Assembly: GCA_945882215.1 (NCBI GenBank)
Contig: CAMCWM010000001.1
Location: 1 to 64,000 of the forward strand
Source of the DNA: Akkermansia muciniphila
GTDB lineage: Bacteria; Verrucomicrobiota; Verrucomicrobiia; Verrucomicrobiales; Verrucomicrobiaceae
DNA length: 64,000 nt
Direction of reading: 5' to 3'
The translations under genes were made by a program, and so were the position numbers. Every line of letters begins with the position of its first letter. Positions within the stretch are counted from its first letter, which is position 1. This document shows, one piece after another, positions 1 through 64,000 of this stretch. The notes under the pieces were generated by a model. That model did no database searches, was not told the origin of the DNA, and saw nothing but the letters and a program-made list of their open reading frames with translations.

Positions 1-29
1 ATAAACCCAACCACCGCAGCACAAACCCG

Positions 30-149
30 ATGAAAACACCCAAGAACCATCCACACACAGACGGCAAAATTGGCTGGGCGCTCCTGTGGCTGCTCGGCAT
101 TCCTCTGCCCATCCTGTTCATTGTCTTCCTGCTGCGCGGCTGCACCTGA
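30..149 (+). CDS. small single-pass membrane peptide (39 aa)
   Basis: A 39-residue reading frame with a charged/His-rich N-terminus (MKTPKNHPHTDGK) followed by one strongly hydrophobic helix and a short RGCT tail. The spacing of the helix and the conserved-looking WALLWLLGIPLP stretch resemble small membrane peptides seen in many bacteria, but no function is known to me. It starts just inside the window behind an A/C-rich leader of the kind used by other genes here, so its promoter is probably upstream of the window. Confidence 0.6.
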   Translation: MKTPKNHPHTDGKIGWALLWLLGIPLPILFIVFLLRGCT

Positions 150-189
150 TTTCCTTCCTGCCGCATCTGCGGCGGGACAGAAAAAAATC

Positions 190-216
190 GGGGGATTTGC
201 AAATAGTTGATCCCCC
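190..216 (-). terminator. hairpin with T-run on the minus strand
   Basis: A perfect 7-bp stem (GGGGGAT/ATCCCCC, 190-196 with 210-216) is flanked on its left by seven A residues, so on the minus strand it reads as hairpin plus T-run. No leftward gene is seen immediately to its right, so it may be bidirectional or vestigial. Confidence 0.4.
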
Positions 217-261
217 AGTCCGCACGGGCCGCCAGCGCACCGGCACGCGCTCACAAAAACG

Positions 262-296
262 GCCCTGCAATCAGTGACACGGTTGCAGGGCTTTCT
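262..296 (+). terminator. GCCCTGCAA hairpin terminator, copy 1
   Basis: A 9-bp stem (262-270 with 283-291), a 12-nt loop and a short T-rich tail. The stem and much of the loop (TGACACGG) recur at 3252-3287 behind the DUF892 gene, which suggests a dispersed terminator cassette. The tail here is weaker (TTTCT). Confidence 0.5.
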
Positions 297-337
297 GCCA
301 TCCCGATCCAGTTCATTCCACCCCACCCTGCAGCACC

Positions 338-850
338 ATGACATCCAAACCCGAAGCCAATCCGAACAGTGTCAACGGCGGTCTTGCCGACTACCTCTGC
401 ACTCAAAAAGAAGCGATCCTCACCGAGTGGAGGGAGCGCGTGCGCAGCGACACGTCGATCACTGTGACCCGATCATTGAACACGACCGCTCTCAAGAACC
501 ACCTGCCCGAAATCTTTGATGATCTGACCGCCACACTGCGCAGTTACGGCAGCGAGACCGTGGCCGATCAGACCGCCAAAGACGCCGAGGAGCACGGTGC
601 CACACGGCAGCAGCAGGGCTATGAGCTCACGGAGGTGCTGCGAGAACTCATGCACCTTCGCGCCATTCTCATCTATCACCTGCGTCAGTTCGAGGACCTG
701 CATCCCGATTTCGGCATGGCGGCATGGCTGTTTGTCTCCACCACTCTGCATCGCTTTCTCGATGAGATGGCGATCGATGCCACCGAAGAATACCTGTGGT
801 CACAACTGAGCCTGCAGGACCAAATTCACCAGGGCCGCATCAAATGGTGA
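338..850 (+). CDS. stand-alone RsbRD-type N-terminal sensor domain protein
   Basis: 170 aa with no membrane segment. Residues about 20-165 look like the all-helical RsbRD N-terminal domain (named for the RsbT co-antagonist RsbRD): the pattern ILTEWRERV followed by a helix around HLPEIFDDLTATL and the signature GATRQQQGYELTEVLREL. The same pattern (ILQNWRKAT, IPGVLDAF, QRWQQGYQLRELTREW) is seen in the kinase encoded at 43721-45127. In known proteins this domain precedes STAS or kinase domains in stress signalling; here nothing follows it. It may bind a partner in trans. No stress box was found upstream; a terminator-like hairpin precedes it. Confidence 0.7.
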   Translation: MTSKPEANPNSVNGGLADYLCTQKEAILTEWRERVRSDTSITVTRSLNTTALKNHLPEIFDDLTATLRSYGSETVADQTAKDAEEHGATRQQQGYELTEVLRELMHLRAILIYHLRQFEDLHPDFGMAAWLFVSTTLHRFLDEMAIDATEEYLWSQLSLQDQIHQGRIKW

Positions 851-960
851 GTGATGCCAGGACAACAGCATCAAGCCGTGAGGAGTTAAGCGCGCTGGCG
901 CACAGCAGCATGCCAAAGAGCAGGTCATTGAGCATGGCCAAAAGCTCGAAGTGAGGAATC

Positions 961-1000
961 GGGTTTCACCCCATGGTTAATAAATCGCGTGTGTCCTAGC
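961..1000 (+). promoter_or_regulatory. stress box promoter for DUF4142-BON gene
   Basis: GGGTTTCACCCCATGG at 961-976, then 18 nt, then CCTAGC at 995-1000. The box core GGGT-TTC-ACCC is an inverted repeat. One of the best matches to the window-wide consensus. The spacing to the gene fits an ATG at 1050 with a leader of about 40 nt. Confidence 0.75.
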
Positions 1001-1049
1001 ATCGCGACCTGTGAAAAAAACATCACAGGCAAAACAAACCAACCCAAGC

Positions 1050-1925
1050 ATGAAAAACAAATCCATCACACGCTACTCCACCACCACGCTCGCTTTTTGC
1101 GCAGCGCTGGTCTTCGCCTCCAACGGCATGTCGGCAGACAAGGACACACTGGACTCCACTGACGTCAAATTCGTCAAACAAGAAGCCGCCGCCGGCATGG
1201 CCGTCGTCAAACTGGCCGGACTCGGCGCGCAGAAAGCCGTCCGTGCAGACGTCAAGGCTTTCGCCGAGATGATCGTCACCGATCACACCAAGGCCAACGA
1301 GGAGCTGACCAAGCTCGCGGCAACCAAGGGTGTGGAGCTCTCCGCCGTCATCGAACCCAAGCACGCCGAGACTTTCCAAGATCTGGAAAAGACGGAGAGC
1401 GCGGATTTCGACAAGGAATTTCTCAATGTCGCGGTGAGCGGCCACAAGAAGTGCGTGAGCAACTTCGAAGACGCCGCCAAGGACAGCAAGGACAGTGATG
1501 TGAGGATGTGGGCGGAGAAAACCCTCCCCACGCTCAAAGCTCATCTCGCGCAGGCTCAGGCACTCAGCTCCGGCTCATCCACAAACTCGGCTGCCAGTTC
1601 GACCACTCCGGTGACGAAAGATGCGGACAACACCACGCGCAATGTGCGTGACCGCAACCCCAGCACACTCACCCCGCTCGATCAGGGCAGCAGCGAGGCT
1701 GATGTGAACACCACGGCGCAAATTCGCAAAGAGATCATCGCCGGGAAAGACATGTCCGTGAACGCCCAGAACGTGAAGATCATCACCAACACCGGCAAAG
1801 TCACGCTGCGCGGACCAGTCAACTCCGCCGAGGAGAAACGCCTTATCGGTGAAATCGCGGACCGTGTCGCACACGCGGAGAATGTGACCAACCAGCTCGA
1901 AGTGAAGTCCGACTCCAGCAACTAA
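1050..1925 (+). CDS. secreted DUF4142 protein with C-terminal BON domain
   Basis: 291 aa. Signal peptide at residues 1-29 (ends near ASNGMSA), a DUF4142 four-helix domain at about 35-175 (VKFVKQEAAAGMAVVKLAGLG; MIVTDHTKANEELTKLA), a Ser/Thr/Asn-rich linker, and a BON domain at about 225-288 (VNAQNVKIITNTGKVTLRGPVNS). DUF4142 is a ferritin-like helical periplasmic domain and BON binds membranes or other envelope components. Start chosen at ATG 1050, directly before the signal peptide; an in-frame GTG at 1011 would give a poor n-region. The first 170 residues are a paralogue of the gene at 3433-3960, which has no BON domain. Controlled by the box at 961. Confidence 0.85.
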   Translation: MKNKSITRYSTTTLAFCAALVFASNGMSADKDTLDSTDVKFVKQEAAAGMAVVKLAGLGAQKAVRADVKAFAEMIVTDHTKANEELTKLAATKGVELSAVIEPKHAETFQDLEKTESADFDKEFLNVAVSGHKKCVSNFEDAAKDSKDSDVRMWAEKTLPTLKAHLAQAQALSSGSSTNSAASSTTPVTKDADNTTRNVRDRNPSTLTPLDQGSSEADVNTTAQIRKEIIAGKDMSVNAQNVKIITNTGKVTLRGPVNSAEEKRLIGEIADRVAHAENVTNQLEVKSDSSN

Positions 1926-1983
1926 CCCTGTCCGACCATCCACTCAATTTAACCCAAACCCAACCCAAGAAAACCCAACCACC

Positions 1984-2571
1984 ATGTCCAAAAAATCTGT
2001 CTTCTGCATCGCCACCTCGCGCTTCCAGGCTGATCAAATCGTCGATCAACTCAAGGCCGCCAACTTCTCCAACAACGACATCTCCGCGTTGTTTGCTGAC
2101 AAAACCACCAGCCACGACTTCGCCCACGAGAAGAACACCAAGGCTCCCGAAGGAGCTGTCACCGGCGCAGGCACCGGTGGTGTCATCGGCGGCGCGCTCG
2201 GCTGGATAGCCGGCATTGGCGCGCTGGCCATTCCAGGATTCGGCCCCTTCATCGCCGCCGGCCCGATCATGGCCGCGCTCAGCGGTGCGGCCATTGGTGC
2301 GACTGTCGGCGGCATCACCGGTGGTTTGATCGGCATGGGCATCCCGGAGATCGAAGCCAAACGTTATGAGGGCAAGCTGCAGGAAGGCAACATCCTCATT
2401 TCCGTCCACACGGAAAACTCTGAGGAAATCACACGCGCCGAGGACATCTTCACCCATGCCGGGGCAGAGGACATCTGCACCACGGGTGAAGCATCCACGC
2501 CCGATGACGGCACCGACACTGTGCATATCGCGTATCCGACCGAGACCGTGGCCGGGAGTCGCGCCGCCTAA
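1984..2571 (+). CDS. glycine-zipper general-stress membrane protein
   Basis: 195 aa. An N-terminal alpha/beta domain (CIATSRFQADQIVDQLKAANFSNNDISALF) is of the type found in YflT/GSP17M-like stress proteins. It is followed by a long Gly/Ala-rich glycine-zipper region (residues about 55-120, two hydrophobic hairpins) and a second small alpha/beta stretch (GNILISVHTENSEEITRAEDIFTHAGAEDI). Probably sits in the inner membrane. No Shine-Dalgarno: the leader is C/A-rich (AACCCAACC). It lies 58 nt after the DUF4142-BON gene and is likely co-transcribed. The function of the family is not established. Confidence 0.75.
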   Translation: MSKKSVFCIATSRFQADQIVDQLKAANFSNNDISALFADKTTSHDFAHEKNTKAPEGAVTGAGTGGVIGGALGWIAGIGALAIPGFGPFIAAGPIMAALSGAAIGATVGGITGGLIGMGIPEIEAKRYEGKLQEGNILISVHTENSEEITRAEDIFTHAGAEDICTTGEASTPDDGTDTVHIAYPTETVAGSRAA

Positions 2572-2583
2572 GCCCCACCCCCT

Positions 2584-2617
2584 CCTGCGGCCAAGAGAGC
2601 TTGGCCGCAGGATCCCT
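2584..2617 (+). terminator. hairpin terminator after glycine-zipper gene
   Basis: A perfect 12-bp stem (CCTGCGGCCAAG, 2584-2595, with 2600-2611) and AGAG loop, followed by ATCCCTTTT. It ends about 35 nt before the next ATG, so it may attenuate rather than fully stop transcription into the ferritin-like gene. Confidence 0.65.
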
Positions 2618-2650
2618 TTTGATTCATACAAACTCATCAGCCAAACAAAC

Positions 2651-3223
2651 ATGAAAACACTTCAGGATCTATTCCTCGGCGAACTCGCCGACATTTATGA
2701 CGCCGAGCAACGGCTCGTCAAAGCTCTGCCAAAGATGGCCAAGGCCGCCACCTGCACCGATTTGCAGGAGGCCTTTCTTGCCCACCTGGAGGAAACCAAA
2801 GTCCATGTGACGAAGGTCGAGCAGATCTTCGAATGCTTCGATCACAAAGCCAGAGGCAAAACCTGCAAAGCCACCGTCGGCCTGCTGGAAGAAGGCGACG
2901 AAATCGCGGAGGAATATGCAGGCTCACCGGCCATCAACGCCGCGTTGATCGCGGCCGCGCAGAAAGTCGAACACTACGAAATCGCGTCCTATGGGTGCCT
3001 GCACGAGTGGGCGGGACTGCTCGGGAACCCGGAGGCTGCCGACCTCCTGCAAGAAATCCTCGACGAAGAAAAGGCCGCTAATGCGTCCCTCACCGAACTG
3101 GCGCTGTCGGGCAGCAACGACGAAGCGCTGGATGAATCCGAAGATGAGGACGAGACGGATGCGGCAGACAAAAAATCGGGAGCAAAAAAGCGCGGCGTCC
3201 CCGCCATGGCTGCCAACGCATAA
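2651..3223 (+). CDS. YciE/YciF-type ferritin-like protein (DUF892)
   Basis: 190 aa. Residues 1-155 match the DUF892 pattern: LQDLFLGELADIYDAEQRLVKALPKMAKAA, paired helices with carboxylate and His ligands (AHLEETKVHVTKVEQIF; QKVEHYEIASYGCLHEWA; DEEKAANASLTELA). Members form ferritin-like four-helix bundles that can hold two metals and are induced by osmotic and other stress in enterobacteria. The C-terminal 35 residues are acidic then Lys-rich and probably disordered. A second family member lies at 52856-53422 and a broken copy at 51107-51485. The ATG at 2651 is followed at once by the first helix. Confidence 0.88.
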   Translation: MKTLQDLFLGELADIYDAEQRLVKALPKMAKAATCTDLQEAFLAHLEETKVHVTKVEQIFECFDHKARGKTCKATVGLLEEGDEIAEEYAGSPAINAALIAAAQKVEHYEIASYGCLHEWAGLLGNPEAADLLQEILDEEKAANASLTELALSGSNDEALDESEDEDETDAADKKSGAKKRGVPAMAANA

Positions 3224-3251
3224 TCCTGCTTTCTCCAGCCAGCATCAACGA

Positions 3252-3287
3252 CCCTGCAACCTATGACACGGTTGCAGGGCTTTTTTT
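3252..3287 (+). terminator. GCCCTGCAA hairpin terminator, copy 2
   Basis: A 9-bp stem (3252-3260 with 3271-3279) is followed by a run of seven T. It closes the DUF4142/glycine-zipper/DUF892 transcription unit. Near-identical hairpin sequence occurs at 262-291. Confidence 0.85.
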
Positions 3288-3337
3288 ACACATTGGTCTC
3301 CGCACGTCATTCTCCTCCCTTAGTCGGTAAAAGAGTC

Positions 3338-3377
3338 GGGTTTCACCCCATGGCGAATGCGCTGCGCACCACATAAC
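3338..3377 (+). promoter_or_regulatory. stress box promoter for second DUF4142 gene
   Basis: GGGTTTCACCCCATGG at 3338-3353, 18-nt spacer, CATAAC at 3372-3377. The 40-50 nt between the hexamer and the ATG are similar to those of the paralogue at 961-1050 (CTGTGA and CTCACAGGCAAA blocks), so promoter and gene were duplicated together. Confidence 0.72.
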
Positions 3378-3432
3378 AATGCGCTCTGTGAAACCAACCA
3401 AAACCTCACAGGCAAACCAAACACCCCCACCC

Positions 3433-3960
3433 ATGAAAGCCAACACCATCACCCGCTTCTCCACCACCACGCTCGCCTTGTGCGCGGCGCTGATCTTTGC
3501 CTCCAACGGCATTTCGGCAGAGAAAGACACCCTGAACTCCGCCGACGTGAAATTCGTCAAGCATGAAGCCGCCGCCGGCATGGCCCTCGTCAAACTGGCC
3601 GGACTGGGCGCGCAGAAAGCGGGCCGTGCGGACGTCAAGGCCTTCGCCGAGATGCTCGTCACCGACCACACCAAGGCCAACGAGGAGCTGACCAAGCTCG
3701 CGGCAACCAAGGGCGTGGAGCTCTCCGCCGTCATCGACCCCAAGCATGCCGAGACCTTCCAGAAGCTGGAGAAGACCGAGAGCGCTGACTTCGACAAAGA
3801 ATTCCTCGCTGAAATGACCAGCGGTCACAAAAAGTGCATCGGCAACTTTGAAGACGCTGCCAAGGACTCGAAAGACAGCGATCTGAAGATGTGGGCGGAC
3901 AAGATGCTCCCCACACTCAAAACCCATCTCGAACAGGCCAAGGAACTCAGTTCCAAGTAA
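3433..3960 (+). CDS. secreted DUF4142 protein
   Basis: 175 aa. Signal peptide at 1-29, then a single DUF4142 domain (VKFVKHEAAAGMALVKLAGLG; MLVTDHTKANEELTKLAATKGVELSAV; FLAEMTSGHKKCIGNFEDAAKD). Very close paralogue of residues 1-170 of the protein at 1050-1925 but without the linker and BON domain. Role in the periplasm is inferred from the signal peptide; the molecular function of DUF4142 is unknown. ATG at 3433 chosen to match the signal peptide and the paralogue. Confidence 0.85.
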   Translation: MKANTITRFSTTTLALCAALIFASNGISAEKDTLNSADVKFVKHEAAAGMALVKLAGLGAQKAGRADVKAFAEMLVTDHTKANEELTKLAATKGVELSAVIDPKHAETFQKLEKTESADFDKEFLAEMTSGHKKCIGNFEDAAKDSKDSDLKMWADKMLPTLKTHLEQAKELSSK

Positions 3961-4078
3961 CCTGGCAGGAAGCGCGGTTGCGCAGCACGTGGTCCGGGAG
4001 GCCGCGACTGCGCAACCCACTTCGCCTGACATTCACCCCCCAAAACCGAACAGGCCGGTCTAAACCTCCGGTCTGGCT

Positions 4079-4119
4079 GTGACAGTCGCGGCTCACTGAG
4101 CCCGACTGTCACTTTTTTT
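4079..4119 (+). terminator. strong rho-independent terminator
   Basis: A 10-bp perfect stem (GTGACAGTCG with CGACTGTCAC, 4079-4088 and 4103-4112), with an inner GGCTC/GAGCC pairing and seven T residues. It ends the second DUF4142 gene and lies 57 nt before the next start codon. Confidence 0.88.
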
Positions 4120-4175
4120 GGCAGAGATCCCAAGAGAACCGCAACATCCGACAACTCAGCTTTCTTTTTCAGCCC

Positions 4176-4619
4176 ATGACTGCCACAGACCAGACCATCG
4201 ACACTTGCAACGCCCTGCTGCGCGATGAAATCACCGCCGTCGAGACTTACACCCAGGCGATCGAAAAATTCCACTCAGCAGCCACCGACGCTGTGCTGGA
4301 GAGCATCCGCACAGATCATCAAGTCAATGCCTTCGAGCTGCACAAGCTCGTGTCTGACAGCGGCGCGGAGCCTTCCGGCAGCTCCGGCGCATGGAGAGGT
4401 TTTGTGCAAGCGCTGGAGAACACGGCCTCACTCTTCGGCGAGTCCCCGGCTTTGAAGATTTTGCAAGCCGGCGAGGATAATGGCATCAGCCAGTATGAAA
4501 ACGCGCTTGCCAACGCGGACGTCTCTGAGGCGGCCAAAACGCTCATCAAACGAACCCTGCTACCCCCGCTCTCAGGACACCTGATCGAGCTGCAGCAGCG
4601 TCGGGATCGTGCCGCATAA
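4176..4619 (+). CDS. DUF2383 / PA2169-type four-helix-bundle protein
   Basis: 147 aa, all-helical, no signal peptide. The pattern of the ferritin-like DUF2383 family is clear: CNALLRDEITAVETYTQAIEKF, LESIRTDHQVNAFELHKLVSDSG and ILQAGEDNGISQYENAL, with Glu/His residues at metal-ligand-like places. Likely a soluble stress-induced bundle protein. It has no box of its own; it sits between a terminator and the box at 4646, so its promoter is unclear. Confidence 0.75.
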   Translation: MTATDQTIDTCNALLRDEITAVETYTQAIEKFHSAATDAVLESIRTDHQVNAFELHKLVSDSGAEPSGSSGAWRGFVQALENTASLFGESPALKILQAGEDNGISQYENALANADVSEAAKTLIKRTLLPPLSGHLIELQQRRDRAA

Positions 4620-4645
4620 CGAGGGTCTCAAGCCGGCGCAAGGTA

Positions 4646-4686
4646 GGGTTTCACCCCATGGCCAGACGCGCAAACACAGGCGTAGT
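4646..4686 (+). promoter_or_regulatory. stress box promoter for hybrid kinase
   Basis: GGGTTTCACCCCATGG at 4646-4661. A CGTAGT hexamer follows after 19 nt. It reads towards the GAF/PAS hybrid histidine kinase, placing a sensor inside the putative regulon. Confidence 0.65.
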
Positions 4687-4754
4687 CTGCGTCGTTTCCG
4701 CCATTCCACTCATCATGCGGGCGCTTCTTCCTGTGTGCCATGCAGCAGCATTCC

Positions 4755-7502
4755 ATGAATAGTGATCCCTCCTCCGCCACAGATGCCGCCCGCCTCGCGG
4801 CACTGCATCGTTACGAGATTCTCGACACGCCGGTGGAAGCGGAGTTTGACGATTTCACCCGGCTGGTGGCGCACATCTGCCAGGTGCCTGTTGCGGTGAT
4901 CAGCCTGGTGGATCGTGACCGGCAGTGGTTCAAATCCCAGATCGGGCTCGGCAGACGCGAGACGCCGCTGAATGTGTCCTTGTGCAAACACACGTTCATG
5001 CAAAAAGGCCTTCTCGTGGTCCCTGACACGACGCTGGATGAGCGCTTCAGCAGCCATCCGATGGTGGCGAATGCCCCTCATGTGCGCTTCTATGCCGGGG
5101 CCGTGCTCGAGTCCAGCGAAGGACTGCCCATGGGCACGCTGTGTGTCCTCGATTACCAGCCACGCCAGCTCACGGAGACCCAGAAGGAAACCTTGTCCAT
5201 GCTGGCCCGGCAGATCATGACCACGCTGGAGCTGCGGCTGTCCCGCAGACTGCTGCACAACACCATCGAGAGCATCAGTGATGCGTTCTTCACGCTCGAT
5301 CATGAATTCCGCTTCACCTCCCTCAACAGCCAGGTGACGCGACTGCTCGGGCGCGACCGTGCGGACTTCCTCCATCAAGTGATCTGGGAGGTGTGCGACC
5401 TGGGCGGGGACGAACACTTCGCCGCCCAGTGTCGCCGCGCGGCAGCGGCCAAAGAACTCGTGGCTTTTGAGACGTTCTACGAGCGCACGTCGCTATGGCT
5501 GGACGTGCGGGTCTATCCTTCACCCGACGGCCTGACGGTCTATTTTCAAGACATCACCGCCCGGCGGAAAAAAGAGGAGCAACTCCGACTCCTGGAGACG
5601 TGTGTCTCGCACCTCAACGACATTGTGCTCATCACCGAGGCGGAACCCATCGACGAGCCCGGGCCGCGCATTCTCTTTGTGAACGACGCCTTCGTCCGCC
5701 TCACGGGTTACACGCGGGAGGAGGCCATCGGCCGGAGTCCACGCTTTCTACAAGGGCCAAAAACGCAACGTGACGCCCTGAACAGGATTCGCGCCGCCGC
5801 AAAAGCCGGCAAGCCGATCCGCGAGGAGGTCATCAACTACAGCAAATCGGGCGAGGAATACTGGCTTGAAATGGACATCGTACCGGTGGCGGATGATGCG
5901 GGACATTTCACCTATCTGGTCGCCATCGAACGTGCCGTGACCGAGCGCAAGCGGGCAGAAGCCGCGTTGCGCGCCAGTGAGGCCATGATGGCCGCCGCAC
6001 AGCGCATTGCCCACATCGGCAGTTGGGAGATGGATCTGATTCATGAAGAGCCCGGAGCCAACACCTTGCGCTGGTCCGATGAAATGTTCCGCATCGCGGG
6101 CTTTGAGCCGGGCACGGTCGATGTGAGCAATGAGCTGTTCTTCCAGCTCGCCCATCCTGACGATCACGCGGCGATTCGGCAGGCCATGGCGACGGCGCTT
6201 CGTGAGCACCAGCCTTATTCCATCGTCCACCGCCTGATCCGGCCTGACGGCCAGGAGCGCATCGTGCAGGAGGAGGCGGAGATCTTCTTCGAGGAGGCGG
6301 GCGGCAAGCCTGTGAAAATAGTGGGCACCGCGCACGACATCACGGAGCGCAAAAGCCTGGAGCAGCAGTTCCTGCGCGCCCAGCGGATGGAGAGCCTCGG
6401 CACCCTGGCCGGCGGCATCGCCCACGATCTGAACAACGTGCTGGCCCCCATCATGATGTCCATTGATCTGCTGAAGCTCAAAGAACGCGATTCGATGCAG
6501 ATGAACATCCTGTCCACCATCGAAACCAGTGTCAAAAGGGGGGCGGACCTGGTCAAACAAGTGCTCTACTTTGCACGCGGTGTGGCGGGAGAACAGTTGG
6601 CGGTGCAGGTGGGTCATCAACTCCACGAGATCGAAAAAATCGCCCAGGACACCTTCCCCAAGAACATCCGGTTGATCAGCGCCATCCCGGCGGATTTATG
6701 GACCATCTTGGGTGATGTCACCCAGCTTGACCAAGTCCTGCTCAATCTCTGCGTCAATGCGCGGGATGCCATGCCCCACGGCGGCACGCTGACACTCACG
6801 GCCAGCAACATGATGCTGGACGAACATTACGTCGGCATGAACCCCGAGGCCCGTCCCGGTCCTCATGTCCTCATCCAGGTGGAGGACACCGGCACTGGCA
6901 TTCCACCTGCGGTGCTGGACCGCATCTTCGAGCCTTTTTTCACCACCAAGGAGCTGGGCAAGGGCACCGGACTCGGCCTTTCCACCACCTTGGGCATCGT
7001 CAAGAACCACGGCGGTTTCATCCGTGTTTACAGCGAGGCGGGCATGGGCTCCAAGTTCTGTGTTTACCTTCCCGCCCAAACGATCCCCGAAACTGTCAAC
7101 GAGGTGCCCGCTCCAGTCGAGCTGCCACGCGGCCACGGCGAATTGATCCTGGTGGTTGATGACGAGGCGGCGGTGCGTCAGATCACCCGGCACACGCTGG
7201 AGGCCTTCGGCTATCGCGTGCTGCTGGCGGCGGATGGCACCGAGGCCGTGGCTTTGTTTGCCGCCCGGATGCAGGAAGTCGCGGCGGTTCTCACCGACAT
7301 GATGATGCCGGTGATGGACGGGCCCATGACCATCATGGTGCTGAAGCGCATGCAACCTCAGGTGCGCATCCTTGCCGCCAGCGGCCTGGGTGCCAACGGC
7401 ATGGTGGACAGGGCCACCAGTTCGGGAGTCCGGCATTTTCTGCCCAAACCCTACACCGCCGAAGTGATGCTTCAGGCGCTGCAGAAGGCGCTTCATAACT
7501 AG
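4755..7502 (+). CDS. hybrid sensor histidine kinase (GAF-PAS-PAS-PAS-HisKA-HATPase-REC)
   Basis: 915 aa, soluble. Order: GAF (about 20-160; CQVPVAVISLVDRDRQWFKS), PAS (about 170-265), a LOV-like PAS with PAC (about 275-390; FVNDAFVRLTGYTREEAIGRSPRFLQG), a third PAS with PAC (about 405-535), HisKA with GGIAHDLNNVLAPI, HATPase with N box LNLCVNARDAMPHGG and G boxes DTGTGIP and GKGTGLGLS, and a C-terminal receiver with phospho-acceptor Asp in LTDMMMPVMDG and conserved Lys in LPKPY. The LOV-like PAS has Ser-Pro where photosensory LOV domains have the flavin-binding Cys, so it is probably not a light sensor. An ATG at 4740 is an alternative start. Confidence 0.9.
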   Translation: MNSDPSSATDAARLAALHRYEILDTPVEAEFDDFTRLVAHICQVPVAVISLVDRDRQWFKSQIGLGRRETPLNVSLCKHTFMQKGLLVVPDTTLDERFSSHPMVANAPHVRFYAGAVLESSEGLPMGTLCVLDYQPRQLTETQKETLSMLARQIMTTLELRLSRRLLHNTIESISDAFFTLDHEFRFTSLNSQVTRLLGRDRADFLHQVIWEVCDLGGDEHFAAQCRRAAAAKELVAFETFYERTSLWLDVRVYPSPDGLTVYFQDITARRKKEEQLRLLETCVSHLNDIVLITEAEPIDEPGPRILFVNDAFVRLTGYTREEAIGRSPRFLQGPKTQRDALNRIRAAAKAGKPIREEVINYSKSGEEYWLEMDIVPVADDAGHFTYLVAIERAVTERKRAEAALRASEAMMAAAQRIAHIGSWEMDLIHEEPGANTLRWSDEMFRIAGFEPGTVDVSNELFFQLAHPDDHAAIRQAMATALREHQPYSIVHRLIRPDGQERIVQEEAEIFFEEAGGKPVKIVGTAHDITERKSLEQQFLRAQRMESLGTLAGGIAHDLNNVLAPIMMSIDLLKLKERDSMQMNILSTIETSVKRGADLVKQVLYFARGVAGEQLAVQVGHQLHEIEKIAQDTFPKNIRLISAIPADLWTILGDVTQLDQVLLNLCVNARDAMPHGGTLTLTASNMMLDEHYVGMNPEARPGPHVLIQVEDTGTGIPPAVLDRIFEPFFTTKELGKGTGLGLSTTLGIVKNHGGFIRVYSEAGMGSKFCVYLPAQTIPETVNEVPAPVELPRGHGELILVVDDEAAVRQITRHTLEAFGYRVLLAADGTEAVALFAARMQEVAAVLTDMMMPVMDGPMTIMVLKRMQPQVRILAASGLGANGMVDRATSSGVRHFLPKPYTAEVMLQALQKALHN

Positions 7503-7518
7503 CGCCTGCATCAGGATC

Positions 7519-7558
7519 GGGTTTCACCCCATGGAGAATGCGTCCGGCGCGGCCTAAC
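7519..7558 (+). promoter_or_regulatory. stress box promoter for phospholipase D gene
   Basis: GGGTTTCACCCCATGG at 7519-7534, 18-nt spacer, CCTAAC at 7553-7558. The TTG codon at 7560 would lie upstream of a transcript start set by this hexamer, which favours ATG 7596 as the gene start. Confidence 0.75.
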
Positions 7559-7595
7559 CTTGAAGAGCGGGAACCCACCGCTTGCAGTAAAAATC

Positions 7596-8861
7596 ATGTG
7601 GCCGGTCATTCTCATCACCATTGTGATCACGATTGTGCTCACGATCGTGTTTCTCAATCTGCGCACGGGCGAGAAACAGATCCGCTATGCGGTGATGCAT
7701 GAATTCACGGTCACGGACCCGCAGTTCCTCCGCAGCATGGGCCATTTGCTCGGACCGTGCATTCTGCCCGGCAACCGCATCATGGCCCTGCACAATGGCG
7801 ATCAAATTTTCCCCGCGATGCTGGCCGCCATTCGCGACGCCCGCGAAACCATCACCCTTGAAACCTACATCTACTGGTCGGGTGAGATTGGCGGGCAATT
7901 TTCCGCCGCGTTGAGCGAACGCTCCCGCGCCGGCGTGAAAGTCCATGTGATGCTCGACTGGGCGGGCTGCAGCCGAATCAAAGCGAAATACCTGGAGGAA
8001 ATGCAGGCCGCGGGGGTCGAGGTGGAACGCTATCATCCGATCCATTGGCATACGATCACGCACATCAACAACCGCACCCATCGCAAACTGCTCGTGGTGG
8101 ATGGCCGGGTGGGTTTCACGGGCGGTGTCGGCATCGCCGACCAGTGGACGGGCCACGCCGAATCCAAAGACCACTGGCGTGACTCCCACTTCCAGCTCGA
8201 AGGGCCGGCGGTGGCCCAGATGCAGGCGGCATTCACTGACAACTGGATCAAGACCCGCGCCAGGGTGCTGTTTGGTCCCGAATACTTTCCTGAATTGCAG
8301 CCCGTGGGCGACAGCCTCGCGCAGGTGTTCAAAAGCTCGCGCGGGGAAGGCAGTGAGAGCGTGCGCCTGATGTATCTGCTTTCCATCGCCTCGGCGGAGC
8401 ACAGCATCCGTCTTCAGGCCGCTTATTTTGTACCGGATGATCTGGCCATCGCGGCTTTCATCTGCGCGCGCCGCCGCGGCGTGAAGATCGAGATCATCCT
8501 GCCCGGTCAGCACACCGACGAGCGCCTGGTTCAGCACGCTTCCCACCATCTTTGGAACGACCTGTTGGATGCCGGGATCGAGATCCATGAATACCAGCCC
8601 ACCATGTATCACTGCAAGGTCCTCATCGTGGACGAGATCTGGGTTTCCGTCGGCTCCACCAATTTCGACGACCGCTCCTTCCGCCTGAACGACGAGGTCA
8701 ACCTGAACATCTACGATGCCGCCTTTGCTGCCAGGCAGGTCCAGATGTTCGAGCAGGATCTCGGCAAATCACGCCGGGTTACCCGTGCGGAGTTCAAGAA
8801 CCGTTCCCCCCTGGGAAAACTCTACGACCGGCTCGCACTCACGCTGCGACGTCAGTTGTGA
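7596..8861 (+). CDS. cardiolipin synthase / phospholipase D family protein
   Basis: 421 aa. An N-terminal membrane helix (residues 2-22) is followed by two phospholipase D domains with complete HKD motifs: HRKLLVVDGRVGFTGGVG (about residue 165) and HCKVLIVDEIWVSVGSTNFDDRS (about 340). This is the architecture of bacterial cardiolipin synthases, which join phosphatidylglycerol molecules or transfer phosphatidyl groups at the inner membrane. It lies behind a stress box, in keeping with lipid remodelling under osmotic stress. The substrate cannot be read from the sequence. Confidence 0.88.
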   Translation: MWPVILITIVITIVLTIVFLNLRTGEKQIRYAVMHEFTVTDPQFLRSMGHLLGPCILPGNRIMALHNGDQIFPAMLAAIRDARETITLETYIYWSGEIGGQFSAALSERSRAGVKVHVMLDWAGCSRIKAKYLEEMQAAGVEVERYHPIHWHTITHINNRTHRKLLVVDGRVGFTGGVGIADQWTGHAESKDHWRDSHFQLEGPAVAQMQAAFTDNWIKTRARVLFGPEYFPELQPVGDSLAQVFKSSRGEGSESVRLMYLLSIASAEHSIRLQAAYFVPDDLAIAAFICARRRGVKIEIILPGQHTDERLVQHASHHLWNDLLDAGIEIHEYQPTMYHCKVLIVDEIWVSVGSTNFDDRSFRLNDEVNLNIYDAAFAARQVQMFEQDLGKSRRVTRAEFKNRSPLGKLYDRLALTLRRQL

Positions 8862-8903
8862 CGGATTCAGATTCGTTCCACCGCGCCGCCATGGCCTGTC
8901 GAT

Positions 8904-9311
8904 TCAAACCTTGGGACTGCCAGTGGCTGTCCCCGGCTTTTTTTTCGCAATGAATTCGAGAACGTGAGGCATGATGACGGACTTGATCAGTGCAGGAGAG
9001 ACGGATCTCGCCAATAGTCCGAGTGCTCCCAACAGGAGCGCGCCGAGTACTGGCTTGGGTGGCTTCGCGACGGAGATCATCACGGGAGGAGGCCGCTTGC
9101 CACGGAAAATGAGCAGCGCAGGAATGACACCCGCAGTGACTGCCAGGACCACCAGCAGGCCAGCATGGCGATCAACCACGCGCTGCAGCACTCGCGCAGG
9201 GCTCAGATGCTGCCGCACACGATGCACCTCGGCGCTGATCTCTTCGCGTCCTTCAGCGATCTCACGGAGCGCCTGCTGTTTTAGTTTTTCGTTGTTTGTG
9301 ATTTGAGCCAT
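8904..9311 (-). CDS. membrane protein, YqjC/YqjD-region-like
   Basis: 135 aa. A charged helical N-terminus (KLKQQALREIAEGREEISAEVHRVRQHLSPARVLQRVVDRH) is followed by two hydrophobic segments (about residues 50-70 and 88-110) and a Lys-rich tail. It resembles the small inner-membrane proteins encoded beside YqjD/DUF883 and holin-like proteins. The ATG at 9311 overlaps the end of the upstream gene by 31 nt, which indicates translational coupling. No catalytic motif is visible. Confidence 0.65.
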   Translation of the reverse strand: MAQITNNEKLKQQALREIAEGREEISAEVHRVRQHLSPARVLQRVVDRHAGLLVVLAVTAGVIPALLIFRGKRPPPVMISVAKPPKPVLGALLLGALGLLARSVSPALIKSVIMPHVLEFIAKKKPGTATGSPKV

Positions 9312-9739
9312 GCGCGGTCTTTCTTGAGTTCGTTGAGACTGTCTGCAAACCAGCGTGCCGTGGTGAGGCGGCTCCACGTCACGAGAGCCGCAGTCAGGGC
9401 GACAGGAATGTGAGCGGCTCCAACGATGGCGGTGGCTTTCATCCACGACCATCCGAGGTGCATGGAGAGTGCTCCCACCAGCGATGTCGCCAGCAGAAGC
9501 CAGGCTGCAAACGCAGCCATTGCGCCCACTGCCAGCCAAACGATCACGGTGACGACCTGCTGCAATGCCTCCCGCGTCTCAATCCCAAGGAGCAGGCCGC
9601 GACCTTCCAGATACTTCAAAACCGGTGTTGCCAGACGGTGCGTGAATGCGGAATGCGACACTGGCTCCGCTGCAAGGTCCGCAGGCCGGAGGTCGCTTTT
9701 GTCGGGTGTTGAAGGTGGGGTGAACGGACCAGGATTCAT
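9281..9739 (-). CDS. phage-holin-like / YqjE-type membrane protein
   Basis: 152 aa. A hydrophilic N-terminus of about 50 residues is followed by two long hydrophobic helices (VVTVIVWLAVGAMAAFAAWLL and a second around ATAIVGAAHIPVALTAALV) and a cytoplasmic tail (FADSLNELKKDRAWL). This is the pattern of the YqjE/DUF1469 holin superfamily group, usually encoded with DUF883 proteins, and a DUF883 gene lies divergently at 9947. Start chosen at ATG 9739, downstream of a divergent copy of the box. Confidence 0.68.
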   Translation of the reverse strand: MNPGPFTPPSTPDKSDLRPADLAAEPVSHSAFTHRLATPVLKYLEGRGLLLGIETREALQQVVTVIVWLAVGAMAAFAAWLLLATSLVGALSMHLGWSWMKATAIVGAAHIPVALTAALVTWSRLTTARWFADSLNELKKDRAWLKSQTTKN

Positions 9740-9774
9740 GGCGCATGATCTGTGGATCGTGCGTCGAGCGGGTG

Positions 9775-9791
9775 CCATAGGGTGTTTACCC
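9775..9791 (-). promoter_or_regulatory. divergent stress box (minus strand)
   Basis: On the minus strand this reads GGGTAAACACCCTATGG, one base longer in the middle and with one change from the consensus. It faces the holin-like gene, back to back with the plus-strand box at 9852. No clear TAGC hexamer follows. Confidence 0.5.
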
Positions 9792-9851
9792 CACGATCCA
9801 TCATTGGGATGGCCGTCAGTGACGGGAGACTCGCACCATGAACGCAGAGTG

Positions 9852-9891
9852 GGGTTTGACCCCATGGCGACGACTTGCTGCATTGCGTAGC
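9852..9891 (+). promoter_or_regulatory. stress box promoter for DUF883 gene
   Basis: GGGTTTGACCCCATGG at 9852-9867, 18-nt spacer, CGTAGC at 9886-9891. Leader to the ATG is about 50 nt. Confidence 0.72.
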
Positions 9892-9946
9892 ATCAGACAT
9901 CGAAAAGATGAGCACACAGCTCACTCAACACTGAAAAAACGAATCC

Positions 9947-10357
9947 ATGAACACCGACATCCACTCCAAATCACCCACGAATCAACTGCAAGATGCCGCC
10001 GGGGAAACCGGTCGCTGGGCCGCTGATGCAGCCAAGGACGTCTCCAACGCGACCAGTGACGCCTACGCATCGCTTTCGTCGAAAGTCGAAGCGGGCGTCG
10101 AACGCACCAAGGAATATGCCCAGCATGCTGTCGATGCCACGAAGGACGCTGCCCACCGCGCCTCCGATACCGCCAAGGATCTTTATCAATCGGCGTCGGC
10201 GAAAGCCGAAGATGCCCTGGTGAGTTCCAAGGAGTATGTCCGTGAGCATCCATTTCCAGTGGCTCTCGGCACCCTGATCACCGGTCTCGCCCTCGGATAC
10301 CTGATCGGGTTGGCGCAGCGCGAGGAACCCTCATTCCGCCAGCGCCTTTTTAGCTGA
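9947..10357 (+). CDS. DUF883 / ElaB-YqjD-like membrane-anchored protein
   Basis: 136 aa. A long amphipathic Ala/Lys/Asp-rich helix made of 11-residue-like repeats (AADAAKDVSNATSDAY, HAVDATKDAAHRASDTAKDLY) is followed by the family signature YVREHPFPVALGTLITGLALGYLIGL, a C-terminal membrane anchor. ElaB/YqjD proteins sit at the inner membrane, bind ribosomes or curb membrane damage, and are induced in stationary phase in E. coli. The repeats also recall LEA-type desiccation proteins. Own box promoter. Confidence 0.82.
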   Translation: MNTDIHSKSPTNQLQDAAGETGRWAADAAKDVSNATSDAYASLSSKVEAGVERTKEYAQHAVDATKDAAHRASDTAKDLYQSASAKAEDALVSSKEYVREHPFPVALGTLITGLALGYLIGLAQREEPSFRQRLFS

Positions 10358-10519
10358 GCGGACGAAGGCTGTACGCGATGAATGGGCAGACGCATGCAGT
10401 CGTTATCCGAACTCCACGCGCCCCATCCCGTACGGATTGAGGGCGTGTAGTAATGCCTTCGCATGTCGGCAGCTCTGCGCCAGCATCTGTGATGCATGGC
10501 ACCGTCAAATCAAAGGGCA

Positions 10520-10534
10520 GGGTTTCACCCATGG
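10520..10534 (+). promoter_or_regulatory. stress box with one C deleted
   Basis: GGGTTTCACCCATGG, one base shorter than consensus (three instead of four C). No good hexamer at 18 nt. It precedes the short ORF and the FAD oxidoreductase; strength is doubtful. Confidence 0.5.
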
Positions 10535-10593
10535 TGGTTTGTCGCCGGGCTTTCCAATGGTCGCAATGCAAGCAAGCAAGCAACGCGCTCACC

Positions 10594-10668
10594 ATGAAAA
10601 CCCACGCACTTAGAATCATCCTCGCCGCATCACTGCATGCAGGCATGTCGTCAGGGTTAAGCGAGTAA
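10594..10668 (+). CDS. 24-residue leader-like ORF upstream of FAD oxidoreductase
   Basis: A 24-aa ORF (MKTHALRIILAASLHAGMSS...) with a basic N-terminus and hydrophobic middle. Its TAA overlaps the next ATG (TAATG), so it could be a coupled leader peptide. It could also be chance; no homologue is known to me. Confidence 0.3.
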   Translation: MKTHALRIILAASLHAGMSSGLSE

Positions 10669-11870
10669 TGAATCTCACCTCGAGCCATCCTTTCTGGTCA
10701 GTCAACAATGGCCTGCCGGCGAGCTATCCCTCGTTGCAGCGTGATGTTTCCTGCGATGTCGTCGTCATCGGCGGCGGCATCACGGGCGCGCTGGTGGCGC
10801 TGCATCTGGCGGAGGCTGGGATGAAGACCCTGATCATCGACAAGCGCGACATCGGCACAGGCAGCACCAGCGCCAGCACGGCCATGCTCCAATACGAGAT
10901 CGATGTGCCGTTGCGTGAGCTGGTCAAAAAAGTTGGTCATGACGATGCGACGCGCAGCTATCATTTGTGCCGCGAGGCGATTGGGAAGGTGGGCAAGCTG
11001 GCCAAGCGGTTGAAGATCGAATGCGGCTTTGAGAACAAGCCCAGTTTGTTCCTGGCCCGCCATGAGAACGAGGTTCATGATTTCCGCGAGGAATATGAAC
11101 TGCGGCGGCAAATGGGCCTCGAACTGGAGTTTCTTGATGCGGCAGATGTCCAGGCACGTTTTCCCTTCACACGGCCTGCGGCGTTGTATTCCAAAGACGG
11201 CGGCCAGGTCGATCCGCATCGCCTCACTCACGGCCTGCTCACCGCAGGGATGCGGGCAGGGCTGGAAGTCTGCGACCGCACGGAGATGACGTTGCTGGAG
11301 CACACGTCGCGTGGTGTCCGCGTGACGACGAAGCAGGGGCACAAGATCACCGCGCGCCGTGCCGTGATCGCGGCTGGCTTTGAGTCAAAGCAGCTCTTGC
11401 AGGCGGAGGCAGGCACCTTGAAGAGCACTTATGCGCTCATCAGCGAGCCACAGCCTGCTGTGCCAGGGTGGAAAAATGAATGCCTCATCTGGGACAGCGG
11501 CATGCCGTATCTCTACATGCGCACGACCCCTGAGGGACGCATCATCGTCGGTGGTGAGGACGAGGATTTCGTGAATACGAAACGACGCGATGCCCTGATC
11601 TCCACGAAGAGCCGGACACTGGTGCAAAAGTTCAACAAACTATTCCCCGATGTGACCCTGGAGGTGGCCTACACGTGGGCGGGAACCTTTGGTGAGACGA
11701 AAGACGGGCTGCCCTACATCGGCGTCCATCCGCGATATCCACATGCTTACTTCGCGCTCGGTTACGGTGGCAATGGCATCACCTTCAGTGTCATCGCTGC
11801 GGAGATCATCCGTGACTATGTCACGGGTCGCACGAACCCTGACGAACGCATCTTCCGGTTCGGCCGCTGA
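10668..11870 (+). CDS. FAD-dependent oxidoreductase (DAO family)
   Basis: 400 aa. The dinucleotide-binding signature VVVIGGGITGALVALHLAEAG (residues about 27-47) with DKRDIGTGSTSAS, and a C-terminal FAD-contact region (TWAGTFGETKDGLPYIGVHP; FALGYGGNGITFSVIAAEII), place it in the D-amino-acid-oxidase/glycine-oxidase superfamily. The substrate, probably an amine or amino acid, cannot be deduced. It lies behind a weak box and before the aldehyde/alcohol dehydrogenase operon, a redox context. Confidence 0.82.
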   Translation: MNLTSSHPFWSVNNGLPASYPSLQRDVSCDVVVIGGGITGALVALHLAEAGMKTLIIDKRDIGTGSTSASTAMLQYEIDVPLRELVKKVGHDDATRSYHLCREAIGKVGKLAKRLKIECGFENKPSLFLARHENEVHDFREEYELRRQMGLELEFLDAADVQARFPFTRPAALYSKDGGQVDPHRLTHGLLTAGMRAGLEVCDRTEMTLLEHTSRGVRVTTKQGHKITARRAVIAAGFESKQLLQAEAGTLKSTYALISEPQPAVPGWKNECLIWDSGMPYLYMRTTPEGRIIVGGEDEDFVNTKRRDALISTKSRTLVQKFNKLFPDVTLEVAYTWAGTFGETKDGLPYIGVHPRYPHAYFALGYGGNGITFSVIAAEIIRDYVTGRTNPDERIFRFGR

Positions 11871-11904
11871 AGTATCGCTTGCCTGCCAGGAATGAACAAA
11901 GTCG

Positions 11905-11920
11905 GGTTACACCCCATCGT
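11905..11920 (+). promoter_or_regulatory. stress box for aldehyde dehydrogenase operon
   Basis: GGGTTACACCCCATCG, a good box with G-to-C at the last-but-one base. The hexamer 18 nt on (GACACT) is poor. The ATG at 11953 is 32 nt after the box end. Confidence 0.6.
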
Positions 11921-11952
11921 CACACTGACGGTGTCGCGACACTCTGCGCGCC

Positions 11953-13335
11953 ATGAGTTATCAGAGCATCAATCCCTACAATGGCGAGCTTGTGAAGAGC
12001 TTCGACGAACATACTGATCAGCAACTTGATGCGTCTATCGCCGCTGCGGCGACGTGTTTCGAGAGTTGGCGGAAGCTGACCTTTGCTGAGCGGGCGGGCA
12101 TCGTCACTAAAGCCGCTGCCATCATGCGTGAGCGTGCGGAGGAGTTTGCGCGGCCGATGACGCTGGAGATGGGCAAGCTCTTCGCTGAGTCGGTCGGGGA
12201 GGTGATGCTCAGTGCGGACATTCTCGACTACTACGCGACCCATGCGGAGCGTTTCCTCGCGCCGGAGCAGTTGACGCCGAGTTCAGGTGAAGCGGTGGTC
12301 GAAAGCACTCCGTTGGGCATCATCTTTGGTGTCCAGCCTTGGAACTTTCCGTATTACCAACTCGCGCGCTTTGCAGCTCCAAATCTCATGGCGGGCAATG
12401 TCGTGATGGTGAAGCACTCGGGAACCGTGCCGCAGTGTGCCATCGCCTTTGAGCAGCTCTGGCTGGTGGCTGGCGCGCCAGCGGGTGCCTACACGAATCT
12501 GCTCATCTCGCATGAGCAAGTGCTCGCCGTGATCGATGACCCGCGAATCAAGGGCGTGGCGCTGACCGGTGGTGTCGCAGCGGCGAGAGGCGTGGCCGAA
12601 AGAGCTGGGAAGAACATCAAAAAATCCACGATGGAACTGGGCGGCAGCGATGCCTTCATCGTGCTGGAAGATGCCGATCTGGAGAAGACGCTCCAATGGG
12701 CGGTGTGGGCCAAGATGAACAACATGGGCCAGTGCTGCATCGCAGCGAAACGCTTCATCATCGCGGAAGCATTGGCGGATCGCTTTCTCGCTCAATTCAA
12801 AGCAGCCATGGAGGCGCTCAAGCCAGGCGACCCGATGGACAAGAGCACCACACTCGGCCCGCTATCCACTGAGGCAGCTTTGGTGCAACTCGTGAAGCAG
12901 GTGGATGAAGCCGTGGCCCACGGTGCCACACTGGTGCTTGGCGGGAAGCGAATGGACCGCGCTGGTGCCTTCATGCAGCCGACCATTCTGACGGACATTC
13001 AGCCTGACAATCCCGCCTATCGCGAGGAGTTCTTCGGCCCCGTGGCCCTGTTCTTCCGAGTCAAAGACGAGGAGGAAGCCATCGCGCTCGCCAATGATTC
13101 GGACTATGGCCTTGGCGGCTCCGTCTTCACCCAGGATGTACAGCGTGGCAAACGTGTCGCGAGCCGCATCGACACTGGAATGGTCTTCGTCAATCATCCC
13201 ACCTGGACCGCCGCAGACCTGCCCTTTGGCGGCATCAAAAACTCAGGTTTCGGTCGTGAACTCTCCAGCCTTGGCATCCAGGAGTTTGTGAACAAGAAGC
13301 TCATCCGAGTCGCCGACATCAATGCATCTGCATAG
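11953..13335 (+). CDS. NAD(P)-dependent aldehyde (succinate-semialdehyde type) dehydrogenase
   Basis: 460 aa, full length. It has the ALDH fold motifs: PWNFPYYQLARFAAPNLMAGNVVMVKHS, catalytic Glu in MELGGSDAFIVL, nucleophile Cys in MGQCCIAAKRF, and EEFFGPVALFF. The short N-terminus and the PFGGIKNSGFGRELS ending resemble the GabD/YneI group of succinate-semialdehyde dehydrogenases, but broad aldehydes are equally possible. First gene of an operon with a zinc alcohol dehydrogenase (18-nt gap) and an MDR reductase (12-nt gap), which together would detoxify aldehydes and enals. Confidence 0.9.
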   Translation: MSYQSINPYNGELVKSFDEHTDQQLDASIAAAATCFESWRKLTFAERAGIVTKAAAIMRERAEEFARPMTLEMGKLFAESVGEVMLSADILDYYATHAERFLAPEQLTPSSGEAVVESTPLGIIFGVQPWNFPYYQLARFAAPNLMAGNVVMVKHSGTVPQCAIAFEQLWLVAGAPAGAYTNLLISHEQVLAVIDDPRIKGVALTGGVAAARGVAERAGKNIKKSTMELGGSDAFIVLEDADLEKTLQWAVWAKMNNMGQCCIAAKRFIIAEALADRFLAQFKAAMEALKPGDPMDKSTTLGPLSTEAALVQLVKQVDEAVAHGATLVLGGKRMDRAGAFMQPTILTDIQPDNPAYREEFFGPVALFFRVKDEEEAIALANDSDYGLGGSVFTQDVQRGKRVASRIDTGMVFVNHPTWTAADLPFGGIKNSGFGRELSSLGIQEFVNKKLIRVADINASA

Positions 13336-13353
13336 CCTCTAACCCCATCCTTT

Positions 13354-14406
13354 ATGAAAACCAAATCCTACGCCGCTAACACCGCCACCACTCCGCTCGC
13401 ACCTTTCAGTTTTGACCGCCGTGATCCCGGTGAGCGTGATGTGCAGATCGAGATCCTCTTTTGTGGTGTCTGTCATTCGGACGTGCATACCGTTCGCAAT
13501 GAGTGGCATGGCACGACCTATCCCTGCGTGCCGGGGCATGAAATCATCGGTCGCGTGATCAAGGTCGGCGCGAAGGTGGAGGAGTTCAAAGCAGGCGACA
13601 TCGCGGGCGTTGGTTGTCTCGTTGACTCCTGCCGCGTCTGCGAGAGTTGCAAAGATGATCTGGAGCAGTTCTGCGAGAAGGGGGCCATCTTCACTTACAA
13701 CTCACCTGACAAGCACAACGGCGGCCTGACATACGGCGGCTACTCAGAAAGCATCGTCGTGGATGAAGCCTTCGTGCTGCGAGTCCCCAAGAACTTGGAT
13801 TTGGCAGCCACTGCGCCGTTGCTTTGTGCTGGCATCACGACCTACTCGCCCCTGCGTCATCACGGCGTCACGAAAGGTCAAAAGGTGGGTGTTGTGGGAC
13901 TCGGCGGACTCGGGCACATGGGGGTCAAACTGGCGAAGGCGATGGGCGCGCACGTCGTCGTTTTCACCACGTCACTGAATAAAGTGGAAGATGCCCTGCG
14001 CCTCGGTGCGGATGAAGTCGTTCACTCTAAAGACGAGGCCGCGATGAAGAAGCACCTCAATAGCTGCCACTTCATTCTCGATACGGTAGCTGCGAAACAT
14101 GACATCAACGCCTATCTCGTCCTACTTCGACGTGACGGCAATCTCACGCAAGTTGGAGTGCCTTCCGAACCGCTCGCGGTGGATGTCAGCAACCTCATCT
14201 TTGGTCGTCGCAACTTCAGCGGCTCACTCATCGGCGGCCTCAAGGAAACCCAGGAGATGCTCGATTTCTGTGGTCAGCACAACATCACCTCCGACATCGA
14301 ACTCATCCCGATCCAGCAGATCAATGAAGCCTATGACCGCCTCGTGAAGAGCGACGTGAAATACCGCTTCGTCATCGACATGGCCTCACTCAAGCATGCG
14401 GAGTAA
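13354..14406 (+). CDS. zinc-dependent NADP alcohol dehydrogenase (YahK/CAD type)
   Basis: 350 aa. Catalytic zinc ligands Cys in CGVCHSDVH, His-Glu in GHEIIGRV, and a structural zinc cluster (CRVCESCKDDLEQFC). Nucleotide site VGVVGLGGLGHMGVKLAKAMGAHV. The overall pattern matches the cinnamyl-alcohol/YahK aldehyde reductases, which reduce aldehydes with NADPH in the cytoplasm. Middle gene of the operon. Confidence 0.9.
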   Translation: MKTKSYAANTATTPLAPFSFDRRDPGERDVQIEILFCGVCHSDVHTVRNEWHGTTYPCVPGHEIIGRVIKVGAKVEEFKAGDIAGVGCLVDSCRVCESCKDDLEQFCEKGAIFTYNSPDKHNGGLTYGGYSESIVVDEAFVLRVPKNLDLAATAPLLCAGITTYSPLRHHGVTKGQKVGVVGLGGLGHMGVKLAKAMGAHVVVFTTSLNKVEDALRLGADEVVHSKDEAAMKKHLNSCHFILDTVAAKHDINAYLVLLRRDGNLTQVGVPSEPLAVDVSNLIFGRRNFSGSLIGGLKETQEMLDFCGQHNITSDIELIPIQQINEAYDRLVKSDVKYRFVIDMASLKHAE

Positions 14407-14418
14407 CCCGAGACTCGT

Positions 14419-15426
14419 ATGCCAAACATCATCAGCCGCGAGATACGCCTCGCATCGCGCCCCACAGGTGTCCCCACCGCCAGCAACTTCACTTTGGCCG
14501 AAACCACCCTGGAGCCGCTACAAGATCAGCAAGTGCTCGTGCGCAATCTTTTCATGTCCGTCGATCCCTACATGCGTGGTCGCATGAACGACAGGAAGTC
14601 GTATGTGCCGCCATTCGAGATTGGAAAAGTGCTCGAAGGCGCTGCCGTAGGCGAGGTGATCGAGTCGCGTTCAGATGAGTTCAAAGCCGGTGATGTTGTC
14701 ACGTCCAGATATGGTTGGCGCGAGGTATTCATCGCCGCACCGAAGGAGCTGCATGCCGTGAACAAAGCCGTGCAACCACTTTCCGTTTACCTCGGCACAC
14801 TGGGCATGACAGGCATGACCGCGTGGGCGGGACTGACAATGGTCGAAGTGAAGGCTGGCGATGTCATCTATATCTCAGGCGCAGCGGGTGCCGTCGGCAA
14901 CATGGCTGGCCAACTGGCGAAGTTACGAGGCTGTCGGGTGATCGGCTCTGCCGGTTCAGAAGAAAAAGTGAGGCGCCTGATCAATGAATGCGGATTCGAT
15001 GCCGCCTTCAACTACAAGACCGGCCCCGTGCTTGATCAACTGAACGGCGCTGCACCTGACGGCATTGATGTCTATTACGATAACGTCGGCGGTGAATCTC
15101 TCGAAGCCGCGCTGTCAGCTTTGCGGGTGCATGGCAGGATCATCGCCTGCGGTGGCATCTCGGGTTACAACGAGGAGAAGCCCAAGCCCGGCCCGTCCAA
15201 TCTCTTCAACATGACGACGAAGCGCCTCACGATGAAAGGCCTGATCGTTGGCGATTGGCTGGAACGCCAGAGCGAGTTCGAAAAGGAAGTCGGCGCTCAT
15301 TACCAAGCCGACAAACTGAAGAGCCTGGAAACCGTGGTGGAAGGTCTTGATCAAGCGGCTGACGCATTCATCGGTCTCTTTGACGGCAAAAATGTCGGCA
15401 AGATGGTCGTCAAGCTGCCGCATTAG
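14419..15426 (+). CDS. NADP-dependent MDR reductase (CurA / leukotriene-B4 dehydrogenase type)
   Basis: 335 aa, zinc-free medium-chain reductase: SVDPYMRGRMNDRKSYVPPFEIGKVLEG at the N-terminus, YISGAAGAVGNMAGQLAKLRGCRVIGSAG for NADP binding, and YYDNVGGESLEAALSAL. Family members reduce the double bond of alpha,beta-unsaturated carbonyls. Last gene of the aldehyde-handling operon; the stop codon TAG at 15424-15426 overlaps the next box by one base. Confidence 0.9.
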   Translation: MPNIISREIRLASRPTGVPTASNFTLAETTLEPLQDQQVLVRNLFMSVDPYMRGRMNDRKSYVPPFEIGKVLEGAAVGEVIESRSDEFKAGDVVTSRYGWREVFIAAPKELHAVNKAVQPLSVYLGTLGMTGMTAWAGLTMVEVKAGDVIYISGAAGAVGNMAGQLAKLRGCRVIGSAGSEEKVRRLINECGFDAAFNYKTGPVLDQLNGAAPDGIDVYYDNVGGESLEAALSALRVHGRIIACGGISGYNEEKPKPGPSNLFNMTTKRLTMKGLIVGDWLERQSEFEKEVGAHYQADKLKSLETVVEGLDQAADAFIGLFDGKNVGKMVVKLPH

Positions 15427-15466
15427 GGTTACACCCCATCGCATTCATGAGGCGAGGCCGCTTAGC
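15426..15466 (+). promoter_or_regulatory. stress box promoter for OsmC/Ohr gene
   Basis: GGGTTACACCCCATCG at 15426-15441, 19-nt spacer, CTTAGC at 15461-15466. The ATG at 15478 follows the hexamer by only 11 nt, so the mRNA would be almost leaderless. Confidence 0.75.
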
Positions 15467-15477
15467 ATCGCGGTCTT

Positions 15478-15891
15478 ATGAAAACACTATTCACGTCAGA
15501 AGCGATTTCCAAAGGTGGCCGATCAGGAACGCTACAGTCGCCGGACGGACTCCTGGATGTCGCTCTGGGAAACCCGCTGGAGAAGGGCATCGAGACGCGC
15601 GGTCCGAATCCCGAGTTGCTGTTTGCTGGGGCCTATTCCGCCTGCTACCACGGAGCCTTGGTCAATGCGGCCAAGAAGCTTGGCACACCACTCGACGATT
15701 CCACGGTGCGCGCCCTGGTGAGCCTGGTTGAGGATGATAATAATGGCTATGGTCTTGCCATTGAGCTGCACGCACTGCTTCCTGACGTGGGTCGCGAGCA
15801 GGCACAACGCATCATGGAGGAAGCACACCAAACCTGTCCTTACTCCAAAGCATTGCGAGGCGAGGCTTCCTTCAAGCTCGTCGTGGATTGA
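15478..15891 (+). CDS. OsmC/Ohr family peroxiredoxin
   Basis: 137 aa, full length. The two catalytic cysteines are in SACYHGALVNAAKK and in the TCPYSKA motif; the N-terminal GGRSGTLQSPDGLLDVALG and GPNPELLFAGAYSAC match Ohr. These enzymes reduce organic hydroperoxides through a disulfide cycle, usually with lipoyl partners. Last box-controlled gene before the 13-kb sulfur/copper block. Confidence 0.88.
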   Translation: MKTLFTSEAISKGGRSGTLQSPDGLLDVALGNPLEKGIETRGPNPELLFAGAYSACYHGALVNAAKKLGTPLDDSTVRALVSLVEDDNNGYGLAIELHALLPDVGREQAQRIMEEAHQTCPYSKALRGEASFKLVVD

Positions 15892-15914
15892 ATGAACTTT
15901 TACCCACTCAATCC

Positions 15915-16457
15915 ATGAACCCGCTAACAAAAACATCCTGGTCGCCCTACCTCGTCGGCGTTGGAATCGGCGTGTTGAGTTGGTTCTCTTTTGCGACGGT
16001 TGACCGGCAGCTCGGAATCACCACGGCCTTTGAATATAGCGCCGCGCTCACTGAACAGGCGACGGCACCGCAAGTCGTGAAGCCCTATCTCGAAGCGAAG
16101 GCAAAGGACGGCAAGACGCCGAAGATCGACTGGGAATGGATGCTGGTGCTCGGTGTTTTTATCGGAGCTTATGCCAGCTCGAAGATGTCGGGAGATCGAG
16201 CGCCGGAGGAGAAAGTGCCACCCCTTTGGCGCTGGCGGTTCGGCGATTCGCCGGGCCTGCGCTACGCTGGTGCTTTCTTCGGCGGGATCATTATGATGCT
16301 GGGCGCACGGATCGCGCAGGGCTGCACCAGCGGGCATGCGATCAGCGGCATCTTGCAACTGGCGCTCTCAAGCTGGATCTTTGCGCCCGTCATGGGTGTG
16401 ACAGGCATGGCTGTGGCATTCCTGATCTACGGGAAGGAGGGACGTCGCCATGTTTGA
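15915..16457 (+). CDS. YeeE/YedE family sulfur transporter, first half, pair 1
   Basis: 180 aa, about five membrane segments. Carries the family motif QGCTSGHAISG (about residue 138) with the conserved Cys that relays thiosulfate or another sulfur compound in YeeE. The partner half, with the CPGT motif, begins before this gene ends (8-nt overlap). Such split halves together equal one full-length YeeE. An N-terminal helix (SWSPYLVGVGIGVLSWFSF) is shared with the paralogue at 18430. Confidence 0.85.
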   Translation: MNPLTKTSWSPYLVGVGIGVLSWFSFATVDRQLGITTAFEYSAALTEQATAPQVVKPYLEAKAKDGKTPKIDWEWMLVLGVFIGAYASSKMSGDRAPEEKVPPLWRWRFGDSPGLRYAGAFFGGIIMMLGARIAQGCTSGHAISGILQLALSSWIFAPVMGVTGMAVAFLIYGKEGRRHV

Positions 16458-17010
16458 TGAACCGGTCAAACTCGTGCTCGGTCTGGTCACCGGCATCCTC
16501 TTCGGCGTCCTGCTGCAAAAAGGCCAGGTGGCGAAGTTCCAAGTTCTTATGGGTCAGTTTCTGCTCAAGGATTTCACCGTGGTGAAGATCATGGCGATGG
16601 CCATCGCGGTGGGCACTGTCGGCGTGCATGCACTGGTGTCGATGGGCTTGGCGGAGTTTCACATTCAGACCGCTTCGCTGGCGCGTGTAATCGTCGGTGG
16701 AGTGTTGTTTGGCACTGGCCTCTCCATCTTCGGGCTTTGTCCCGGCACTAGCGTCGCTGCCTGCGGCGAAGGTCGGCGCGATGCGATGATCGGCGTGCTA
16801 GGGATGTTCGTCGGCGCTGGCGTCTATGTGGCCGCATTTGAGGCGTTGCAGCCGATGATCAAAGCAATGGCGGACTATGGGAAAGTGACTCTGCCACAAC
16901 TCACCAGCACCTCGCCGTGGCTGTGGGTGGGCGCACTGGTGGCTCTTATCGCCATCGCTCTCGCGATCGTCGAGCGACTTCATCCCAAACGACTAAACAC
17001 CAAACTTTAA
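16450..17010 (+). CDS. YeeE/YedE family sulfur transporter, second half, pair 1
   Basis: 186 aa, about five membrane segments. Contains LFGVLLQKGQVAKFQVLMGQFLLKDFTVVK and the conserved Cys in FGLCPGTSVAACGEG. Coupled by overlap to the first half. Followed after 16 nt by the CstB-like enzyme, suggesting that imported sulfane sulfur is handed to it. Confidence 0.85.
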   Translation: MFDEPVKLVLGLVTGILFGVLLQKGQVAKFQVLMGQFLLKDFTVVKIMAMAIAVGTVGVHALVSMGLAEFHIQTASLARVIVGGVLFGTGLSIFGLCPGTSVAACGEGRRDAMIGVLGMFVGAGVYVAAFEALQPMIKAMADYGKVTLPQLTSTSPWLWVGALVALIAIALAIVERLHPKRLNTKL

Positions 17011-17026
17011 AAGATCCCCAAAAATC

Positions 17027-18433
17027 ATGGCACTCATCTTTGAACGCATTCAAACCGAAGGCATCGCGGAGCTTTCTTATCTCCTCGGTGATGACAGCGA
17101 CGGCGTTGCAGCCGTCTTTGATCCGACTCCTGACGTGGACAAATACGTCACGCTGGCACGCGAGAAGAAGGTTTCCATCACGCACATATTCGAGACACAC
17201 ATTCACGCGGACCTGGTGAGCGGCTCGCTAGAGTTGTGCGCGCGGGTCGGATCGGCAAAGGTGTATTGCAGTCATGAAGGCGACGCCCGTTATGGCTTCG
17301 ATCACGAAAAGCTAAAGGCCGGTGACAAGTTTACATTCGGGAAGACGATCATCACGGTGCGCCACACGCCAGGACACACGCCTGAGCATGTGAGCTACGA
17401 GATCGCGGAAAAGGATCATCCTGACACGCCGTGGGGCGTGCTGACTGGCGACTCACTTTTTGTAAACTCCGCGGGCCGGCCCGATCTGCTCGGCTCAAGT
17501 GAAACTGAGGAACTCACGAAGAAGCTGTTTGAAACACTGCGCGGGTATTATCTCGCGCTGCCGGACAGCGTCGTGATTCATCCCGCGCATGCCCATGGTT
17601 CGCCATGCGGCGCGGACATCGGCGACCGTCTTGAGAGCACCATCGGCTATGAGCGGAAGTTCAATTCCTACCTCCAGTTCACCGACTTCGAGAAGTTCAA
17701 GGAACATACCCTGAGCAGCGCGCCGCCGGTGCCGAAGTATTACCCGCTGATGAAGAAGCTGAACGCCAAAGGGCCGGAGGTACTCGGCAATCTGCCGCAA
17801 GTTCCCGGCCTGCCAGCAAAGACTTTCAAAGAGGCCGTGGAGAAAAAGGCCGGGGTACTGGTGGATACGCGGCAGATGCTGGCATTCGGCGGCGGTCACA
17901 TCAAAGATGCGCTGAGCATCGGTGCCACACCCATGCTTTCGATCTGGGCGGGCTGGCTGCTCGATCCGGATAAGCCGATCCTGCTCGTGCTCGATAGCGA
18001 TAAAAAAGTGGACGAGGTGGTGAAGTTCTTTCTCCGCACCGGCTTCACAAAGTTCGCAGGTTATCTCGTCGGCGGAATGACGGCCTGGGACAATGCAGGG
18101 CTGCCGCTGGATGAGGTCGGGCAGAAGACCGTGCATGAAGTCAAGGACGCCGGCCCGGGCTTGCAGATCGTGGACGTGCGCTCGCCTGGCGAATGGCAAA
18201 AAGGGCATGTGCCCGGAGCCGTTCACATGTTCCTGCCGGAACTGCGCGAGAAGGCCGCCGCGCTGAATTCAAAAAAGCCCGTCGCTGTGTATTGCGAAAG
18301 CGGTTATCGCGCGAGCATCGGCACGAGCATTCTGAAACAAGAAGGCTTCCTGCAGGTGAGCAACGTGCCAGGAAGCTGGCAGGCGTGGAAAAAGGCGAAG
18401 CTGCCCATCGCAGGCGGAGGTGATGACGCATGA
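17027..18433 (+). CDS. CstB-like persulfide dioxygenase with two rhodanese domains
   Basis: 468 aa. Residues 1-250: ETHE1-type metallo-beta-lactamase dioxygenase with iron ligands in THIHADLVSG, HTPGHTPEHVSY and the Asp of TGDSLFVNSAGRPDLLG. Residues about 265-360: rhodanese-like domain whose active-site loop lacks Cys (LLVLDSDKKVDEV), a pseudo-rhodanese. Residues about 370-465: active rhodanese with Cys in VYCESGYRAS. This is the three-part plan of staphylococcal CstB, which oxidises persulfides and produces thiosulfate. It is flanked on both sides by YeeE/YedE pairs and its TGA overlaps the next ATG. Confidence 0.88.
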   Translation: MALIFERIQTEGIAELSYLLGDDSDGVAAVFDPTPDVDKYVTLAREKKVSITHIFETHIHADLVSGSLELCARVGSAKVYCSHEGDARYGFDHEKLKAGDKFTFGKTIITVRHTPGHTPEHVSYEIAEKDHPDTPWGVLTGDSLFVNSAGRPDLLGSSETEELTKKLFETLRGYYLALPDSVVIHPAHAHGSPCGADIGDRLESTIGYERKFNSYLQFTDFEKFKEHTLSSAPPVPKYYPLMKKLNAKGPEVLGNLPQVPGLPAKTFKEAVEKKAGVLVDTRQMLAFGGGHIKDALSIGATPMLSIWAGWLLDPDKPILLVLDSDKKVDEVVKFFLRTGFTKFAGYLVGGMTAWDNAGLPLDEVGQKTVHEVKDAGPGLQIVDVRSPGEWQKGHVPGAVHMFLPELREKAAALNSKKPVAVYCESGYRASIGTSILKQEGFLQVSNVPGSWQAWKKAKLPIAGGGDDA

Positions 18434-19020
18434 AGCGGCGTCTCTCAGTGATGGTGCTGTTGTTGCTGCCGTCGTTGACAAGCGCGGCGGATTTTGGCGT
18501 GGACGCCACTCACTACGACGGCCCGGCGTGGTCGCCTTACATCGTCGGTGCGGGGATCGGTGTGCTGTCGTGGCTAACATTCTATTTTTCCGACAAGCCC
18601 ATCGGTGCCTCGTCCTTTTACGCGACCGTCGCCGGGTTCATCGGCAGGCTCGTCGCGCGCCGACACACAGAATCGCTTTCGTATTTCCAAAGCAATCCGC
18701 CCAGCGTGAATTGGGGTTTCGTGTTCGTCATCTGCACCATCCTGGGCGGTTTCATCGCTGCGTGGACGGGCGATGAGATTCGCAATGAATGGCTGCACCC
18801 GATGTGGGTGGATCGCTTCGGCGACAGCATCGCGTTGCGGGGGATCGTCGGCTTCATCGGCGGTGTGCTGATGGCCTTTGGCTCGCGGCTTGCGGGTGGT
18901 TGCACCAGTGGTCACGGCATCAGCGGCACACTCCAGCTGAATTCTGGCTCCTGGCTCACAGTTATCTTCATGTTCATCGGTGGCATTGCCACCGCCATGC
19001 TCCTCTACACCGCGTTATGA
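18430..19020 (+). CDS. YeeE/YedE family sulfur transporter, first half, pair 2
   Basis: 196 aa. An extra N-terminal signal-like helix (MKRRLSVMVLLLLPSLTSA) precedes the family domain; AGGCTSGHGISG carries the conserved Cys. Paralogue of the gene at 15915 but clearly diverged, so the two pairs are an old duplication or independent acquisitions with different substrates. It overlaps the CstB-like gene by 4 nt (ATGA). Confidence 0.85.
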   Translation: MKRRLSVMVLLLLPSLTSAADFGVDATHYDGPAWSPYIVGAGIGVLSWLTFYFSDKPIGASSFYATVAGFIGRLVARRHTESLSYFQSNPPSVNWGFVFVICTILGGFIAAWTGDEIRNEWLHPMWVDRFGDSIALRGIVGFIGGVLMAFGSRLAGGCTSGHGISGTLQLNSGSWLTVIFMFIGGIATAMLLYTAL

Positions 19021-19607
19021 TCGATCCTGGCAAAGCAGTCAAAGAAACCAGTGCGCCACCTCCAACGGTGCCTGCTGGCAAGAAACTCGTGGCCGCGATC
19101 ATCTTCGGCACCGCCTTTGGCTTCCTTTTGCAAAAAGGCGGTGTCGGCAAATACAACGTCCTCATCGGCCAGCTCCTGCTCCAGGACTTCACCGTCGCCA
19201 AGGTCATGATGACCGCCATCGTCGTGGGAATGATCGGTGTTTTCACGCTGCATCATTTCGCAAAGGTCAATCTGGACATTCATCCGACCAGGATCGGCGC
19301 GCAGATCATCGGCGGCATGCTGTTTGGCGTCGGTTTCGCGCTCATCGCTTACTGTCCAGGCACCGGCGCGGCTGCTCTCGGACAGGGAAGCTGGGACGTG
19401 CTCTTTGGCATGGCCGGCCTAGTTGCCGGATCTTATTTGTTTGCCGAGATGTCCGGCTGGCTGAAGCGCACCGTCGAGACGTGGGGCGACAAAGGCAAGG
19501 TCATGCTCCCAGACCTCCTGCACATCCCGCGCGGCGTTTTCGTCCCCGCCTTCGCCCTGCTGCTGATAGCCGCGCTCTTCGCGATCGAGCGCTTTAGCAC
19601 ACGCTGA
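19017..19607 (+). CDS. YeeE/YedE family sulfur transporter, second half, pair 2
   Basis: 196 aa. After a short cytoplasmic N-terminus come FGFLLQKGGVGKYNVLIGQLLLQDFTVAK and the Cys motif LIAYCPGTGAAALGQG. Overlaps the first half by 4 nt. Together with it likely forms one inner-membrane sulfur-compound channel. Confidence 0.85.
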   Translation: MIDPGKAVKETSAPPPTVPAGKKLVAAIIFGTAFGFLLQKGGVGKYNVLIGQLLLQDFTVAKVMMTAIVVGMIGVFTLHHFAKVNLDIHPTRIGAQIIGGMLFGVGFALIAYCPGTGAAALGQGSWDVLFGMAGLVAGSYLFAEMSGWLKRTVETWGDKGKVMLPDLLHIPRGVFVPAFALLLIAALFAIERFSTR

Positions 19608-19625
19608 CTTCTCACACTGATTCTT

Positions 19626-20081
19626 ATGAAAACACTGCTCAAAACCATCGCATTCGCCGCGCTTACCGCGCTCCCGCTCACTGCCATGACTGCCGAACCC
19701 GAAAAGTCGTCCGCCGACAAAGCTCACAAGGTCGTCTTTGAAGTCTCCATCGACGGCGCGGAGAAATGGCAGGGCGCGTTGCGCAACATCGAAAACACCC
19801 GCAAGGAACTCGGCAAGGAAACGATCATCGAAGTCGTAACGCACGGCAAAGGCGTCGGAATGCTGCTCGTGAAGACCTCCGTCGAGAACGCCGAGCTGAA
19901 AGCGAAGCTCGAACAGCTCCACGCCGACGGCGTCGTTTTCGCCGCGTGCCAGAACACCATGAAGCGCGAGAAGCTGGAGAAGAAGGATCTCGTCGAGCTG
20001 TCCACGACAGTCCCTTCTGGCGTCAGTGAAGTCGTTCGCAAACAGGCCGCTGGCTACGCCTACATCAAGAGCGGCGGCTGA
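19626..20081 (+). CDS. exported DsrE-family sulfur-relay protein
   Basis: 151 aa. Signal peptide at 1-23 (LPLTAMTAEP), then a DsrE/DsrF-like alpha/beta domain (VVFEVSIDGAEKWQGALRNIENTRKELG; IEVVTHGKGVGMLL) with a conserved Cys in VVFAACQNTMKRE. DsrE proteins carry persulfide sulfur. The periplasmic form suggests it delivers or receives sulfur outside the inner membrane for the YeeE/YedE channels. Lies 18 nt after pair 2. Confidence 0.8.
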   Translation: MKTLLKTIAFAALTALPLTAMTAEPEKSSADKAHKVVFEVSIDGAEKWQGALRNIENTRKELGKETIIEVVTHGKGVGMLLVKTSVENAELKAKLEQLHADGVVFAACQNTMKREKLEKKDLVELSTTVPSGVSEVVRKQAAGYAYIKSGG

Positions 20082-20135
20082 TCCCGGAGTCCCCAGAGCG
20101 TTGGCCCTTCACAATAATCAAACACACCAAACGAT

Positions 20136-20828
20136 ATGAATGTTCTCATGATATTAACCTCCCACGACAAGCTGGGTGACACAGGCAAGAAGACCGGCTT
20201 TTGGCTGGAAGAATTTGCAGCTCCTTATTACGTCCTGCTTGATGCCGGAGCGAAAATCACGCTGGCATCTCCTGCGGGCGGGCAACCGCCGCTCGATCCG
20301 CAAAGCGACCTTCCTGATGCGCAAACCGCGGCGATGCAGCGTTTCAAAAAGGACGATGCTGCACAAAGGGAACTCGCTAACACGACCCAATTGGCCGAGA
20401 TAGATGCCGACGGGTTTGATGCGGTCTTTTACCCGGGTGGGCATGGCCCGCTTTGGGACTTGGCGGAAAACGCAGACAGCCAGCGCATCATCGAAACGTT
20501 CATCGCGGAGGATCGTCCGCTCGCTGCGGTGTGCCACGCTCCGGCGATCTTCAAGCACACAAAAGGGGGCGACGAAAAATCGTTGGTCTCGGGTCGCCGC
20601 GTGACGGGCTTTACGAACTCTGAGGAAGAGGGGGTTGGTCTCACCGAAATTGTTCCGTTTCTTATTGAAGACATGCTCAAAGCAAATGGGGGTCTCTATG
20701 AAAAAGGCCCGGATTGGGGTTCAAACGTCGTCGTCGATGGCAAGCTCGTTACGGGTCAAAACCCCGCATCCTCCGAAGCTGCCGCCAAGGAGCTGCTCAA
20801 GCTTCTCTTGGCAAAGCACAACTCATAG
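20136..20828 (+). CDS. DJ-1/PfpI family (Hsp31-like) protein
   Basis: 230 aa. The nucleophile elbow Cys is in AAVCHAPAIF and an acidic partner in FYPGGHGPLWDL. The GFWLEEFAAPYYVLLDAGAKITLASPAGG start is typical of Hsp31/YajL-like chaperone and glyoxalase III proteins. The likely role is methylglyoxal or protein-glycation and oxidative-stress defence. It ends the first half of the sulfur block. Confidence 0.87.
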   Translation: MNVLMILTSHDKLGDTGKKTGFWLEEFAAPYYVLLDAGAKITLASPAGGQPPLDPQSDLPDAQTAAMQRFKKDDAAQRELANTTQLAEIDADGFDAVFYPGGHGPLWDLAENADSQRIIETFIAEDRPLAAVCHAPAIFKHTKGGDEKSLVSGRRVTGFTNSEEEGVGLTEIVPFLIEDMLKANGGLYEKGPDWGSNVVVDGKLVTGQNPASSEAAAKELLKLLLAKHNS

Positions 20829-20911
20829 CCAGCCAGCTACGAGCTGACCTACTCGAATGGCGCTTACTAGCTGAAAACCGAAAGGAATCTTCAGGTGCTG
20901 AAACCACTCCA

Positions 20912-22666
20912 GTGAAATGGTTCCAATCCATCCCCTCGTGGCTGAAGCGTTTGATCCCGGCGCTGGACTGGATATGTCATTATGACCGCAAGCATCTGCC
21001 CGGCGATGGACTCGCGGGGGTGATCGTGGCGACGCTGGTCATCCCCCAGGCCATGGCGTTTGCGCTGCTCGCCGGGCTGCCGCCGCAGGTCGGCGTTTAT
21101 GCCAGCCTGTTGCCACTCGCAGTTTATGCGTTGCTCGGCACCAGTCGGTTTCTGTCGGTCGGCCCATCAGCGCTGATATCGCTGCTCATCCTGACGCAGG
21201 TCGGCGCATTGGCGGAGCCCGGTTCACCGCGCTATCTCGCATTCGCCATGGCCACCGCGCTCATCGCGGGTGTCATGCAGATCGCAATGGGGGCCGCGCG
21301 GCTGGGGGTGCTCACGAACTTTCTCAGCCACCCGGTGCTCTCCGGCTTTACCAGTGCCGCGGCGTGTCACATCGCGTTGAGCCAGATGAAACATCTGCTC
21401 GGCGTGCCGCTTCCGAGGGCCGACCATGTGCACGAGTTGCTGGCGGAACTGGCGCGGGCGGTGCCGCAAACCCGCTGGCCCACGCTCGCGATCAGCATCG
21501 CGAGCGTTTTGCTGCTGCTCGCATTTCAATACCTGCTGCCGCGGGTGCTTGCGCGATGGAAAACGTTCCCGGCTGCCCTCGCTCAATCGCTGTCGAAGAG
21601 CGGGCCGGTTGTCGTGGTGATCGCCGGCACGGCCATCGTCGCCGCTCTCCAACTCGGGACGAGCCACGGGGTCAGCATCATCGGGGAGATACCAGGCGGA
21701 TTACCGGGGTTCGCGCTGCCCGCGCTCGCCGCTTCCGAGTTCCTGCCGCTGATTCCGCTCGCCCTCACGGTCAGCTTCGTCGGTTATGTCGAGACCATTT
21801 CCATCGCGAAGTCGCTCGCGGCCAAACGACGCCAGAAAGTGGATGCCAACCAGGAGTTCATCGCGCTGGGGGCGGCGAACCTTGCCGCCGGTGTCACCGG
21901 CGGTTACCCGGTCGATGGCTCGTTCGCCCGCTCGATGGTCAACTTCACCGCCGGCGCACACACCGGCCTCGCTTCTCTCATCACCATGATCCTTGTGGGC
22001 GTGGCCGCATTGTTTCTGATGCCGCTCTTCCACCATTTGCCCCAGGCAGCGCTGGCCGCCATCATCATCATCGCGGTCATCGGCTTGGTCGACGTCCGGA
22101 TGCCGCTTCGACTCTGGCGCTACAACAAGGCGGACGCCGCCGCGTTGCTCCTCACATTCAACGCGGTGCTCGCCGTCGGGGTCACAAAAGGCATCCTCAT
22201 CGGCGTGGCCGCGACTGTCGCGCTCTACCTCTGGCGCACGAGTCGGCCGCACATGGCCGTCGTCGGACGCATCGCCAACACCGAGCACTTTCGCAACGTT
22301 CGCCGCCACGATGTGCAAACGCTCCCGCACGTTCTCCTGCTGCGCATTGACGAGAGTCTCTACTTCGCCAACGCGAAACACGTCGAGGACTTCGTCCTCT
22401 GCGCTACCGCCGACCGCCCGCATTTGCGGCATCTCGTGCTCATTTGCAGCGCGATCAATTTCATTGATGCCAGCGCGCTTGAGACGCTCACTGACCTCCG
22501 CGCCAGCTTACAAGACGCAGGCATCGAACTCTATCTCACCGAGGTGAAAGGCCCCGTGATGGACCGGCTGGCGCACACCGAGTTACTCGAACAGCTCGGT
22601 TCCGAACGCATCTTCCTCACGACTCAGGAGGCTTATGAGAAACTCGCGTCAGCAAGCCCTGCATGA
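20912..22666 (+). CDS. SulP family anion permease with STAS domain
   Basis: 584 aa from GTG 20912. About 10-12 membrane helices (residues 25-440) with SulP motifs (LVIPQAMAFALLAGLPPQVGVYASLLP; SVGPSALISLL; VDGSFARSMVNFTAGA), then a cytoplasmic STAS domain (about 465-575; LICSAINFIDASALETL). SulP proteins move sulfate, bicarbonate or other anions; the sulfur context favours sulfate. Translation upstream of GTG 20912 in the same frame overlaps the preceding gene and does not look like SulP, so the GTG start was chosen. A decayed fragment of a relative lies at 27660-27881. Confidence 0.88.
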   Translation: MKWFQSIPSWLKRLIPALDWICHYDRKHLPGDGLAGVIVATLVIPQAMAFALLAGLPPQVGVYASLLPLAVYALLGTSRFLSVGPSALISLLILTQVGALAEPGSPRYLAFAMATALIAGVMQIAMGAARLGVLTNFLSHPVLSGFTSAAACHIALSQMKHLLGVPLPRADHVHELLAELARAVPQTRWPTLAISIASVLLLLAFQYLLPRVLARWKTFPAALAQSLSKSGPVVVVIAGTAIVAALQLGTSHGVSIIGEIPGGLPGFALPALAASEFLPLIPLALTVSFVGYVETISIAKSLAAKRRQKVDANQEFIALGAANLAAGVTGGYPVDGSFARSMVNFTAGAHTGLASLITMILVGVAALFLMPLFHHLPQAALAAIIIIAVIGLVDVRMPLRLWRYNKADAAALLLTFNAVLAVGVTKGILIGVAATVALYLWRTSRPHMAVVGRIANTEHFRNVRRHDVQTLPHVLLLRIDESLYFANAKHVEDFVLCATADRPHLRHLVLICSAINFIDASALETLTDLRASLQDAGIELYLTEVKGPVMDRLAHTELLEQLGSERIFLTTQEAYEKLASASPA

Positions 22667-22681
22667 TGCAACCCCAAGAAA

Positions 22682-23626
22682 ATGAACCCAGATCTGCAGC
22701 ATGTAAAACAATCGAACGGGTGGCGAACTCTCAAGCTGGCCCGCGCTCGTTGGGCGGAAGTGGATGGCGACCAGCGCGCCGCAGCTTTCGGTTATTACCT
22801 GCTGCTGTCACTCCTGCCTTTGATATTGATGCTGGTGAGTGTCGGGTCGCTGTTCGTCGAGCGCGAGGTGGCGACGCGCGAGATTGTCCAGTGGGTCAAT
22901 CATTACATTCCGTTGACGAGCGAACAGAAACACGACGCCGAGACAAACATTCGCGGCGTGCTGGAGTCGCGTGGCGGACTCAACCGCGCAGCGTTTCCCC
23001 TGTTGGCATGGGGCGCGTTGAAATTCCTGCGCACACTGATTCGGACCACGAACCGCATCTGGCATTCGCCGACTTACAACTGGTGGCGACTGCCATTGAG
23101 AAGCCTCGGCTTGCTCGGCATCACGGCCAGCGCTGCGTTGTTCGGAGTTCTCGTGCCCGGCGCTGCGCGGTTGGTGCAACGGTGGCTCATCCACTATCTC
23201 GACATTCCCTCGTGGGTATTGGACGTGGTTCTGGGTTTCATTCCGTGGCTGGTGCTGTTCTACGGGATCATCATGATTTACAAGCTGGCCCCCAGCCGGC
23301 CCACCAAGTTTGCCGAAGTCTGGCTCGCCGCGCTGGGCGCGACGGTCTTGATCTGGACGGGCGGACTGCTGTTCCTGCTTCAAGCGGCGCACCTGGGGCG
23401 CTTCAACGCGCTTTACGGTACCCTCGGCAGCATCGTGGCGTTCCTGCTGTGGCTTTACCTCTCAAGCTGCGTGGGTGTCTTCGGCACCTGCTTTTGCGCG
23501 GCGCAGGCGGAAGTCCAGAAGAACGACGCCAGCGATCATCCGAGTGATGAGCGCAAAGAAATCGCTGAAATGAAAGCCCTCATTGCAGATCTCGAAGCCC
23601 AGAAATATCCCACCTCACTAAAATGA
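22682..23626 (+). CDS. YihY/BrkB family membrane protein
   Basis: 314 aa with about six membrane helices; the family pattern AAAFGYYLLLSLLPLILMLVSVGSLF and LYGTLGSIVAFLLWLYLSSCVGVFGTCFCAAQAEVQ is clear. The molecular role of the family is unsettled. A second member is encoded at 33008. Its TGA overlaps the start of the multicopper oxidase (ATGA). Confidence 0.83.
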   Translation: MNPDLQHVKQSNGWRTLKLARARWAEVDGDQRAAAFGYYLLLSLLPLILMLVSVGSLFVEREVATREIVQWVNHYIPLTSEQKHDAETNIRGVLESRGGLNRAAFPLLAWGALKFLRTLIRTTNRIWHSPTYNWWRLPLRSLGLLGITASAALFGVLVPGAARLVQRWLIHYLDIPSWVLDVVLGFIPWLVLFYGIIMIYKLAPSRPTKFAEVWLAALGATVLIWTGGLLFLLQAAHLGRFNALYGTLGSIVAFLLWLYLSSCVGVFGTCFCAAQAEVQKNDASDHPSDERKEIAEMKALIADLEAQKYPTSLK

Positions 23627-25986
23627 AAAGTATCATCTTCACGTTATCTGTTCTGGCTAACTTTGCCTCCGCCAAAACCGTCGAATACAAGATCACCATC
23701 ACTGAGGAAAGGGTGAACATCACTGGCAGGACCGTCACGGGAATGACCATCAACGGCAGCATACCAGGCCCGACCCTGCGCTTCACCGAAGGGGACACCG
23801 CCGTGATGCATGTCACCAACGCGATGGACGTGCCCACTTCCGTCCATTGGCACGGCCTGCTGGTTCCGCCGGATATGGATGGTGTTCCGTTCATCTCCTA
23901 TACCCCCATCAAGCCGGGCAGCACTTTCACCTACCGTTTTCCGATCCGGCAGACGGGCACTTACTGGTATCATTCCCATTCAGGATTGCAGGAGCAGCGC
24001 GGAGTCTATGGCTCCATCGTGATCCTGCCAAAGCAGAGAAACCATGGTGAGGACAAGGATCATGTGGTCGTGCTTTCGGATTGGACGGATCAGAACCCGA
24101 AGGAAATCCTGCGCAATCTGCGTCGCGGCTCGGAATTTTTCGGTGTGCAAAAGAAAACCGCACAGAGCGTTCTGGGTGCCGCGAAAACCGGAAAGCTGAG
24201 CGAGTATTTCCAAAGGGAGGCGATGCGCATGCCCGCGATGGATCTCGCGGATGTCGCCTACGATTCGTTTCTCGTGAATGGAAAACTCGAGGAAACCCTG
24301 TCTGCGAAACCCGGCGAAACCGTCCGGCTACGGGTGATCGATGGCTCTGCCAGCACCTTTTTCCATCTCAGCTACGCGGGCGGTCCCCTGACCATCGTCG
24401 GGGCGGACGGGCAGCCGGTGGAGCCTGTGAAAATGATGAAGCCACTCCTCATCGGAGTGGCGGAAACTTACGATGTGCTCGTGACAGTCCCCGCGCACGG
24501 AGCCTGCGAATTCCGCGCGACCGCGCACGATGGCTCCGGCCACAGCTCGCTCTGGATCGGCTCCGGCGAGCGCAGGCCCGCAAGCGTTCTGCCCAAGCCC
24601 TTCCTCTATGACACGATGATGGGCTTCAACTGGAAGAACGCCTTCGCGCTCACTCCCGCAGGCACGATGGGGATGCCCGACCGCGATGTGGATGCCGGGA
24701 AATTCGACAAGCCTGGAATGAATATGGATATGGACATGGGAGGAATGTCGCCTGGCGGAAACATGAAAATGCCGAAGGCAATGAAAGGAATGGATCACTC
24801 CGGGATGGATATGTCCGGCATGGATCACAGTGCGATGAAGGAACCCGTCATGAATCATTCGAAAATGAAGATGGAGATGAAAGACATGTCTTCCATGCCG
24901 GAGATGGACAAGGACACGGGGGTGAAGCACAACCTGCCGAAGTGGTATGATTTTCTCCTCCGTGAAGATACCGCGCGCTCGCAGATGTTGGACACCGACT
25001 CCATGATGTCGAAGGAGCGCCCGTTTCCACCCTACAAAATGCTTCGGGCGGTGAAAAACACCTCCTTTCCGAAGAGCGCCTCGCGCCGGGATTTCCGGCT
25101 CACCCTTGATGGTGATATGAACCGCTACGTGTGGACGATCAACAACAAGCCGGTCAGCCCGGACACAGACATCCTCATCCGCGAAGGCGAAGTGATCCGT
25201 TTCATCATGATTAACCGCACCATGATGCATCACCCAATGCACCTGCACGGGCACTTTTTCCGCGTCATCAACGGCCAAGACGACCGCTCGCCGCTGAAGC
25301 ACACCGTCGATGTCGCGCCAATGACCACGGTCGTCATCGAATTCATGGCGGACGAGCCGGGCGACTGGTTTTTCCACTGTCACCTGCTTTACCACATGAT
25401 GAGCGGCATGGCCCGCGTGGTGGAATACCAAGGCTTCACCCCGGCTTCGGAGACTGCGAGAATTCGCGATGAAATCTATGCGAAATCAAATCCATGGTTC
25501 TTCTACGGCTATGCCGATCTCCTCAGCAATGAAACACAGGGCACACTCACCTTTTCCGATCCCCTGAATATCTTCGCGCTGAACTGGGAGGCGGGCTGGG
25601 CCCGCACGGCAGGCACCGCGTGGGAAGGCGATCTCACTTACGGCCGCTACTTCAACCGCTTCACCACTCTCTTCGCCGGGGTCTATGCGGAGGGTGTGAA
25701 TTCCACCAGCGAGGACGAGCGGGCGATCGCCGGCATCCGCTATCTTCTTCCTGGGAATTTCCAGTCCCAGGCATGGATCGACGATAGAGGCGAGGCCCGG
25801 TTCATGCTGGGTCGCGAACTCATGCTGACCCCACGGCTAGGAATTTTCGGGGAAGTCGAGTATGACACGATTGAGGCATGGTCTTACCAAGCGGGCATTT
25901 CTTATGCACTCACCCAGTACCTTTCCACCACCGCTCTGTGGGATTCCAAATTTGGGGTCGGAGTGGGACTCACTTTCAGATTCTAA
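23623..25986 (+). CDS. multicopper oxidase (CopA-like) fused to CopB-like outer-membrane barrel
   Basis: 787 aa. Signal peptide (1-17), three cupredoxin domains with copper ligands HWHG, HSHSG, HHPMHLHGHFF and HCHLLYHMMSGM, and a Met/His/Asp-rich insert (about 365-430, repeats such as MDHSGMDMSGMDHS) as in CopA/PcoA. After the last copper motif (about residue 605) the chain continues without a stop into about 175 residues that look like CopB/PcoB: short alternating beta strands (TFSDPLNIFALNWEAGW; DLTYGRYFNRFTTLFAGVYAEG; SYALTQYLSTTALWDSKFGVGVGLTFRF) ending in Phe as outer-membrane barrels do. CopA and CopB are normally separate adjacent genes. Likely role: periplasmic Cu(I) oxidation with outer-membrane anchoring. 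Confidence 0.85.
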   Translation: MKSIIFTLSVLANFASAKTVEYKITITEERVNITGRTVTGMTINGSIPGPTLRFTEGDTAVMHVTNAMDVPTSVHWHGLLVPPDMDGVPFISYTPIKPGSTFTYRFPIRQTGTYWYHSHSGLQEQRGVYGSIVILPKQRNHGEDKDHVVVLSDWTDQNPKEILRNLRRGSEFFGVQKKTAQSVLGAAKTGKLSEYFQREAMRMPAMDLADVAYDSFLVNGKLEETLSAKPGETVRLRVIDGSASTFFHLSYAGGPLTIVGADGQPVEPVKMMKPLLIGVAETYDVLVTVPAHGACEFRATAHDGSGHSSLWIGSGERRPASVLPKPFLYDTMMGFNWKNAFALTPAGTMGMPDRDVDAGKFDKPGMNMDMDMGGMSPGGNMKMPKAMKGMDHSGMDMSGMDHSAMKEPVMNHSKMKMEMKDMSSMPEMDKDTGVKHNLPKWYDFLLREDTARSQMLDTDSMMSKERPFPPYKMLRAVKNTSFPKSASRRDFRLTLDGDMNRYVWTINNKPVSPDTDILIREGEVIRFIMINRTMMHHPMHLHGHFFRVINGQDDRSPLKHTVDVAPMTTVVIEFMADEPGDWFFHCHLLYHMMSGMARVVEYQGFTPASETARIRDEIYAKSNPWFFYGYADLLSNETQGTLTFSDPLNIFALNWEAGWARTAGTAWEGDLTYGRYFNRFTTLFAGVYAEGVNSTSEDERAIAGIRYLLPGNFQSQAWIDDRGEARFMLGRELMLTPRLGIFGEVEYDTIEAWSYQAGISYALTQYLSTTALWDSKFGVGVGLTFRF

Positions 25987-25990
25987 CCTC

Positions 25991-27511
25991 ATGATTTCGA
26001 CAGGAAACTGGCATAACCGTATGACGCATTCGGCAGGCGACATTTCTACACGGCTGCGACGAGTGACGTGGCTCGCTGTTGTCTATGTCGCAATGCTCGT
26101 GACGGTCACGGCGCAAGAACCGCCACTGAAGGCCAACGCTTCACCAGCAGCGGCCCCGGCCAAGGAAGATCTGTCGCTCGCTCCCGCGAAGGTGGACGTC
26201 AAACCCGTCGCGCGTGATGAAGAAATCCGCCAGCGTCTCCAAAGCGTCCTGGAGGCGACGGATTGGTTCACCGCGCCGGAAGTCCGGGTCGAGCAAGGCG
26301 TCGTCTTCCTCACGGGGCGCGTGGCGTCCGATGACCTCAAGAAGTGGGCGGGCGATCTGGCGCGCAACACCCAGGACGTCGTCGCTGTGGCCAATCGGAT
26401 GGAAGTGGCCGAGCCGTCGATCTGGGACTTCAACTCGGCATGGCATGGACTGAGGGGTTTATGGCGCGACATCCTGCGTTCCTTGCCCTTGCTATTGATT
26501 GGGATGCTCATTCTGGGGCTGTCAGTGGGTGCTGGCGTGCTCGCAGCGCGGAAATCACGTTCCGTTCTTCGTGATCGGATTCAAGCGCGACTGCTGCGCA
26601 ATGTGATCGCGGGCGGCATCGGCGTGTTGGTGATTCTTGTGGGCACCTACATCGTGCTCCGAGTCTCGGGCCTGACTCAACTGGCGTTGACCGTGGTGGG
26701 GGGCACCGGTCTGGTCGGTCTCGCCGTGGGCATTGCTTTCCGAGACATCACGGAGAATTTCCTGGCCAGTATTTTTCTGAGCATGCAGAGGCCCTTCGAG
26801 ACGGGCGACCTCGTCGAGGTTTCCGGCGTGACCGGATATGTGCAGCAGTTGAACGTACGCACCACCATCCTGATGGCCCTGGATGGCAACCTCGTGCAGA
26901 TCCCCAACGCCAGCGTTTACAAGAGCAATCTCCGCAACTTCACGACCAACTCCAACCTGCGCGACCAGTTTGATGTTGGCATCGGTTACGACGATGCGAT
27001 TCACGAAGCGCAGGAAATCGCGCTCCAAGTTCTGACCGATCATCCGGCGGTGCTGAGCGAACCCGAGCCTCTGGTGCTGGTCGATGGCCTGGGAAAGGCG
27101 ACCGTCAATCTGCGTGTCTATTTTTGGATCAATGGCCGCAAGCACAGTTTGGTGAAGGTGCGCTCTTCGGTGATCCGACTGATAAAACGCGCTTTTCAAA
27201 AGCACGGCATCTCAATGCCCGACGAGGCTCGCGAGGTGGTCTTCCCGCAGGGCATTCCCATCACCATGCTCGACGGCAAACCGGCTGAGACGCCCGAGGC
27301 TCAGGCTGAACAACAACTTCCAGCCGCTGGGCCGCTCGAAGAACTCGATGTCGTGTCCACCCAGGCGGAGGGCGGGTTGCAAAGCGAGGCTGACGTCCTG
27401 GACGAACAGGCCCGCCAGGCTCAACCGCTGCGAGAGGGGGAGAATCTTCTGCCAAAGGCTCCCGTCAGTTCCTCCTCGGAAAAATCTGCACCTCATTCAC
27501 CCACTGGTTAG
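25991..27511 (+). CDS. BON-domain MscS-type mechanosensitive channel
   Basis: 506 aa (496 if started at ATG 26021). Signal/anchor helix (about 25-45), BON domain (about 80-145; VRVEQGVVFLTGRVASDDLKKWAGDLARNTQDVVAVANRMEV), three membrane helices, then the MscS pore and beta domains (GGTGLVGLAVGIAFRDITENFLASIFLSMQRPFETGDLVEVSGVTGYV). The last 90 residues are Glu/Gln-rich and disordered. MscS channels release solutes on osmotic downshock; a periplasmic BON domain may contact envelope components. Confidence 0.87.
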   Translation: MISTGNWHNRMTHSAGDISTRLRRVTWLAVVYVAMLVTVTAQEPPLKANASPAAAPAKEDLSLAPAKVDVKPVARDEEIRQRLQSVLEATDWFTAPEVRVEQGVVFLTGRVASDDLKKWAGDLARNTQDVVAVANRMEVAEPSIWDFNSAWHGLRGLWRDILRSLPLLLIGMLILGLSVGAGVLAARKSRSVLRDRIQARLLRNVIAGGIGVLVILVGTYIVLRVSGLTQLALTVVGGTGLVGLAVGIAFRDITENFLASIFLSMQRPFETGDLVEVSGVTGYVQQLNVRTTILMALDGNLVQIPNASVYKSNLRNFTTNSNLRDQFDVGIGYDDAIHEAQEIALQVLTDHPAVLSEPEPLVLVDGLGKATVNLRVYFWINGRKHSLVKVRSSVIRLIKRAFQKHGISMPDEAREVVFPQGIPITMLDGKPAETPEAQAEQQLPAAGPLEELDVVSTQAEGGLQSEADVLDEQARQAQPLREGENLLPKAPVSSSSEKSAPHSPTG

Positions 27512-27525
27512 TCCACAGCCTACCG

Positions 27526-27881
27526 ATGAATAGACTCAAACACCTCGGGAGCCATTTGCGCTCAAGCTTTTGGTTTCTGCCGACGCTCATCGTCGCGTGC
27601 AGCATCGTCCTTGCCGTGGGTTTGATCGAATTGGATTCCTCAGGGAGCCGCGACATGATGGGTGCCGCGTTGATCCTCACTTTCATCGCGGGGCTTGCCG
27701 TCGGGGTTACGAAAGGCATCACCGGACCCACCTGCACGATGCGGATATCCAGCTTCATCTCGCCGAGGTCAAAGGCCCCGTCATGGACCGGCTCGCCCGC
27801 ACGGAGTTCCTCGACCAACTCGGCCATGACCACGTCTTCCTCTCAACCCAGGCAGCCTATGAAAGGCTCGCCGCAGCCTGA
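27526..27881 (+). pseudogene. chimeric remnant: DUF2254 N-terminus joined to SulP/STAS fragments
   Basis: The ATG frame begins like a DUF2254 membrane protein (HLRSSFWFLPTLIVACSIVLAVGLIELD), then switches to a stretch nearly identical to the SulP helix at 22137-22200 (AALILTFIAGLAVGVTKGI). The rest matches the C-terminus of the STAS domain, but in another frame (HLAEVKGPVMDRLARTEFLDQLGHDHVFLSTQAAYERLAAA). The middle of SulP is deleted and a frameshift separates the parts. A decayed recombination product, not a working gene. Confidence 0.72.
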
Positions 27882-27898
27882 CCACCGCTTTCCACTCC

Positions 27899-28090
27899 AT
27901 GAACACCATACCCAAATCCAAAATGACACGCATCCTCATCCCGCTGCTCATCGGAGCCGCACTCGGCGCGCTCACAGGCTACTACGGCCAATGCAACTCC
28001 GGCGTCTGCCCCCTCACCTCCACTTGGTGGCGCGGAGCTATTTACGGCGGCTTTATCGGGTTGCTCTTTCTTTGGGGAGCACGTCGCTAA
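27899..28090 (+). CDS. DUF6132-type small membrane protein
   Basis: 63 aa with two hydrophobic helices linked by YGQCNSGVCPLTSTWWRGAIYGGF. The paired Cys and the motif match the short DUF6132 proteins often encoded near sulfur-transfer or YeeE/YedE genes. Function unknown; the two cysteines could handle sulfur or metal. An internal ATG at 27923 is an alternative start. Confidence 0.75.
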   Translation: MNTIPKSKMTRILIPLLIGAALGALTGYYGQCNSGVCPLTSTWWRGAIYGGFIGLLFLWGARR

Positions 28091-28112
28091 ATCAACCCGC
28101 CTACCTTCAAAG

Positions 28113-29183
28113 ATGAACACAGACACATTGTCAGGCCAAATGATCGTGCGCGAAGCGGAGCCGTTGAACATCGAGATGTCTTTCCGCACGCTCGACAGTC
28201 TCATCACGCCGAGCGAGCGCTTCTTTGTGCGCTGCCACTTTCCGATCCCGGAAATCGATGTGAAGACGTGGCGGCTCAAGATCGAAGGCTCAGTTGAGAA
28301 ACCTTTGGCACTCAGCTACACGGAGCTGCGCCAGATGGAATCACGCACCCTCACGGCCACGCTGGAATGCGCGGGCAACAGCCGCGCGTCCCTCACGCCG
28401 CAGCCAAAAGGCACGTCATGGGAACTCGGCGCTGTCGGGAATGCCGAGTGGACCGGCGTGCCGCTGGCCGCAGTGCTCGAACGCGCGGAAATGAAAGCGA
28501 GCGCCGTCCATGTGATCTTCACTGGCAGTGATCAAGGCGAGATCGCAGAGCCGCCACGACCTGCGGGAGAAATTCAGTATTCGCGCAGCGTGCCGTGCGA
28601 CAAGGCGCTCAAGGACGTGCTGCTTGCTTATCAAATGAACGGCGAGGAACTAACACCTGCACACGGCTTCCCCGTGCGCGTCATCGTGCCCGGATGGTAT
28701 GGCATGGCGTCCGTGAAATGGCTGGAGCGTATCATCGTGAGCGACACGCCCTTTACCGGTTACTTCCAAACCATCGACTACGCTTTTTGGGATCGACGTG
28801 ACGGGTTGCCAGAGCGTGTGCCGATCACCGAGATGCGCATCAAAGCCGAGATCGCGAGGCCACACATCGGCGAAGTCGTGCCCGCTGCCACAGCCTACCG
28901 AATGCATGGAGCCGCCTGGAGTGGCGATGCGCACATCATGACCGTGGACATCAGCGACGACGCCGGCGCGACGTGGCATGCCGCAAGGCTGCTCGGTTCG
29001 TTCATGCCGAATGCATGGCAGCTCTGGGAGCACACCTGGCAAACGCCTGCCCAACCAGGCAGACGCACACTCATGGCACGCGCCACCGATTCATGCGGAC
29101 ACGCACAGCCCAGCCAGCATGACGACGATTGTGGCAGCTACCTGGTCAACCACTGCCTGCCAATCGAAGTCGAGGTGCGATGA
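28113..29183 (+). CDS. sulfite-oxidase-like molybdopterin oxidoreductase
   Basis: 356 aa without a signal peptide. Oxidoreductase molybdopterin-binding domain (residues 35-215) with the Mo-coordinating Cys in LECAGNSR and cofactor residues GFPVRVIVPGWYGMASVKWLERI, then a Mo-co dimerisation domain (about 235-350; MHGAAWSGDAHIMTVDISDDAGATW). Family members oxidise sulfite to sulfate. It closes the sulfur block and would act on sulfite formed by the persulfide dioxygenase, but a cytoplasmic location is unusual for SorA-type enzymes. Confidence 0.85.
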   Translation: MNTDTLSGQMIVREAEPLNIEMSFRTLDSLITPSERFFVRCHFPIPEIDVKTWRLKIEGSVEKPLALSYTELRQMESRTLTATLECAGNSRASLTPQPKGTSWELGAVGNAEWTGVPLAAVLERAEMKASAVHVIFTGSDQGEIAEPPRPAGEIQYSRSVPCDKALKDVLLAYQMNGEELTPAHGFPVRVIVPGWYGMASVKWLERIIVSDTPFTGYFQTIDYAFWDRRDGLPERVPITEMRIKAEIARPHIGEVVPAATAYRMHGAAWSGDAHIMTVDISDDAGATWHAARLLGSFMPNAWQLWEHTWQTPAQPGRRTLMARATDSCGHAQPSQHDDDCGSYLVNHCLPIEVEVR

Positions 29184-29203
29184 ACCGATGCCGGTCACCA
29201 TGC

Positions 29204-29219
29204 GGGTAACACCCCATGG
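29204..29219 (+). promoter_or_regulatory. stress box upstream of small acidic protein
   Basis: GGGTAACACCCCATGG, one change from consensus. No clear TAGC hexamer at the usual distance. First box after the sulfur/copper block. Confidence 0.55.
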
Positions 29220-29256
29220 TTTCACGATGCGTGCGCCGACACGATGCGATCCCCCT

Positions 29257-29535
29257 ATGAAACCGACAATCAACACTCAAGACATTCGCTGGCAGACCGA
29301 CGACATGAACGAATGGGTCATGGAAGAAGCCGCACCTCCCACTCAACCTGAATTGGAGCCTGAAGTCCCCGAGGTGCCCGTCTGGACTGAGCCACCAGTC
29401 ACCATCGAACAAAAGGACGCCGTGGAAGGTGAGGCAACCATTTCCGAGCTGCTCGTCAATGCGGGCAACGAAGAAGCGGCACTCGAACAACGAGTAAGCG
29501 CCGACACCAGGCAGGCTGCAAGCGACGAAGGCTAA
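29257..29535 (+). CDS. small acidic protein with AGNEEAALEQR tail motif
   Basis: 92 aa, strongly acidic and Pro-rich (residues 20-55), no membrane segment. The C-terminal ISELLVNAGNEEAALEQRVSADT is matched by ISEQLVGAGNDEADLEQRLASV in the minus-strand protein at 55631-55924; the rest differs. Both lie next to a stress box and an envelope gene. Function unknown; the shared tail may be an interaction helix. Confidence 0.6.
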   Translation: MKPTINTQDIRWQTDDMNEWVMEEAAPPTQPELEPEVPEVPVWTEPPVTIEQKDAVEGEATISELLVNAGNEEAALEQRVSADTRQAASDEG

Positions 29536-29749
29536 CAAAGCCAGGCTCTCAGCAGGAGTGCGTCAGCATTCTTTCACTGTCGGGCGATGAAGTATGCTGG
29601 ATTGGATTTTGAATCATTTTCTCATATCTCCTTCCCCCGAGGATTCCAATCCAGTCAGTGAGGAGTTCTGGGACAGTGGCGTGCCGAATCTCCACATGCG
29701 CACGATCTCTGAGGCTCGCACCCTCGTCGATGCTGAAGGCCGGGCTGAC
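29536..29749. other. intergenic region between convergent genes
   Basis: No convincing gene. It contains CTGGATTGG (about 29597) and its complement CCAATCCAG (about 29647) separated by about 40 nt, which could form a loose hairpin at the convergent ends. Open frames here are shadows of the hydrolase on the minus strand. Confidence 0.4.
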
Positions 29750-30607
29750 TCACCGCAGCATCTCGAAGTGTGTTTGGAAAAAGCGGGCCACTTCCTCCGC
29801 CTGATGCTTGTCCAGGCGGAACCAATGTCTTTTTCCAGGCACCACGATGAGCCTTGCCTCCACCTTGGCTTGCTCAAGCTCGTGCAAGAGAGCCTGGCTT
29901 TGCTCCAGCGGCACGATCCCGTCATTGGCACCATGAATGAGGAGAAAAGGCGGGGATGAGGCACTGACGTGGTTGATGGGACTTGCCTCAGCCGCCAGAG
30001 CAAGCCGTTGCTCGATGGAGCCGCCCAGCAGTTTTTCAACGCTGCTCTTTTGACGCGGCTTCCCGTGGGTGGTTCCCAATGTGATGAGATCGGTCGGTGG
30101 ATAAAGCGCGCATACCGCGCGGATGCTCGCCTTGCCTTCGACCATGCCAAGCAGCGCCGCCAGATGGCCTCCCGCTGACTCGCCGCTGGCGCCGATGCGC
30201 CGCGGATCAAGTCCGTAACGGCGACCATTTTCGCGCAACCACCGGACGGCGGCGCGACAGTCATCCAACTGCGCCGGATACACGGCCGTGTCGCTCATGC
30301 GGTATTGAATCGCTGCCACCGCGATGCCTGAGCGGGTCAGGTCACGCACATTCACATGGTAGCCCTTGCTGCCAATCTTCCAGCCGCCGCCAAAGATCCA
30401 CAGCACGACCGGGGCTGGCCGCCCGGTCTGCGGCACGTACAGATCCATGCGCAGTTCGTGCCCTCCCGGCGCTGCGAACAGGACATCACGATCAATTATT
30501 TCTCCGGCTCGAGGTGGTGCGTAGGCCGCGCAACCGGCAACCCAGAGCACGATGACAAGCCATGTCAGCCGAAATGCTCCGGCAGGCTGGGCGCTGAGTG
30601 TGTTCAT
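29750..30607 (-). CDS. alpha/beta hydrolase (BD-FAE/carboxylesterase type) lipoprotein
   Basis: 285 aa. The N-terminus (FRLTWLVIVLWVAGCAAY) is a lipoprotein-like signal with Cys at about 26. Catalytic Ser in GASGESAGGHLAALLG, Asp in HGANDGIVPLEQS and His in PGKRHWFRL; an oxyanion region VLWIFGGGW. This matches the carboxylesterase/feruloyl-esterase-like group. The substrate is unknown. Divergent from the L,D-transpeptidase. Confidence 0.87.
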   Translation of the reverse strand: MNTLSAQPAGAFRLTWLVIVLWVAGCAAYAPPRAGEIIDRDVLFAAPGGHELRMDLYVPQTGRPAPVVLWIFGGGWKIGSKGYHVNVRDLTRSGIAVAAIQYRMSDTAVYPAQLDDCRAAVRWLRENGRRYGLDPRRIGASGESAGGHLAALLGMVEGKASIRAVCALYPPTDLITLGTTHGKPRQKSSVEKLLGGSIEQRLALAAEASPINHVSASSPPFLLIHGANDGIVPLEQSQALLHELEQAKVEARLIVVPGKRHWFRLDKHQAEEVARFFQTHFEMLR

Positions 30608-30697
30608 GCGTGATCGGATACACGCGGGTCATGTGCCGCCGCCATGGGGTGGAAGCCCCAGTGGCGTGTGACAAAGCAGATGCAGAGGCCGCGAGTC

Positions 30698-30736
30698 GGG
30701 TTACACCCCATGGAGATGCGGCGGGATGGCCCTAGC
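30698..30736 (+). promoter_or_regulatory. stress box promoter for L,D-transpeptidase
   Basis: GGGTTACACCCCATGG at 30698-30713, 17-nt spacer, CCTAGC at 30731-30736. Only 9 nt separate the hexamer from the ATG, so a transcript would have almost no leader. Confidence 0.8.
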
Positions 30737-30745
30737 GTGCGGTCT

Positions 30746-31792
30746 ATGGCAAACCACGCAAACAAATACCTCGCCGCAATCTCCCTGTTCGCCCTCGTCC
30801 ACAGCTTCACCTTGGCCGGAGAGGCGGAGAAAAAAGACGCGGTTCCGCGCAGCAAGGCGGACATGGAGGCAGCCGCGCGTCTCCAGATTTTTCTCGACCG
30901 CGCGGAGTTCGCTCCAGGCAAGATCGACGGCCACTACGGTCAGTTCACCGTGAAAGCTTTGGCGCTGTTCCGCCAGTCACGTGGAGAAAAAGCGGCACCG
31001 CCTCCGGAAAAGCCTGACACAGCGCCCGATGTGAGTGGAATCGACCTTAGCAGTGTTGATCCGCTCTTCCTGGCCTACACGGTGACTGAAGCCGACCTGA
31101 AAAACCTCGGCAAAGTGCCGGATGAGGTGCCAGCGCAGGCGAAGCTCAAGGCGCTGACCTATCAAACCGCCGCCGAGGCCATCGCTGAGAAGTTTCACAC
31201 CGATGTGGATTTCCTCACGGAACTCAATCCAGGCAAAACCCAGGAGATCAAGGCGGGCGACACACTCAGCGTGCCCAATGTCGAACCCTTCGATCTTGCC
31301 ATCGTGAAGGATTTGAAGCCCGGCGGCGAACTGGCGGCCAATGATCTCGAAGATGATGACAAGAAGGACGGGGAGACGGCTCCGACCAAGACCGCCGTGA
31401 AAATCGACACGCAGACCAGCATGCTGACGGTGCATGAGGATGGAAAGCTCATCGCCGCTTATCCCGTGACGATCGGGTCCGAGCAGACCGAGTCGCCTGT
31501 GGGCGACTGGAAAGTGCGCGGTGTGGCCAAGATGCCGAACTTCCGCCACGACAAGTCCATGCTGAAGAAAGGCGAGCGCAGCGATGAGTTTCACATTCTC
31601 CCGCCTGGTCCGAACAACCCGGCGGGTGTCATCTGGATCGCGCTGAACAAAAAAGGCATCGGCCTGCACGGCACGAGCGATCCTGACAGCATCGGACGTT
31701 CCGCCAGCCATGGCTGCGTGCGGCTGGCGAACTGGGACGTGGTCCGTCTCGCGGGCAAAATCAAAGCCGGCGTGCCGGTGGCGATTCATTGA
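30746..31792 (+). CDS. L,D-transpeptidase with peptidoglycan-binding and LysM-like regions
   Basis: 348 aa. Signal peptide (1-25), a peptidoglycan-binding-like domain (about 35-75; LQIFLDRAEFAPGKIDGHYGQFTVKALALFRQ), a LysM-like stretch (about 130-180; TYQTAAEAIAEKFHTDVDFLTELNPG), and a YkuD catalytic domain (about 225-345) with HGTSDPDSIGRSASHGCVRLANWDV containing the catalytic Cys and His. It cross-links peptidoglycan or attaches proteins to it in the periplasm. The ATG directly behind the hexamer is supported by the signal peptide that starts there. Confidence 0.9.
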   Translation: MANHANKYLAAISLFALVHSFTLAGEAEKKDAVPRSKADMEAAARLQIFLDRAEFAPGKIDGHYGQFTVKALALFRQSRGEKAAPPPEKPDTAPDVSGIDLSSVDPLFLAYTVTEADLKNLGKVPDEVPAQAKLKALTYQTAAEAIAEKFHTDVDFLTELNPGKTQEIKAGDTLSVPNVEPFDLAIVKDLKPGGELAANDLEDDDKKDGETAPTKTAVKIDTQTSMLTVHEDGKLIAAYPVTIGSEQTESPVGDWKVRGVAKMPNFRHDKSMLKKGERSDEFHILPPGPNNPAGVIWIALNKKGIGLHGTSDPDSIGRSASHGCVRLANWDVVRLAGKIKAGVPVAIH

Positions 31793-31797
31793 GGGTC

Positions 31798-31837
31798 GGG
31801 TTTCACCCCATGGCGGATCAAGCATGGGCTTTTTAGC
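31798..31837 (+). promoter_or_regulatory. stress box promoter for AI-2E permease
   Basis: GGGTTTCACCCCATGG at 31798-31813, 18-nt spacer, TTTAGC at 31832-31837, only 5 nt after the L,D-transpeptidase stop codon. A GTG start lies 8 nt beyond the hexamer and an ATG 20 nt beyond. Confidence 0.75.
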
Positions 31838-31845
31838 ATTGTGAC

Positions 31846-33003
31846 GTGAGCGAGATCATGCCGACGAGCGATTCCACCCCAGCGACATCAACAACACCCG
31901 GTCTGCCCGCCACACTGGCCGTGGATGAAGAGCCGCCACCGCAGCGCGTGGAGTTGCACATTCCCTGGCTCACTTTCATCAAGGTGGCCGCCGTGTTGCT
32001 GGCCGCGTATGCCGTGTATGTGCTGTGGTCGCTGCTGCTTCTGGTTTTCCTGGCCTTGTTTCTGGCCGTGACACTGCACGCCTTTGTGAACTGGCTGGAT
32101 GGCAAGGGACTGCGGCATTGGGCCAGCCTGCTGATCGTCATCGGCGGACTCCTGACGGTGATTGGCATCGGCATCGCGCTCATCATTCCCGCCTTGATCG
32201 AGCAGGTGGCCGCTTTCAGCAAGAATCTGCCGCAACTGCATGAGGATGCGCTCAACCAGCTCCCCGTGGGCAATGTCATTCGGGAAAGCATCCAGAGCCT
32301 GCTGGACAGCGCGAACTGGACGGAGGCCAGCACTTGGTTCGGCCATTTCGTGTCCGCAGGGGGCATCGCGCTCGGCGGGCTCTCGCAGATCGCGCTGCTG
32401 TTGGTGATCGCCATTTATTTGCTCATCGACGGGCACAAGACCTATGACTGGTTGCTGGCCTTTTTCTCGCCGTTGAAGCGTGCGAAGCTCCGCCTCACGG
32501 CCAATGAGATCTCGCAGGTGATCTTTGGCTATGTCTCCGGGCAGGTCATCACCTCCCTGCTGGTGATGGTGTATTCCTTTATCGTGCTCAGCCTGCTGCA
32601 TGTGCCTGGAGCACTGATGCTCTCGATCCTGGCGGGCATCTTCGACATCCTGCCGATCCTCGGCTTCTTCATCGCCACAGCGCCAGCCTTTCTGCTGGCG
32701 CTGAGCGTGTCACCGCAGACGGCGGGTCTCGTGCTCGGCTTGTACATGCTGTTTCAACTGATCGAGAACTACCTCATCGTGCCCATGATCTACGGGAAGA
32801 ACCTGCGCGTCTCCACGCTCACCGTGCTGCTCGGCCTGCTGGCCGGCGCGTTGCTCGCGGGCATCCCAGGAGCACTCGCGGCGCTGCCAATCATCGCCTC
32901 CTATGCCGCGATCGAGCGCATCTGGCTGAAGCCCTTCCTGCGCGACGGCGTCTCCGAAAAGCATGAGTTGCAAAAAGACCAGCATTTTGGAGAGAAGGAC
33001 TGA
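31846..33003 (+). CDS. AI-2E family transporter (permease)
   Basis: 385 aa from GTG 31846, 381 from ATG 31858. About seven or eight membrane helices and the family signature in the second half (LSILAGIFDILPILGFFIATAPAFLLALS; LIENYLIVPMIYGKNLRVSTLTVLLGLLAGALLAGIPGALAALP). Family members include TqsA and sodium/proton antiporters; the substrate is unknown. Co-transcribed with the BrkB-like gene that starts 4 nt after its stop. A second AI-2E protein is at 54409. Confidence 0.87.
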   Translation: MSEIMPTSDSTPATSTTPGLPATLAVDEEPPPQRVELHIPWLTFIKVAAVLLAAYAVYVLWSLLLLVFLALFLAVTLHAFVNWLDGKGLRHWASLLIVIGGLLTVIGIGIALIIPALIEQVAAFSKNLPQLHEDALNQLPVGNVIRESIQSLLDSANWTEASTWFGHFVSAGGIALGGLSQIALLLVIAIYLLIDGHKTYDWLLAFFSPLKRAKLRLTANEISQVIFGYVSGQVITSLLVMVYSFIVLSLLHVPGALMLSILAGIFDILPILGFFIATAPAFLLALSVSPQTAGLVLGLYMLFQLIENYLIVPMIYGKNLRVSTLTVLLGLLAGALLAGIPGALAALPIIASYAAIERIWLKPFLRDGVSEKHELQKDQHFGEKD

Positions 33004-33007
33004 CCCC

Positions 33008-33874
33008 ATGTTCAAAACCCTCATTCCGCTCTTCAAAGAGACGTTCCGCCAGTGGGACGCCCACCGCGTGCCAAAGATGGGCGCGGCGCTGTCCTTTTAC
33101 ACCGTCTTCTCGCTGGCGCCGCTGGCCATTCTCGTGCTTTCACTGCTCAGCCTGGCGGTGGAACGCAGCGCCGCCCGCGCGGAGATCGTGGGGCAGTTCA
33201 GAAATTTTGTCGGCCACGAGGGCGCGGAAGTGATGGAGATGATCCTCACGAAAACCGGCGCGGAGCAGCACGGCATCCTCGGCACGGTGCTCGGTTTCGT
33301 GGTGCTTCTGATCGGCGCCTCGGGCGTGTTTGGAGAGCTGCAGGACTCGCTGAACCAGATCTGGGGCGTCTCCTCGAAGCGCCACCCGGTTTTCATCCTG
33401 GTGAAGGAGCGCGTCTTCTCCTTTGCGATGGTGTTCGTCATGGGCTTTCTCATGCTCGTCTCGTTCATGTTCTCCGCCGCCGTCGCGGCGGCTGGAAATT
33501 ACCTGCATGGCCGTCTTCCCGGCCTGGACGGCCCTTGGGAGTGGGGCAACGCGGTGATCTCGCTGCTGGTGATCGCGCTGCTGTTTGCGCTGATCTTCCG
33601 CCTGATCCCGGACACCCGCATCGCCTGGGGAGATGTCTGGCTCGGTGCCTCGATCTCCGCCGGACTGTTTGTGCTGGGAAAATTCGTTCTCGGGTTCTAC
33701 TTCGGGCGCAGCGCGCTGGCCTCCAGCTACGGCGCGGCGGGATCGCTCATCATCATCCTGGTCTGGGTGTTTTACTCCGCGCAGATCTTGTTCTTTGGCG
33801 CGGCCTTCACGCGGGTGTATGCCATGCAATTGGGATCGCACCGGAATGATGAAGCGGCGGTGATCGCAGGCTGA
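33008..33874 (+). CDS. YihY/BrkB family membrane protein
   Basis: 288 aa, about six membrane helices; the family patterns MGAALSFYTVFSLAPLAILVLSLLSLAV, QDSLNQIWGV and SSYGAAGSLIIILVWVFYSAQILFFGAAFTRVYA are plain. Closer to the standard family than the member at 22682. Probably in one operon with the AI-2E gene under the box at 31798. Confidence 0.88.
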   Translation: MFKTLIPLFKETFRQWDAHRVPKMGAALSFYTVFSLAPLAILVLSLLSLAVERSAARAEIVGQFRNFVGHEGAEVMEMILTKTGAEQHGILGTVLGFVVLLIGASGVFGELQDSLNQIWGVSSKRHPVFILVKERVFSFAMVFVMGFLMLVSFMFSAAVAAAGNYLHGRLPGLDGPWEWGNAVISLLVIALLFALIFRLIPDTRIAWGDVWLGASISAGLFVLGKFVLGFYFGRSALASSYGAAGSLIIILVWVFYSAQILFFGAAFTRVYAMQLGSHRNDEAAVIAG

Positions 33875-33893
33875 GTCCTCATTCCATGCGTTG

Positions 33894-33910
33894 GGGTCAA
33901 CACCCCATGG
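33894..33910 (+). promoter_or_regulatory. stress box variant (one extra base in spacer)
   Basis: GGGTCAACACCCCATGG, with four instead of three bases between GGGT-like and ACCCC arms. No clear hexamer. About 108 nt upstream of the unknown helical protein. Confidence 0.48.
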
Positions 33911-34018
33911 CAACTGCGGTACATACGGCTGCATGTTCCAACATCATCTGGCGGCCAACCCTGAACAGTCCGCCTGCACGGTCAAAAACGCGCAACGGAA
34001 CACCGCATCCTGCCTGAT

Positions 34019-34729
34019 ATGAAAACAAACAACACATCCCACCTGTTGAACAGCCTGGAAACCGGCCTCCGCACGGACTCTTCACAACTGATCGGACTGG
34101 AGAGAAACCTGGTCTCGATGCTGCATCGCTCACGCGTGCTCGGGGCGGAATACGGCTCGCCCGGCGACTGGATTACGAGCTGTCACCAGCAGTGGGACCA
34201 CATCGAGGACATCCTGCAGCGAATCAGCGGGCGGATGGACGAAATGCATGTCGCCATCACCAGCAGCGACCATGACCGCCTCAACACGGCATGGAATGCC
34301 TGCGAAACCATTGAATCCGGAGAGATCGAACTGGCTGGCGAGCTGAGCTCCTTGCGGACACGCGCGATTCAACTGAATGAGGCCGCGAGAAATGATTGGA
34401 ACATGCTGACGCTCGTGATCGAGTTTCATGTGAATACCATTCATGCCTGTTCCCAAGCCGTGCGGGTCAGACTGGAGCTCCTGAAAGAGAACTCCAGGAA
34501 TGAAGCTGCTAATGGTGTTCCGAACAGCCTGTCACTGAGCCCTCCCTGCGTCGATGGAACGGATACGGCAACCCAGATGTGGACCTTCGACAAGGCGGCC
34601 ATTGAGATCGAAGAGGAACAACATCAGGTGCTGGGTTTTGTGGATGATGTGAAAGCCTTGTTCATGTGGATCGAATCACCCGAGGAGCGGGTGAATCAAA
34701 AGCGATCCGTGTCAGTGCGGCGTGCATGA
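34019..34729 (+). CDS. helical protein of unknown function
   Basis: 236 aa, mostly helical, no signal or membrane segment. Trp residues recur in helical contexts (GDWITSCHQQWDHIEDILQRI; DRLNTAWNACETIESGEIELAGELSSLRTRAIQLNEAARNDW). I do not recognise a family. Preceded by a variant box and followed by the PRC-BON gene, so it is probably another member of the stress set. Confidence 0.6.
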   Translation: MKTNNTSHLLNSLETGLRTDSSQLIGLERNLVSMLHRSRVLGAEYGSPGDWITSCHQQWDHIEDILQRISGRMDEMHVAITSSDHDRLNTAWNACETIESGEIELAGELSSLRTRAIQLNEAARNDWNMLTLVIEFHVNTIHACSQAVRVRLELLKENSRNEAANGVPNSLSLSPPCVDGTDTATQMWTFDKAAIEIEEEQHQVLGFVDDVKALFMWIESPEERVNQKRSVSVRRA

Positions 34730-34826
34730 GGTGACACGCGGCCCGGCAAACCGGCTTCATGCATTCACGCGTGTTTACGTCGTGCGCCTCAGATTCATGC
34801 CGGCTCGATGAAGGCGCATTGAAGCC

Positions 34827-34842
34827 GGGTTACACCCCATGG
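34827..34842 (+). promoter_or_regulatory. stress box upstream of PRC-BON gene
   Basis: GGGTTACACCCCATGG. The 18 nt that follow hold a direct repeat (GGTGACTGCG twice, 34841-34861) in place of a recognisable hexamer, as if the spacer had been partly duplicated. Confidence 0.6.
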
Positions 34843-34947
34843 TGACTGCGGGGTGACTGCGCGATGATCCTCTACACAAAAGCTTCCGAGGCTGCTGAAC
34901 AATCGGCGCAACCCACGAAGCACGACCCAAAAAACCAAGTGACTCGT

Positions 34948-35931
34948 ATGAAACTCAAACTCAAATTTATCACCGGCGCTCTCGCCGCATCATGCTTCTG
35001 CCTCCATGCACAAGGAGCGCCTGCTGTGGAAATGCCACCTGTTGTCGTGGAAGGAACACGCAAGGCGCCCAAAGCCAATGGAGACCTCTACCGTCAGGTG
35101 GAAAGTTCCACGGAACTCATCGGCGTGGAGGTCTGGAACTTCCAGAATGAAAAACTCGGCAAAATCAAAGCCATCACTGCCGATCTCGAAAACGCACGTC
35201 TGATCGACGTGGTTGTTGCCTCCGGCGGCGGCTTTTTCGGCGGCGGTGGCAAAATCACAACCATCCCAACCCGCGCGTTCACGCTTGATGCCAACGGAAA
35301 TGTGATGCGTCTTGATATGAGCAAGGCACGTTTCGATGCTGCATCCAGCTCCAAGACATCTGGGAATGTCCAGACGACCGAGTCCATCCTCGGCCTGCAA
35401 ATTCATAACACGAAGGGCCAGTATATGGGCAGGGTGGGCAGCCTGATGATGAATTTGAGCCAGGGTCGGATCATTCAGGTCGTGAATGTGACTCAAGCCA
35501 TGGGCGGCGACGGCAGCCACGTCATTCAGCCAAGTGCGTTGCGCTACAATACAAAGCGCAATGGTCTCGTGCTGGATCAATCCTTTGCGCAACTCAAGGA
35601 AGAACCGCGCTTCAAGTGGGTCGGTGCCGATCATAAAGCCTTTCAGCAGGAGTTCGCAAACAACGCGAAAAAAGGCACTGCTGGCAAAGCCATCGCGATG
35701 GGCCGGACTCAAAATCTCCGCGATGCGCAGAAAACCAATCGCATCGAACTGGCCATCAAGACCCATTCCAGTCTCTCACACCATGCCAGAAACGTGAAAG
35801 TCGTCACACTTAACTCCCAGACCACTCTGCGCGGCCACGTCAACACGGCTGAAGGCAAGCGCAAGATCGGCGTGATCGCCGCGGAGGAAGGCAATGCGGA
35901 GAATGTGAGCAATCTCCTTGTCGTGAGGTAA
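34948..35931 (+). CDS. exported protein with two PRC-barrel domains and a BON domain
   Basis: 327 aa. Signal peptide (1-24), PRC-barrel 1 (about 50-125; ELIGVEVWNFQNEKLGKIKAITADLENARLIDVVVAS), PRC-barrel 2 (about 148-225; SILGLQIHNTKGQYMGRVGSLMMNLSQGRIIQVV), and BON (about 262-327; NVKVVTLNSQTTLRGHVNTAEGKRKIGVIAAEEGNAENVSNLLVV). The same BON type occurs in the genes at 1050 and 56640. ATG 34948 chosen because the signal peptide starts there; the longer frame from 34864 begins with unlikely sequence. Confidence 0.83.
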   Translation: MKLKLKFITGALAASCFCLHAQGAPAVEMPPVVVEGTRKAPKANGDLYRQVESSTELIGVEVWNFQNEKLGKIKAITADLENARLIDVVVASGGGFFGGGGKITTIPTRAFTLDANGNVMRLDMSKARFDAASSSKTSGNVQTTESILGLQIHNTKGQYMGRVGSLMMNLSQGRIIQVVNVTQAMGGDGSHVIQPSALRYNTKRNGLVLDQSFAQLKEEPRFKWVGADHKAFQQEFANNAKKGTAGKAIAMGRTQNLRDAQKTNRIELAIKTHSSLSHHARNVKVVTLNSQTTLRGHVNTAEGKRKIGVIAAEEGNAENVSNLLVVR

Positions 35932-35961
35932 TTGTTCGGGCGCTGCTTTGTTTAAACATCA

Positions 35962-35987
35962 GCCGGAGGTTGGAAACAGCCTCCGGC
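35962..35987 (+). terminator. hairpin after PRC-BON gene
   Basis: An 8-bp stem GCCGGAGG/CCTCCGGC (35962-35969 with 35980-35987), 10-nt loop, no real T-run. A weak terminator. Confidence 0.45.
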
Positions 35988-36052
35988 ATGTTATTGGGTT
36001 GTCTTGAGGCGCTGGTCGGGATTGCAGACTGAACGCCACCCCCTCCCTTCCA

Positions 36053-37840
36053 ATGACTTTCGAAATCGCTCTTCTGTTCAGCATCGTCGTGACCGCGTTG
36101 GCGCTTTTTTGGTGGGATCGCTTCTCGCCGGACATCATCGCGCTGGGCGTGCTGCTCTCACTGGCCCTCACCGGCCTGGTTCCTGCGGACAAGACCTTCG
36201 CGGGCTTTGGCAGTGACACGGTGATCATGATCCTCGGGCTGTTGATTCTCACGGCGGCATTGCAGCGCACCGGCATCGCAGATCTGGCGGGCCGGGCGGT
36301 GCTGCTGCGCGCGGGGGACAATCCCAACCGTCTGCTGCTGGCGGTGATGATCACCACGGCCTGTCTGAGCGCATTCATGAGCAACACGGCGGCCACGGCG
36401 CTGTTCGTGCCGGTGGTGTTCGGCATTGCCAGGAAATCTGGCATCAGTCCCGGCCGGTTGCTCATGCCGCTGGCGTTTTCCTCCATCCTGAGCAGTTCGG
36501 TCACGGTCATCTCTACCTCCACCAACCTCGTGGTCAGCGGCATGATGACACGTTATGGCATGCCGCCCATCGGCATGTTCGAACTGGCGGCGGTCGGCGT
36601 GCCCATCTCCATCGTTGGGTTGCTCTACATGTACTTCATTGGCCGGCGCATGATTCCGGAGCGCGCCGCGCCGGATGAGCACGCCGAGGAGTTTGCCGCC
36701 AGGCCCTACTTGAGCGAGATCGTCATCCAACCCGGCTCCAAACTCGATGGCAAAACGCTCGAAGAGGCCAGGATCGGGCAAACACTGGGTCTCACGGTCA
36801 TCAGCATCATCCGCGACAAGAACGCCCGCCTTCAGGCGCATGCGCGGACGGTGCTGAAGGCTGGCGACGTGCTGCTGGTGCAGGGCAGCCAGGAGGACAT
36901 CCTCAAGGTCAAGGACACGGGAGGCATGGAGATCAAAGCCGATGTGAAGCTGTCTGATCCCGAGCTGCTGGACAGCGAGAGCGCGTTGGCGGAGGCCATC
37001 GTGCTGCCCGGCTCGCCGCTCATCGGCCGCACGCTCAAAAACCAGCGGTTCAGCGAGCGCTATGATCTGCAGGTGCTGGGCATCAACCAACGCGGCGTGA
37101 ATGTGGTGCAAAAGATGAGCCTCACGCCCATCAAGCTCGGCGACGTGCTGCTGCTCCAGGGGCGGCGTGAGCGGATCGCCGCATTGGGTGGAGAACGCGC
37201 GTTTCACATCCTGGGCCCTCTGGATTCCATGGAGGAAGTGCGTCCGCGCCGTCAGCGTGCGGTGCTGGCGGTCAGTATCTTCGTCGGTGCCATCATGCTG
37301 GCCGCGTTCAACGTCACTTCATTGCCAGTGGCGGTCATGCTGGGGGCGTTGCTGGTGTTTGCCACCGGCTGCATCACGCCGGAGGAGGCTTACGGAGCCG
37401 TTGAATGGAAGGCCATCATTCTCATCGGCTCCATGCTGACTTTGGGCGCGGCCATGGATCACACGGGTGCTGCTGCTTATCTGGCCGCGCAGATCGTCGC
37501 GCTCGTCGGTGGAGCGGGGCCGCTATGGCTGCTCAGCGGGTTTTTTGTGCTCACCGTCTTGCTCACGCAGCCGATGTCGAACCAGGCCGCGGCCATCGTT
37601 GTTATTCCCATCGCCATCCAGACCGCGCTGCTGGCGGGGCTGAATCCACGCCCCTTCGCCATCATGATCGCGGTGGCGGCCAGTTGCTCCTATCTCACGC
37701 CCTTGGAGCCTTCGTGCCTCATGGTGTATGGGCCGGGGCGTTATCGGTTCTCGGACTTCGTCAAAGTCGGCTCGTTGCTCACGGTGCTGATTTACCTCAT
37801 CGCCATCATGCTCGTGCCGCTGGTGTGGCCGCTGCGTTAA
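36053..37840 (+). CDS. SLC13-type permease with two RCK_C (TrkA-C) domains
   Basis: 595 aa. N- and C-terminal halves of about five to six membrane helices each (residues 1-200 and 400-595) surround two cytoplasmic RCK_C domains (about 215-300 and 305-385; GSKLDGKTLEEARIGQTLGLTVISIIRD and GSPLIGRTLKNQRFSERYDLQVLGINQRG). The helices carry FMSNTAATALFVPV and QPMSNQAAAIVVIPIA, the paired substrate loops of the DASS/SLC13 fold. Substrate may be a dicarboxylate, sulfate or another anion. No stress box. Confidence 0.87.
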   Translation: MTFEIALLFSIVVTALALFWWDRFSPDIIALGVLLSLALTGLVPADKTFAGFGSDTVIMILGLLILTAALQRTGIADLAGRAVLLRAGDNPNRLLLAVMITTACLSAFMSNTAATALFVPVVFGIARKSGISPGRLLMPLAFSSILSSSVTVISTSTNLVVSGMMTRYGMPPIGMFELAAVGVPISIVGLLYMYFIGRRMIPERAAPDEHAEEFAARPYLSEIVIQPGSKLDGKTLEEARIGQTLGLTVISIIRDKNARLQAHARTVLKAGDVLLVQGSQEDILKVKDTGGMEIKADVKLSDPELLDSESALAEAIVLPGSPLIGRTLKNQRFSERYDLQVLGINQRGVNVVQKMSLTPIKLGDVLLLQGRRERIAALGGERAFHILGPLDSMEEVRPRRQRAVLAVSIFVGAIMLAAFNVTSLPVAVMLGALLVFATGCITPEEAYGAVEWKAIILIGSMLTLGAAMDHTGAAAYLAAQIVALVGGAGPLWLLSGFFVLTVLLTQPMSNQAAAIVVIPIAIQTALLAGLNPRPFAIMIAVAASCSYLTPLEPSCLMVYGPGRYRFSDFVKVGSLLTVLIYLIAIMLVPLVWPLR

Positions 37841-37852
37841 GACAGCCCGCCT

Positions 37853-38053
37853 TCAGTCACTGCAGTCAGTGTCCCGACGTGCCATGCACTGATGCAAGTG
37901 CCGCACGTCCATGTCACGCGGATGCGCCCGCGACTTGAGTGCCGCCTTTGCAATGGCCGCGTTCTCCGCTTCATGCAGATCATGGCCCTCGACAGAGCAG
38001 TGCAGCAGGAAACGCCCTGTGATGAGATGGTGGATGCTGGCCTGGTAGCTCAT
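37853..38053 (-). CDS. small protein of unknown function (66 aa)
   Basis: 66 aa: MSYQASIHHLITGRFLLHCSVEGHDLHEAENAAIAKAALKS..., an alpha/beta-looking start followed by a His/Arg/Cys-rich tail. It follows the glycine-zipper lipoprotein gene in the same direction. No family recognised; coding character is plausible but not proven. Confidence 0.45.
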   Translation of the reverse strand: MSYQASIHHLITGRFLLHCSVEGHDLHEAENAAIAKAALKSRAHPRDMDVRHLHQCMARRDTDCSD

Positions 38054-38074
38054 GTTTTTATCCGGTGAAGCGGA

Positions 38075-38101
38075 GCCGGGAGGTTTTCGATTTCTCCCGG
38101 C
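38075..38101 (-). terminator. hairpin downstream of glycine-zipper lipoprotein
   Basis: An 8-bp stem GCCGGGAG/CTCCCGGC (38075-38082 with 38094-38101) and an 11-nt loop between two minus-strand genes. It has no T-run on the minus strand. Confidence 0.4.
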
Positions 38102-38131
38102 GCTGCTGGTTTCGTTGAACTGACGTGTGGA

Positions 38132-38410
38132 TTAATAGCGGCGTTGATCGTAGTAGCGGCCGTCGCGACGATCGTAGTAGCGGTCGTTGCGCTGATCCTG
38201 CGCTCCGCCGATGAGGTTTCCGCCCAGGGCGCCGAGACCGGCACCGATGGCGGCCCCTTCGAGGCCACGTCCGCTTTGACTGCCGATGATGCCGCCGACA
38301 CCCGCGCCGCCGAGAGCGCCGATGACAGTGCCTGTCTGGGCGCGCGGGCTGCTGGAGCAGGAGACCAGTGAGGCCGATGAGACTAACATTGCGATGTAGA
38401 TTATTTTCAT
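38132..38410 (-). CDS. glycine-zipper lipoprotein
   Basis: 92 aa from ATG 38410. Lipoprotein signal MKIIYIAMLVSSASLVSC with acylated Cys at 18. A glycine-zipper domain (TGTVIGALGGAGVGGIIGSQSGRGLEGAAIGAGLGALGGNLIGGA) is followed by a Tyr/Arg/Asp tail (NDRYYDRRDGRYYDQRRY). Similar to SlyB/OsmB-like outer-membrane lipoproteins induced by envelope stress. A minus-strand box lies 34 nt upstream. Confidence 0.78.
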   Translation of the reverse strand: MKIIYIAMLVSSASLVSCSSSPRAQTGTVIGALGGAGVGGIIGSQSGRGLEGAAIGAGLGALGGNLIGGAQDQRNDRYYDRRDGRYYDQRRY

Positions 38411-38443
38411 GGCGGACAAATAACCGAAGGCACGGCTCAATCG

Positions 38444-38459
38444 CCATGGGGTGTTTCCC
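38444..38459 (-). promoter_or_regulatory. stress box for glycine-zipper lipoprotein
   Basis: Minus strand reads GGGAAACACCCCATGG. After 18 nt comes GGTTAT (38425-38420), a partial match to the hexamer, and the ATG follows 9 nt later. Confidence 0.58.
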
Positions 38460-38554
38460 CCAAAAAGGAACCGTGCTCGACAAAGAACTGATTGTAGAGT
38501 CTGCTGAAGACACAGTCGCTACCGAGGCATCGCGGCGGGGCTCGTGATCGAGTC

Positions 38555-41275
38555 ATGAAAAAGCCAGCACCACTCCCAACGCCGAAACGCAAGGTCAAGG
38601 CAGCACCGCCTGCGACGAAGAAACCCGAACCGAAAGAGGCTCAATCATGCCCTATCGTCGGCATTGGTGCTTCGGCGGGCGGGTTGGAGGCTTTGGTGCA
38701 GTTTCTTCAACACCTGCCGAAGGACAGCGGCATGGCGTTTGTCATCGTGCAACATCTGGACCCGACGCAGAAGGGCATGATGCCCGAGCTGCTGCAACGC
38801 GCGACCAGCATGAAGGTGATGCAGGTGAAGGACCGCACCAAGGCGCTGCCTAACTGCGTGTATGTGATCCCACCGAACAGCGACATGTCCGTATTGCGCG
38901 GTGTCCTGCACCTGCTGACTCCGGTGGAGTCACGCGGGCTGCGTCTGCCGATCGACTTTTTCTTCCGCTCACTGGCCGAAGATCAGCGGGAAAAGAGTGT
39001 GGGCATCATCCTCTCCGGCATGGGCAGCGATGGCACACTGGGGCTGCGCGCCATCAAGGAGAAGGCCGGCATCGTGCTGGTGCAGGACCCGGTCACGGCC
39101 AAGTTCGACACCATGCCGCGCAGCGCCATTGAGGCGGGTCTGGCGGACATCGTGGCATCGGCTGAAGAACTGCCTGAAAAGCTCATCGCCTACCGCAAGC
39201 ATCTGCCGCAGCTTGCCAGCTCAGCGCTGCATCTGGAGGAAAAAGTGCAGAGCGCGCTGGAGAAGATCGTCATTCTGCTGCGCGCGCACAGCGGTCATGA
39301 TTTCACGCTGTATCGCCGCAGCACCTTGTATCGACGCGTGGAGCGCCGCATGGGCATTCATCAGGTGGGCAAGATCAGCGGCTACGTCCGCTACTTGCAG
39401 GAGAATCCGCAGGAGCTGGGCATCCTCTTCAAGGAGCTGCTCATCGGCGTGACCAATTTCTTCCGTGACAAAACCGCCTGGGAGCAACTGGCAGCCAAAG
39501 CGCTGCCGCTGCTGCTCAAAGACCGGCCCGCAGGCAGCACGCTGCGCGCCTGGGTGGCTGGTTGCTCGACCGGTGAGGAGGCGTACTCGCTCGCCATGGT
39601 CTTCAAGGAGACGCTGAAGCACCTCAAGATCACGGACAACCTTTCGCTGCAAATCTATGCCACCGATCTGGACAAGGACGCCATCGACAAGGCCCGCCTC
39701 GGCTTTTTTCCCGAGAACATCGTCGCCGATGTGTCGCCCGCGCGCCTGACGCGCTTTTTCATCAAGGAAGATGGCGGCTACCGCGTGAACAAGGAGATCC
39801 GCTCGATGGTGGTCTTTGCGCCGCAGAACCTGATCATGGACCCTCCGTTCACCAAGCTGGACATCCTGTGCTGCCGGAACCTGCTGATCTACCTCACGCC
39901 GGAATTGCAGAAGAAATTGTTCCCGCTGTTTCACTACAGCCTGAATCCCGGCGGGGTGCTGTTTCTCGGCAGCGCGGAGAGCATCGGCAACTTCACGCAC
40001 CTGTTCAGCCCCCTGGCGCTCAAGGAGCGAATTTTTCAACGTGGCGAAACCGCCATGCAGACCAGTCATCTGGACTTCCCTGCCGTGTATGTGCCGGCCC
40101 ACACGGCCCGCCAGGAGACTCAGGCGCCGACGCGTGTTCCAGCGCCCAGCCTGCAATCACTCGCGGATCAGTTGCTGCAAAAGCGCTTCGCCCCGCCTGC
40201 GGTGCTGGTGAACGAGCATGGCGACATCCTCTACATCAGCGGCAGGATCGGCAAGTATCTGGAGCCCGCCGCCGGCAAGGCGAACTGGAACGTCATCGCC
40301 ATGGCCCACGATGCTTTGCGCAACGAGCTGTCCACCGCACTGCAAAAAGTCATCCGCAAACAAGGCACGATCAACGTCGATGGCATCAAGCTCGGCCCCA
40401 AGGCGAACACACATGCCGTGGACATCATGGTGCAGGCCATTGATGAGCCCAAAGAGCTGTTCGGCATGATCCTCATCGTGTTTTCCGACTCCGTCATCCC
40501 AGCCGAGACCCATCTCGAGCCTGTGAAAGGCAAGGCCACGGCCGGCCACAACGCCCGTGAACGTGATCTGCAAAACGAACTCAAACACGCGCGTGATGAA
40601 GTGCAGGCCGGACGTGAGGAGATGCAGACCTCGCAGGAGGAACTCAAGTCGATGAACGAGGAGCTGCAATCGACCAACGAGGAGCTGCAATCGACCAATG
40701 AGGAACTCATGACCTCGAAGGAGGAGATGCAGTCCCTCAATGAAGAGCTGCAAACCGTGAACGCCGAGTTGCAGGCCAAGCTGGACGAGCTGTCCGGCGC
40801 AAACAACGACATGAAGAACCTGCTCAACAGCACGGACATCGCCACCGTGTTTTTGGACAACGACCTGCATGTGCGCCGCTTCACCTCGCAGGCCAAGACG
40901 ATCATCAAGTTCATCGCCACCGATGTGGGCCGCCCGATCACCGACCTCGCCTCCGACCTGCTCTATCCTGCGCTGGTCAAAGACGCCCAGGAGGTGTTGA
41001 GCACGCTGGTCTTTTGCGAGCGCGCCATCACCACGCAGGATGGTCGCTGGTTCACCGTTCGCATCATGCCCTACCGCACGGTGGACAATCGCATCGACGG
41101 CGTCGTCATCACCTTTGCCGACATCACCGCCGCCAAGAAAGTGGAGGCCGAGCTGCGTGAGCAGCACCGCGACATGACCAAACAGGCGACCGCACAGGGC
41201 CTCGCGCTGGACCAAGCTCTCGGAAAACCCAAAGGCCGCGCCAAGGCCACCACCAAACGAAAATCAAAGCCATGA
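38555..41275 (+). CDS. CheB-CheR-PAS fusion sensor protein
   Basis: 906 aa. Basic Pro/Lys-rich N-tail, CheB methylesterase domain (about 33-220; catalytic Ser in GASAGGLEAL, His in VQHLDPTQ, Asp in GMGSDGT), CheR methyltransferase (about 230-490; SAM site VAGCSTGEEAYSLAM), a PAS-like region (about 540-650), a long coiled coil of EEL-repeat heptads (about 670-755; NEELQSTNEELQSTNEELMTSKEEM), and a final PAS (about 765-875). Such fusions are thought to sense rather than act on flagellar receptors. No receiver domain precedes CheB. Overlaps the kinase by 4 nt (ATGA), so the pair is one unit. Confidence 0.9.
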   Translation: MKKPAPLPTPKRKVKAAPPATKKPEPKEAQSCPIVGIGASAGGLEALVQFLQHLPKDSGMAFVIVQHLDPTQKGMMPELLQRATSMKVMQVKDRTKALPNCVYVIPPNSDMSVLRGVLHLLTPVESRGLRLPIDFFFRSLAEDQREKSVGIILSGMGSDGTLGLRAIKEKAGIVLVQDPVTAKFDTMPRSAIEAGLADIVASAEELPEKLIAYRKHLPQLASSALHLEEKVQSALEKIVILLRAHSGHDFTLYRRSTLYRRVERRMGIHQVGKISGYVRYLQENPQELGILFKELLIGVTNFFRDKTAWEQLAAKALPLLLKDRPAGSTLRAWVAGCSTGEEAYSLAMVFKETLKHLKITDNLSLQIYATDLDKDAIDKARLGFFPENIVADVSPARLTRFFIKEDGGYRVNKEIRSMVVFAPQNLIMDPPFTKLDILCCRNLLIYLTPELQKKLFPLFHYSLNPGGVLFLGSAESIGNFTHLFSPLALKERIFQRGETAMQTSHLDFPAVYVPAHTARQETQAPTRVPAPSLQSLADQLLQKRFAPPAVLVNEHGDILYISGRIGKYLEPAAGKANWNVIAMAHDALRNELSTALQKVIRKQGTINVDGIKLGPKANTHAVDIMVQAIDEPKELFGMILIVFSDSVIPAETHLEPVKGKATAGHNARERDLQNELKHARDEVQAGREEMQTSQEELKSMNEELQSTNEELQSTNEELMTSKEEMQSLNEELQTVNAELQAKLDELSGANNDMKNLLNSTDIATVFLDNDLHVRRFTSQAKTIIKFIATDVGRPITDLASDLLYPALVKDAQEVLSTLVFCERAITTQDGRWFTVRIMPYRTVDNRIDGVVITFADITAAKKVEAELREQHRDMTKQATAQGLALDQALGKPKGRAKATTKRKSKP

Positions 41276-43083
41276 ACGCCGATCTACGCCGCCGCGCGGA
41301 ACGCCAGTTGCGCAAGCTGCCTGGGAAAACAAAGCTGGTGGCAGACCATGCCCAGGCACAACGCACGCTTCAGGAGCTGCAAATCCACCAGATCGAGCTG
41401 GAGCTGCAAAACGAAGAGCTCAAGCTGACCAAGGCCGAGGTGGACGCGGGTTTGGAGAAGTACACCGACCTCTATGACTTCGCTCCCGTCGGTTATTTCA
41501 CCCTGAGCACGGACGGCACCATCCAGCAGGTCAATCTCACCGGCACCAGCATGATCGGAGTGCAGCGTTCCCGGCTCGTGGGCCAGCGTTTTGGCCTGTT
41601 GCTGGCCCCTGCGCAGCGTGCCGTCTTCAATGCCTTCCTCAAACAGGTCTTTGACAGCGATTCCCGGCACTCGGCTGATTTTGAGCTGCTGCGCCCGAAC
41701 AAGCCGACGCTGAGCGTGAACATCGAGGCCAGACGGCAGGTCAACGGCGTGGAATGTCATGCCGTGGTCGTCGATGTCACGAAACGCAGGCAGGCGGAGG
41801 AAATCATGCGTCGCAATGAAGCGCTCTTCTCCGCGCTGCTCTCTCAGGCCCCCTTCGGCGTCTATGTGGTGGATGAGCAGCTTCGTCTGATCCAGGTCAA
41901 TCCCCATGGGATGCTCATCTTCAAAAATGTGCATCCTTTGATTGGCCAGGGCTTCTCTGAAATCGTCCATTTCCTCTGGCCCAAGCAGATTGCGGATCAA
42001 ATCGTGAAACGCTTTCAGCACACGCTGAAGACCGGGGAGTCGTATCAGTCGCCCGAGTTTGTCGAGCGGCGCAAGGACACCCGTGTGGAGGAGGCCTATG
42101 AATGGCAGATCCAGCGCGTCACCCTGCCCTCCGGCGACCACCGCGTGGTCTGCTTCTTCAACGACATCACCGAGCGCAAACGCGCCGAGGAGAACCAGCG
42201 CCGCGTCGAGGTGCTGGCCGCATCGAACGCGACGCTCAAGAAGGAAATCGTCCGCCGTCAGGCCGTGGAGGCCGCCCTGATGAAAAGCGAGCAACTGGCG
42301 CAGGAGCTGCTGCAGCAATCGCGTGAGTTGCAGAAAAAACTGCGCCAGTCGTCCCATCAGACCGTCCTCGCGCTGGAAAACCAGCGCAAGGAGATCAGCC
42401 ATGAGCTGCATGACAAAATCAGCCAGGTCTTGATCGGCATCAATGTGCGGCTCGCCGTCTTCACCCGCACGGTGGGGATCGATCCACGCACCATCGCACC
42501 GGTGCGCGAACTGGTGGAAAAATCCGTGGGCATCATTCACGATTACGCCCGCGAGCTGCGCCCCGCGATGCTCGACGAACTCGGCCTCATCCCCGCCATC
42601 CGCACCTACATCGATGAAATCCCGAAGCGCAAAGGCTGCCAGATTCACTTCACGGCCTCTGCCTCTGCCTCTGCCTCTGCCTCTGCCTCTGCCTCTGCCG
42701 AAGCCCTCGACAATGACAAACGCACCGCCCTCTATCGCGTGGCACAGGAAGCGCTCATCAACGTGGCCAAGCATGCGCATGCGCACGTCGTGAAAGTCAG
42801 CCTGCAAAAAGTCCGTGGCAATGTGCTCCTCGAAATCGCCGACGACGGCAAATCATTCGAGGTGGACCGCCTGTCCTCCGCCCAATGGAGCCGCCGCCTC
42901 GGCCTCACCGGCATGCGTGAGCGCGTGGAAATGGTCGGCGGCCGCTTCAGCGTTGAATCCTCGCCCGGCAAGGGAACCACGATCCATGCCGAGGTTCCCA
43001 TTGGCAAAGATAGGAAGAGTGTCCCCACTGCCCGCATGGGGCGGGTTAAGCCCCATACCCGCACTCACTCCAAGGCCGTATAA
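41272..43083 (+). CDS. PAS-PAS sensor kinase with NarL-type HisKA_3
   Basis: 603 aa, soluble. An N-terminal coiled coil (LQELQIHQIELELQNEELKL) leads into PAS 1 (about 70-175), PAS 2 (about 185-305), a coiled coil, the HisKA_3 phospho-acceptor helix (RKEISHELHDKISQVLIGI) and an ATPase domain (YRVAQEALINVAKHAHA; LGLTGMRERVEMVGGRFSVESSPGKGTT). An (Ala-Ser)n run encoded by a hexanucleotide repeat lies between the two kinase parts. The likely partner is the response regulator at 43124. Confidence 0.9.
   Translation: MNADLRRRAERQLRKLPGKTKLVADHAQAQRTLQELQIHQIELELQNEELKLTKAEVDAGLEKYTDLYDFAPVGYFTLSTDGTIQQVNLTGTSMIGVQRSRLVGQRFGLLLAPAQRAVFNAFLKQVFDSDSRHSADFELLRPNKPTLSVNIEARRQVNGVECHAVVVDVTKRRQAEEIMRRNEALFSALLSQAPFGVYVVDEQLRLIQVNPHGMLIFKNVHPLIGQGFSEIVHFLWPKQIADQIVKRFQHTLKTGESYQSPEFVERRKDTRVEEAYEWQIQRVTLPSGDHRVVCFFNDITERKRAEENQRRVEVLAASNATLKKEIVRRQAVEAALMKSEQLAQELLQQSRELQKKLRQSSHQTVLALENQRKEISHELHDKISQVLIGINVRLAVFTRTVGIDPRTIAPVRELVEKSVGIIHDYARELRPAMLDELGLIPAIRTYIDEIPKRKGCQIHFTASASASASASASASAEALDNDKRTALYRVAQEALINVAKHAHAHVVKVSLQKVRGNVLLEIADDGKSFEVDRLSSAQWSRRLGLTGMRERVEMVGGRFSVESSPGKGTTIHAEVPIGKDRKSVPTARMGRVKPHTRTHSKAV
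42655..42699 (+). repeat. in-frame hexanucleotide tandem repeat (GCCTCT)7
   Basis: Seven GCCTCT units plus GCC encode seven Ala-Ser pairs inside the kinase, between the helical dimerisation domain and the ATPase domain. Gain or loss of a unit keeps the frame and changes linker length by two residues. Confidence 0.9.
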
Positions 43084-43084
43084 C
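43043..43084 (+). promoter_or_regulatory. degenerate stress box inside kinase 3' end, reading to response regulator
   Basis: GGGTTAAGCCCCATAC at 43043-43058 differs from consensus at four positions; 18 nt later CGTATAAC (43077-43084) resembles the hexamer. It would give the response regulator a separate promoter within the kinase gene. Confidence 0.42.
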
Positions 43085-43123
43085 ATTGATGGAAGCGTGT
43101 CCGACACCCTTTCCGAAAAATTT

Positions 43124-43534
43124 ATGAATCCTATCACCGTCCTGCTGGCTGAAGACCACCAGATTGTCCGCGCGGGGCTGCGCACCATGTTGGGAGGCAG
43201 CCCCGATTTCAAGGTCATCGGTGAGGCCGAGAATGGTCTCCAGGCCGTGGCCATGGCCGCTAGTCTCTGCCCTGACGTGGTGGTCATGGACATCTCCATG
43301 CCGTTGCTGGACGGCATCGAGGCCACGCGGCAAATTCTCCAGCACTCAGCCGCCGCCAAGGTGCTCGTGCTCACCTGTCATCCCGACAGCAGCTTTATCG
43401 AGCAGGCGAGGGCGGCGGGCGCGGCGGGCTACCTGACCAAAGACACCGCCACGGTGCTGCCCGATGCCATCCGTGGGATCTGCCGTGGCGCCCCCTTCTT
43501 CAGTCCTGGCCACTCGCCCCTGAAGATCTCATGA
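43124..43534 (+). CDS. single-domain response regulator, NarL-type receiver without HTH
   Basis: 136 aa. A complete receiver: acidic pair in LLAEDHQIV, phospho-acceptor Asp in VVVMDISMPLLDG, Thr in VLVLTCHPD and Lys in GYLTKDT. The sequence follows NarL/FixJ regulators up to the linker (AIRGICRGAPFFSPG) and then stops; the usual LuxR-type DNA-binding domain is absent, and none is visible in other frames downstream. Either a truncated regulator or a single-domain one that works by protein contact. Confidence 0.82.
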   Translation: MNPITVLLAEDHQIVRAGLRTMLGGSPDFKVIGEAENGLQAVAMAASLCPDVVVMDISMPLLDGIEATRQILQHSAAAKVLVLTCHPDSSFIEQARAAGAAGYLTKDTATVLPDAIRGICRGAPFFSPGHSPLKIS

Positions 43535-43595
43535 GCCGGTTAGAGATCGGCTGATGATGATTTTAATCTGCGACGACTTCTTCGCCTCCTGCTTC

Positions 43596-43695
43596 TCTTA
43601 CTCATACTCATACTCTTGCTCATACTCAATCGTGCGGTTCCATGCCTGCGCTTTGAGTATGAGTATGAGTATGAGTATGAGTATGAGGGAAGAAG
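43596..43695. repeat. inverted arrays of the hexamer ACTCAT / ATGAGT
   Basis: The left arm (about 43597-43628) has imperfect ACTCAT repeats after CTTCTCTT. The right arm (about 43652-43695) has five to six GAGTAT repeats followed by GAGGGAAGAAG. The arms are complementary and could form a stem of more than 30 bp between the convergent response-regulator and kinase genes, possibly a bidirectional terminator. Confidence 0.8.
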
Positions 43696-43720
43696 CCAAT
43701 CTTGATTTAATCAGCGTCTC

Positions 43721-45127
43721 CTAGCTCGCTGGCGTCCCCACACTGGCGTCATAACGCAGCGGCAGCACGACGCGGAAGGTCGAGCCTTTGCCGGGGCTGG
43801 TTTCCAGCTCGAGGCTGGCATCCAGCAGTTCACACAAGCGCTTCACGATGGAGAGACCGACGCCTTCTCCGGGCAGTTGACTGGCCGGGAGAGTCGTTGA
43901 CTGGGCGGGCACGGTCGGCGCAGTGGCCAGATCACACGCCGTGCGGTCCATGGCATGAATATCCTCCACCGCGTGGGCGGTTTGCGTGGCTTCATAAAGC
44001 TGGCGTGCCAGCGGTGCGCCGGGGCCTGCGTCCAGTCCGGGGCCGGTATCCTGCACGCAGAACATCCATTCCGGAGTGTCCTGGCTTGTTCCGGCACACC
44101 AAATGACTGTGACACCGCCGCTCTGCGTGTATTTCAGGGCGTTGAGCAGCAGGTTTTGCAGGATGCGCTGCACTTTGGCCCGGTCCCCATGCACTTGCAG
44201 CGATTCCGGGCCTGACATCTTCAAATACAAGCCGCGTGCCTCGGCCAGCGCCAGGGAGGTTTCGCAGAAATCGGTCAGCAGAACGCTCGCATCAAAGGCG
44301 GCGACCTTGCGGTGCTCCAGCCCGGCATCCAGCCGCGCCAGGCTCATCAGATCATTGAGCATGTCATGCAGGGATGACACGCCCCGCTGCAGCAGATGGG
44401 AGAATTCCTGCCGCTGCGATTCGGAGACCTCCCGGCCGTCCAGCACCGAACTCGCGACGGTCACCACGCTCATGCTGCCCTTCAAATCATGCGCAGCCTC
44501 GCGCCATGCCGAGGTGCGTGCCCGGTCGAGATCGCTCAGCGTGGTCAATGCCTGCTCCAGCTCACGGACGTGGCCGCTGGCCTCCGCCTGATGCAGCCGC
44601 CAGTATTGCGTGGCGCTGTCACTGATGCCATCCCAGCACAATTGCGCCCACGCCCGCCGTGCCGCCGGCATGACCGCAGGCTCCAACGCGGGATGCTCCA
44701 GCGCATACGCCTCCAGCTCCTCCATAACCGCCATTTGCAGGTGGCCCCACTCCCGGGTCAGTTCGCGCAACTGGTAGCCTTGCTGCCAGCGCTGCAAGCC
44801 GTGCTCGGTGACCTGTTCTTTTTCATTCTGCTGCGCGCTGGCGCTTTCCCCGCCGGGCCAGGCACGCAGCCGGAGGGCGAAGGCATCAAGCACGCCTGGA
44901 ATGTGATCGTTGAACTGCATGCGCGTCAACGAGGAGGCGATGGTGAGTTCCACGGCGTTCTCCGTGGCCTTGCGCCAGTTTTGCAGGATGGCCTCACGCC
45001 GCTCACCCAGGTGTGCCGCCAGCACGCTCAACTGCGCGCGAGCTTGCTTGGTCGCCTTCAGTCTGTGTGGCATTTGGCTTTCCCCAGTGAGAGCCGGTCT
45101 TGCAGGCTCAGTTGCGACCCCAAGCAT
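43721..45127 (-). CDS. RsbRD-domain sensor histidine kinase
   Basis: 468 aa (450 if started at ATG 45073). Residues about 30-180 form an RsbRD-type helical sensor domain (ERREAILQNWRKATENAVEL; LQRWQQGYQLRELTREWGHL), followed by a coiled coil, HisKA with phospho-acceptor His in EAAHDLKGSMSVVT, and a HATPase domain (LLLNALKYTQSG; DTGPGLD; GEGVGLSIVKRLCELL). This links the stress-type RsbRD sensor to two-component signalling. The stand-alone RsbRD protein at 338 is a possible partner. A box lies about 140 nt upstream. Confidence 0.85.
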   Translation of the reverse strand: MLGVATEPARPALTGESQMPHRLKATKQARAQLSVLAAHLGERREAILQNWRKATENAVELTIASSLTRMQFNDHIPGVLDAFALRLRAWPGGESASAQQNEKEQVTEHGLQRWQQGYQLRELTREWGHLQMAVMEELEAYALEHPALEPAVMPAARRAWAQLCWDGISDSATQYWRLHQAEASGHVRELEQALTTLSDLDRARTSAWREAAHDLKGSMSVVTVASSVLDGREVSESQRQEFSHLLQRGVSSLHDMLNDLMSLARLDAGLEHRKVAAFDASVLLTDFCETSLALAEARGLYLKMSGPESLQVHGDRAKVQRILQNLLLNALKYTQSGGVTVIWCAGTSQDTPEWMFCVQDTGPGLDAGPGAPLARQLYEATQTAHAVEDIHAMDRTACDLATAPTVPAQSTTLPASQLPGEGVGLSIVKRLCELLDASLELETSPGKGSTFRVVLPLRYDASVGTPAS

Positions 45128-45269
45128 TCCTCGGCGGCATTGAGGTGGTCGGCGCGGCGACTGTTGACGTTGTCAGGCCGGGCTTCAGCTTTGGGTGTCA
45201 TGAAGAAGATGCGTGGGAGGATTCATGGTGGATTTGCAGCGGCATCTTCGTTAAACCGGTGTCTGCCGT

Positions 45270-45285
45270 CGATGGGGTCAAACCC
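45270..45285 (-). promoter_or_regulatory. stress box for RsbRD kinase
   Basis: Minus strand reads GGGTTTGACCCCATCG. The plus strand also carries ACCCCATCG at 45286-45295, so the site is an extended imperfect palindrome. No clear hexamer follows on the minus strand. Confidence 0.5.
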
Positions 45286-45374
45286 TACCCCATCGCAGTC
45301 CATGTCCGGCTCTGCAACCGTGCATACAGCTTCATGAGCGCCGTGCATGTCCAGTGTCATCATTGAAAACGAAT

Positions 45375-45402
45375 GATCCCGTGCCCTTGCGGGCACGGGA
45401 TC
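45375..45402 (-). terminator. perfect 12-bp hairpin terminator of OmpA gene
   Basis: Stem GATCCCGTGCCC/GGGCACGGGATC with a 4-nt loop. On the minus strand it is followed by ATTCGTTTT and sits 35 nt past the OmpA stop codon. Confidence 0.82.
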
Positions 45403-45436
45403 GAAAGCACGACTGAGTGGTGCGAAAAGACGGGCT

Positions 45437-46150
45437 CTATTTCGTCCGCACGACGAGCACGCGGCGGTCCTGCTGCATCTCGGCTTCATTGCCCTGAGGA
45501 TACATGGGGAAGCTTTCGCCGTAGCCATGAGCGCTCAGCACGCTGGGTGGCACGCCATAGCGCTGGGTGAGCTCGTCATACACACGCTGGGCACGCGAGG
45601 CTGACAACGACACGTTGAATTCGTCCGTGCCGTCCGTGCTCGTGTGGCCTTCGATGTCAAACACGGTGCCGACCTCGGTCTTGCTGATTGCCAGAATCAC
45701 GCCGGCCACCTGTTCCAGTGCGTTGCGTGACTCCTGGTCGAGCAGTTCGGACGTTTCCTTCACAAACAGCACCGGGAGCGTCACGTAGGGCAGCTCGCGG
45801 CTCTGGCCCTGGTCTTCCACCAGCACCACGCTGCGCTCTGAATTGTACACACGACGTGCGCGGCCGGGGGTGTCCACGACGGTCGTGGTCTTGGTGGTCT
45901 TCACCGCCGTCTGCGGGGCGGGGGTGGGCGTCACGATCACCACCTTGGGAGGCAGTGACAGTTGGCGCTGGATGACCACGGGATCCAAAGTGCGGACGAC
46001 GATGGAGGGTTGCTGCACCACGACGGCGGAAGGTTGCTGCACCACGACGACACCTGCCGGCGCCGGAGTGGGAGTGACGACAGTGACCTGGGCATGCAGG
46101 GGAACCTGCACCAGGCAGAAGGCAGAAAATAGGAACGATGATGTCTTCAT
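45437..46150 (-). CDS. OmpA-family peptidoglycan-associated outer-membrane protein
   Basis: 237 aa from ATG 46150. Signal peptide (1-23, ending at LHAQ), a Val/Pro/Gln-rich repeat region (about 25-95, VVVQQPSAVVVQQPSIVV), then a C-terminal OmpA domain (about 130-235; FDIEGHTSTDGTDEFNVSLSASRAQRVYDELTQRYGVP; GYGESFPMYP). The domain binds diaminopimelate in peptidoglycan. Box promoter upstream on the minus strand. Confidence 0.86.
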   Translation of the reverse strand: MKTSSFLFSAFCLVQVPLHAQVTVVTPTPAPAGVVVVQQPSAVVVQQPSIVVRTLDPVVIQRQLSLPPKVVIVTPTPAPQTAVKTTKTTTVVDTPGRARRVYNSERSVVLVEDQGQSRELPYVTLPVLFVKETSELLDQESRNALEQVAGVILAISKTEVGTVFDIEGHTSTDGTDEFNVSLSASRAQRVYDELTQRYGVPPSVLSAHGYGESFPMYPQGNEAEMQQDRRVLVVRTK

Positions 46151-46214
46151 GAGTTGATGGATGTATTGGGTTTTGGTTTGCAACGCCATGTCTCGCCGGT
46201 TCCCCACCGCGTTG

Positions 46215-46230
46215 CCATGGGGTGAAACCC
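46215..46230 (-). promoter_or_regulatory. stress box for OmpA gene (divergent)
   Basis: Minus strand reads GGGTTTCACCCCATGG, a perfect consensus. The hexamer position reads GCGAGA, a poor match. It lies 43 nt from the plus-strand box at 46273, forming a divergent pair. Confidence 0.62.
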
Positions 46231-46272
46231 GACCCCGCCCACGTGGTGGCTTTCGTGAGTGTCTGGACGGTG

Positions 46273-46288
46273 GGGTTACACCCCATGG
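46273..46288 (+). promoter_or_regulatory. stress box for small membrane protein operon
   Basis: GGGTTACACCCCATGG. The hexamer position reads CGCATT, a weak match, with the ATG 9 nt after it. Confidence 0.62.
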
Positions 46289-46321
46289 TGAAGGCATGCG
46301 CCCCGGCGCATTTTGCTGTCT

Positions 46322-46591
46322 ATGAATCACGAACCGCCAGCACCTCCTGTAGATTTTTCCATCCGGCGCACGCTGGATGATCTCAAAGAATTCGCACGCC
46401 GCGAGCCAGCCCAGACATTCGCCGCCGCCATCGGCATCGGTCTGCTCATCAATCTGCTGCCATCAAGAATGGTCACTGGCACGGTCGCCATTGTGGGCGC
46501 CGCGCTCGTGCGCCCCGTCCTGCTCTCACTCGGCGTCACCAAGGCCATGGAACTCTGCTGCCAGAAACCCTCCACCCCACCCCAACCATGA
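46322..46591 (+). CDS. small membrane protein of DUF883-like operon
   Basis: 89 aa. A helical N-terminus with RRTLDDLKEFARREPAQTFAAAIGIGLLINLLP, which looks like the REHP-and-anchor region of DUF883 proteins, and a second hydrophobic segment (VTGTVAIVGAALVRPVLLSLGV). Overlaps the next gene by 4 nt. Inner-membrane location inferred. Confidence 0.65.
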   Translation: MNHEPPAPPVDFSIRRTLDDLKEFARREPAQTFAAAIGIGLLINLLPSRMVTGTVAIVGAALVRPVLLSLGVTKAMELCCQKPSTPPQP

Positions 46592-46947
46592 ACATTCCCA
46601 CCCTGCCCGATCTCGCCGCTGATACCCATGCCATCGTGGATCCCGCGCTCTCCGCATGCACCAAATCCGCCGCCCAGGCCGAGAAATACATCCGCCAGCA
46701 TCCAGGCGGCACGCTGCTCGTGGCGGCAGGTCTTGGCATCCTCGCCGTGCTTCTCGCCCGCGCTTTGACTCCAGCGCCACCACGGAACCGCGCCATGCTC
46801 CTGCTCGAGGACATCCAGGAACGCCTTTCCAGTCTTGCCGAAGACGGCGCGCACGCGGTGGGCAAAGGCATGGACAGCCTCGGAGATCTCCATCTCGACC
46901 GCTCGTTCGACAAACTGAGCCGCAAAGTCAAAAGCCTGTTCCATTGA
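46588..46947 (+). CDS. DUF883-like membrane-anchored protein
   Basis: 119 aa. AAQAEKYIRQHPGGTLLVAAGLGILAVLLARAL resembles the conserved HPxxxxxxAAGxGxLxG anchor of the ElaB/YqjD (DUF883) group; a helical C-terminus follows (LEDIQERLSSLAEDGAHAVGKGMDSL). Translationally coupled to the preceding membrane protein. Confidence 0.65.
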   Translation: MNIPTLPDLAADTHAIVDPALSACTKSAAQAEKYIRQHPGGTLLVAAGLGILAVLLARALTPAPPRNRAMLLLEDIQERLSSLAEDGAHAVGKGMDSLGDLHLDRSFDKLSRKVKSLFH

Positions 46948-46990
46948 AAACCCCTCATCAAGAAACCAACACACACCTCCCATCCATTTT

Positions 46991-47623
46991 ATGAAAACAC
47001 ACTCCACTCCACCGCCCCCCATGCTGCTTGCCGCAGCGCTGGCCGTTGTCAGCCTTCTGGCACTCGCTCCCATCTCCCAAGCCAAGGACCAGAAGGGCGG
47101 AAAGGGCAACTCAGGCAACAAAGGCAACTCCGGCGACAAGGGCAACCAAGGCAACTCAGCCAGCAAAGGCAATTCAGGCAACCAGGGCAACCAAGGCAAT
47201 AATGGCGTGAACGTTCCTGCCTTCGGATTTCCAGGGAACAAATTCAAGGATAAGGCCCATCCGGTTTACCTCACGCACCCTGGCTCCAAATTCAAGCTGT
47301 CGAAGGGAGATGGCTATGCCGGCCCGGGCTACTATTACGGGCCGCCCAATTCGCCGTATTACTATCAGCGCCCTGACGTCCGCTACTTTGCCAACCATCG
47401 CGACATCCCGCGGGATTTTTACAACCAGGACGCCTATCGCATGAATTCCGATGATGCCCGGGTGCAGCAGGCGCTCGCCCGTCTGGGCTACTATCAGGGT
47501 TCCGTTGATGGCCGGTTTGGCCCTCAATCTTTGCGTGCGATGAACAGCTACCAGCAATCACAGGGCCAGCAGATCACCAACGCCATCAGCGCCGTGCTGC
47601 TCCGTTCGCTGGGTCTGCAATAA
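46991..47623 (+). CDS. exported Gly/Asn/Lys-repeat protein with C-terminal peptidoglycan-binding domain
   Basis: 210 aa. Signal peptide (1-31), a low-complexity region of KGNSGNKGNSGDKGNQGN type (about 33-72), a Tyr/Pro-rich middle (GYYYGPPNSPYYYQ), and a PG_binding_1-like domain at about 150-195 (RVQQALARLGYYQGSVDGRFGPQSLRAMNSYQQSQG). Probably a cell-wall-associated surface protein. Confidence 0.75.
   Translation: MKTHSTPPPPMLLAAALAVVSLLALAPISQAKDQKGGKGNSGNKGNSGDKGNQGNSASKGNSGNQGNQGNNGVNVPAFGFPGNKFKDKAHPVYLTHPGSKFKLSKGDGYAGPGYYYGPPNSPYYYQRPDVRYFANHRDIPRDFYNQDAYRMNSDDARVQQALARLGYYQGSVDGRFGPQSLRAMNSYQQSQGQQITNAISAVLLRSLGLQ
47095..47207 (+). repeat. coding tandem repeat GGCAAC-N3
   Basis: About a dozen imperfect 9-nt units (AAGGGCAAC, TCAGGCAAC, AAAGGCAAC and similar) encode the Gly-Asn-Xaa repeats of the exported protein. 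Length is likely to vary between strains. Confidence 0.75.
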
Positions 47624-47679
47624 CACACACCCCGCTCGCATGACCGGCCACCAACGATTCCACCAGGAACCTTTCCACC

Positions 47680-47931
47680 GTGAAAAACCATCTCATCCTC
47701 GCTGTCCTGCCGGTGCTCCTTGCCGCCTGCGGCAAGAGTGCCGTCGTCACGACGACTGAGCAGGTGGCCGTGAAAACCGTCGTGGTCGCCAAGCCGTCAG
47801 CCCGCAAGGAAAAGAAGATGGAGAACCTGACCATCATCGTCTATCCGCCCGGGACCCGGGGCACCGCCAGTCATCCGATACCACCGCTACCATCGGCCCA
47901 TCTGACGAGGTCACCGGCAAAACAACAGTGA
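47680..47931 (+). CDS. small lipoprotein, paralogue of the one at 48859
   Basis: 83 aa from GTG 47680, with AGGAA 11 nt upstream, one of few Shine-Dalgarno-like sites here. Lipoprotein signal (LAVLPVLLAACGK). The motif KMENLTIIVYPPG matches KVENKTIIVTPP in the lipoprotein at 48859. After that motif the next reading frame encodes a smoother, acidic Ser/Thr-rich end, so a small frameshift near 47855 is possible. Confidence 0.6.
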   Translation: MKNHLILAVLPVLLAACGKSAVVTTTEQVAVKTVVVAKPSARKEKKMENLTIIVYPPGTRGTASHPIPPLPSAHLTRSPAKQQ

Positions 47932-47953
47932 TGATCTGACCAAGAACATCCTG

Positions 47954-47986
47954 ACAGCGGTCTGGCGAAAGTCAGACCGCTGTTTT
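47954..47986 (+). terminator. rho-independent terminator
   Basis: A perfect 11-bp stem (ACAGCGGTCTG with CAGACCGCTGT, 47954-47964 and 47973-47983), 8-nt loop and TTTTG tail, downstream of the small lipoprotein gene. Confidence 0.88.
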
Positions 47987-48046
47987 GCTTTGAGCACGCT
48001 GCATGGAGCCCTCTCCTTGGCGGTCAATCGTGGATGCACGAACGTA

Positions 48047-48086
48047 GGGTTACACCCCATGGTGAAAGGTTCGCGTGGTCCCTAGT
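48047..48086 (+). promoter_or_regulatory. stress box promoter for duplicated-domain exported protein
   Basis: GGGTTACACCCCATGG at 48047-48062, 18-nt spacer, CCTAGT at 48081-48086, then 9 nt to the ATG. Typical near-leaderless layout. Confidence 0.78.
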
Positions 48087-48095
48087 GTCCGGGCC

Positions 48096-48815
48096 ATGAA
48101 AAGCACCATCCACCAATCATTCAGCTCGCTCCTGTTCATCGCTGCGCTCGCCACCGCGAGCGTCACGTTCGCACAGAACATCGAGGCCACCGCCACCAGC
48201 ACCACCTCGGAGGGAACCGTCAGCGAGTTTGGTCCTCAGGGCATCATCATCAAAACCGCCGCAGGCACCCAGCCCGTGCGCTACATCTCCAACGAGACCA
48301 CCAACTTTGTGGATGAGAATGGCAATCCCGTCGCCGCCAAGCTCGTGACCTCGGGACTTCCTGTCACCGTTTATTACACCAAGGTGGGAGACACACTGAT
48401 CGCCTCCAAGATCATGGTGCGCAGAGCCGCCGTCGCCCCGGCAACAGTCATCACCGTTCCGGCGACAGTGGTTCCCGCTTCGGTGACAGTGGTCCCCACC
48501 CCGGTGACCACCCAGATCGAGACCACCCAGGCGGTGACCATGTCCGCCGGCACCATCAGCGAGTTCGGGCCGGAGCAGATCATCATTCAAACGGAATCGT
48601 CCCCCACCCCGCTGCCCTACACCTACAGCAAGACCACCACCTATGTGGATGAAAGCGGCGCCCCCGTCTCCATCCAGACCGTGAAGTCCGGCCTCCCGGT
48701 CACTGTGTACTACACCAAGGTTGGAAACACGCTCGTCGCCAACAAGGTCATCGTGAGAAAAGCCCCGCTCGTCGAGGAAAAGAAGACGACGACCACCACG
48801 ATCATCAACAATTAA
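48096..48815 (+). CDS. exported protein with two internal repeats of unknown function
   Basis: 239 aa. Signal peptide (1-27), then two copies of a roughly 70-residue beta-rich unit (about 40-112 and 150-222): both begin GT[VI]SEFGP, continue with FVDE.G.PV or YVDESGAPV and end SGLPVTVYYTKVG[DN]TL[IV]A[SN]K. A Val/Pro/Thr linker separates them and the C-terminus is KKTTTTTIINN. No known family recognised. Likely periplasmic or surface-associated. Confidence 0.75.
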   Translation: MKSTIHQSFSSLLFIAALATASVTFAQNIEATATSTTSEGTVSEFGPQGIIIKTAAGTQPVRYISNETTNFVDENGNPVAAKLVTSGLPVTVYYTKVGDTLIASKIMVRRAAVAPATVITVPATVVPASVTVVPTPVTTQIETTQAVTMSAGTISEFGPEQIIIQTESSPTPLPYTYSKTTTYVDESGAPVSIQTVKSGLPVTVYYTKVGNTLVANKVIVRKAPLVEEKKTTTTTIINN

Positions 48816-48858
48816 TTCTGTCAACAGCCGCCCCCGTTCCATCACCATCCAATACATC

Positions 48859-49092
48859 ATGAAAACATCCATCATCCTCGCCGCCGTCTGCGCTCTCCTT
48901 GCTTCCTGCGACGCGCGCGTCACCCACAATCCGCCTGCGGAAAAAGTCATCGAGAAGAACACCACCATCGTCACCCCGCCGGCCGCGACACCTCCCAAGG
49001 TGGAAAACAAAACCATCATCGTCACTCCGCCCGCATCTTCGACCACCGAAGAAAAGAAGACCACGACGACCACCACCGAAACAAAAAGATAA
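48859..49092 (+). CDS. small Thr-rich lipoprotein
   Basis: 77 aa. Lipoprotein signal (IILAAVCALLASCDA), then VENKTIIVTPPASSTTEEKKTTTTTTETKR. Paralogue of the lipoprotein at 47680, and its Lys-Thr tail is like the end of the protein encoded just upstream. Envelope location inferred; function unknown. Confidence 0.65.
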   Translation: MKTSIILAAVCALLASCDARVTHNPPAEKVIEKNTTIVTPPAATPPKVENKTIIVTPPASSTTEEKKTTTTTTETKR

Positions 49093-49110
49093 CCCCCGCC
49101 CATCCACACC

Positions 49111-49329
49111 ATGAACATGTACAAACTGCTCCTCTCCTGCCTCGCCTCCGCCTGCCTTCTGTCCCTCTCCAGTTGCGAGACCTACGACGACGATGATGAT
49201 GACGACCACCGCCACATGGGCGGCAGCACCACCACGACCACGACCGAAGAAACCACGGTGAGCTCACCCTACAACCGCGCACCGCTCTCCACCACCGTGG
49301 AGACCCAGACCACCCGGTCTGCTTACTAG
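49111..49329 (+). CDS. small Asp/Thr-rich lipoprotein
   Basis: 72 aa. Lipoprotein signal (LLLSCLASACLLSLSSCET) followed by a run of seven Asp, HRHMGG and Thr-rich sequence (STTTTTTEETTVSSPY). Third of three small lipoproteins in a row. ATG 49117 is an alternative start. The acidic/His stretch might bind metal; this is speculation. Confidence 0.65.
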   Translation: MNMYKLLLSCLASACLLSLSSCETYDDDDDDDHRHMGGSTTTTTTEETTVSSPYNRAPLSTTVETQTTRSAY

Positions 49330-49356
49330 ACTGCGGCCCTGCATCATTCACACGCA

Positions 49357-49386
49357 AGCGGTCGGGCGAACGCCCGGCCGCTTTTC
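49357..49386 (+). terminator. rho-independent terminator
   Basis: A 12-bp stem (AGCGGTCGGGCG with CGCCCGGCCGCT, one G-T pair), 2-nt loop as drawn, then TTTT. Closes the lipoprotein unit. Confidence 0.82.
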
Positions 49387-49420
49387 GTTGGCTGCGTCCT
49401 TGATGACGCGCCGCGCGGTA

Positions 49421-49436
49421 GGGTTACACCCCATGG
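49421..49436 (+). promoter_or_regulatory. stress box for CsbD/entericidin unit
   Basis: GGGTTACACCCCATGG. The hexamer position reads CAGAGA, a poor match. The CsbD ATG is 33 nt downstream of the box. Confidence 0.62.
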
Positions 49437-49469
49437 CGACCGCACGCGCCGCGGCAGAGAGTGAGTCCT

Positions 49470-49673
49470 ATGACAACACTCGAAATCAAAGGCGACTGGA
49501 ACATCATCAAGGGCAACCTCAAACAGAAGTGGGCCACGCTCACCGATGACGATCTCCAGTATCTCGACGGCAAACAGGATGAACTGCTCGGCCGCATTCA
49601 GAAACGCACCGGCGAAACCCGCGAGGCCGTGGAAGACGCCATCAAAGAATATCGCGCCGCCCAGGCCGCTTAA
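49470..49673 (+). CDS. CsbD family general-stress protein
   Basis: 67 aa. Classic CsbD pattern: EIKGDWNIIKGNLKQKWATLTDDDLQYLDGKQDELLGRIQKRTGETREAVEDAI. Small, soluble, highly charged. In Bacillus csbD belongs to the SigB general-stress regulon; the molecular role is unknown. Start at ATG 49470; GTG 49461 is an alternative. Confidence 0.88.
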   Translation: MTTLEIKGDWNIIKGNLKQKWATLTDDDLQYLDGKQDELLGRIQKRTGETREAVEDAIKEYRAAQAA

Positions 49674-49705
49674 TCCACGTCAGTTAAAACCAGATACACA
49701 CTCCC

Positions 49706-49849
49706 ATGAAAACATCATCCATCCATCGCACCCTGCTGCTCCTGGCAGCCTCACTCGTCGTCGTCAGCGTCACCAGTTGCCGCACTTTCCGAGGCTTCGG
49801 CCGGGATGTCCAGCATGTCGGCGGCCACATCGAGCGCGCGGCTAATTAA
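49706..49849 (+). CDS. entericidin-like small lipoprotein
   Basis: 47 aa. Lipoprotein signal (LLLLAASLVVVSVTSC) followed by RTFRGFGRDVQHVGGHIERAAN, the entericidin A/B pattern (N-T-x-R-G-x-G-x-D-V-Q-x-x-G-x-x-I-E-x-A). Entericidins are stress-induced membrane lipoproteins. It lies 32 nt behind csbD-like gene and shares its promoter. Confidence 0.82.
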   Translation: MKTSSIHRTLLLLAASLVVVSVTSCRTFRGFGRDVQHVGGHIERAAN

Positions 49850-49870
49850 GCGCTGCTCACGCAGACTTGA

Positions 49871-49914
49871 AGCGTTGCTGTCCAGGCCCACCGGCCCGGC
49901 AGCAGCGCTTTTTC
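49871..49914 (+). terminator. terminator after entericidin gene, touching convergent gene
   Basis: A 10-bp stem (AGCGTTGCTG with CAGCAGCGCT) around a GGCC-rich loop, followed by five T. It ends at the stop codon of the convergent transglutaminase gene. Confidence 0.72.
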
Positions 49915-50713
49915 ATGTCTGAAAAGGCCGCTGGTTCACCGCTTTGACCGTGACCTGCATGTTCTGCATCGTGAAGTTGCCAAACATCGTCGCCAGCGCC
50001 ACATCCGCCGCATCGCGGCCATACGCCACCACGATGCGGTTGCCGCGTGTCACGTCCTCCGTGGCATCAAAGGTGAACCAGCGGCCGCCGATGAAGGCCT
50101 CGAACCAGGCGTGCAGATCCATCGGGCGGAGTTCATGCAGGAAGCCCACCACCATGCGCGCGGGCACGCTGATGGCACGGCACAGCGCGATGCCCAGATG
50201 CGCAAAGTCACGGCACACACCGCGCCGCGTGTTCAGAGTTTCCAGCGCGGTGGTGAAGCTGTTGCTGGAGCCGGACTCGTAGCGGACGTTGTGATGAATC
50301 CAGGTGCGAATCCGCGCCACCTGCAGGTAGTTCGGCGGCGCATCCCCGACGACGGAGCCCGCCAGCACGGACAGCTCGTCAGACTGGCAGTAACGGCTTG
50401 GCAGCAGGTAATGCAGCAGTTCGGTCGGCAGATGCTGAACCAGAGTCAGCGGGGCCATCAGGTCCGCGTCCACGAAGTCTGCCACCTGGGCGCGATACTG
50501 GACGGAAAGATGAAAATCACCGGCAGGCATGACGAGCCTCTGGCACAGATTGCCATACACATCGGTGTACTCCACCACCGGCACCTGGGGCTGGAGCTGG
50601 AACTCCTCCCGCATGATCCACTGCGCCCAGCCGCTGCGCGGACGCAGCATGAAAATGGCCGGCACCTCCTCCGTCGTGTGGTAGTCAAGCTGGCAGGTGG
50701 CATCAAGAATCAT
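49913..50713 (-). CDS. transglutaminase-like cysteine protease family protein
   Basis: 266 aa from ATG 50713, no signal peptide. An N-terminal beta-rich domain (about 1-110) precedes the transglutaminase core with Cys in NTRRGVCRDFAHLGIALCRAISVPARMV, His in DLHAWFEAFIGGRW and Asp in FTFDATED. Similar proteins are usually described as transglutaminase family proteins of unknown substrate. A longer start at 50737 is possible. Confidence 0.85.
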   Translation of the reverse strand: MILDATCQLDYHTTEEVPAIFMLRPRSGWAQWIMREEFQLQPQVPVVEYTDVYGNLCQRLVMPAGDFHLSVQYRAQVADFVDADLMAPLTLVQHLPTELLHYLLPSRYCQSDELSVLAGSVVGDAPPNYLQVARIRTWIHHNVRYESGSSNSFTTALETLNTRRGVCRDFAHLGIALCRAISVPARMVVGFLHELRPMDLHAWFEAFIGGRWFTFDATEDVTRGNRIVVAYGRDAADVALATMFGNFTMQNMQVTVKAVNQRPFQT

Positions 50714-51106
50714 GGTGAGGTGCGGGGTACGTGGCACCTGACATCATGCCATGACCTCACTTCGTTCGTGGCCGCAGATGAGCAACCAGAATCGCCCCCG
50801 TGAGGCAGGTTGCCAGCCTGCTTGCCGGAGCGGTATTTTTTTCAGCGCTCGACTGCCCGCGCCGCGCTACTACGGGGACACTCCTTGGCATGCCAGCGCA
50901 CAGCTCTTCGTTGCTGGCACGCAGCATCCATGTGCCATCACTCAACGCCCATGTGCTGACGGCCCAAAAAAGAGGCGCGAAGTTTATGCAACTTCGCGCC
51001 TGATGGTCCTGTCGTCGTGCTTCGGTATAAAAACGGAAGATTGCTTCTGGGACCACGGATGAATCGCAGGACACCGTGGAAGCGGATGCATGAAGCGAAA
51101 TTTATT
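50714..51106. other. gene-poor interval with hairpins
   Basis: No convincing gene on either strand. It holds a short inverted repeat (GCAGG/CCTGC, about 50805-50821) followed by a T-run, a GCCAGC/GCTGGC pair near 50893-50920, and the perfect terminator at 50973-51001. The right end leads into the duplicated ferritin-like gene copy. Confidence 0.5.
50973..51001 (-). terminator. perfect 12-bp hairpin terminator on minus strand
   Basis: AGGCGCGAAGTT/AACTTCGCGCCT with a 5-nt loop; on the minus strand it is followed by CTCTTTTTT. It would end leftward transcription from the broken DUF892 copy. Confidence 0.82.
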
Positions 51107-51485
51107 TCAGCGGTCATCCCAGCGCGCATGCCAGATGACTTTGCAACGGCCGGAATAGCTCCCGCCAGGGCCCAACGCCTCCGGCATGGCTATCTCATGG
51201 CCGAAGCGGTCGCTGGAGGTGGGGGTGGGGACGGTTCCGTCCAGGGCCTCGGGATTGCAGCGGAACTTGGCCAGCTTGATGAGCGCCTGGTCGGCGGTCT
51301 TTTCCTCGTCGAGCAGCTCCTCGATCAAACGGGCGGTCTCCTTGCTGCCGAGCAGCAGGGCCCACTCACGCAGGCAGCCGTAGGAGGCGATCTCCTGATG
51401 CTCGATCTTCTGCGCGCAGGCGATGAGGGCGGCATTGAGCGCGGCGGTGATGCCGCAGTCCGCTGCGCGGACCTCCACGCCGTGC
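51107..51485 (-). pseudogene. 5'-truncated duplicate of the DUF892 ferritin-like gene
   Basis: The minus-strand frame reads ALNAALIACAQKIEHQEIASYGCLREWALLLGSKETARLIEELLDEEKTADQALIKLAKFRCNPEALDG (in segments), almost the same as residues 75-165 of the protein at 52856-53422. It lacks the first 60-70 codons, where transposase sequence begins, and an in-frame 51-bp deletion lies between two AGCGCGG repeats. The C-terminus also diverges. Not expected to fold into the four-helix bundle. Confidence 0.82.
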
Positions 51486-51958
51486 GCTACCCTGCGGACA
51501 AGCTCGCCGAACTCTACTTCCGGCGCTGGAGCATCGAGTTGTTTTACCGGGACATCAAAACCACGATGTGCATGGAGGCCATGCGCACCAAGACACCGGA
51601 GATCATCGAGAAGGAACTGCACATGCACGCGCTGGCCTACAACTGCATCCGCGCCCTGATCCTGGAGGGTGCCAGCACGCATCAGCAGGAGCTTGGGCGC
51701 ATCAGCTTCAAAGGCGCGGTGGGCTTGCTTCGGCAGTGGCTGCCGCACGCCGCGCACATCCATGAGCAGCCACGCAAACTAACTCACTGGCAGGCGCAAC
51801 TGCTGGAGGCCATTTCCAGCATTCAGAACCCGCTGCGCCCGGGACGACGAGAACCACGGGCCACGAAACGCCGCCCTAAAAGCTACCAATTACTCACCCG
51901 TCCCCGCCATCAGTTCCATGAAATCCAACACCGTGACCACTACCGTGCCACTGCTTAA
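51486..51958 (+). mobile_element. C-terminal fragment of an IS4-family transposase
   Basis: About 155 codons on the plus strand: YFRRWSIELFYRDIKTTMCMEAMRTKTPEIIEKELHMHALAYNCIRALI carries the Y-x2-R-x3-E-x6-K signature of IS4-family DDE transposases, including the last catalytic Glu. The N-terminal two thirds are missing and replaced by the DUF892 copy, so the element is dead. The right end just after the stop (ACTGAGTACC) may retain part of the IS terminus. Confidence 0.82.
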
Positions 51959-51997
51959 CTGAGTACCATTCATGCCTGGCATTCTGTACCTAAGGTG

Positions 51998-52834
51998 TTA
52001 CGCGGCCATCAGGGCCGGGCCGCCGTGCCTCATGCGGCTGCGGAATTCCGTGGGGGATTCATCGGTGATGCGGCGGAAGCTGCGGTTGAAATGGGACAGG
52101 CTCTGGAAGCCCACGTCGTAGGCCACTTCTATGATGCGGGCGGCGGGCTTCATGAGCATGCGCTTGGCCTTTTCCACGCGGGCGCGGTTCACGAAATCCG
52201 TGAAGGTCAGGCCCGTGGCGCCCTTGAAGACCTTGCAGAAGTGGAAGGGGCTCACGTTCACCGCGCTGGACACGGCTTCGAGGGACATCTGCTCGGCCAG
52301 GTGGGCGTGGATGAAGGTCTTACCATTGCGCACGGCTTCGGGCTCATTTGTGGCAGTGGCAAACAGCATGCGGTGAGCGCTGTCTCCCAACAGGAGGGCA
52401 AAGGACTGCAGGATGGCCACGGCGGCCTCATAGCTTGCGGGTTCCATGACGGGCACGTGTTCGAAGTGCACCTTGGCAGCGCGGATTTCTGCAGCGGAGC
52501 AATTGTCATCCAAGAGCGCCTTGGCCACCGGGGCGAAGTTTTTGGCATTGGCAGGCTCGAGGCGCACGGCACCGGTGAGCATGATGGCGATGGTGTGTTT
52601 TCCCACACGCACCGGCACCTGGGTTTCCAACACCCCGGTGATTCCCTTGCGGGTCACGGTGCTTTCGATGTGTGAGTCATCCTTGGTGGCTTCCAGACTC
52701 AGCGGCAGGCGGGCCAGCGTGTGGAAGGCCTTCTGGTAGTGCTGGAACAGTTCGCTCTCAGCAAGGTTCAGAATGAAACGTTGGCGGGGACTGGTGTGGG
52801 AGGTGTTCATAGCGCGTTCGTGGTTTGAGTTCAC
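51998..52834 (-). CDS. AraC-family regulator with PocR-like sensor region
   Basis: 278 aa (270 from ATG 52810). Residues about 25-165 have the layout of the second half of PocR-type ligand domains (VLETQVPVRVGKHTIAIMLTGAV; HVPVMEPASYEAAVAILQSFALLLGD), without the usual Cys cluster. Residues 175-275 are two AraC helix-turn-helix motifs (MSLEAVSSAVNVSPFHFCKVFKGATGLTFTDFVNRARVEKAKRML; IIEVAYDVGFQSLSHFNRSFRRITDESPTEFR). Lies 22 nt downstream of the DUF892 gene in the same direction, so may be co-transcribed. The only DNA-binding regulator in the window. Confidence 0.85.
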   Translation of the reverse strand: MNSNHERAMNTSHTSPRQRFILNLAESELFQHYQKAFHTLARLPLSLEATKDDSHIESTVTRKGITGVLETQVPVRVGKHTIAIMLTGAVRLEPANAKNFAPVAKALLDDNCSAAEIRAAKVHFEHVPVMEPASYEAAVAILQSFALLLGDSAHRMLFATATNEPEAVRNGKTFIHAHLAEQMSLEAVSSAVNVSPFHFCKVFKGATGLTFTDFVNRARVEKAKRMLMKPAARIIEVAYDVGFQSLSHFNRSFRRITDESPTEFRSRMRHGGPALMAA

Positions 52835-52855
52835 AGGAGCTATGATGAGCGTGCA

Positions 52856-53422
52856 TCACCGTTTGCCCAATGGGGCCTTCACCCCAACTATCTCATGACC
52901 GAAGCGGTCACTGGAGGAGGGGACGTCGGGGACGGTTTCGTCGAGGGCCTCGGGGTTGCAGCGGAACTTGGCCAGCTTGATGAGCGCCTGATTGGCGGTC
53001 TTTTCCTGGTCGAGCAGCTCCTCGATCAAACCGGCGGTCTCCTTGCTGCCGAGCAGCACGGCCCACTCACGCAGGCAGCCGTAGGAGGCGATCTCCTGAT
53101 GCTCGATCTTCTGCGCACAGGCGATGAGGGCGGCATTGAGCGCGGGGGAGTCCCGGCAGCGGGCGGTGGTCTCGTCACAGTCGCGCAACAGCGCGGCGGT
53201 GATGCCGCAGTCCGCTCCGCGGACCTCCACGCCGAGCGCCTCGAAGACGCGCTCGAGCTTGCCGACATGGCTTTCCGTCTCGCTGTGGTGGGTGAGGAGA
53301 AGCTGCTGCAAATCTGCGCAGGTGGCGGCCCGTGCCATCGCGGAGAGGCCGGCCACCTGCTGTATCTCAGAGTCGTAGCGGCTGGCAAGCCCGCTGAGAA
53401 AGACCTGCGTCAGAGGGCTCAT
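52856..53422 (-). CDS. YciE/YciF-type ferritin-like protein (DUF892)
   Basis: 188 aa. Four-helix DUF892 pattern: FLSGLASRYDSEIQQVAGLSAMARAA, LTHHSETESHVGKLERVFEALG, CAQKIEHQEIASYGCLREWAVLLG and DQEKTANQALIKLA. It has the Glu/His positions expected for metal binding. Diverged from the member at 2651, with a more degenerate first helix. A partial, recently made copy lies at 51107-51485. Four nt separate it from the upstream lipoprotein gene. Confidence 0.85.
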   Translation of the reverse strand: MSPLTQVFLSGLASRYDSEIQQVAGLSAMARAATCADLQQLLLTHHSETESHVGKLERVFEALGVEVRGADCGITAALLRDCDETTARCRDSPALNAALIACAQKIEHQEIASYGCLREWAVLLGSKETAGLIEELLDQEKTANQALIKLAKFRCNPEALDETVPDVPSSSDRFGHEIVGVKAPLGKR

Positions 53423-53425
53423 GAC

Positions 53426-53959
53426 TTACCGGCTCAGGAACGAGCGTGAGTAACGGCTGTCATCTCTCGATGATCCATCCCGATCATCCCGATCATACCG
53501 GGAGTCGCGATCATCCCGGTCATCGCGATCATTCCGATCATCCCTGTCCCGATGATCTTGATACCGCGGGTCCTGACGTTGCTGGGAGCCGGAGCCTGCG
53601 TGGTGCTGATGCGTGCCGCCGTAGAGATACTGGCCGTTTTGATAGTACCGGCTGGTGTAGGTCCGGCCCTGGTAGGTGTAGCGGCCGGTTTGATAGTTCC
53701 CGCCGGAGTAGTAGCGGCCGTTGTAGTAGTAGGCGTTGCCGGAGTAGTTGGGTGGCAGGGTGGTGTAATAGCCGCGCCCGCCGCCGTAGGATGAGCCGCC
53801 GTAGGACGCGCCACCGCCATAGGATGAGCGTTGGCCGCCATAAGAGCCGGTATCGACACAGGAGGTGATGGTGGCTGCGAGCAGCAGGGGAAGGACGAAC
53901 AAGGACGGGCGGGATTTCATGGTGGTGATGATCGGTGGGGGACTGGCGGTGGGTTTCAT
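53426..53959 (-). CDS. Gly/Tyr-rich lipoprotein with Asp-Arg repeat tail
   Basis: 177 aa from ATG 53959 or 164 from ATG 53920. Signal with lipobox (SLFVLPLLLAATITSC), a Gly/Ser/Tyr-rich region (SYGGGASYGGSSYGGG; NYQTGRYTYQGRTYTSRYYQ), and a C-terminal charged tail of RDD/DRD repeats (about 130-165). The hexamer CTTAGC lies 9 nt before ATG 53959, giving the near-leaderless layout; ATG 53920 gives a more usual signal peptide. Surface-exposed, function unknown. Confidence 0.68.
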   Translation of the reverse strand: MKPTASPPPIITTMKSRPSLFVLPLLLAATITSCVDTGSYGGQRSSYGGGASYGGSSYGGGRGYYTTLPPNYSGNAYYYNGRYYSGGNYQTGRYTYQGRTYTSRYYQNGQYLYGGTHQHHAGSGSQQRQDPRYQDHRDRDDRNDRDDRDDRDSRYDRDDRDGSSRDDSRYSRSFLSR

Positions 53960-54228
53960 GGCCGGGATGCTAAGCGAGGCACCCTGACGCGCGCCATGGG
54001 GTGAACACCTCTAATTGGACGACGCTGGTCCAAGCCGTCCATCACGCGTGGCATCTGCCCGGTGCGCGTGCTGAAGGGCAATGGCGGAACGCGCTCCTGC
54101 AGCACCACGAACTGCGCCTGGAGGGCCACCCACACGACCACCTCGGCCCATCGCGCATCACAGGTGTCATACACACTCACGACGAACTCCCCCAGCGTGA
54201 GCGGGCCTGTCTTGGAATCAGCGTTCAT
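53956..54228 (-). CDS. small conserved-looking protein (TLGEFVVSVYDTC motif)
   Basis: 90 aa. The start MNADSKTGPLTLGEFVVSVYDTCDARWAEVVVWVALQAQFVVLQ resembles small proteins of the form (P)LTLGDxIxAVYxAC...Axxxxxxxx...LVVF that I associate with stress-linked loci, but I cannot name a family. Beyond residue 50 the frame runs through the next promoter box, so the natural C-terminus may have been lost by a frameshift. Start codon near the palindromic box at 54262. Confidence 0.5.
   Translation of the reverse strand: MNADSKTGPLTLGEFVVSVYDTCDARWAEVVVWVALQAQFVVLQERVPPLPFSTRTGQMPRVMDGLDQRRPIRGVHPMARVRVPRLASRP
53970..54009 (-). promoter_or_regulatory. stress box promoter for Gly/Tyr-rich lipoprotein operon
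   Basis: Minus strand: GGTGTTCACCCCATGG (54009-53994), then CTTAGC (53974-53969) after 19 nt, then 9 nt to the ATG at 53959. It lies inside the 3' part of the 90-aa frame. Confidence 0.7.
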
Positions 54229-54261
54229 GGCCTGAGCATGGGAGAAAGCGAACCGTGGGCA

Positions 54262-54283
54262 CCATGGGGTGTTCACCCCATGG
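54262..54283. promoter_or_regulatory. two-sided palindromic stress box
   Basis: CCATGGGGTG, TT, CACCCCATGG: a 22-nt palindrome with both flanking CATGG arms, so the box reads equally in both directions. Leftward it faces the 90-aa gene at 54228; rightward there is no gene on the plus strand for over 1 kb. Confidence 0.65.
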
Positions 54284-54408
54284 CCATGGCCGGAGGATTT
54301 CGACTCAGGCGAAATCCAGCACGCCACCTGGTGTTTTCGAGCGCATTCGCGCTCAAGTCATTCAACACCGGATCACGAAAGAGGCGAGTGCCAGCATGAC
54401 GTGAGATT

Positions 54409-55626
54409 TCATGTTTGCGCTGGCGTCGCTCGAAAGTTCGAGGCGGGTGCTGTGGCAGGCAGGATCTCCCCGCCTTCATTCTCCCAGCTTTCGGTGGAGC
54501 GTTGCTGCATGGATTCAGTCTCTGCGAAACGCCTTTGGATGGCTGTCTGGCCGGGTTGTGTGGCTTCGGATCGAGCGCGCCATGTGCCCAGAAGCTCGAT
54601 GGTGATCGTGAGGGTGACCGGGCCCAAAATGAGACCTGCGGTTCCGAAGAGCATCAAACCGCCAACGACGGAGATGAAGGCGAGAACGGTGTGAAGTTTG
54701 AGCTGTTTCCCGACAAGCGCCGGGCGCAGCAGATTGTCGATGGTGCCGACAACGAGCATGCCCCAGACAGCAAGGATGACGGCGTTCCCCCAGCTGCCTT
54801 CGAGGGCAAGAAAAGCCACCGCAGGAATCCAGACGACAAATGCGCCGAGCACTGGAATGACAGCCAGGATGGCCATCACGACGCCCCAGAGCAGCGGTGC
54901 GGGCAGCCCCAGCCACCAGAACATCAAGCCGCCCAAAAGCCCTTGGATGGCAGAAACCGCCAGCGTTCCATAAACGGTGGCGTTGATGGTGCCGCTGATG
55001 CGGTCGAACATCTGTTCCATCTCTGATTTTGAGAGTGTCGAGAGGTAGCGGAGCGAGTGCAGGGCGGCGCGGCGGTCACGGAGGAAAAAGAACAGCAGAT
55101 AAAAGATGATGCAGAAATTGACCGCCTGGAACACGGAGCCTGTGACGATGGAGCCCGCGGTGGTGCTCAGCCATGCGGTGAGCGTTTTCACGCTGCCTTG
55201 AAGATCCAGATCCTGTTCGATTTTGTCTGCGATGGGCGCCAGACGCGGCTGTGCCTCAATGGCGCGCCGCCACTCGCCTGAGCTGACTTTGGTTTCGATG
55301 AGTTGCGCGCCTTTCACGGCCTGCACGACCAATTTCTGGCCCACAAAGACCGCCGGGACGACGACGATCAAGGCGATCACCGTGACGGCAATCATCGCGG
55401 CAAGCCCTGAATGAGCGAGCTTCGACTCCAGCCACTTCTGGAACGGTGCGAATAACACGGCCAGTGCCAGCGCCCAGGCGAGAGCGGGCAGAAATGGCGC
55501 GGCGAGCAAGAAGCAAAGGTAAATCCCGAGGGCCGTGGCCGCCATGAGCAAGAGTGTCTGGACATGACTCCTTGTTCCCCAGTCGTTCGCGGCCGGGTCA
55601 ATCCCGGGCTTCGTCAATGGAAGCAT
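54409..55626 (-). CDS. AI-2E family transporter (permease)
   Basis: 405 aa from ATG 55626. About eight membrane helices; conserved second half (AILAVIPVLGAFVVWIPAVAFLALEG; IDNLLRPALVGKQLKLHTVLAFISVVGGLMLFGTAGLILGPV). Paralogue of the gene at 31846 but different in sequence and with a longer charged C-terminus. Only 4 nt after the stop of the small acidic protein, so both are in one operon. Confidence 0.86.
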   Translation of the reverse strand: MLPLTKPGIDPAANDWGTRSHVQTLLLMAATALGIYLCFLLAAPFLPALAWALALAVLFAPFQKWLESKLAHSGLAAMIAVTVIALIVVVPAVFVGQKLVVQAVKGAQLIETKVSSGEWRRAIEAQPRLAPIADKIEQDLDLQGSVKTLTAWLSTTAGSIVTGSVFQAVNFCIIFYLLFFFLRDRRAALHSLRYLSTLSKSEMEQMFDRISGTINATVYGTLAVSAIQGLLGGLMFWWLGLPAPLLWGVVMAILAVIPVLGAFVVWIPAVAFLALEGSWGNAVILAVWGMLVVGTIDNLLRPALVGKQLKLHTVLAFISVVGGLMLFGTAGLILGPVTLTITIELLGTWRARSEATQPGQTAIQRRFAETESMQQRSTESWENEGGEILPATAPASNFRATPAQT

Positions 55627-55630
55627 GGCT

Positions 55631-55924
55631 TTACTCCTTCGCCCGCTTGTTGATGACCGAGGCGAGGCGTTGCTCGAGGTCAGCCTCATCGTTGCCGGCC
55701 CCGACGAGTTGTTCTGAGATGCTTTCCTCACTCACGGCAGGTTTCACTTCCATACGATGGCCGCCTGCTTCCGCTGTTTCGTCCAAGATGGCGATGCGGG
55801 CGTTTTCCGGGCTGGTTTCAAGGGCGATTTTTTGAGCGGTGGTGATGGCGGCGGCCTCAAGCACCAGTTCATTGAGATCGTCCGTGTTCAACGGGTCCGT
55901 CAGCTTGTCTTGGATTGGGTTCAT
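55631..55924 (-). CDS. small acidic protein with AGNDEADLEQR tail motif
   Basis: 97 aa, acidic, no membrane segment. The C-terminus (EESISEQLVGAGNDEADLEQRLASVINKRAKE) matches the tail of the protein at 29257. The first part (TDDLNELVLEAAAITTAQKIALETSPE) is helical. Both family members accompany envelope genes behind a stress box. Function unknown. Confidence 0.62.
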   Translation of the reverse strand: MNPIQDKLTDPLNTDDLNELVLEAAAITTAQKIALETSPENARIAILDETAEAGGHRMEVKPAVSEESISEQLVGAGNDEADLEQRLASVINKRAKE

Positions 55925-55960
55925 AAGTCCTCACAGCCTGCATGGGGTCCACGCAGGCAA

Positions 55961-55977
55961 CCATGGGGTTTTCACCC
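55961..55977 (-). promoter_or_regulatory. stress box variant for acidic protein-AI-2E operon
   Basis: Minus strand reads GGGTGAAAACCCCATGG, with one extra middle base. No clear hexamer. The ATG at 55924 is 36 nt downstream. Confidence 0.5.
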
Positions 55978-55994
55978 CAGGAATGGCGGTGGGC

Positions 55995-56195
55995 TTATGG
56001 CGGGTCTTCCAAACGTGCCGTGTCCTGCCTGGCCTTGTCACGGATGATCTTGTGCAGGGCCGCGTGTTCCGCACCCGTGGCTTTTTCAGCCTGCTGCTGA
56101 AGTTCCTCCAGCTCCTTGGTTTTGACGGGGAGCTGCGCAAACGTCTCGAGATCTTTGCCGAGTTTCTTCTCGGCTTCGGGCGGTGTGGGTTTCAT
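55995..56195 (-). CDS. small coiled-coil protein (66 aa)
   Basis: 66 aa, almost wholly a charged helix (KELEELQQQAEKATGAEHAALHKIIRDKARQDTARLED). Starts 5 nt after the dodecin stop codon, so co-transcribed. No known family. Confidence 0.55.
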   Translation of the reverse strand: MKPTPPEAEKKLGKDLETFAQLPVKTKELEELQQQAEKATGAEHAALHKIIRDKARQDTARLEDPP

Positions 56196-56200
56196 GCTTT

Positions 56201-56410
56201 TCAGTCCTCGACGGCGAATCCGACTTTAATAGTCACCTGCCAGTGCTGCACCTTGCCCTTGTCAATGCTGCCGCGTGTTTCAGTCACCTGAAACCAACTG
56301 AGGTTCTTGATGGTCTTGTGGGCACGCTTGAGCGCTTTGTTGACGGCATCTTCGATGGAAGCAGCCGAAGTGCCGGTGAGTTCGATGAGTTTATAGACGT
56401 GGTCTTTCAT
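56201..56410 (-). CDS. dodecin family flavin-binding protein
   Basis: 69 aa, standard dodecin length. Pattern VYKLIELTGTSAASIEDAVNKALKRAHKTIKNLSWFQVTETRGSIDKGKVQHWQVTIKVGF, including the Trp that stacks on flavin (LSWFQV) and the conserved Gln of VQHWQVT. Dodecins form 12-mers that store or buffer FMN/riboflavin and protect against photo-oxidative damage. Confidence 0.9.
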   Translation of the reverse strand: MKDHVYKLIELTGTSAASIEDAVNKALKRAHKTIKNLSWFQVTETRGSIDKGKVQHWQVTIKVGFAVED

Positions 56411-56444
56411 GGGTCTGGACTCAAAGGCGGTCGCGGCGCTTGTG

Positions 56445-56460
56445 CGATGGGGTGTTCTCC
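56445..56460 (-). promoter_or_regulatory. degenerate stress box for dodecin operon
   Basis: Minus strand: GGAGAACACCCCATCG; only the right arm (ACACCCCATCG) is conserved, and GGGTAGGAG lies just before it. No good hexamer. It is divergent from the plus-strand box at 56591. Confidence 0.42.
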
Positions 56461-56590
56461 TACCCTGGAGTGATGAGCAGCGGTGGCGGCTTACGCTCAT
56501 AGAATTGACCAGGCCGCCTGACGAGCACCCGCGCTGTGCGTTTTCCAGGGTGATGAAAGCTGCAAGCCGAGGGGCAGTCATAAGGCGGTA

Positions 56591-56630
56591 GGGTTACACC
56601 CCATCGCGGATGCGCGGCGCTGCCCCTAGC
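56591..56630 (+). promoter_or_regulatory. stress box promoter for triple-BON gene
   Basis: GGGTTACACCCCATCG at 56591-56606, 18-nt spacer, CCTAGC at 56625-56630, then 9 nt to the ATG. A textbook example of the layout. Confidence 0.8.
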
Positions 56631-56639
56631 GTGGAGCCT

Positions 56640-57452
56640 ATGAAATCCATGTCCCCGTGCCAGGCCCCAACCACCCGCCGCCGCAGCCTGCCGGCATCTC
56701 CTATGGCTCTCACACTGGTGCTTTCCGCCTTCCTGTTGGCTCCTCTGAACGCCACCGAGACGGACGACCGGATCGTCTCCGCCGCCCAGAACTCCTACGT
56801 CTTCAAAACCTTCCTCAGCGATGATGCGATCAAGACTGAGTCCAAGGATGGCGCGGTGACCTTGAGCGGAACCGTCCGTGAGGATTCGCACAAACAGATC
56901 GCGCAAGAGACCGTCTCAGGCCTGCCGGGCGTCACGAGCGTGAGCAACATGATTGAGGTCAAAGACAGCCCGCCGGTGCAATCCGACACGTGGCTCTACC
57001 TGAAGGTGAAAGGCGCGCTCGCCTATCACAGCAGCGTGAGCGCTTACAACACCAAGGTGGATCTGAAACAAGGCGTGGTGACGCTCACGGGCGAGGCCGC
57101 CAGCGAAGCCCAGAAAGATCTGGCCACCGAATACGCCAGGGATGTCGATGGCGTCAAAGACGTGAAGAATGAGATGACGGTGGTGGCGAACAAACCGACC
57201 GCCACGGCAGCTTTGGTCACCATGATCGATGACGCCTCCATCACCGCCCAGGTGCGCATGGCGCTGCTCACGCATCGTTCCACGAGCGCTTTCAAAACCA
57301 CCGTCACCACCACCGTGGGCATCGTCACCGTGGGTGGAGCGGCCAAGAACGCCGCTGAAAAAGAACTGGTCACCAAGCTCGTCACCGACATCAACGGCGT
57401 GAAAAGCGTCGTGAACAACATGGTCGTCGAGCTGGCCGCCGCCGCGAACTAA
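56640..57452 (+). CDS. exported OsmY-like protein with three BON domains
   Basis: 270 aa. N-region with four Arg and a hydrophobic stretch (PMALTLVLSAFLLAPLNA; residues 21-38), then three BON domains (about 45-110, 120-185, 200-268), each with the pattern GxVTLxGxV/A...A......V.GV..V.N. OsmY, with two BON domains, is induced by hyperosmotic shock in E. coli. ATG at 56640 accepted because it follows the hexamer; an internal ATG at 56703 also precedes the hydrophobic core. Confidence 0.85.
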   Translation: MKSMSPCQAPTTRRRSLPASPMALTLVLSAFLLAPLNATETDDRIVSAAQNSYVFKTFLSDDAIKTESKDGAVTLSGTVREDSHKQIAQETVSGLPGVTSVSNMIEVKDSPPVQSDTWLYLKVKGALAYHSSVSAYNTKVDLKQGVVTLTGEAASEAQKDLATEYARDVDGVKDVKNEMTVVANKPTATAALVTMIDDASITAQVRMALLTHRSTSAFKTTVTTTVGIVTVGGAAKNAAEKELVTKLVTDINGVKSVVNNMVVELAAAAN

Positions 57453-57481
57453 CACCCCTCAAAACGAAAGAATCCATCCCC

Positions 57482-57631
57482 ATGCTCCAGACCATCGCTG
57501 TCATTCTCATCATCCTGTGGCTCCTCGGTCTCGTGACCAGCTACACCGTCGGCGGCTTCATCCACATCCTGCTCGTGGTGGCCATCATCATCATCCTGCT
57601 GCGCGTCATTCAGGGCCGCCGCGTCCTTTGA
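57482..57631 (+). CDS. lmo0937-family small membrane protein
   Basis: 49 aa. MLQTIAVILIILWLLGLVTSYTVGGFIHILLVVAIIIILLRVIQGRR, two hydrophobic helices and the GxxTSYTxGGFIHILL signature of the lmo0937 group. These peptides are widely encoded beside stress genes; function unknown. It lies 29 nt after the BON gene. Confidence 0.85.
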   Translation: MLQTIAVILIILWLLGLVTSYTVGGFIHILLVVAIIIILLRVIQGRRVL

Positions 57632-57659
57632 TGTGCGGCGCGCCTGCCCCATTACCCCC

Positions 57660-59336
57660 ATGAAACTGCTTCTGTCCTGTTTTGCGGCCGCGATTTTTCT
57701 CGGCGCTGCCCTTCCTTCCGCCGGAGCCCGTGATTCGGCCTCGATGGATTTCTTCTATGACAATCTCGATCCGTACGGAAACTGGCGCGAAGTCGGCGAC
57801 TACGGCTACGTCTGGCAGCCGCGCAATGTCGATGACAACTGGCGGCCCTACAGCGACGGGCGCTGGGTTTACACCGACGCCGGCTGGACTTGGGACTCCG
57901 ATGAGCCCTTCGGCTGGGCCGTGTATCACTATGGCCGCTGGGCCAATGTGAACGGCATCGGCTGGATCTGGGTGCCGGGCACCGAATGGGGACCGGGCTG
58001 GGTTTCGTGGCGTCACAGCCCGCGTTACACCGGCTGGGCGCCCCTGCCGCCCGAGGCGCTCTTCCTCCGTCTGATCGGCTTCAGTGTCTGGGTGGATGAC
58101 TATTACGACATCGGCCCTGGCAACTACCGCTTCGTCGAGAACCGCGATTTCGGCGCACGCCGCCTGAACTCTGTCTTCATCGATCAGCGTCAGAACATTC
58201 AGATCATCAACCAGACGACAAACATCACCAACATCACCTACGTCAACAACGTCGTGTACAATGGCGGTCCCGTCTATGACCAGCAGGTCCGCTACAGCGC
58301 GGCGCCGATTCAGCGCTACCGTCTGGACCGCCGCGAGAACTTCGAGGGCGATCCACGCCGGCAAACCGCCGAGCATCTGCGCTCCCGCGTCAGCGGTGAT
58401 TCATTGAGCGTGCTCGCGCTGCCTTTCACCGGGCAGTCGTCTGCTCCTCCGCCGCGACTGGCCGAGAAAGTCGGCCGCGCCGAAGTCAATCACGGCTGGA
58501 AAAACGCCGGATCGCCTGAGGAAGTCAGCGCCGTGCGGGAGCGGATGAAAAGCAAGGTTCGCGTGCCCGACCAACTGCCAGCAGAGCCACGGTTTGAACG
58601 CCCTCCGACCTCCACAATGCCACGCGAAGAAGTGCGTGCTCCACTACCAGCCGAACAGCCACCCAAAGCCAGGCCAAACCGCGATGACACACCGCGCAAT
58701 CCGAACGCGCCACCCATGACGCCCGAGAGAAAGCCACAGAGCCCTGATCGTCCGCCCGCACCAGTCCCTGAGACAAAGAAAGAGCCCATGCCCGGCACCC
58801 AGCGCCCCTCTGACGCTCCCAATCCTGGTGGCAGAAACAAGATGAACGATCCTCGCGCACCGCGCACGGACAACGTGCCGCCACCTCGGACAGAACGGAA
58901 GCCGGAGAACAAAGTCCTCGTGCCGCCACAGCAACGCATGCAGCCCAAGCCGCCTGATACCGCCCCACCACAGCGCCCCGAAACTCCTGCCAGACCACAA
59001 CTAACCCCGCAGCGCCCGGAGTCGCAACGTCCGACCTTCAAACCCGGCCAACGCCCGGAGGTCACCCCCATGCCACAGCGCCCTGAAACTGCCCGTCCCC
59101 AGACGGCCCCCACACCACAGCCCGCTCCACAGCGCACAGAGCCACAACGTCCGGCCTTCAGACCTGCGCCTTCCGTCCCGCCGCCTGCTGTGCCGCGGCC
59201 ACCCCAGGTGGCACCACCTGTGCCGTCGCCTCAGACGCCGCCGATCGTGCAGCCACCCGCCACACGTGAGAGGCTCCAAACTGGAAATGAACGTCCCGGC
59301 AAGGAAAGCAAGAAACCCACGGAACCACCCAAGTAA
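57660..59336 (+). CDS. exported DUF6600 (YXWXP-type) protein with Pro-rich C-terminus
   Basis: 558 aa from ATG 57660. Signal peptide (1-23), a Trp/Tyr-rich domain (about 30-150) with repeated YGxWxxVxxYGYVWxP-like motifs (GNWREVGDYGYVWQP; WVYTDAGWTWDSDEPFGWAVYHYGRW; GWIWVPGTEWGPGWVSW), a middle domain with INQTTNITNITYVNNVVYNGG, and about 250 residues very rich in Pro, Arg and Gln (repeats such as PQRPE and PAFRPAP). The C-terminal region is likely disordered and may span or decorate the envelope. Confidence 0.83.
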   Translation: MKLLLSCFAAAIFLGAALPSAGARDSASMDFFYDNLDPYGNWREVGDYGYVWQPRNVDDNWRPYSDGRWVYTDAGWTWDSDEPFGWAVYHYGRWANVNGIGWIWVPGTEWGPGWVSWRHSPRYTGWAPLPPEALFLRLIGFSVWVDDYYDIGPGNYRFVENRDFGARRLNSVFIDQRQNIQIINQTTNITNITYVNNVVYNGGPVYDQQVRYSAAPIQRYRLDRRENFEGDPRRQTAEHLRSRVSGDSLSVLALPFTGQSSAPPPRLAEKVGRAEVNHGWKNAGSPEEVSAVRERMKSKVRVPDQLPAEPRFERPPTSTMPREEVRAPLPAEQPPKARPNRDDTPRNPNAPPMTPERKPQSPDRPPAPVPETKKEPMPGTQRPSDAPNPGGRNKMNDPRAPRTDNVPPPRTERKPENKVLVPPQQRMQPKPPDTAPPQRPETPARPQLTPQRPESQRPTFKPGQRPEVTPMPQRPETARPQTAPTPQPAPQRTEPQRPAFRPAPSVPPPAVPRPPQVAPPVPSPQTPPIVQPPATRERLQTGNERPGKESKKPTEPPK

Positions 59337-59378
59337 GCTGCCGCACGAAATCGCAGACCCACTTCTCATCAACACACC

Positions 59379-60431
59379 ATGATCCTCCCGACAGCACCCT
59401 TCCCCCGCCGTTTCATCCCGCTCCTGCTTTTGTCGCTGCTCTGCCACCTCCCTTCCCCTGCGGCAGACAATGACGACTCCGCCGGCACGCTTGGCATCTA
59501 TCTCGAGAACGACGCCTTTGCCGGCACGGACCGCTACTACACCAGCGGTGTGAAGCTCAGTTGGAGTTCGCCGAACCTTGAACGCTACAGCGACTCGCCC
59601 TACGCCAGCCCGTTTCTGCCGCTCATTGACCTCCTGCCCTACATCAATGAGACGAACTACCAGAAGAATCTCGTCTTCGCGATCGGGCAGAACATCTACA
59701 CTCCGGATGACACCGAGTCCGCCGGCCTCGTCGCTGGTGATCGGCCCTATGCGGGCTGGCTTTATGTCGGCCTCGGCGTCGTGTGGAAAAATGAGCGCGT
59801 GCGCAACTCGCTCGTGCTCGACATCGGTGTCGTCGGCTCATGGTCCTATGCGCAGGAAGCGCAGCGCCGTGTGCATGACCTGCGCGGCTTTGGCAATCCC
59901 AACGGCTGGGACAATCAGCTCCACAACGAGCTCGGTGTCATGCTCGCCTACGAGCGCACCTGGCGCTTTCCGCACATCACCCGCCGCAGCGGCTTTGACT
60001 GGGAGTTCCTGCCGCATGCCGGCGCCACCGTCGGCAATGTCAAAACCTACGCCAACCTCGGCGCGGAGCTGCGCTTCGGCCTGAACCTGCCGGATGACTT
60101 CGGCACCGGCGTCATCGGCCCTGCCAGCACCACCTCCACCCCCGTGGATGGCAGCATGGGCGCTGACCGGTCCTGGTTCCCGCTCGGCATGTATGTCTTC
60201 GCCAGTGCGGACGGCCGGGCCGTGGGCCGGAACATCTTCCTGGACGGCAACACCTTCGGCACCAGCCACTCCGTGGGCCACAGGCTCTTCGTCGCTGATC
60301 TCAGCCTTGGCCTGGCCTTCAACTACAAGAACACCAAGCTCGCCTACGCCTTCGTGTATCGGACCAAGGAGTTCGACAACCAGCGCGAGCCCCAGGTTTT
60401 CGGCACAGTTTCTCTAAACTGGACGTTCTAA
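59379..60431 (+). CDS. LpxR-type lipid A deacylase (DUF2219)
   Basis: 350 aa. Signal peptide (1-29), then an outer-membrane barrel starting TLGIYLENDAFAGTDRYYTSGVKLSW, which carries the Asn-Asp and Ser active-site positions of LpxR, followed by DRPYAGWLYVGLG and ending in a Phe (LNWTF). LpxR removes the 3'-acyloxyacyl group of lipid A in Salmonella. Implies a lipopolysaccharide-containing outer membrane and its remodelling. Confidence 0.85.
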   Translation: MILPTAPFPRRFIPLLLLSLLCHLPSPAADNDDSAGTLGIYLENDAFAGTDRYYTSGVKLSWSSPNLERYSDSPYASPFLPLIDLLPYINETNYQKNLVFAIGQNIYTPDDTESAGLVAGDRPYAGWLYVGLGVVWKNERVRNSLVLDIGVVGSWSYAQEAQRRVHDLRGFGNPNGWDNQLHNELGVMLAYERTWRFPHITRRSGFDWEFLPHAGATVGNVKTYANLGAELRFGLNLPDDFGTGVIGPASTTSTPVDGSMGADRSWFPLGMYVFASADGRAVGRNIFLDGNTFGTSHSVGHRLFVADLSLGLAFNYKNTKLAYAFVYRTKEFDNQREPQVFGTVSLNWTF

Positions 60432-60452
60432 CATCTAGAACCTCTTCATCTC

Positions 60453-60674
60453 ATGAAACCACAGATCATCGTCGGCATCCTGCTCATCCTCATCGGCATC
60501 GTGGCCTTTGCCTATCAAGGCATCAGCTACACCACCACTGAAAAGGCCATTGATCTTGGTCCCATCCAGGTGACGGCGGAGAAAACACACACCCTTCCTC
60601 TGCCACCCATCGTCGGAGCCATCGCGTTGGTCGGTGGCATCGTCCTGCTGCTGCAAGGTCGAAAAAACGCCTGA
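60453..60674 (+). CDS. DUF3185-like small membrane protein
   Basis: 73 aa with two hydrophobic helices (IIVGILLILIGIVAFAYQGI; IVGAIALVGGIVLLL) and a short loop YTTTEKAIDLGPIQVTAEKTHTLPLPP, a pattern typical of DUF3185. Function unknown. Followed 27 nt later by another tiny membrane protein. Confidence 0.75.
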   Translation: MKPQIIVGILLILIGIVAFAYQGISYTTTEKAIDLGPIQVTAEKTHTLPLPPIVGAIALVGGIVLLLQGRKNA

Positions 60675-60701
60675 GCAACCACCCTCCCAAATCAAGCGAT
60701 C

Positions 60702-60857
60702 ATGAACATCACCAAAAACCTGGGCATGCTGTTGCTTGCCATCTATCTCATTCTCGTCGGCGTCAGCGGTGCCTTCGGATTCAACCTCGGCCAGCTCAGC
60801 ATCGCGGTGCCGATCCTCGCCCTCGCCGCCGGCATCTTGATTTTGATCGGAAGGTGA
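60702..60857 (+). CDS. small membrane protein (51 aa)
   Basis: 51 aa: two hydrophobic helices around GVSGAFGFNLGQLSIAVPIL. Resembles short membrane peptides encoded with stress genes in many bacteria; no function known. Probably co-transcribed with the preceding gene. Confidence 0.65.
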   Translation: MNITKNLGMLLLAIYLILVGVSGAFGFNLGQLSIAVPILALAAGILILIGR

Positions 60858-60885
60858 TGCGCGCCGTGATTTATGAGAAGCCGGG

Positions 60886-63225
60886 TTGCTTAACAGCAGT
60901 GCAGGCTGTCTGCTGTGGCATGTCGCAGCGTTGGAGAGGATTATCCTGAGCACTTCCGCCTTGCCGAAGCGCATCGCCTTTCTTGGGGACTATCTGCCCA
61001 GGCTCTGCGGGATCGCGACTTTCACGCATGATCTGGCGGAGGCGGTGGCCGGCGCGGCGCCAGAGACGGAGTGCATAGTCGGCGCGGTGAATGATCGTGT
61101 GGAACGCTACGAGTATCCGCCACGTGTGTGCTTTGAGCTGCTGGAGAAGGATCTGGATTCTTACCGGCGAGCGGCGGATTTTTTGAACTTCAACAACGCG
61201 GACGTGCTCTGCGTGCAGCATGAGTTCGGCATCTACGGCGGTCCTGCTGGCAGTCATCTGCTGGCGCTGCTCAAAGAAGTGCGCATGCCGGTGGTGACGA
61301 CGCTGCACACGGTGCTGCGTGATCCGAACGCGGCGCAACGACTGGTGATGGACGAACTGGTGCGCCGCAGCGACCGCCTGATCGTCATGGCGCGCAAAGG
61401 CGCGGAGATTCTGCGCGAAACGTATCGCGTGCCGGATGCTAAGGTGGATGTGATCGCTCATGGCATTCCGGACATGCCGTTTGTGGACTCCAGCTTCTAC
61501 AAGCCTCAATTCGGCGTGGAGGGACGCAAGGTGTTGCTCACGTTCGGCCTGCTGGGGCCTGGAAAAGGCATCGAGCATGTCATCGAAGCGCTGCCGGAAA
61601 TCGTGCGGAGGCATCCGAACGTGGTTTATCTCGTTCTCGGGGCCACGCATCCGCATCTCGTGGCGCATGAGGGCGAGCGTTACCGCCTCAGTCTTGAACG
61701 ACTCGCGGAAGATCGTGGCGTGAAGGAGCACGTCATCTTCTACAACCGTTTCGTGTCGCTGGATGACTTGAAGGAGTTCATCGGCGCGACGGACATTTAC
61801 CTCACGCCTTATCTCAATGAAGCCCAGGTGACCTCAGGCACGCTGGCGTATGTGTTTGGCGCAGGGAAAGCGGTGGTCTCCACCCCTTACTGGCACGCGC
61901 AGGAGCTGCTGGCGGATGGACGCGGTGTTCTCGTTCCTTTCCGCAATCCCCAGGCCATCACCGAAGGTGTGTGCGGCCTGCTCGACGATCCGGCGCGGAA
62001 GGAAAAGATCCGCCATGATGCCTATGCGATGGGGCGTGAGATGATCTGGCCTGCGGTGGCGCAGCGTTATCTCGAATCCTTCCAGCATGCCCGCGCGGAC
62101 CGCAAAGCCTCGCCGCGCGCCGCATTCGCCGGCTGGACGCTCGAAAACCGGCCCTACGAGCTGCCGCCGCTGCGCCTGGACCACATCGTGCGCATGAGTG
62201 ATGGCACCGGCATCTTCCAGCACGCGATTTTCAACGTGCCGAACTTCCACGAAGGCTACTGCACGGATGACAACGCCCGCGCCTTCATCCTGTGCAGCAT
62301 GCTCGATGAACTCGGCGACCAGCCTCCAGCAGAAAACCTCGGCAAGCTGGCCACGAGCTATCTCGCCTTCCTCGCCGCCGCCTTGGATTACAAAACAGGC
62401 CGGTTTCGCAATTTCATGAGCCATGGTCGTCAATGGCTGGAAGAAGCTGGCAGCGAGGACAGCCATGCGCGTGCTTTGTGGGCCGCAGGCATCGGCGCAG
62501 GCCGTTCACGCAATGAAGGCCACCGCCGGCTCTCGGCACAGTTGTTTGAGCGTGGTCTGGCCGCCGTGGAGGGGTTCATCTCGCCACGGGCGTGGAGTTT
62601 TACCCTGCTGGGCATTCACGAATACCTGCGCCAGTTCACCGGCAATGCGCAGATCAACGCCATGCGTGTGACGCTCACCGACCGTCTCGTGCAGCGGTGG
62701 AAAGACTGTGCCGCCGAAGACTGGCCATGGTTTGAAGACAGCGTGACGTATGAAAATGCGCGCTTCAGCCAGGCGCTCATCCTCAGCGGCCAGTGGATGC
62801 CCAATCCGGAAGCGCTGGAGATCGGCCTCAAATCACTGCGCTGGCTCGTGTCGATTCAGAAGACCCAATCCGGCTGCTTCCGCCCCATCGGCAGCAACGG
62901 TTTCTATCAACGCGATGGCGCCCGTGCGGACTTCGATCAGCAACCGCTTGAAGCCCAGGCCATGATCGCCGCGTGCAATGAGGCATCGCGCGCCACGCAG
63001 GATGCCTCGTGGTCGCGTGAGGCCAAACGCGCCTTCGAGTGGTTCCTCGGTCGCAACGATCTCGGACTGCCGCTTTATGATTCCACCACAGGCGGCTGCG
63101 GAGATGGCCTGCACCACGACCGTGTGAATGAAAACCAGGGCGCGGAGTCCACACTGGCCTTCCACCTCGCGCTCGCGGAAATGAACTGCGCCGAGCATCT
63201 GATCCCTCCGCCCCACGCACCATGA
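60886..63225 (+). CDS. GT4-type glycosyltransferase with C-terminal helical-barrel domain
   Basis: 779 aa from TTG 60886; no ATG exists in frame before the conserved start (KRIAFLGDYLPRLCGIATFTHDL), and TTG 60931 or 60961 are alternatives. Residues about 25-400: GT-B fold with VQHEFGIYGG, LTFGLLGPGKGIEHVIEALPEIV and the donor-site loop ATDIYLTPYLNEAQVTSGTLAYVFGAGKAVVST. Residues about 415-770: helical repeats with Trp and Asp/Glu (YCTDDNARAFILCSMLDE; WFEDSVTYENARFSQALILSG) like an (alpha/alpha)6 barrel. Stop overlaps the GH130 start (ATGA). Likely makes or processes a mannose-containing glycan. Confidence 0.82.
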   Translation: MLNSSAGCLLWHVAALERIILSTSALPKRIAFLGDYLPRLCGIATFTHDLAEAVAGAAPETECIVGAVNDRVERYEYPPRVCFELLEKDLDSYRRAADFLNFNNADVLCVQHEFGIYGGPAGSHLLALLKEVRMPVVTTLHTVLRDPNAAQRLVMDELVRRSDRLIVMARKGAEILRETYRVPDAKVDVIAHGIPDMPFVDSSFYKPQFGVEGRKVLLTFGLLGPGKGIEHVIEALPEIVRRHPNVVYLVLGATHPHLVAHEGERYRLSLERLAEDRGVKEHVIFYNRFVSLDDLKEFIGATDIYLTPYLNEAQVTSGTLAYVFGAGKAVVSTPYWHAQELLADGRGVLVPFRNPQAITEGVCGLLDDPARKEKIRHDAYAMGREMIWPAVAQRYLESFQHARADRKASPRAAFAGWTLENRPYELPPLRLDHIVRMSDGTGIFQHAIFNVPNFHEGYCTDDNARAFILCSMLDELGDQPPAENLGKLATSYLAFLAAALDYKTGRFRNFMSHGRQWLEEAGSEDSHARALWAAGIGAGRSRNEGHRRLSAQLFERGLAAVEGFISPRAWSFTLLGIHEYLRQFTGNAQINAMRVTLTDRLVQRWKDCAAEDWPWFEDSVTYENARFSQALILSGQWMPNPEALEIGLKSLRWLVSIQKTQSGCFRPIGSNGFYQRDGARADFDQQPLEAQAMIAACNEASRATQDASWSREAKRAFEWFLGRNDLGLPLYDSTTGGCGDGLHHDRVNENQGAESTLAFHLALAEMNCAEHLIPPPHAP

Positions 63226-64000
63226 GCTCCGTCCGCCTTCGCCGCCATAATGTGACCTTTCAGCCTGAGAGTGCTCGCGTCATCATTCGTCCGTTCATTC
63301 CTGGAAAACCCCAGATCTTGGCCAACATTTTGAGCCGCGCCCTCGCCTTGAGCGAAGCGGAGGCCGACGCGCAGTTGCAGGCGATCCTCGCGGAGTTTGA
63401 CTCGCGGCATTTCGACATCGAGTCGCATCTGCTCGCGCATTACGAAAAGGTGCGCTCGCACATCGCACCACAGGCGACTCTGTCACGCGTGCGGCAGTTG
63501 CTCATCGGCGCCTTGTTCTCCGGCGAGTATGCGCTGGAGTCCGCCGCGCTGTTCAATCCCTCCATCGTGGCGCATCCCGATCAAAGCGGCGTGCCGGAGG
63601 GCGGCCTGCGCTTCATCATGAGCCTGCGCGCCACGGGCGAGGGGCACATCTCCTCCATCGAGTTCCGCACCGGCGTCATCACGTCGGACGGCACCATCAG
63701 CGTGGAGCCGGTCTCGCGTTTCGTCGCACTGCCGGATGTCGTGCCCAACCCCACCTACAAGAAGACGCGCTTCATCACGAAGCTTCAGGAAATGGGATTC
63801 GTGGGCGGTCCGGCGACGGCCGTGATGGATCCGCTGAAGGATGCGTTCACCCTCAATGAACTCGACGAAAGCATGCGGCAAGTGCGCCGCGAATCCAAAC
63901 CCGTCGGTCGCGAACTGCGCCGTGCGCTGGAGTGCTTTCGCTGGCTTGCCGACTCCAATTACGAAATCAACTTCTCCTCCAAGCTCGCCCTCAGTGAGCG
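63222..64000 (+). CDS. GH130-family glycoside phosphorylase (partial, runs off window)
   Basis: 259 codons are visible and no stop occurs before the window ends. The start RLRRHNVTFQPESARVIIRPFIPG and the later GLRFIMSLRATGEGHISSIEFRTGVI are typical of the helical-extension subgroup of GH130 (mannoside phosphorylases). Coupled to the glycosyltransferase, as seen in other genomes where the pair makes a beta-mannan-like or mannosyl-glucose product. Substrate not deducible. Confidence 0.8.
   Translation, partial: MSSVRLRRHNVTFQPESARVIIRPFIPGKPQILANILSRALALSEAEADAQLQAILAEFDSRHFDIESHLLAHYEKVRSHIAPQATLSRVRQLLIGALFSGEYALESAALFNPSIVAHPDQSGVPEGGLRFIMSLRATGEGHISSIEFRTGVITSDGTISVEPVSRFVALPDVVPNPTYKKTRFITKLQEMGFVGGPATAVMDPLKDAFTLNELDESMRQVRRESKPVGRELRRALECFRWLADSNYEINFSSKLALSE

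Follow-up and report, generated by a model that had tools for sequence, protein, structure and literature searches.

In the pco/cop operons of E. coli and Pseudomonas, the oxidase PcoA/CopA and the barrel protein PcoB/CopB are encoded by two genes, in that order. PcoB (structure 7PGE) forms a barrel of 12 strands whose two termini face the periplasm, and it is found only together with PcoA (PMC9210255); it carries a His/Met-rich disordered arm, while the oxidase mostly uses Tat. In Caulobacter vibrioides, where the two genes are separate and overlapping, oxidase and barrel are functionally linked: PcoA is stabilized by PcoB, and the His/Met-rich N-terminal arm of PcoB is needed for function (PMC12509749). 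Reports disagree on whether PcoB imports or exports copper (PMC9210255, PMC12509749), and a role in Fe(II) oxidation, with PcoAB acting as a porin-oxidase system, has also been put forward (PMC5566968).

Fused forms have been described as well. PcoA and PcoB were reported in one polypeptide in five Legionella species in 2012 (PMC3548706). In 2024, the Bizionia argentinensis multicopper oxidase G2EDV6 was found to have a signal peptide, three Cu-oxidase domains, and a C-terminal porin-like region (residues 611 to 809) similar to PcoB (PMC11213822).

Here we describe a fused gene in a 64,000-nucleotide stretch of an Akkermansia muciniphila contig (the window). It keeps the oxidase-barrel order of the pco/cop operons and, going by the published descriptions, resembles the Legionella and Bizionia proteins in architecture; the latter belongs to Bacteroidota, and its tail was recognized solely by domain annotation and sequence similarity. 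An earlier note on this DNA had implied that such a fusion is rare. It is in fact already published and, as shown below, widespread across phyla; with an oxidase and a CopB-like barrel in one frame that recurs in other genomes, the window gene is another member of the fused PcoA-PcoB group.

Oxidase and tail share one reading frame

The gene is a single uninterrupted frame of 787 codons with no internal stop (Table 1), and the earlier description of a CopA-type oxidase followed in frame by a CopB/PcoB-like barrel agrees with our domain searches and structure prediction. Pfam models Cu-oxidase_3, Cu-oxidase, and Cu-oxidase_2 (PF07732, PF00394, and PF07731) all score far over their cutoffs, and the four histidine motifs are present together with a C-x3-H-x4-M type-1 site. 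With all copper ligands in place, the protein falls within the multicopper oxidase superfamily; the copper motifs are nearly invariant across relatives. VIA-align matched the full-length model to 6vow with a Z of 37.6 over 370 residues. The best NCBIfam model for the oxidase is TIGR01480 (copper resistance CopA), although the score of 432.6 bits does not reach the curated cutoff of 478.95 bits. Residues 360 to 440 contain 20 Met and 4 His. As the earlier note stated, the only signal peptide lies at the N terminus; it is short and of the Sec type, and a motif scan of the protein found no twin-arginine signal of the kind usual in unfused CopA/PcoA.

Table 1. Features of the fused gene in the window
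Feature	Position	Strand	Details
Fused multicopper oxidase/CopB-like barrel gene	23623..25986	+	787 aa, stop codon included
Sec-type signal peptide, short (~18 aa), without twin-arginine motif	23623..23676	+	Sequence reading, motif scan; cleavage site inferred
Three-domain multicopper oxidase, residues ~19-606	23677..25440	+	Pfam PF07732, PF00394, PF07731; VIA-align to 6vow
Copper motif HWH, residues 75-77	23845..23853	+	
Copper motif HSH, residues 117-119	23971..23979	+	
Met-rich disordered insert, about residues 366-430	24718..24912	+	AlphaFold2 model, residue counts
Copper motif HPMHLH, residues 537-542	25231..25248	+	
Copper motif HCHLLYHMMSGM, residues 585-596, trinuclear and type-1 ligands	25375..25410	+	
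Oxidase-barrel linker, short predicted helices, residues 607-625	25441..25497	+	AlphaFold2 model
CopB/PcoB-like 12-stranded outer-membrane barrel (predicted), residues 626-787	25498..25983	+	AlphaFold2, 7PGE match, profile comparison

Given the full protein and 41 relatives, AlphaFold2 (pLDDT 82.8, pTM 0.84) placed a barrel of exactly 12 strands in the C-terminal part (residues 626 to 786), with 10-residue blocks from residue 631 at pLDDT 89 to 97. In the same model the Met-rich residues 368 to 437 are disordered. Since the full-length model retrieved only oxidases with Foldseek and VIA-align, it was necessary to fold the tail by itself, which again gave 12 strands (pLDDT 93.3). PcoB (7PGE) was the best match of this model both in Foldseek searches of the PDB (E = 6.4e-7) and in VIA-align (Z 17.3, 162 residues, rmsd 3.2). 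Among unrelated porins the best reached Z 15.3, and other 12-stranded porins and OMPLA scored Z 14 to 15, so the fold alone is insufficient to settle the homology of the tail. Sequence comparison goes further: hhalign aligned the tail profile to six CopB proteins with probabilities of 89 to 94% over 84 to 98 columns (E about 1e-6 to 1e-7 in one comparison), and Pfam CopB (PF05275) scored over its cutoff on the tails of fused frames in two relatives (G044 and G052). PF05275 gave no match to the window protein at E values up to 1, and the tail alone matched nothing in Pfam or NCBIfam. A tail-sequence search of solved structures returned only the designed barrel 9fdg, which was taken as a composition match. 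By predicted fold plus sequence profiles, the tail is a CopB/PcoB-like 12-stranded barrel.

An aromatic C-terminal residue is the usual signal for barrel assembly. The window protein ends in Phe787, and all 65 fused proteins checked end in an aromatic residue; the earlier note had the terminal Phe right and the length of the tail, which is about 162 rather than 175 residues, too long. There is no disordered His/Met-rich arm ahead of the barrel, only the short helical linker, and the Met-rich insert lies inside the oxidase. The tail contains neither His nor Cys; E668 and R675 are invariant in it across a 43-sequence set.

The fused gene follows a series of sulfur and stress genes that share one strand (positions 15888 to 23626), comprising split YeeE/YedE sulfur transporters in two pairs, a rhodanese plus metallo-beta-lactamase, DsrE, DJ-1/PfpI, a SulP permease, and BrkB. 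The BrkB stop codon (TGA, 23624 to 23626) overlaps the ATG of the oxidase gene, which suggests that the two are cotranslated. Copper-specific genes were not found adjoining the fused gene in the window. Downstream of an MscS gene, at ~27570 to 27881, lies a fragment that resembles the SulP permease (22666) over its STAS end (EVKGPVMDRLA...) and is a partial duplicate or a pseudogene.

Distribution and origin of the fusion

The same fusion was sought in other genomes, and it recurred. Besides the window gene, the host genome carries two fused genes that share 48% identity with it, and the tail profile matched in 36 of 56 relative genomes. Among the 40 frames examined, 38 were long and fused; one lay at a contig end and one was broken beside an undetermined base. 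The broken frame (L043 in G028) stops at 482 aa, and the break is probably an assembly gap, not a split gene. A separate CopB gene was found in 1 of the 56 genomes; a canonical one (L167, G015:C523:2909-3493; E = 9e-71) was seen in a same-genus genome besides its fused genes.

An independent collection with one genome per species yielded 80 loci, 66 fused and 14 unfused, a ratio that is not a prevalence, since the scan was ranked by likeness to a fused query. From the last HCH motif on, fused loci encode 194 to 241 residues and unfused loci 18 to 48. Directly downstream of every unfused oxidase (14/14) lies a CopB gene, starting within ~15 bases of the oxidase stop; the fusion thus preserves the copA-copB order. 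Fused frames were seen in Verrucomicrobiota, Bacteroidota, Acidobacteriota, Nitrospirota, Thermodesulfobacteriota, Bdellovibrionota, and others. One fused gene (L083) is from Fusobacteriota, on the Ilyobacter polytropus plasmid pILYOP02, which was typed as conjugative and is a likely vehicle for passing the fusion from one phylum to another.

In a tree of 101 oxidase cores and two distant outgroups, built with a quick support method and uncertain in its root, one branch divides fused from unfused oxidases (support 85), and the fused genes probably go back to a single fusion event. The window copy groups with a same-order relative and with Deltaproteobacteria, Nitrospirota, and Acidobacteriota (support 99). 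The other two host copies fall in the main Verrucomicrobiota group and are 95 to 96% identical to same-genus proteins; by an identical record in the tree (L060 = L091), the genus of the host is Prosthecobacter or close to it. Because it lies outside the main Verrucomicrobiota group, the window copy may have been acquired horizontally.

Fused and unfused oxidases also differ in their export signals. Of the 14 unfused oxidases, 10 carry a Tat-like motif, against 1 of the 66 fused proteins (Fisher P = 6e-9, uncorrected for kinship); the difference comes close to a single observation, since the fused proteins form one clade. The sole fused match (L144) has its motif probably upstream of the true start, judging by sequence. 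A Tat signal is not strictly defining for the CopA/PcoA subfamily, since some unfused members, from Acinetobacter, also lack one. Chains that end in a barrel reach the assembly machinery unfolded, and Sec export is what would be expected for them.

Proposed function and alternatives

We consider it probable, at roughly 85%, that the window protein is a fused PcoA-PcoB (CopA-CopB) copper tolerance protein. For this count the single frame with oxidase domains, the 12-stranded tail, its match to PcoB, the CopB profile, the CopB gene downstream of unfused relatives, the aromatic ends, and the published ties of PcoB to PcoA (PMC9210255, PMC12509749). Against it count neighbors that are not copper specific, the TIGR01480 score below cutoff, the lack of a PF05275 match in the window protein, and the dispute over the import or export role of PcoB (PMC9210255 versus PMC12509749). 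Cuprous oxidase activity and copper tolerance are predictions for this protein.

In the proposed mechanism, Sec would export the fused chain, and the C-terminal barrel would enter the outer membrane so that the N-terminal end of the barrel faces the periplasm. The oxidase would remain on the periplasmic side, tethered at the barrel's inner mouth. There the cuprous oxidase would hand copper over to a copper-handling barrel, and fusion would hold the two partners at 1:1 and in the contact on which PcoA and PcoB apparently depend when made separately. In this picture, membrane insertion, the use of copper as substrate, its passage from the oxidase to the barrel, and any direction of flow are inferred. 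The proposal of the earlier note that fusion would keep Cu(I) oxidation at the outer membrane is a reasonable inference.

A broader reading, to which we give somewhat less than even odds, is that one ancient copA-copB fusion founded a separate lineage across many phyla, which lost Tat and became a self-contained oxidize-and-hand-over device with fixed stoichiometry. Since the barrel-bearing chain would reach the periplasm unfolded by Sec, the oxidase would take up its copper outside the cytoplasm. The distribution part of this reading is supported; the device part is a proposal.

The barrel might instead be a mere membrane anchor without a transport role, so that fusion only localizes the oxidase. 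In favor of this, the long His/Met-rich N-terminal arm that PcoB requires in Caulobacter (PMC12509749) is missing from the tail, which has no His or Cys either. However, its conserved charged residues, E668 and R675, go beyond the needs of a plain anchor, and the Met-rich loop of the oxidase may replace the PcoB arm, which leaves this alternative unlikely.

We think it rather less probable still that copper is not the main substrate and that the oxidase works chiefly on Fe(II), Mn(II), phenols, or the like, with the barrel as an anchor or port for that substrate, the whole forming a porin-oxidase unit for metal oxidation. Multicopper oxidases have broad substrate ranges, which would allow this, as would the TIGR01480 score and the neighborhood noted above and the Fe(II) oxidation proposal for PcoAB (PMC5566968). 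On the other hand, the best curated subfamily is copper resistance CopA, the Met-rich insert is typical of cuprous oxidases, the barrel is of the CopB type, and copper genes adjoin fused homologues on plasmids. Finally, a sequencing error or missed stop joining two genes, for which nothing speaks, is refuted by the three fused copies in the host genome and by fused frames in many independent assemblies, isolates included.

Significance

The literature searched, which excluded most subscription journals, does not state that the fused form spans many phyla, that it probably arose once, or that it almost never carries a Tat signal. Searches for a separate copB, or with Pfam CopB only, miss the barrel half in Bacteroidota and Verrucomicrobiota. 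The fused proteins offer a ready 1:1 complex for structural work, and the occurrence of such a fusion in nature argues strongly that PcoA and PcoB act as one unit.
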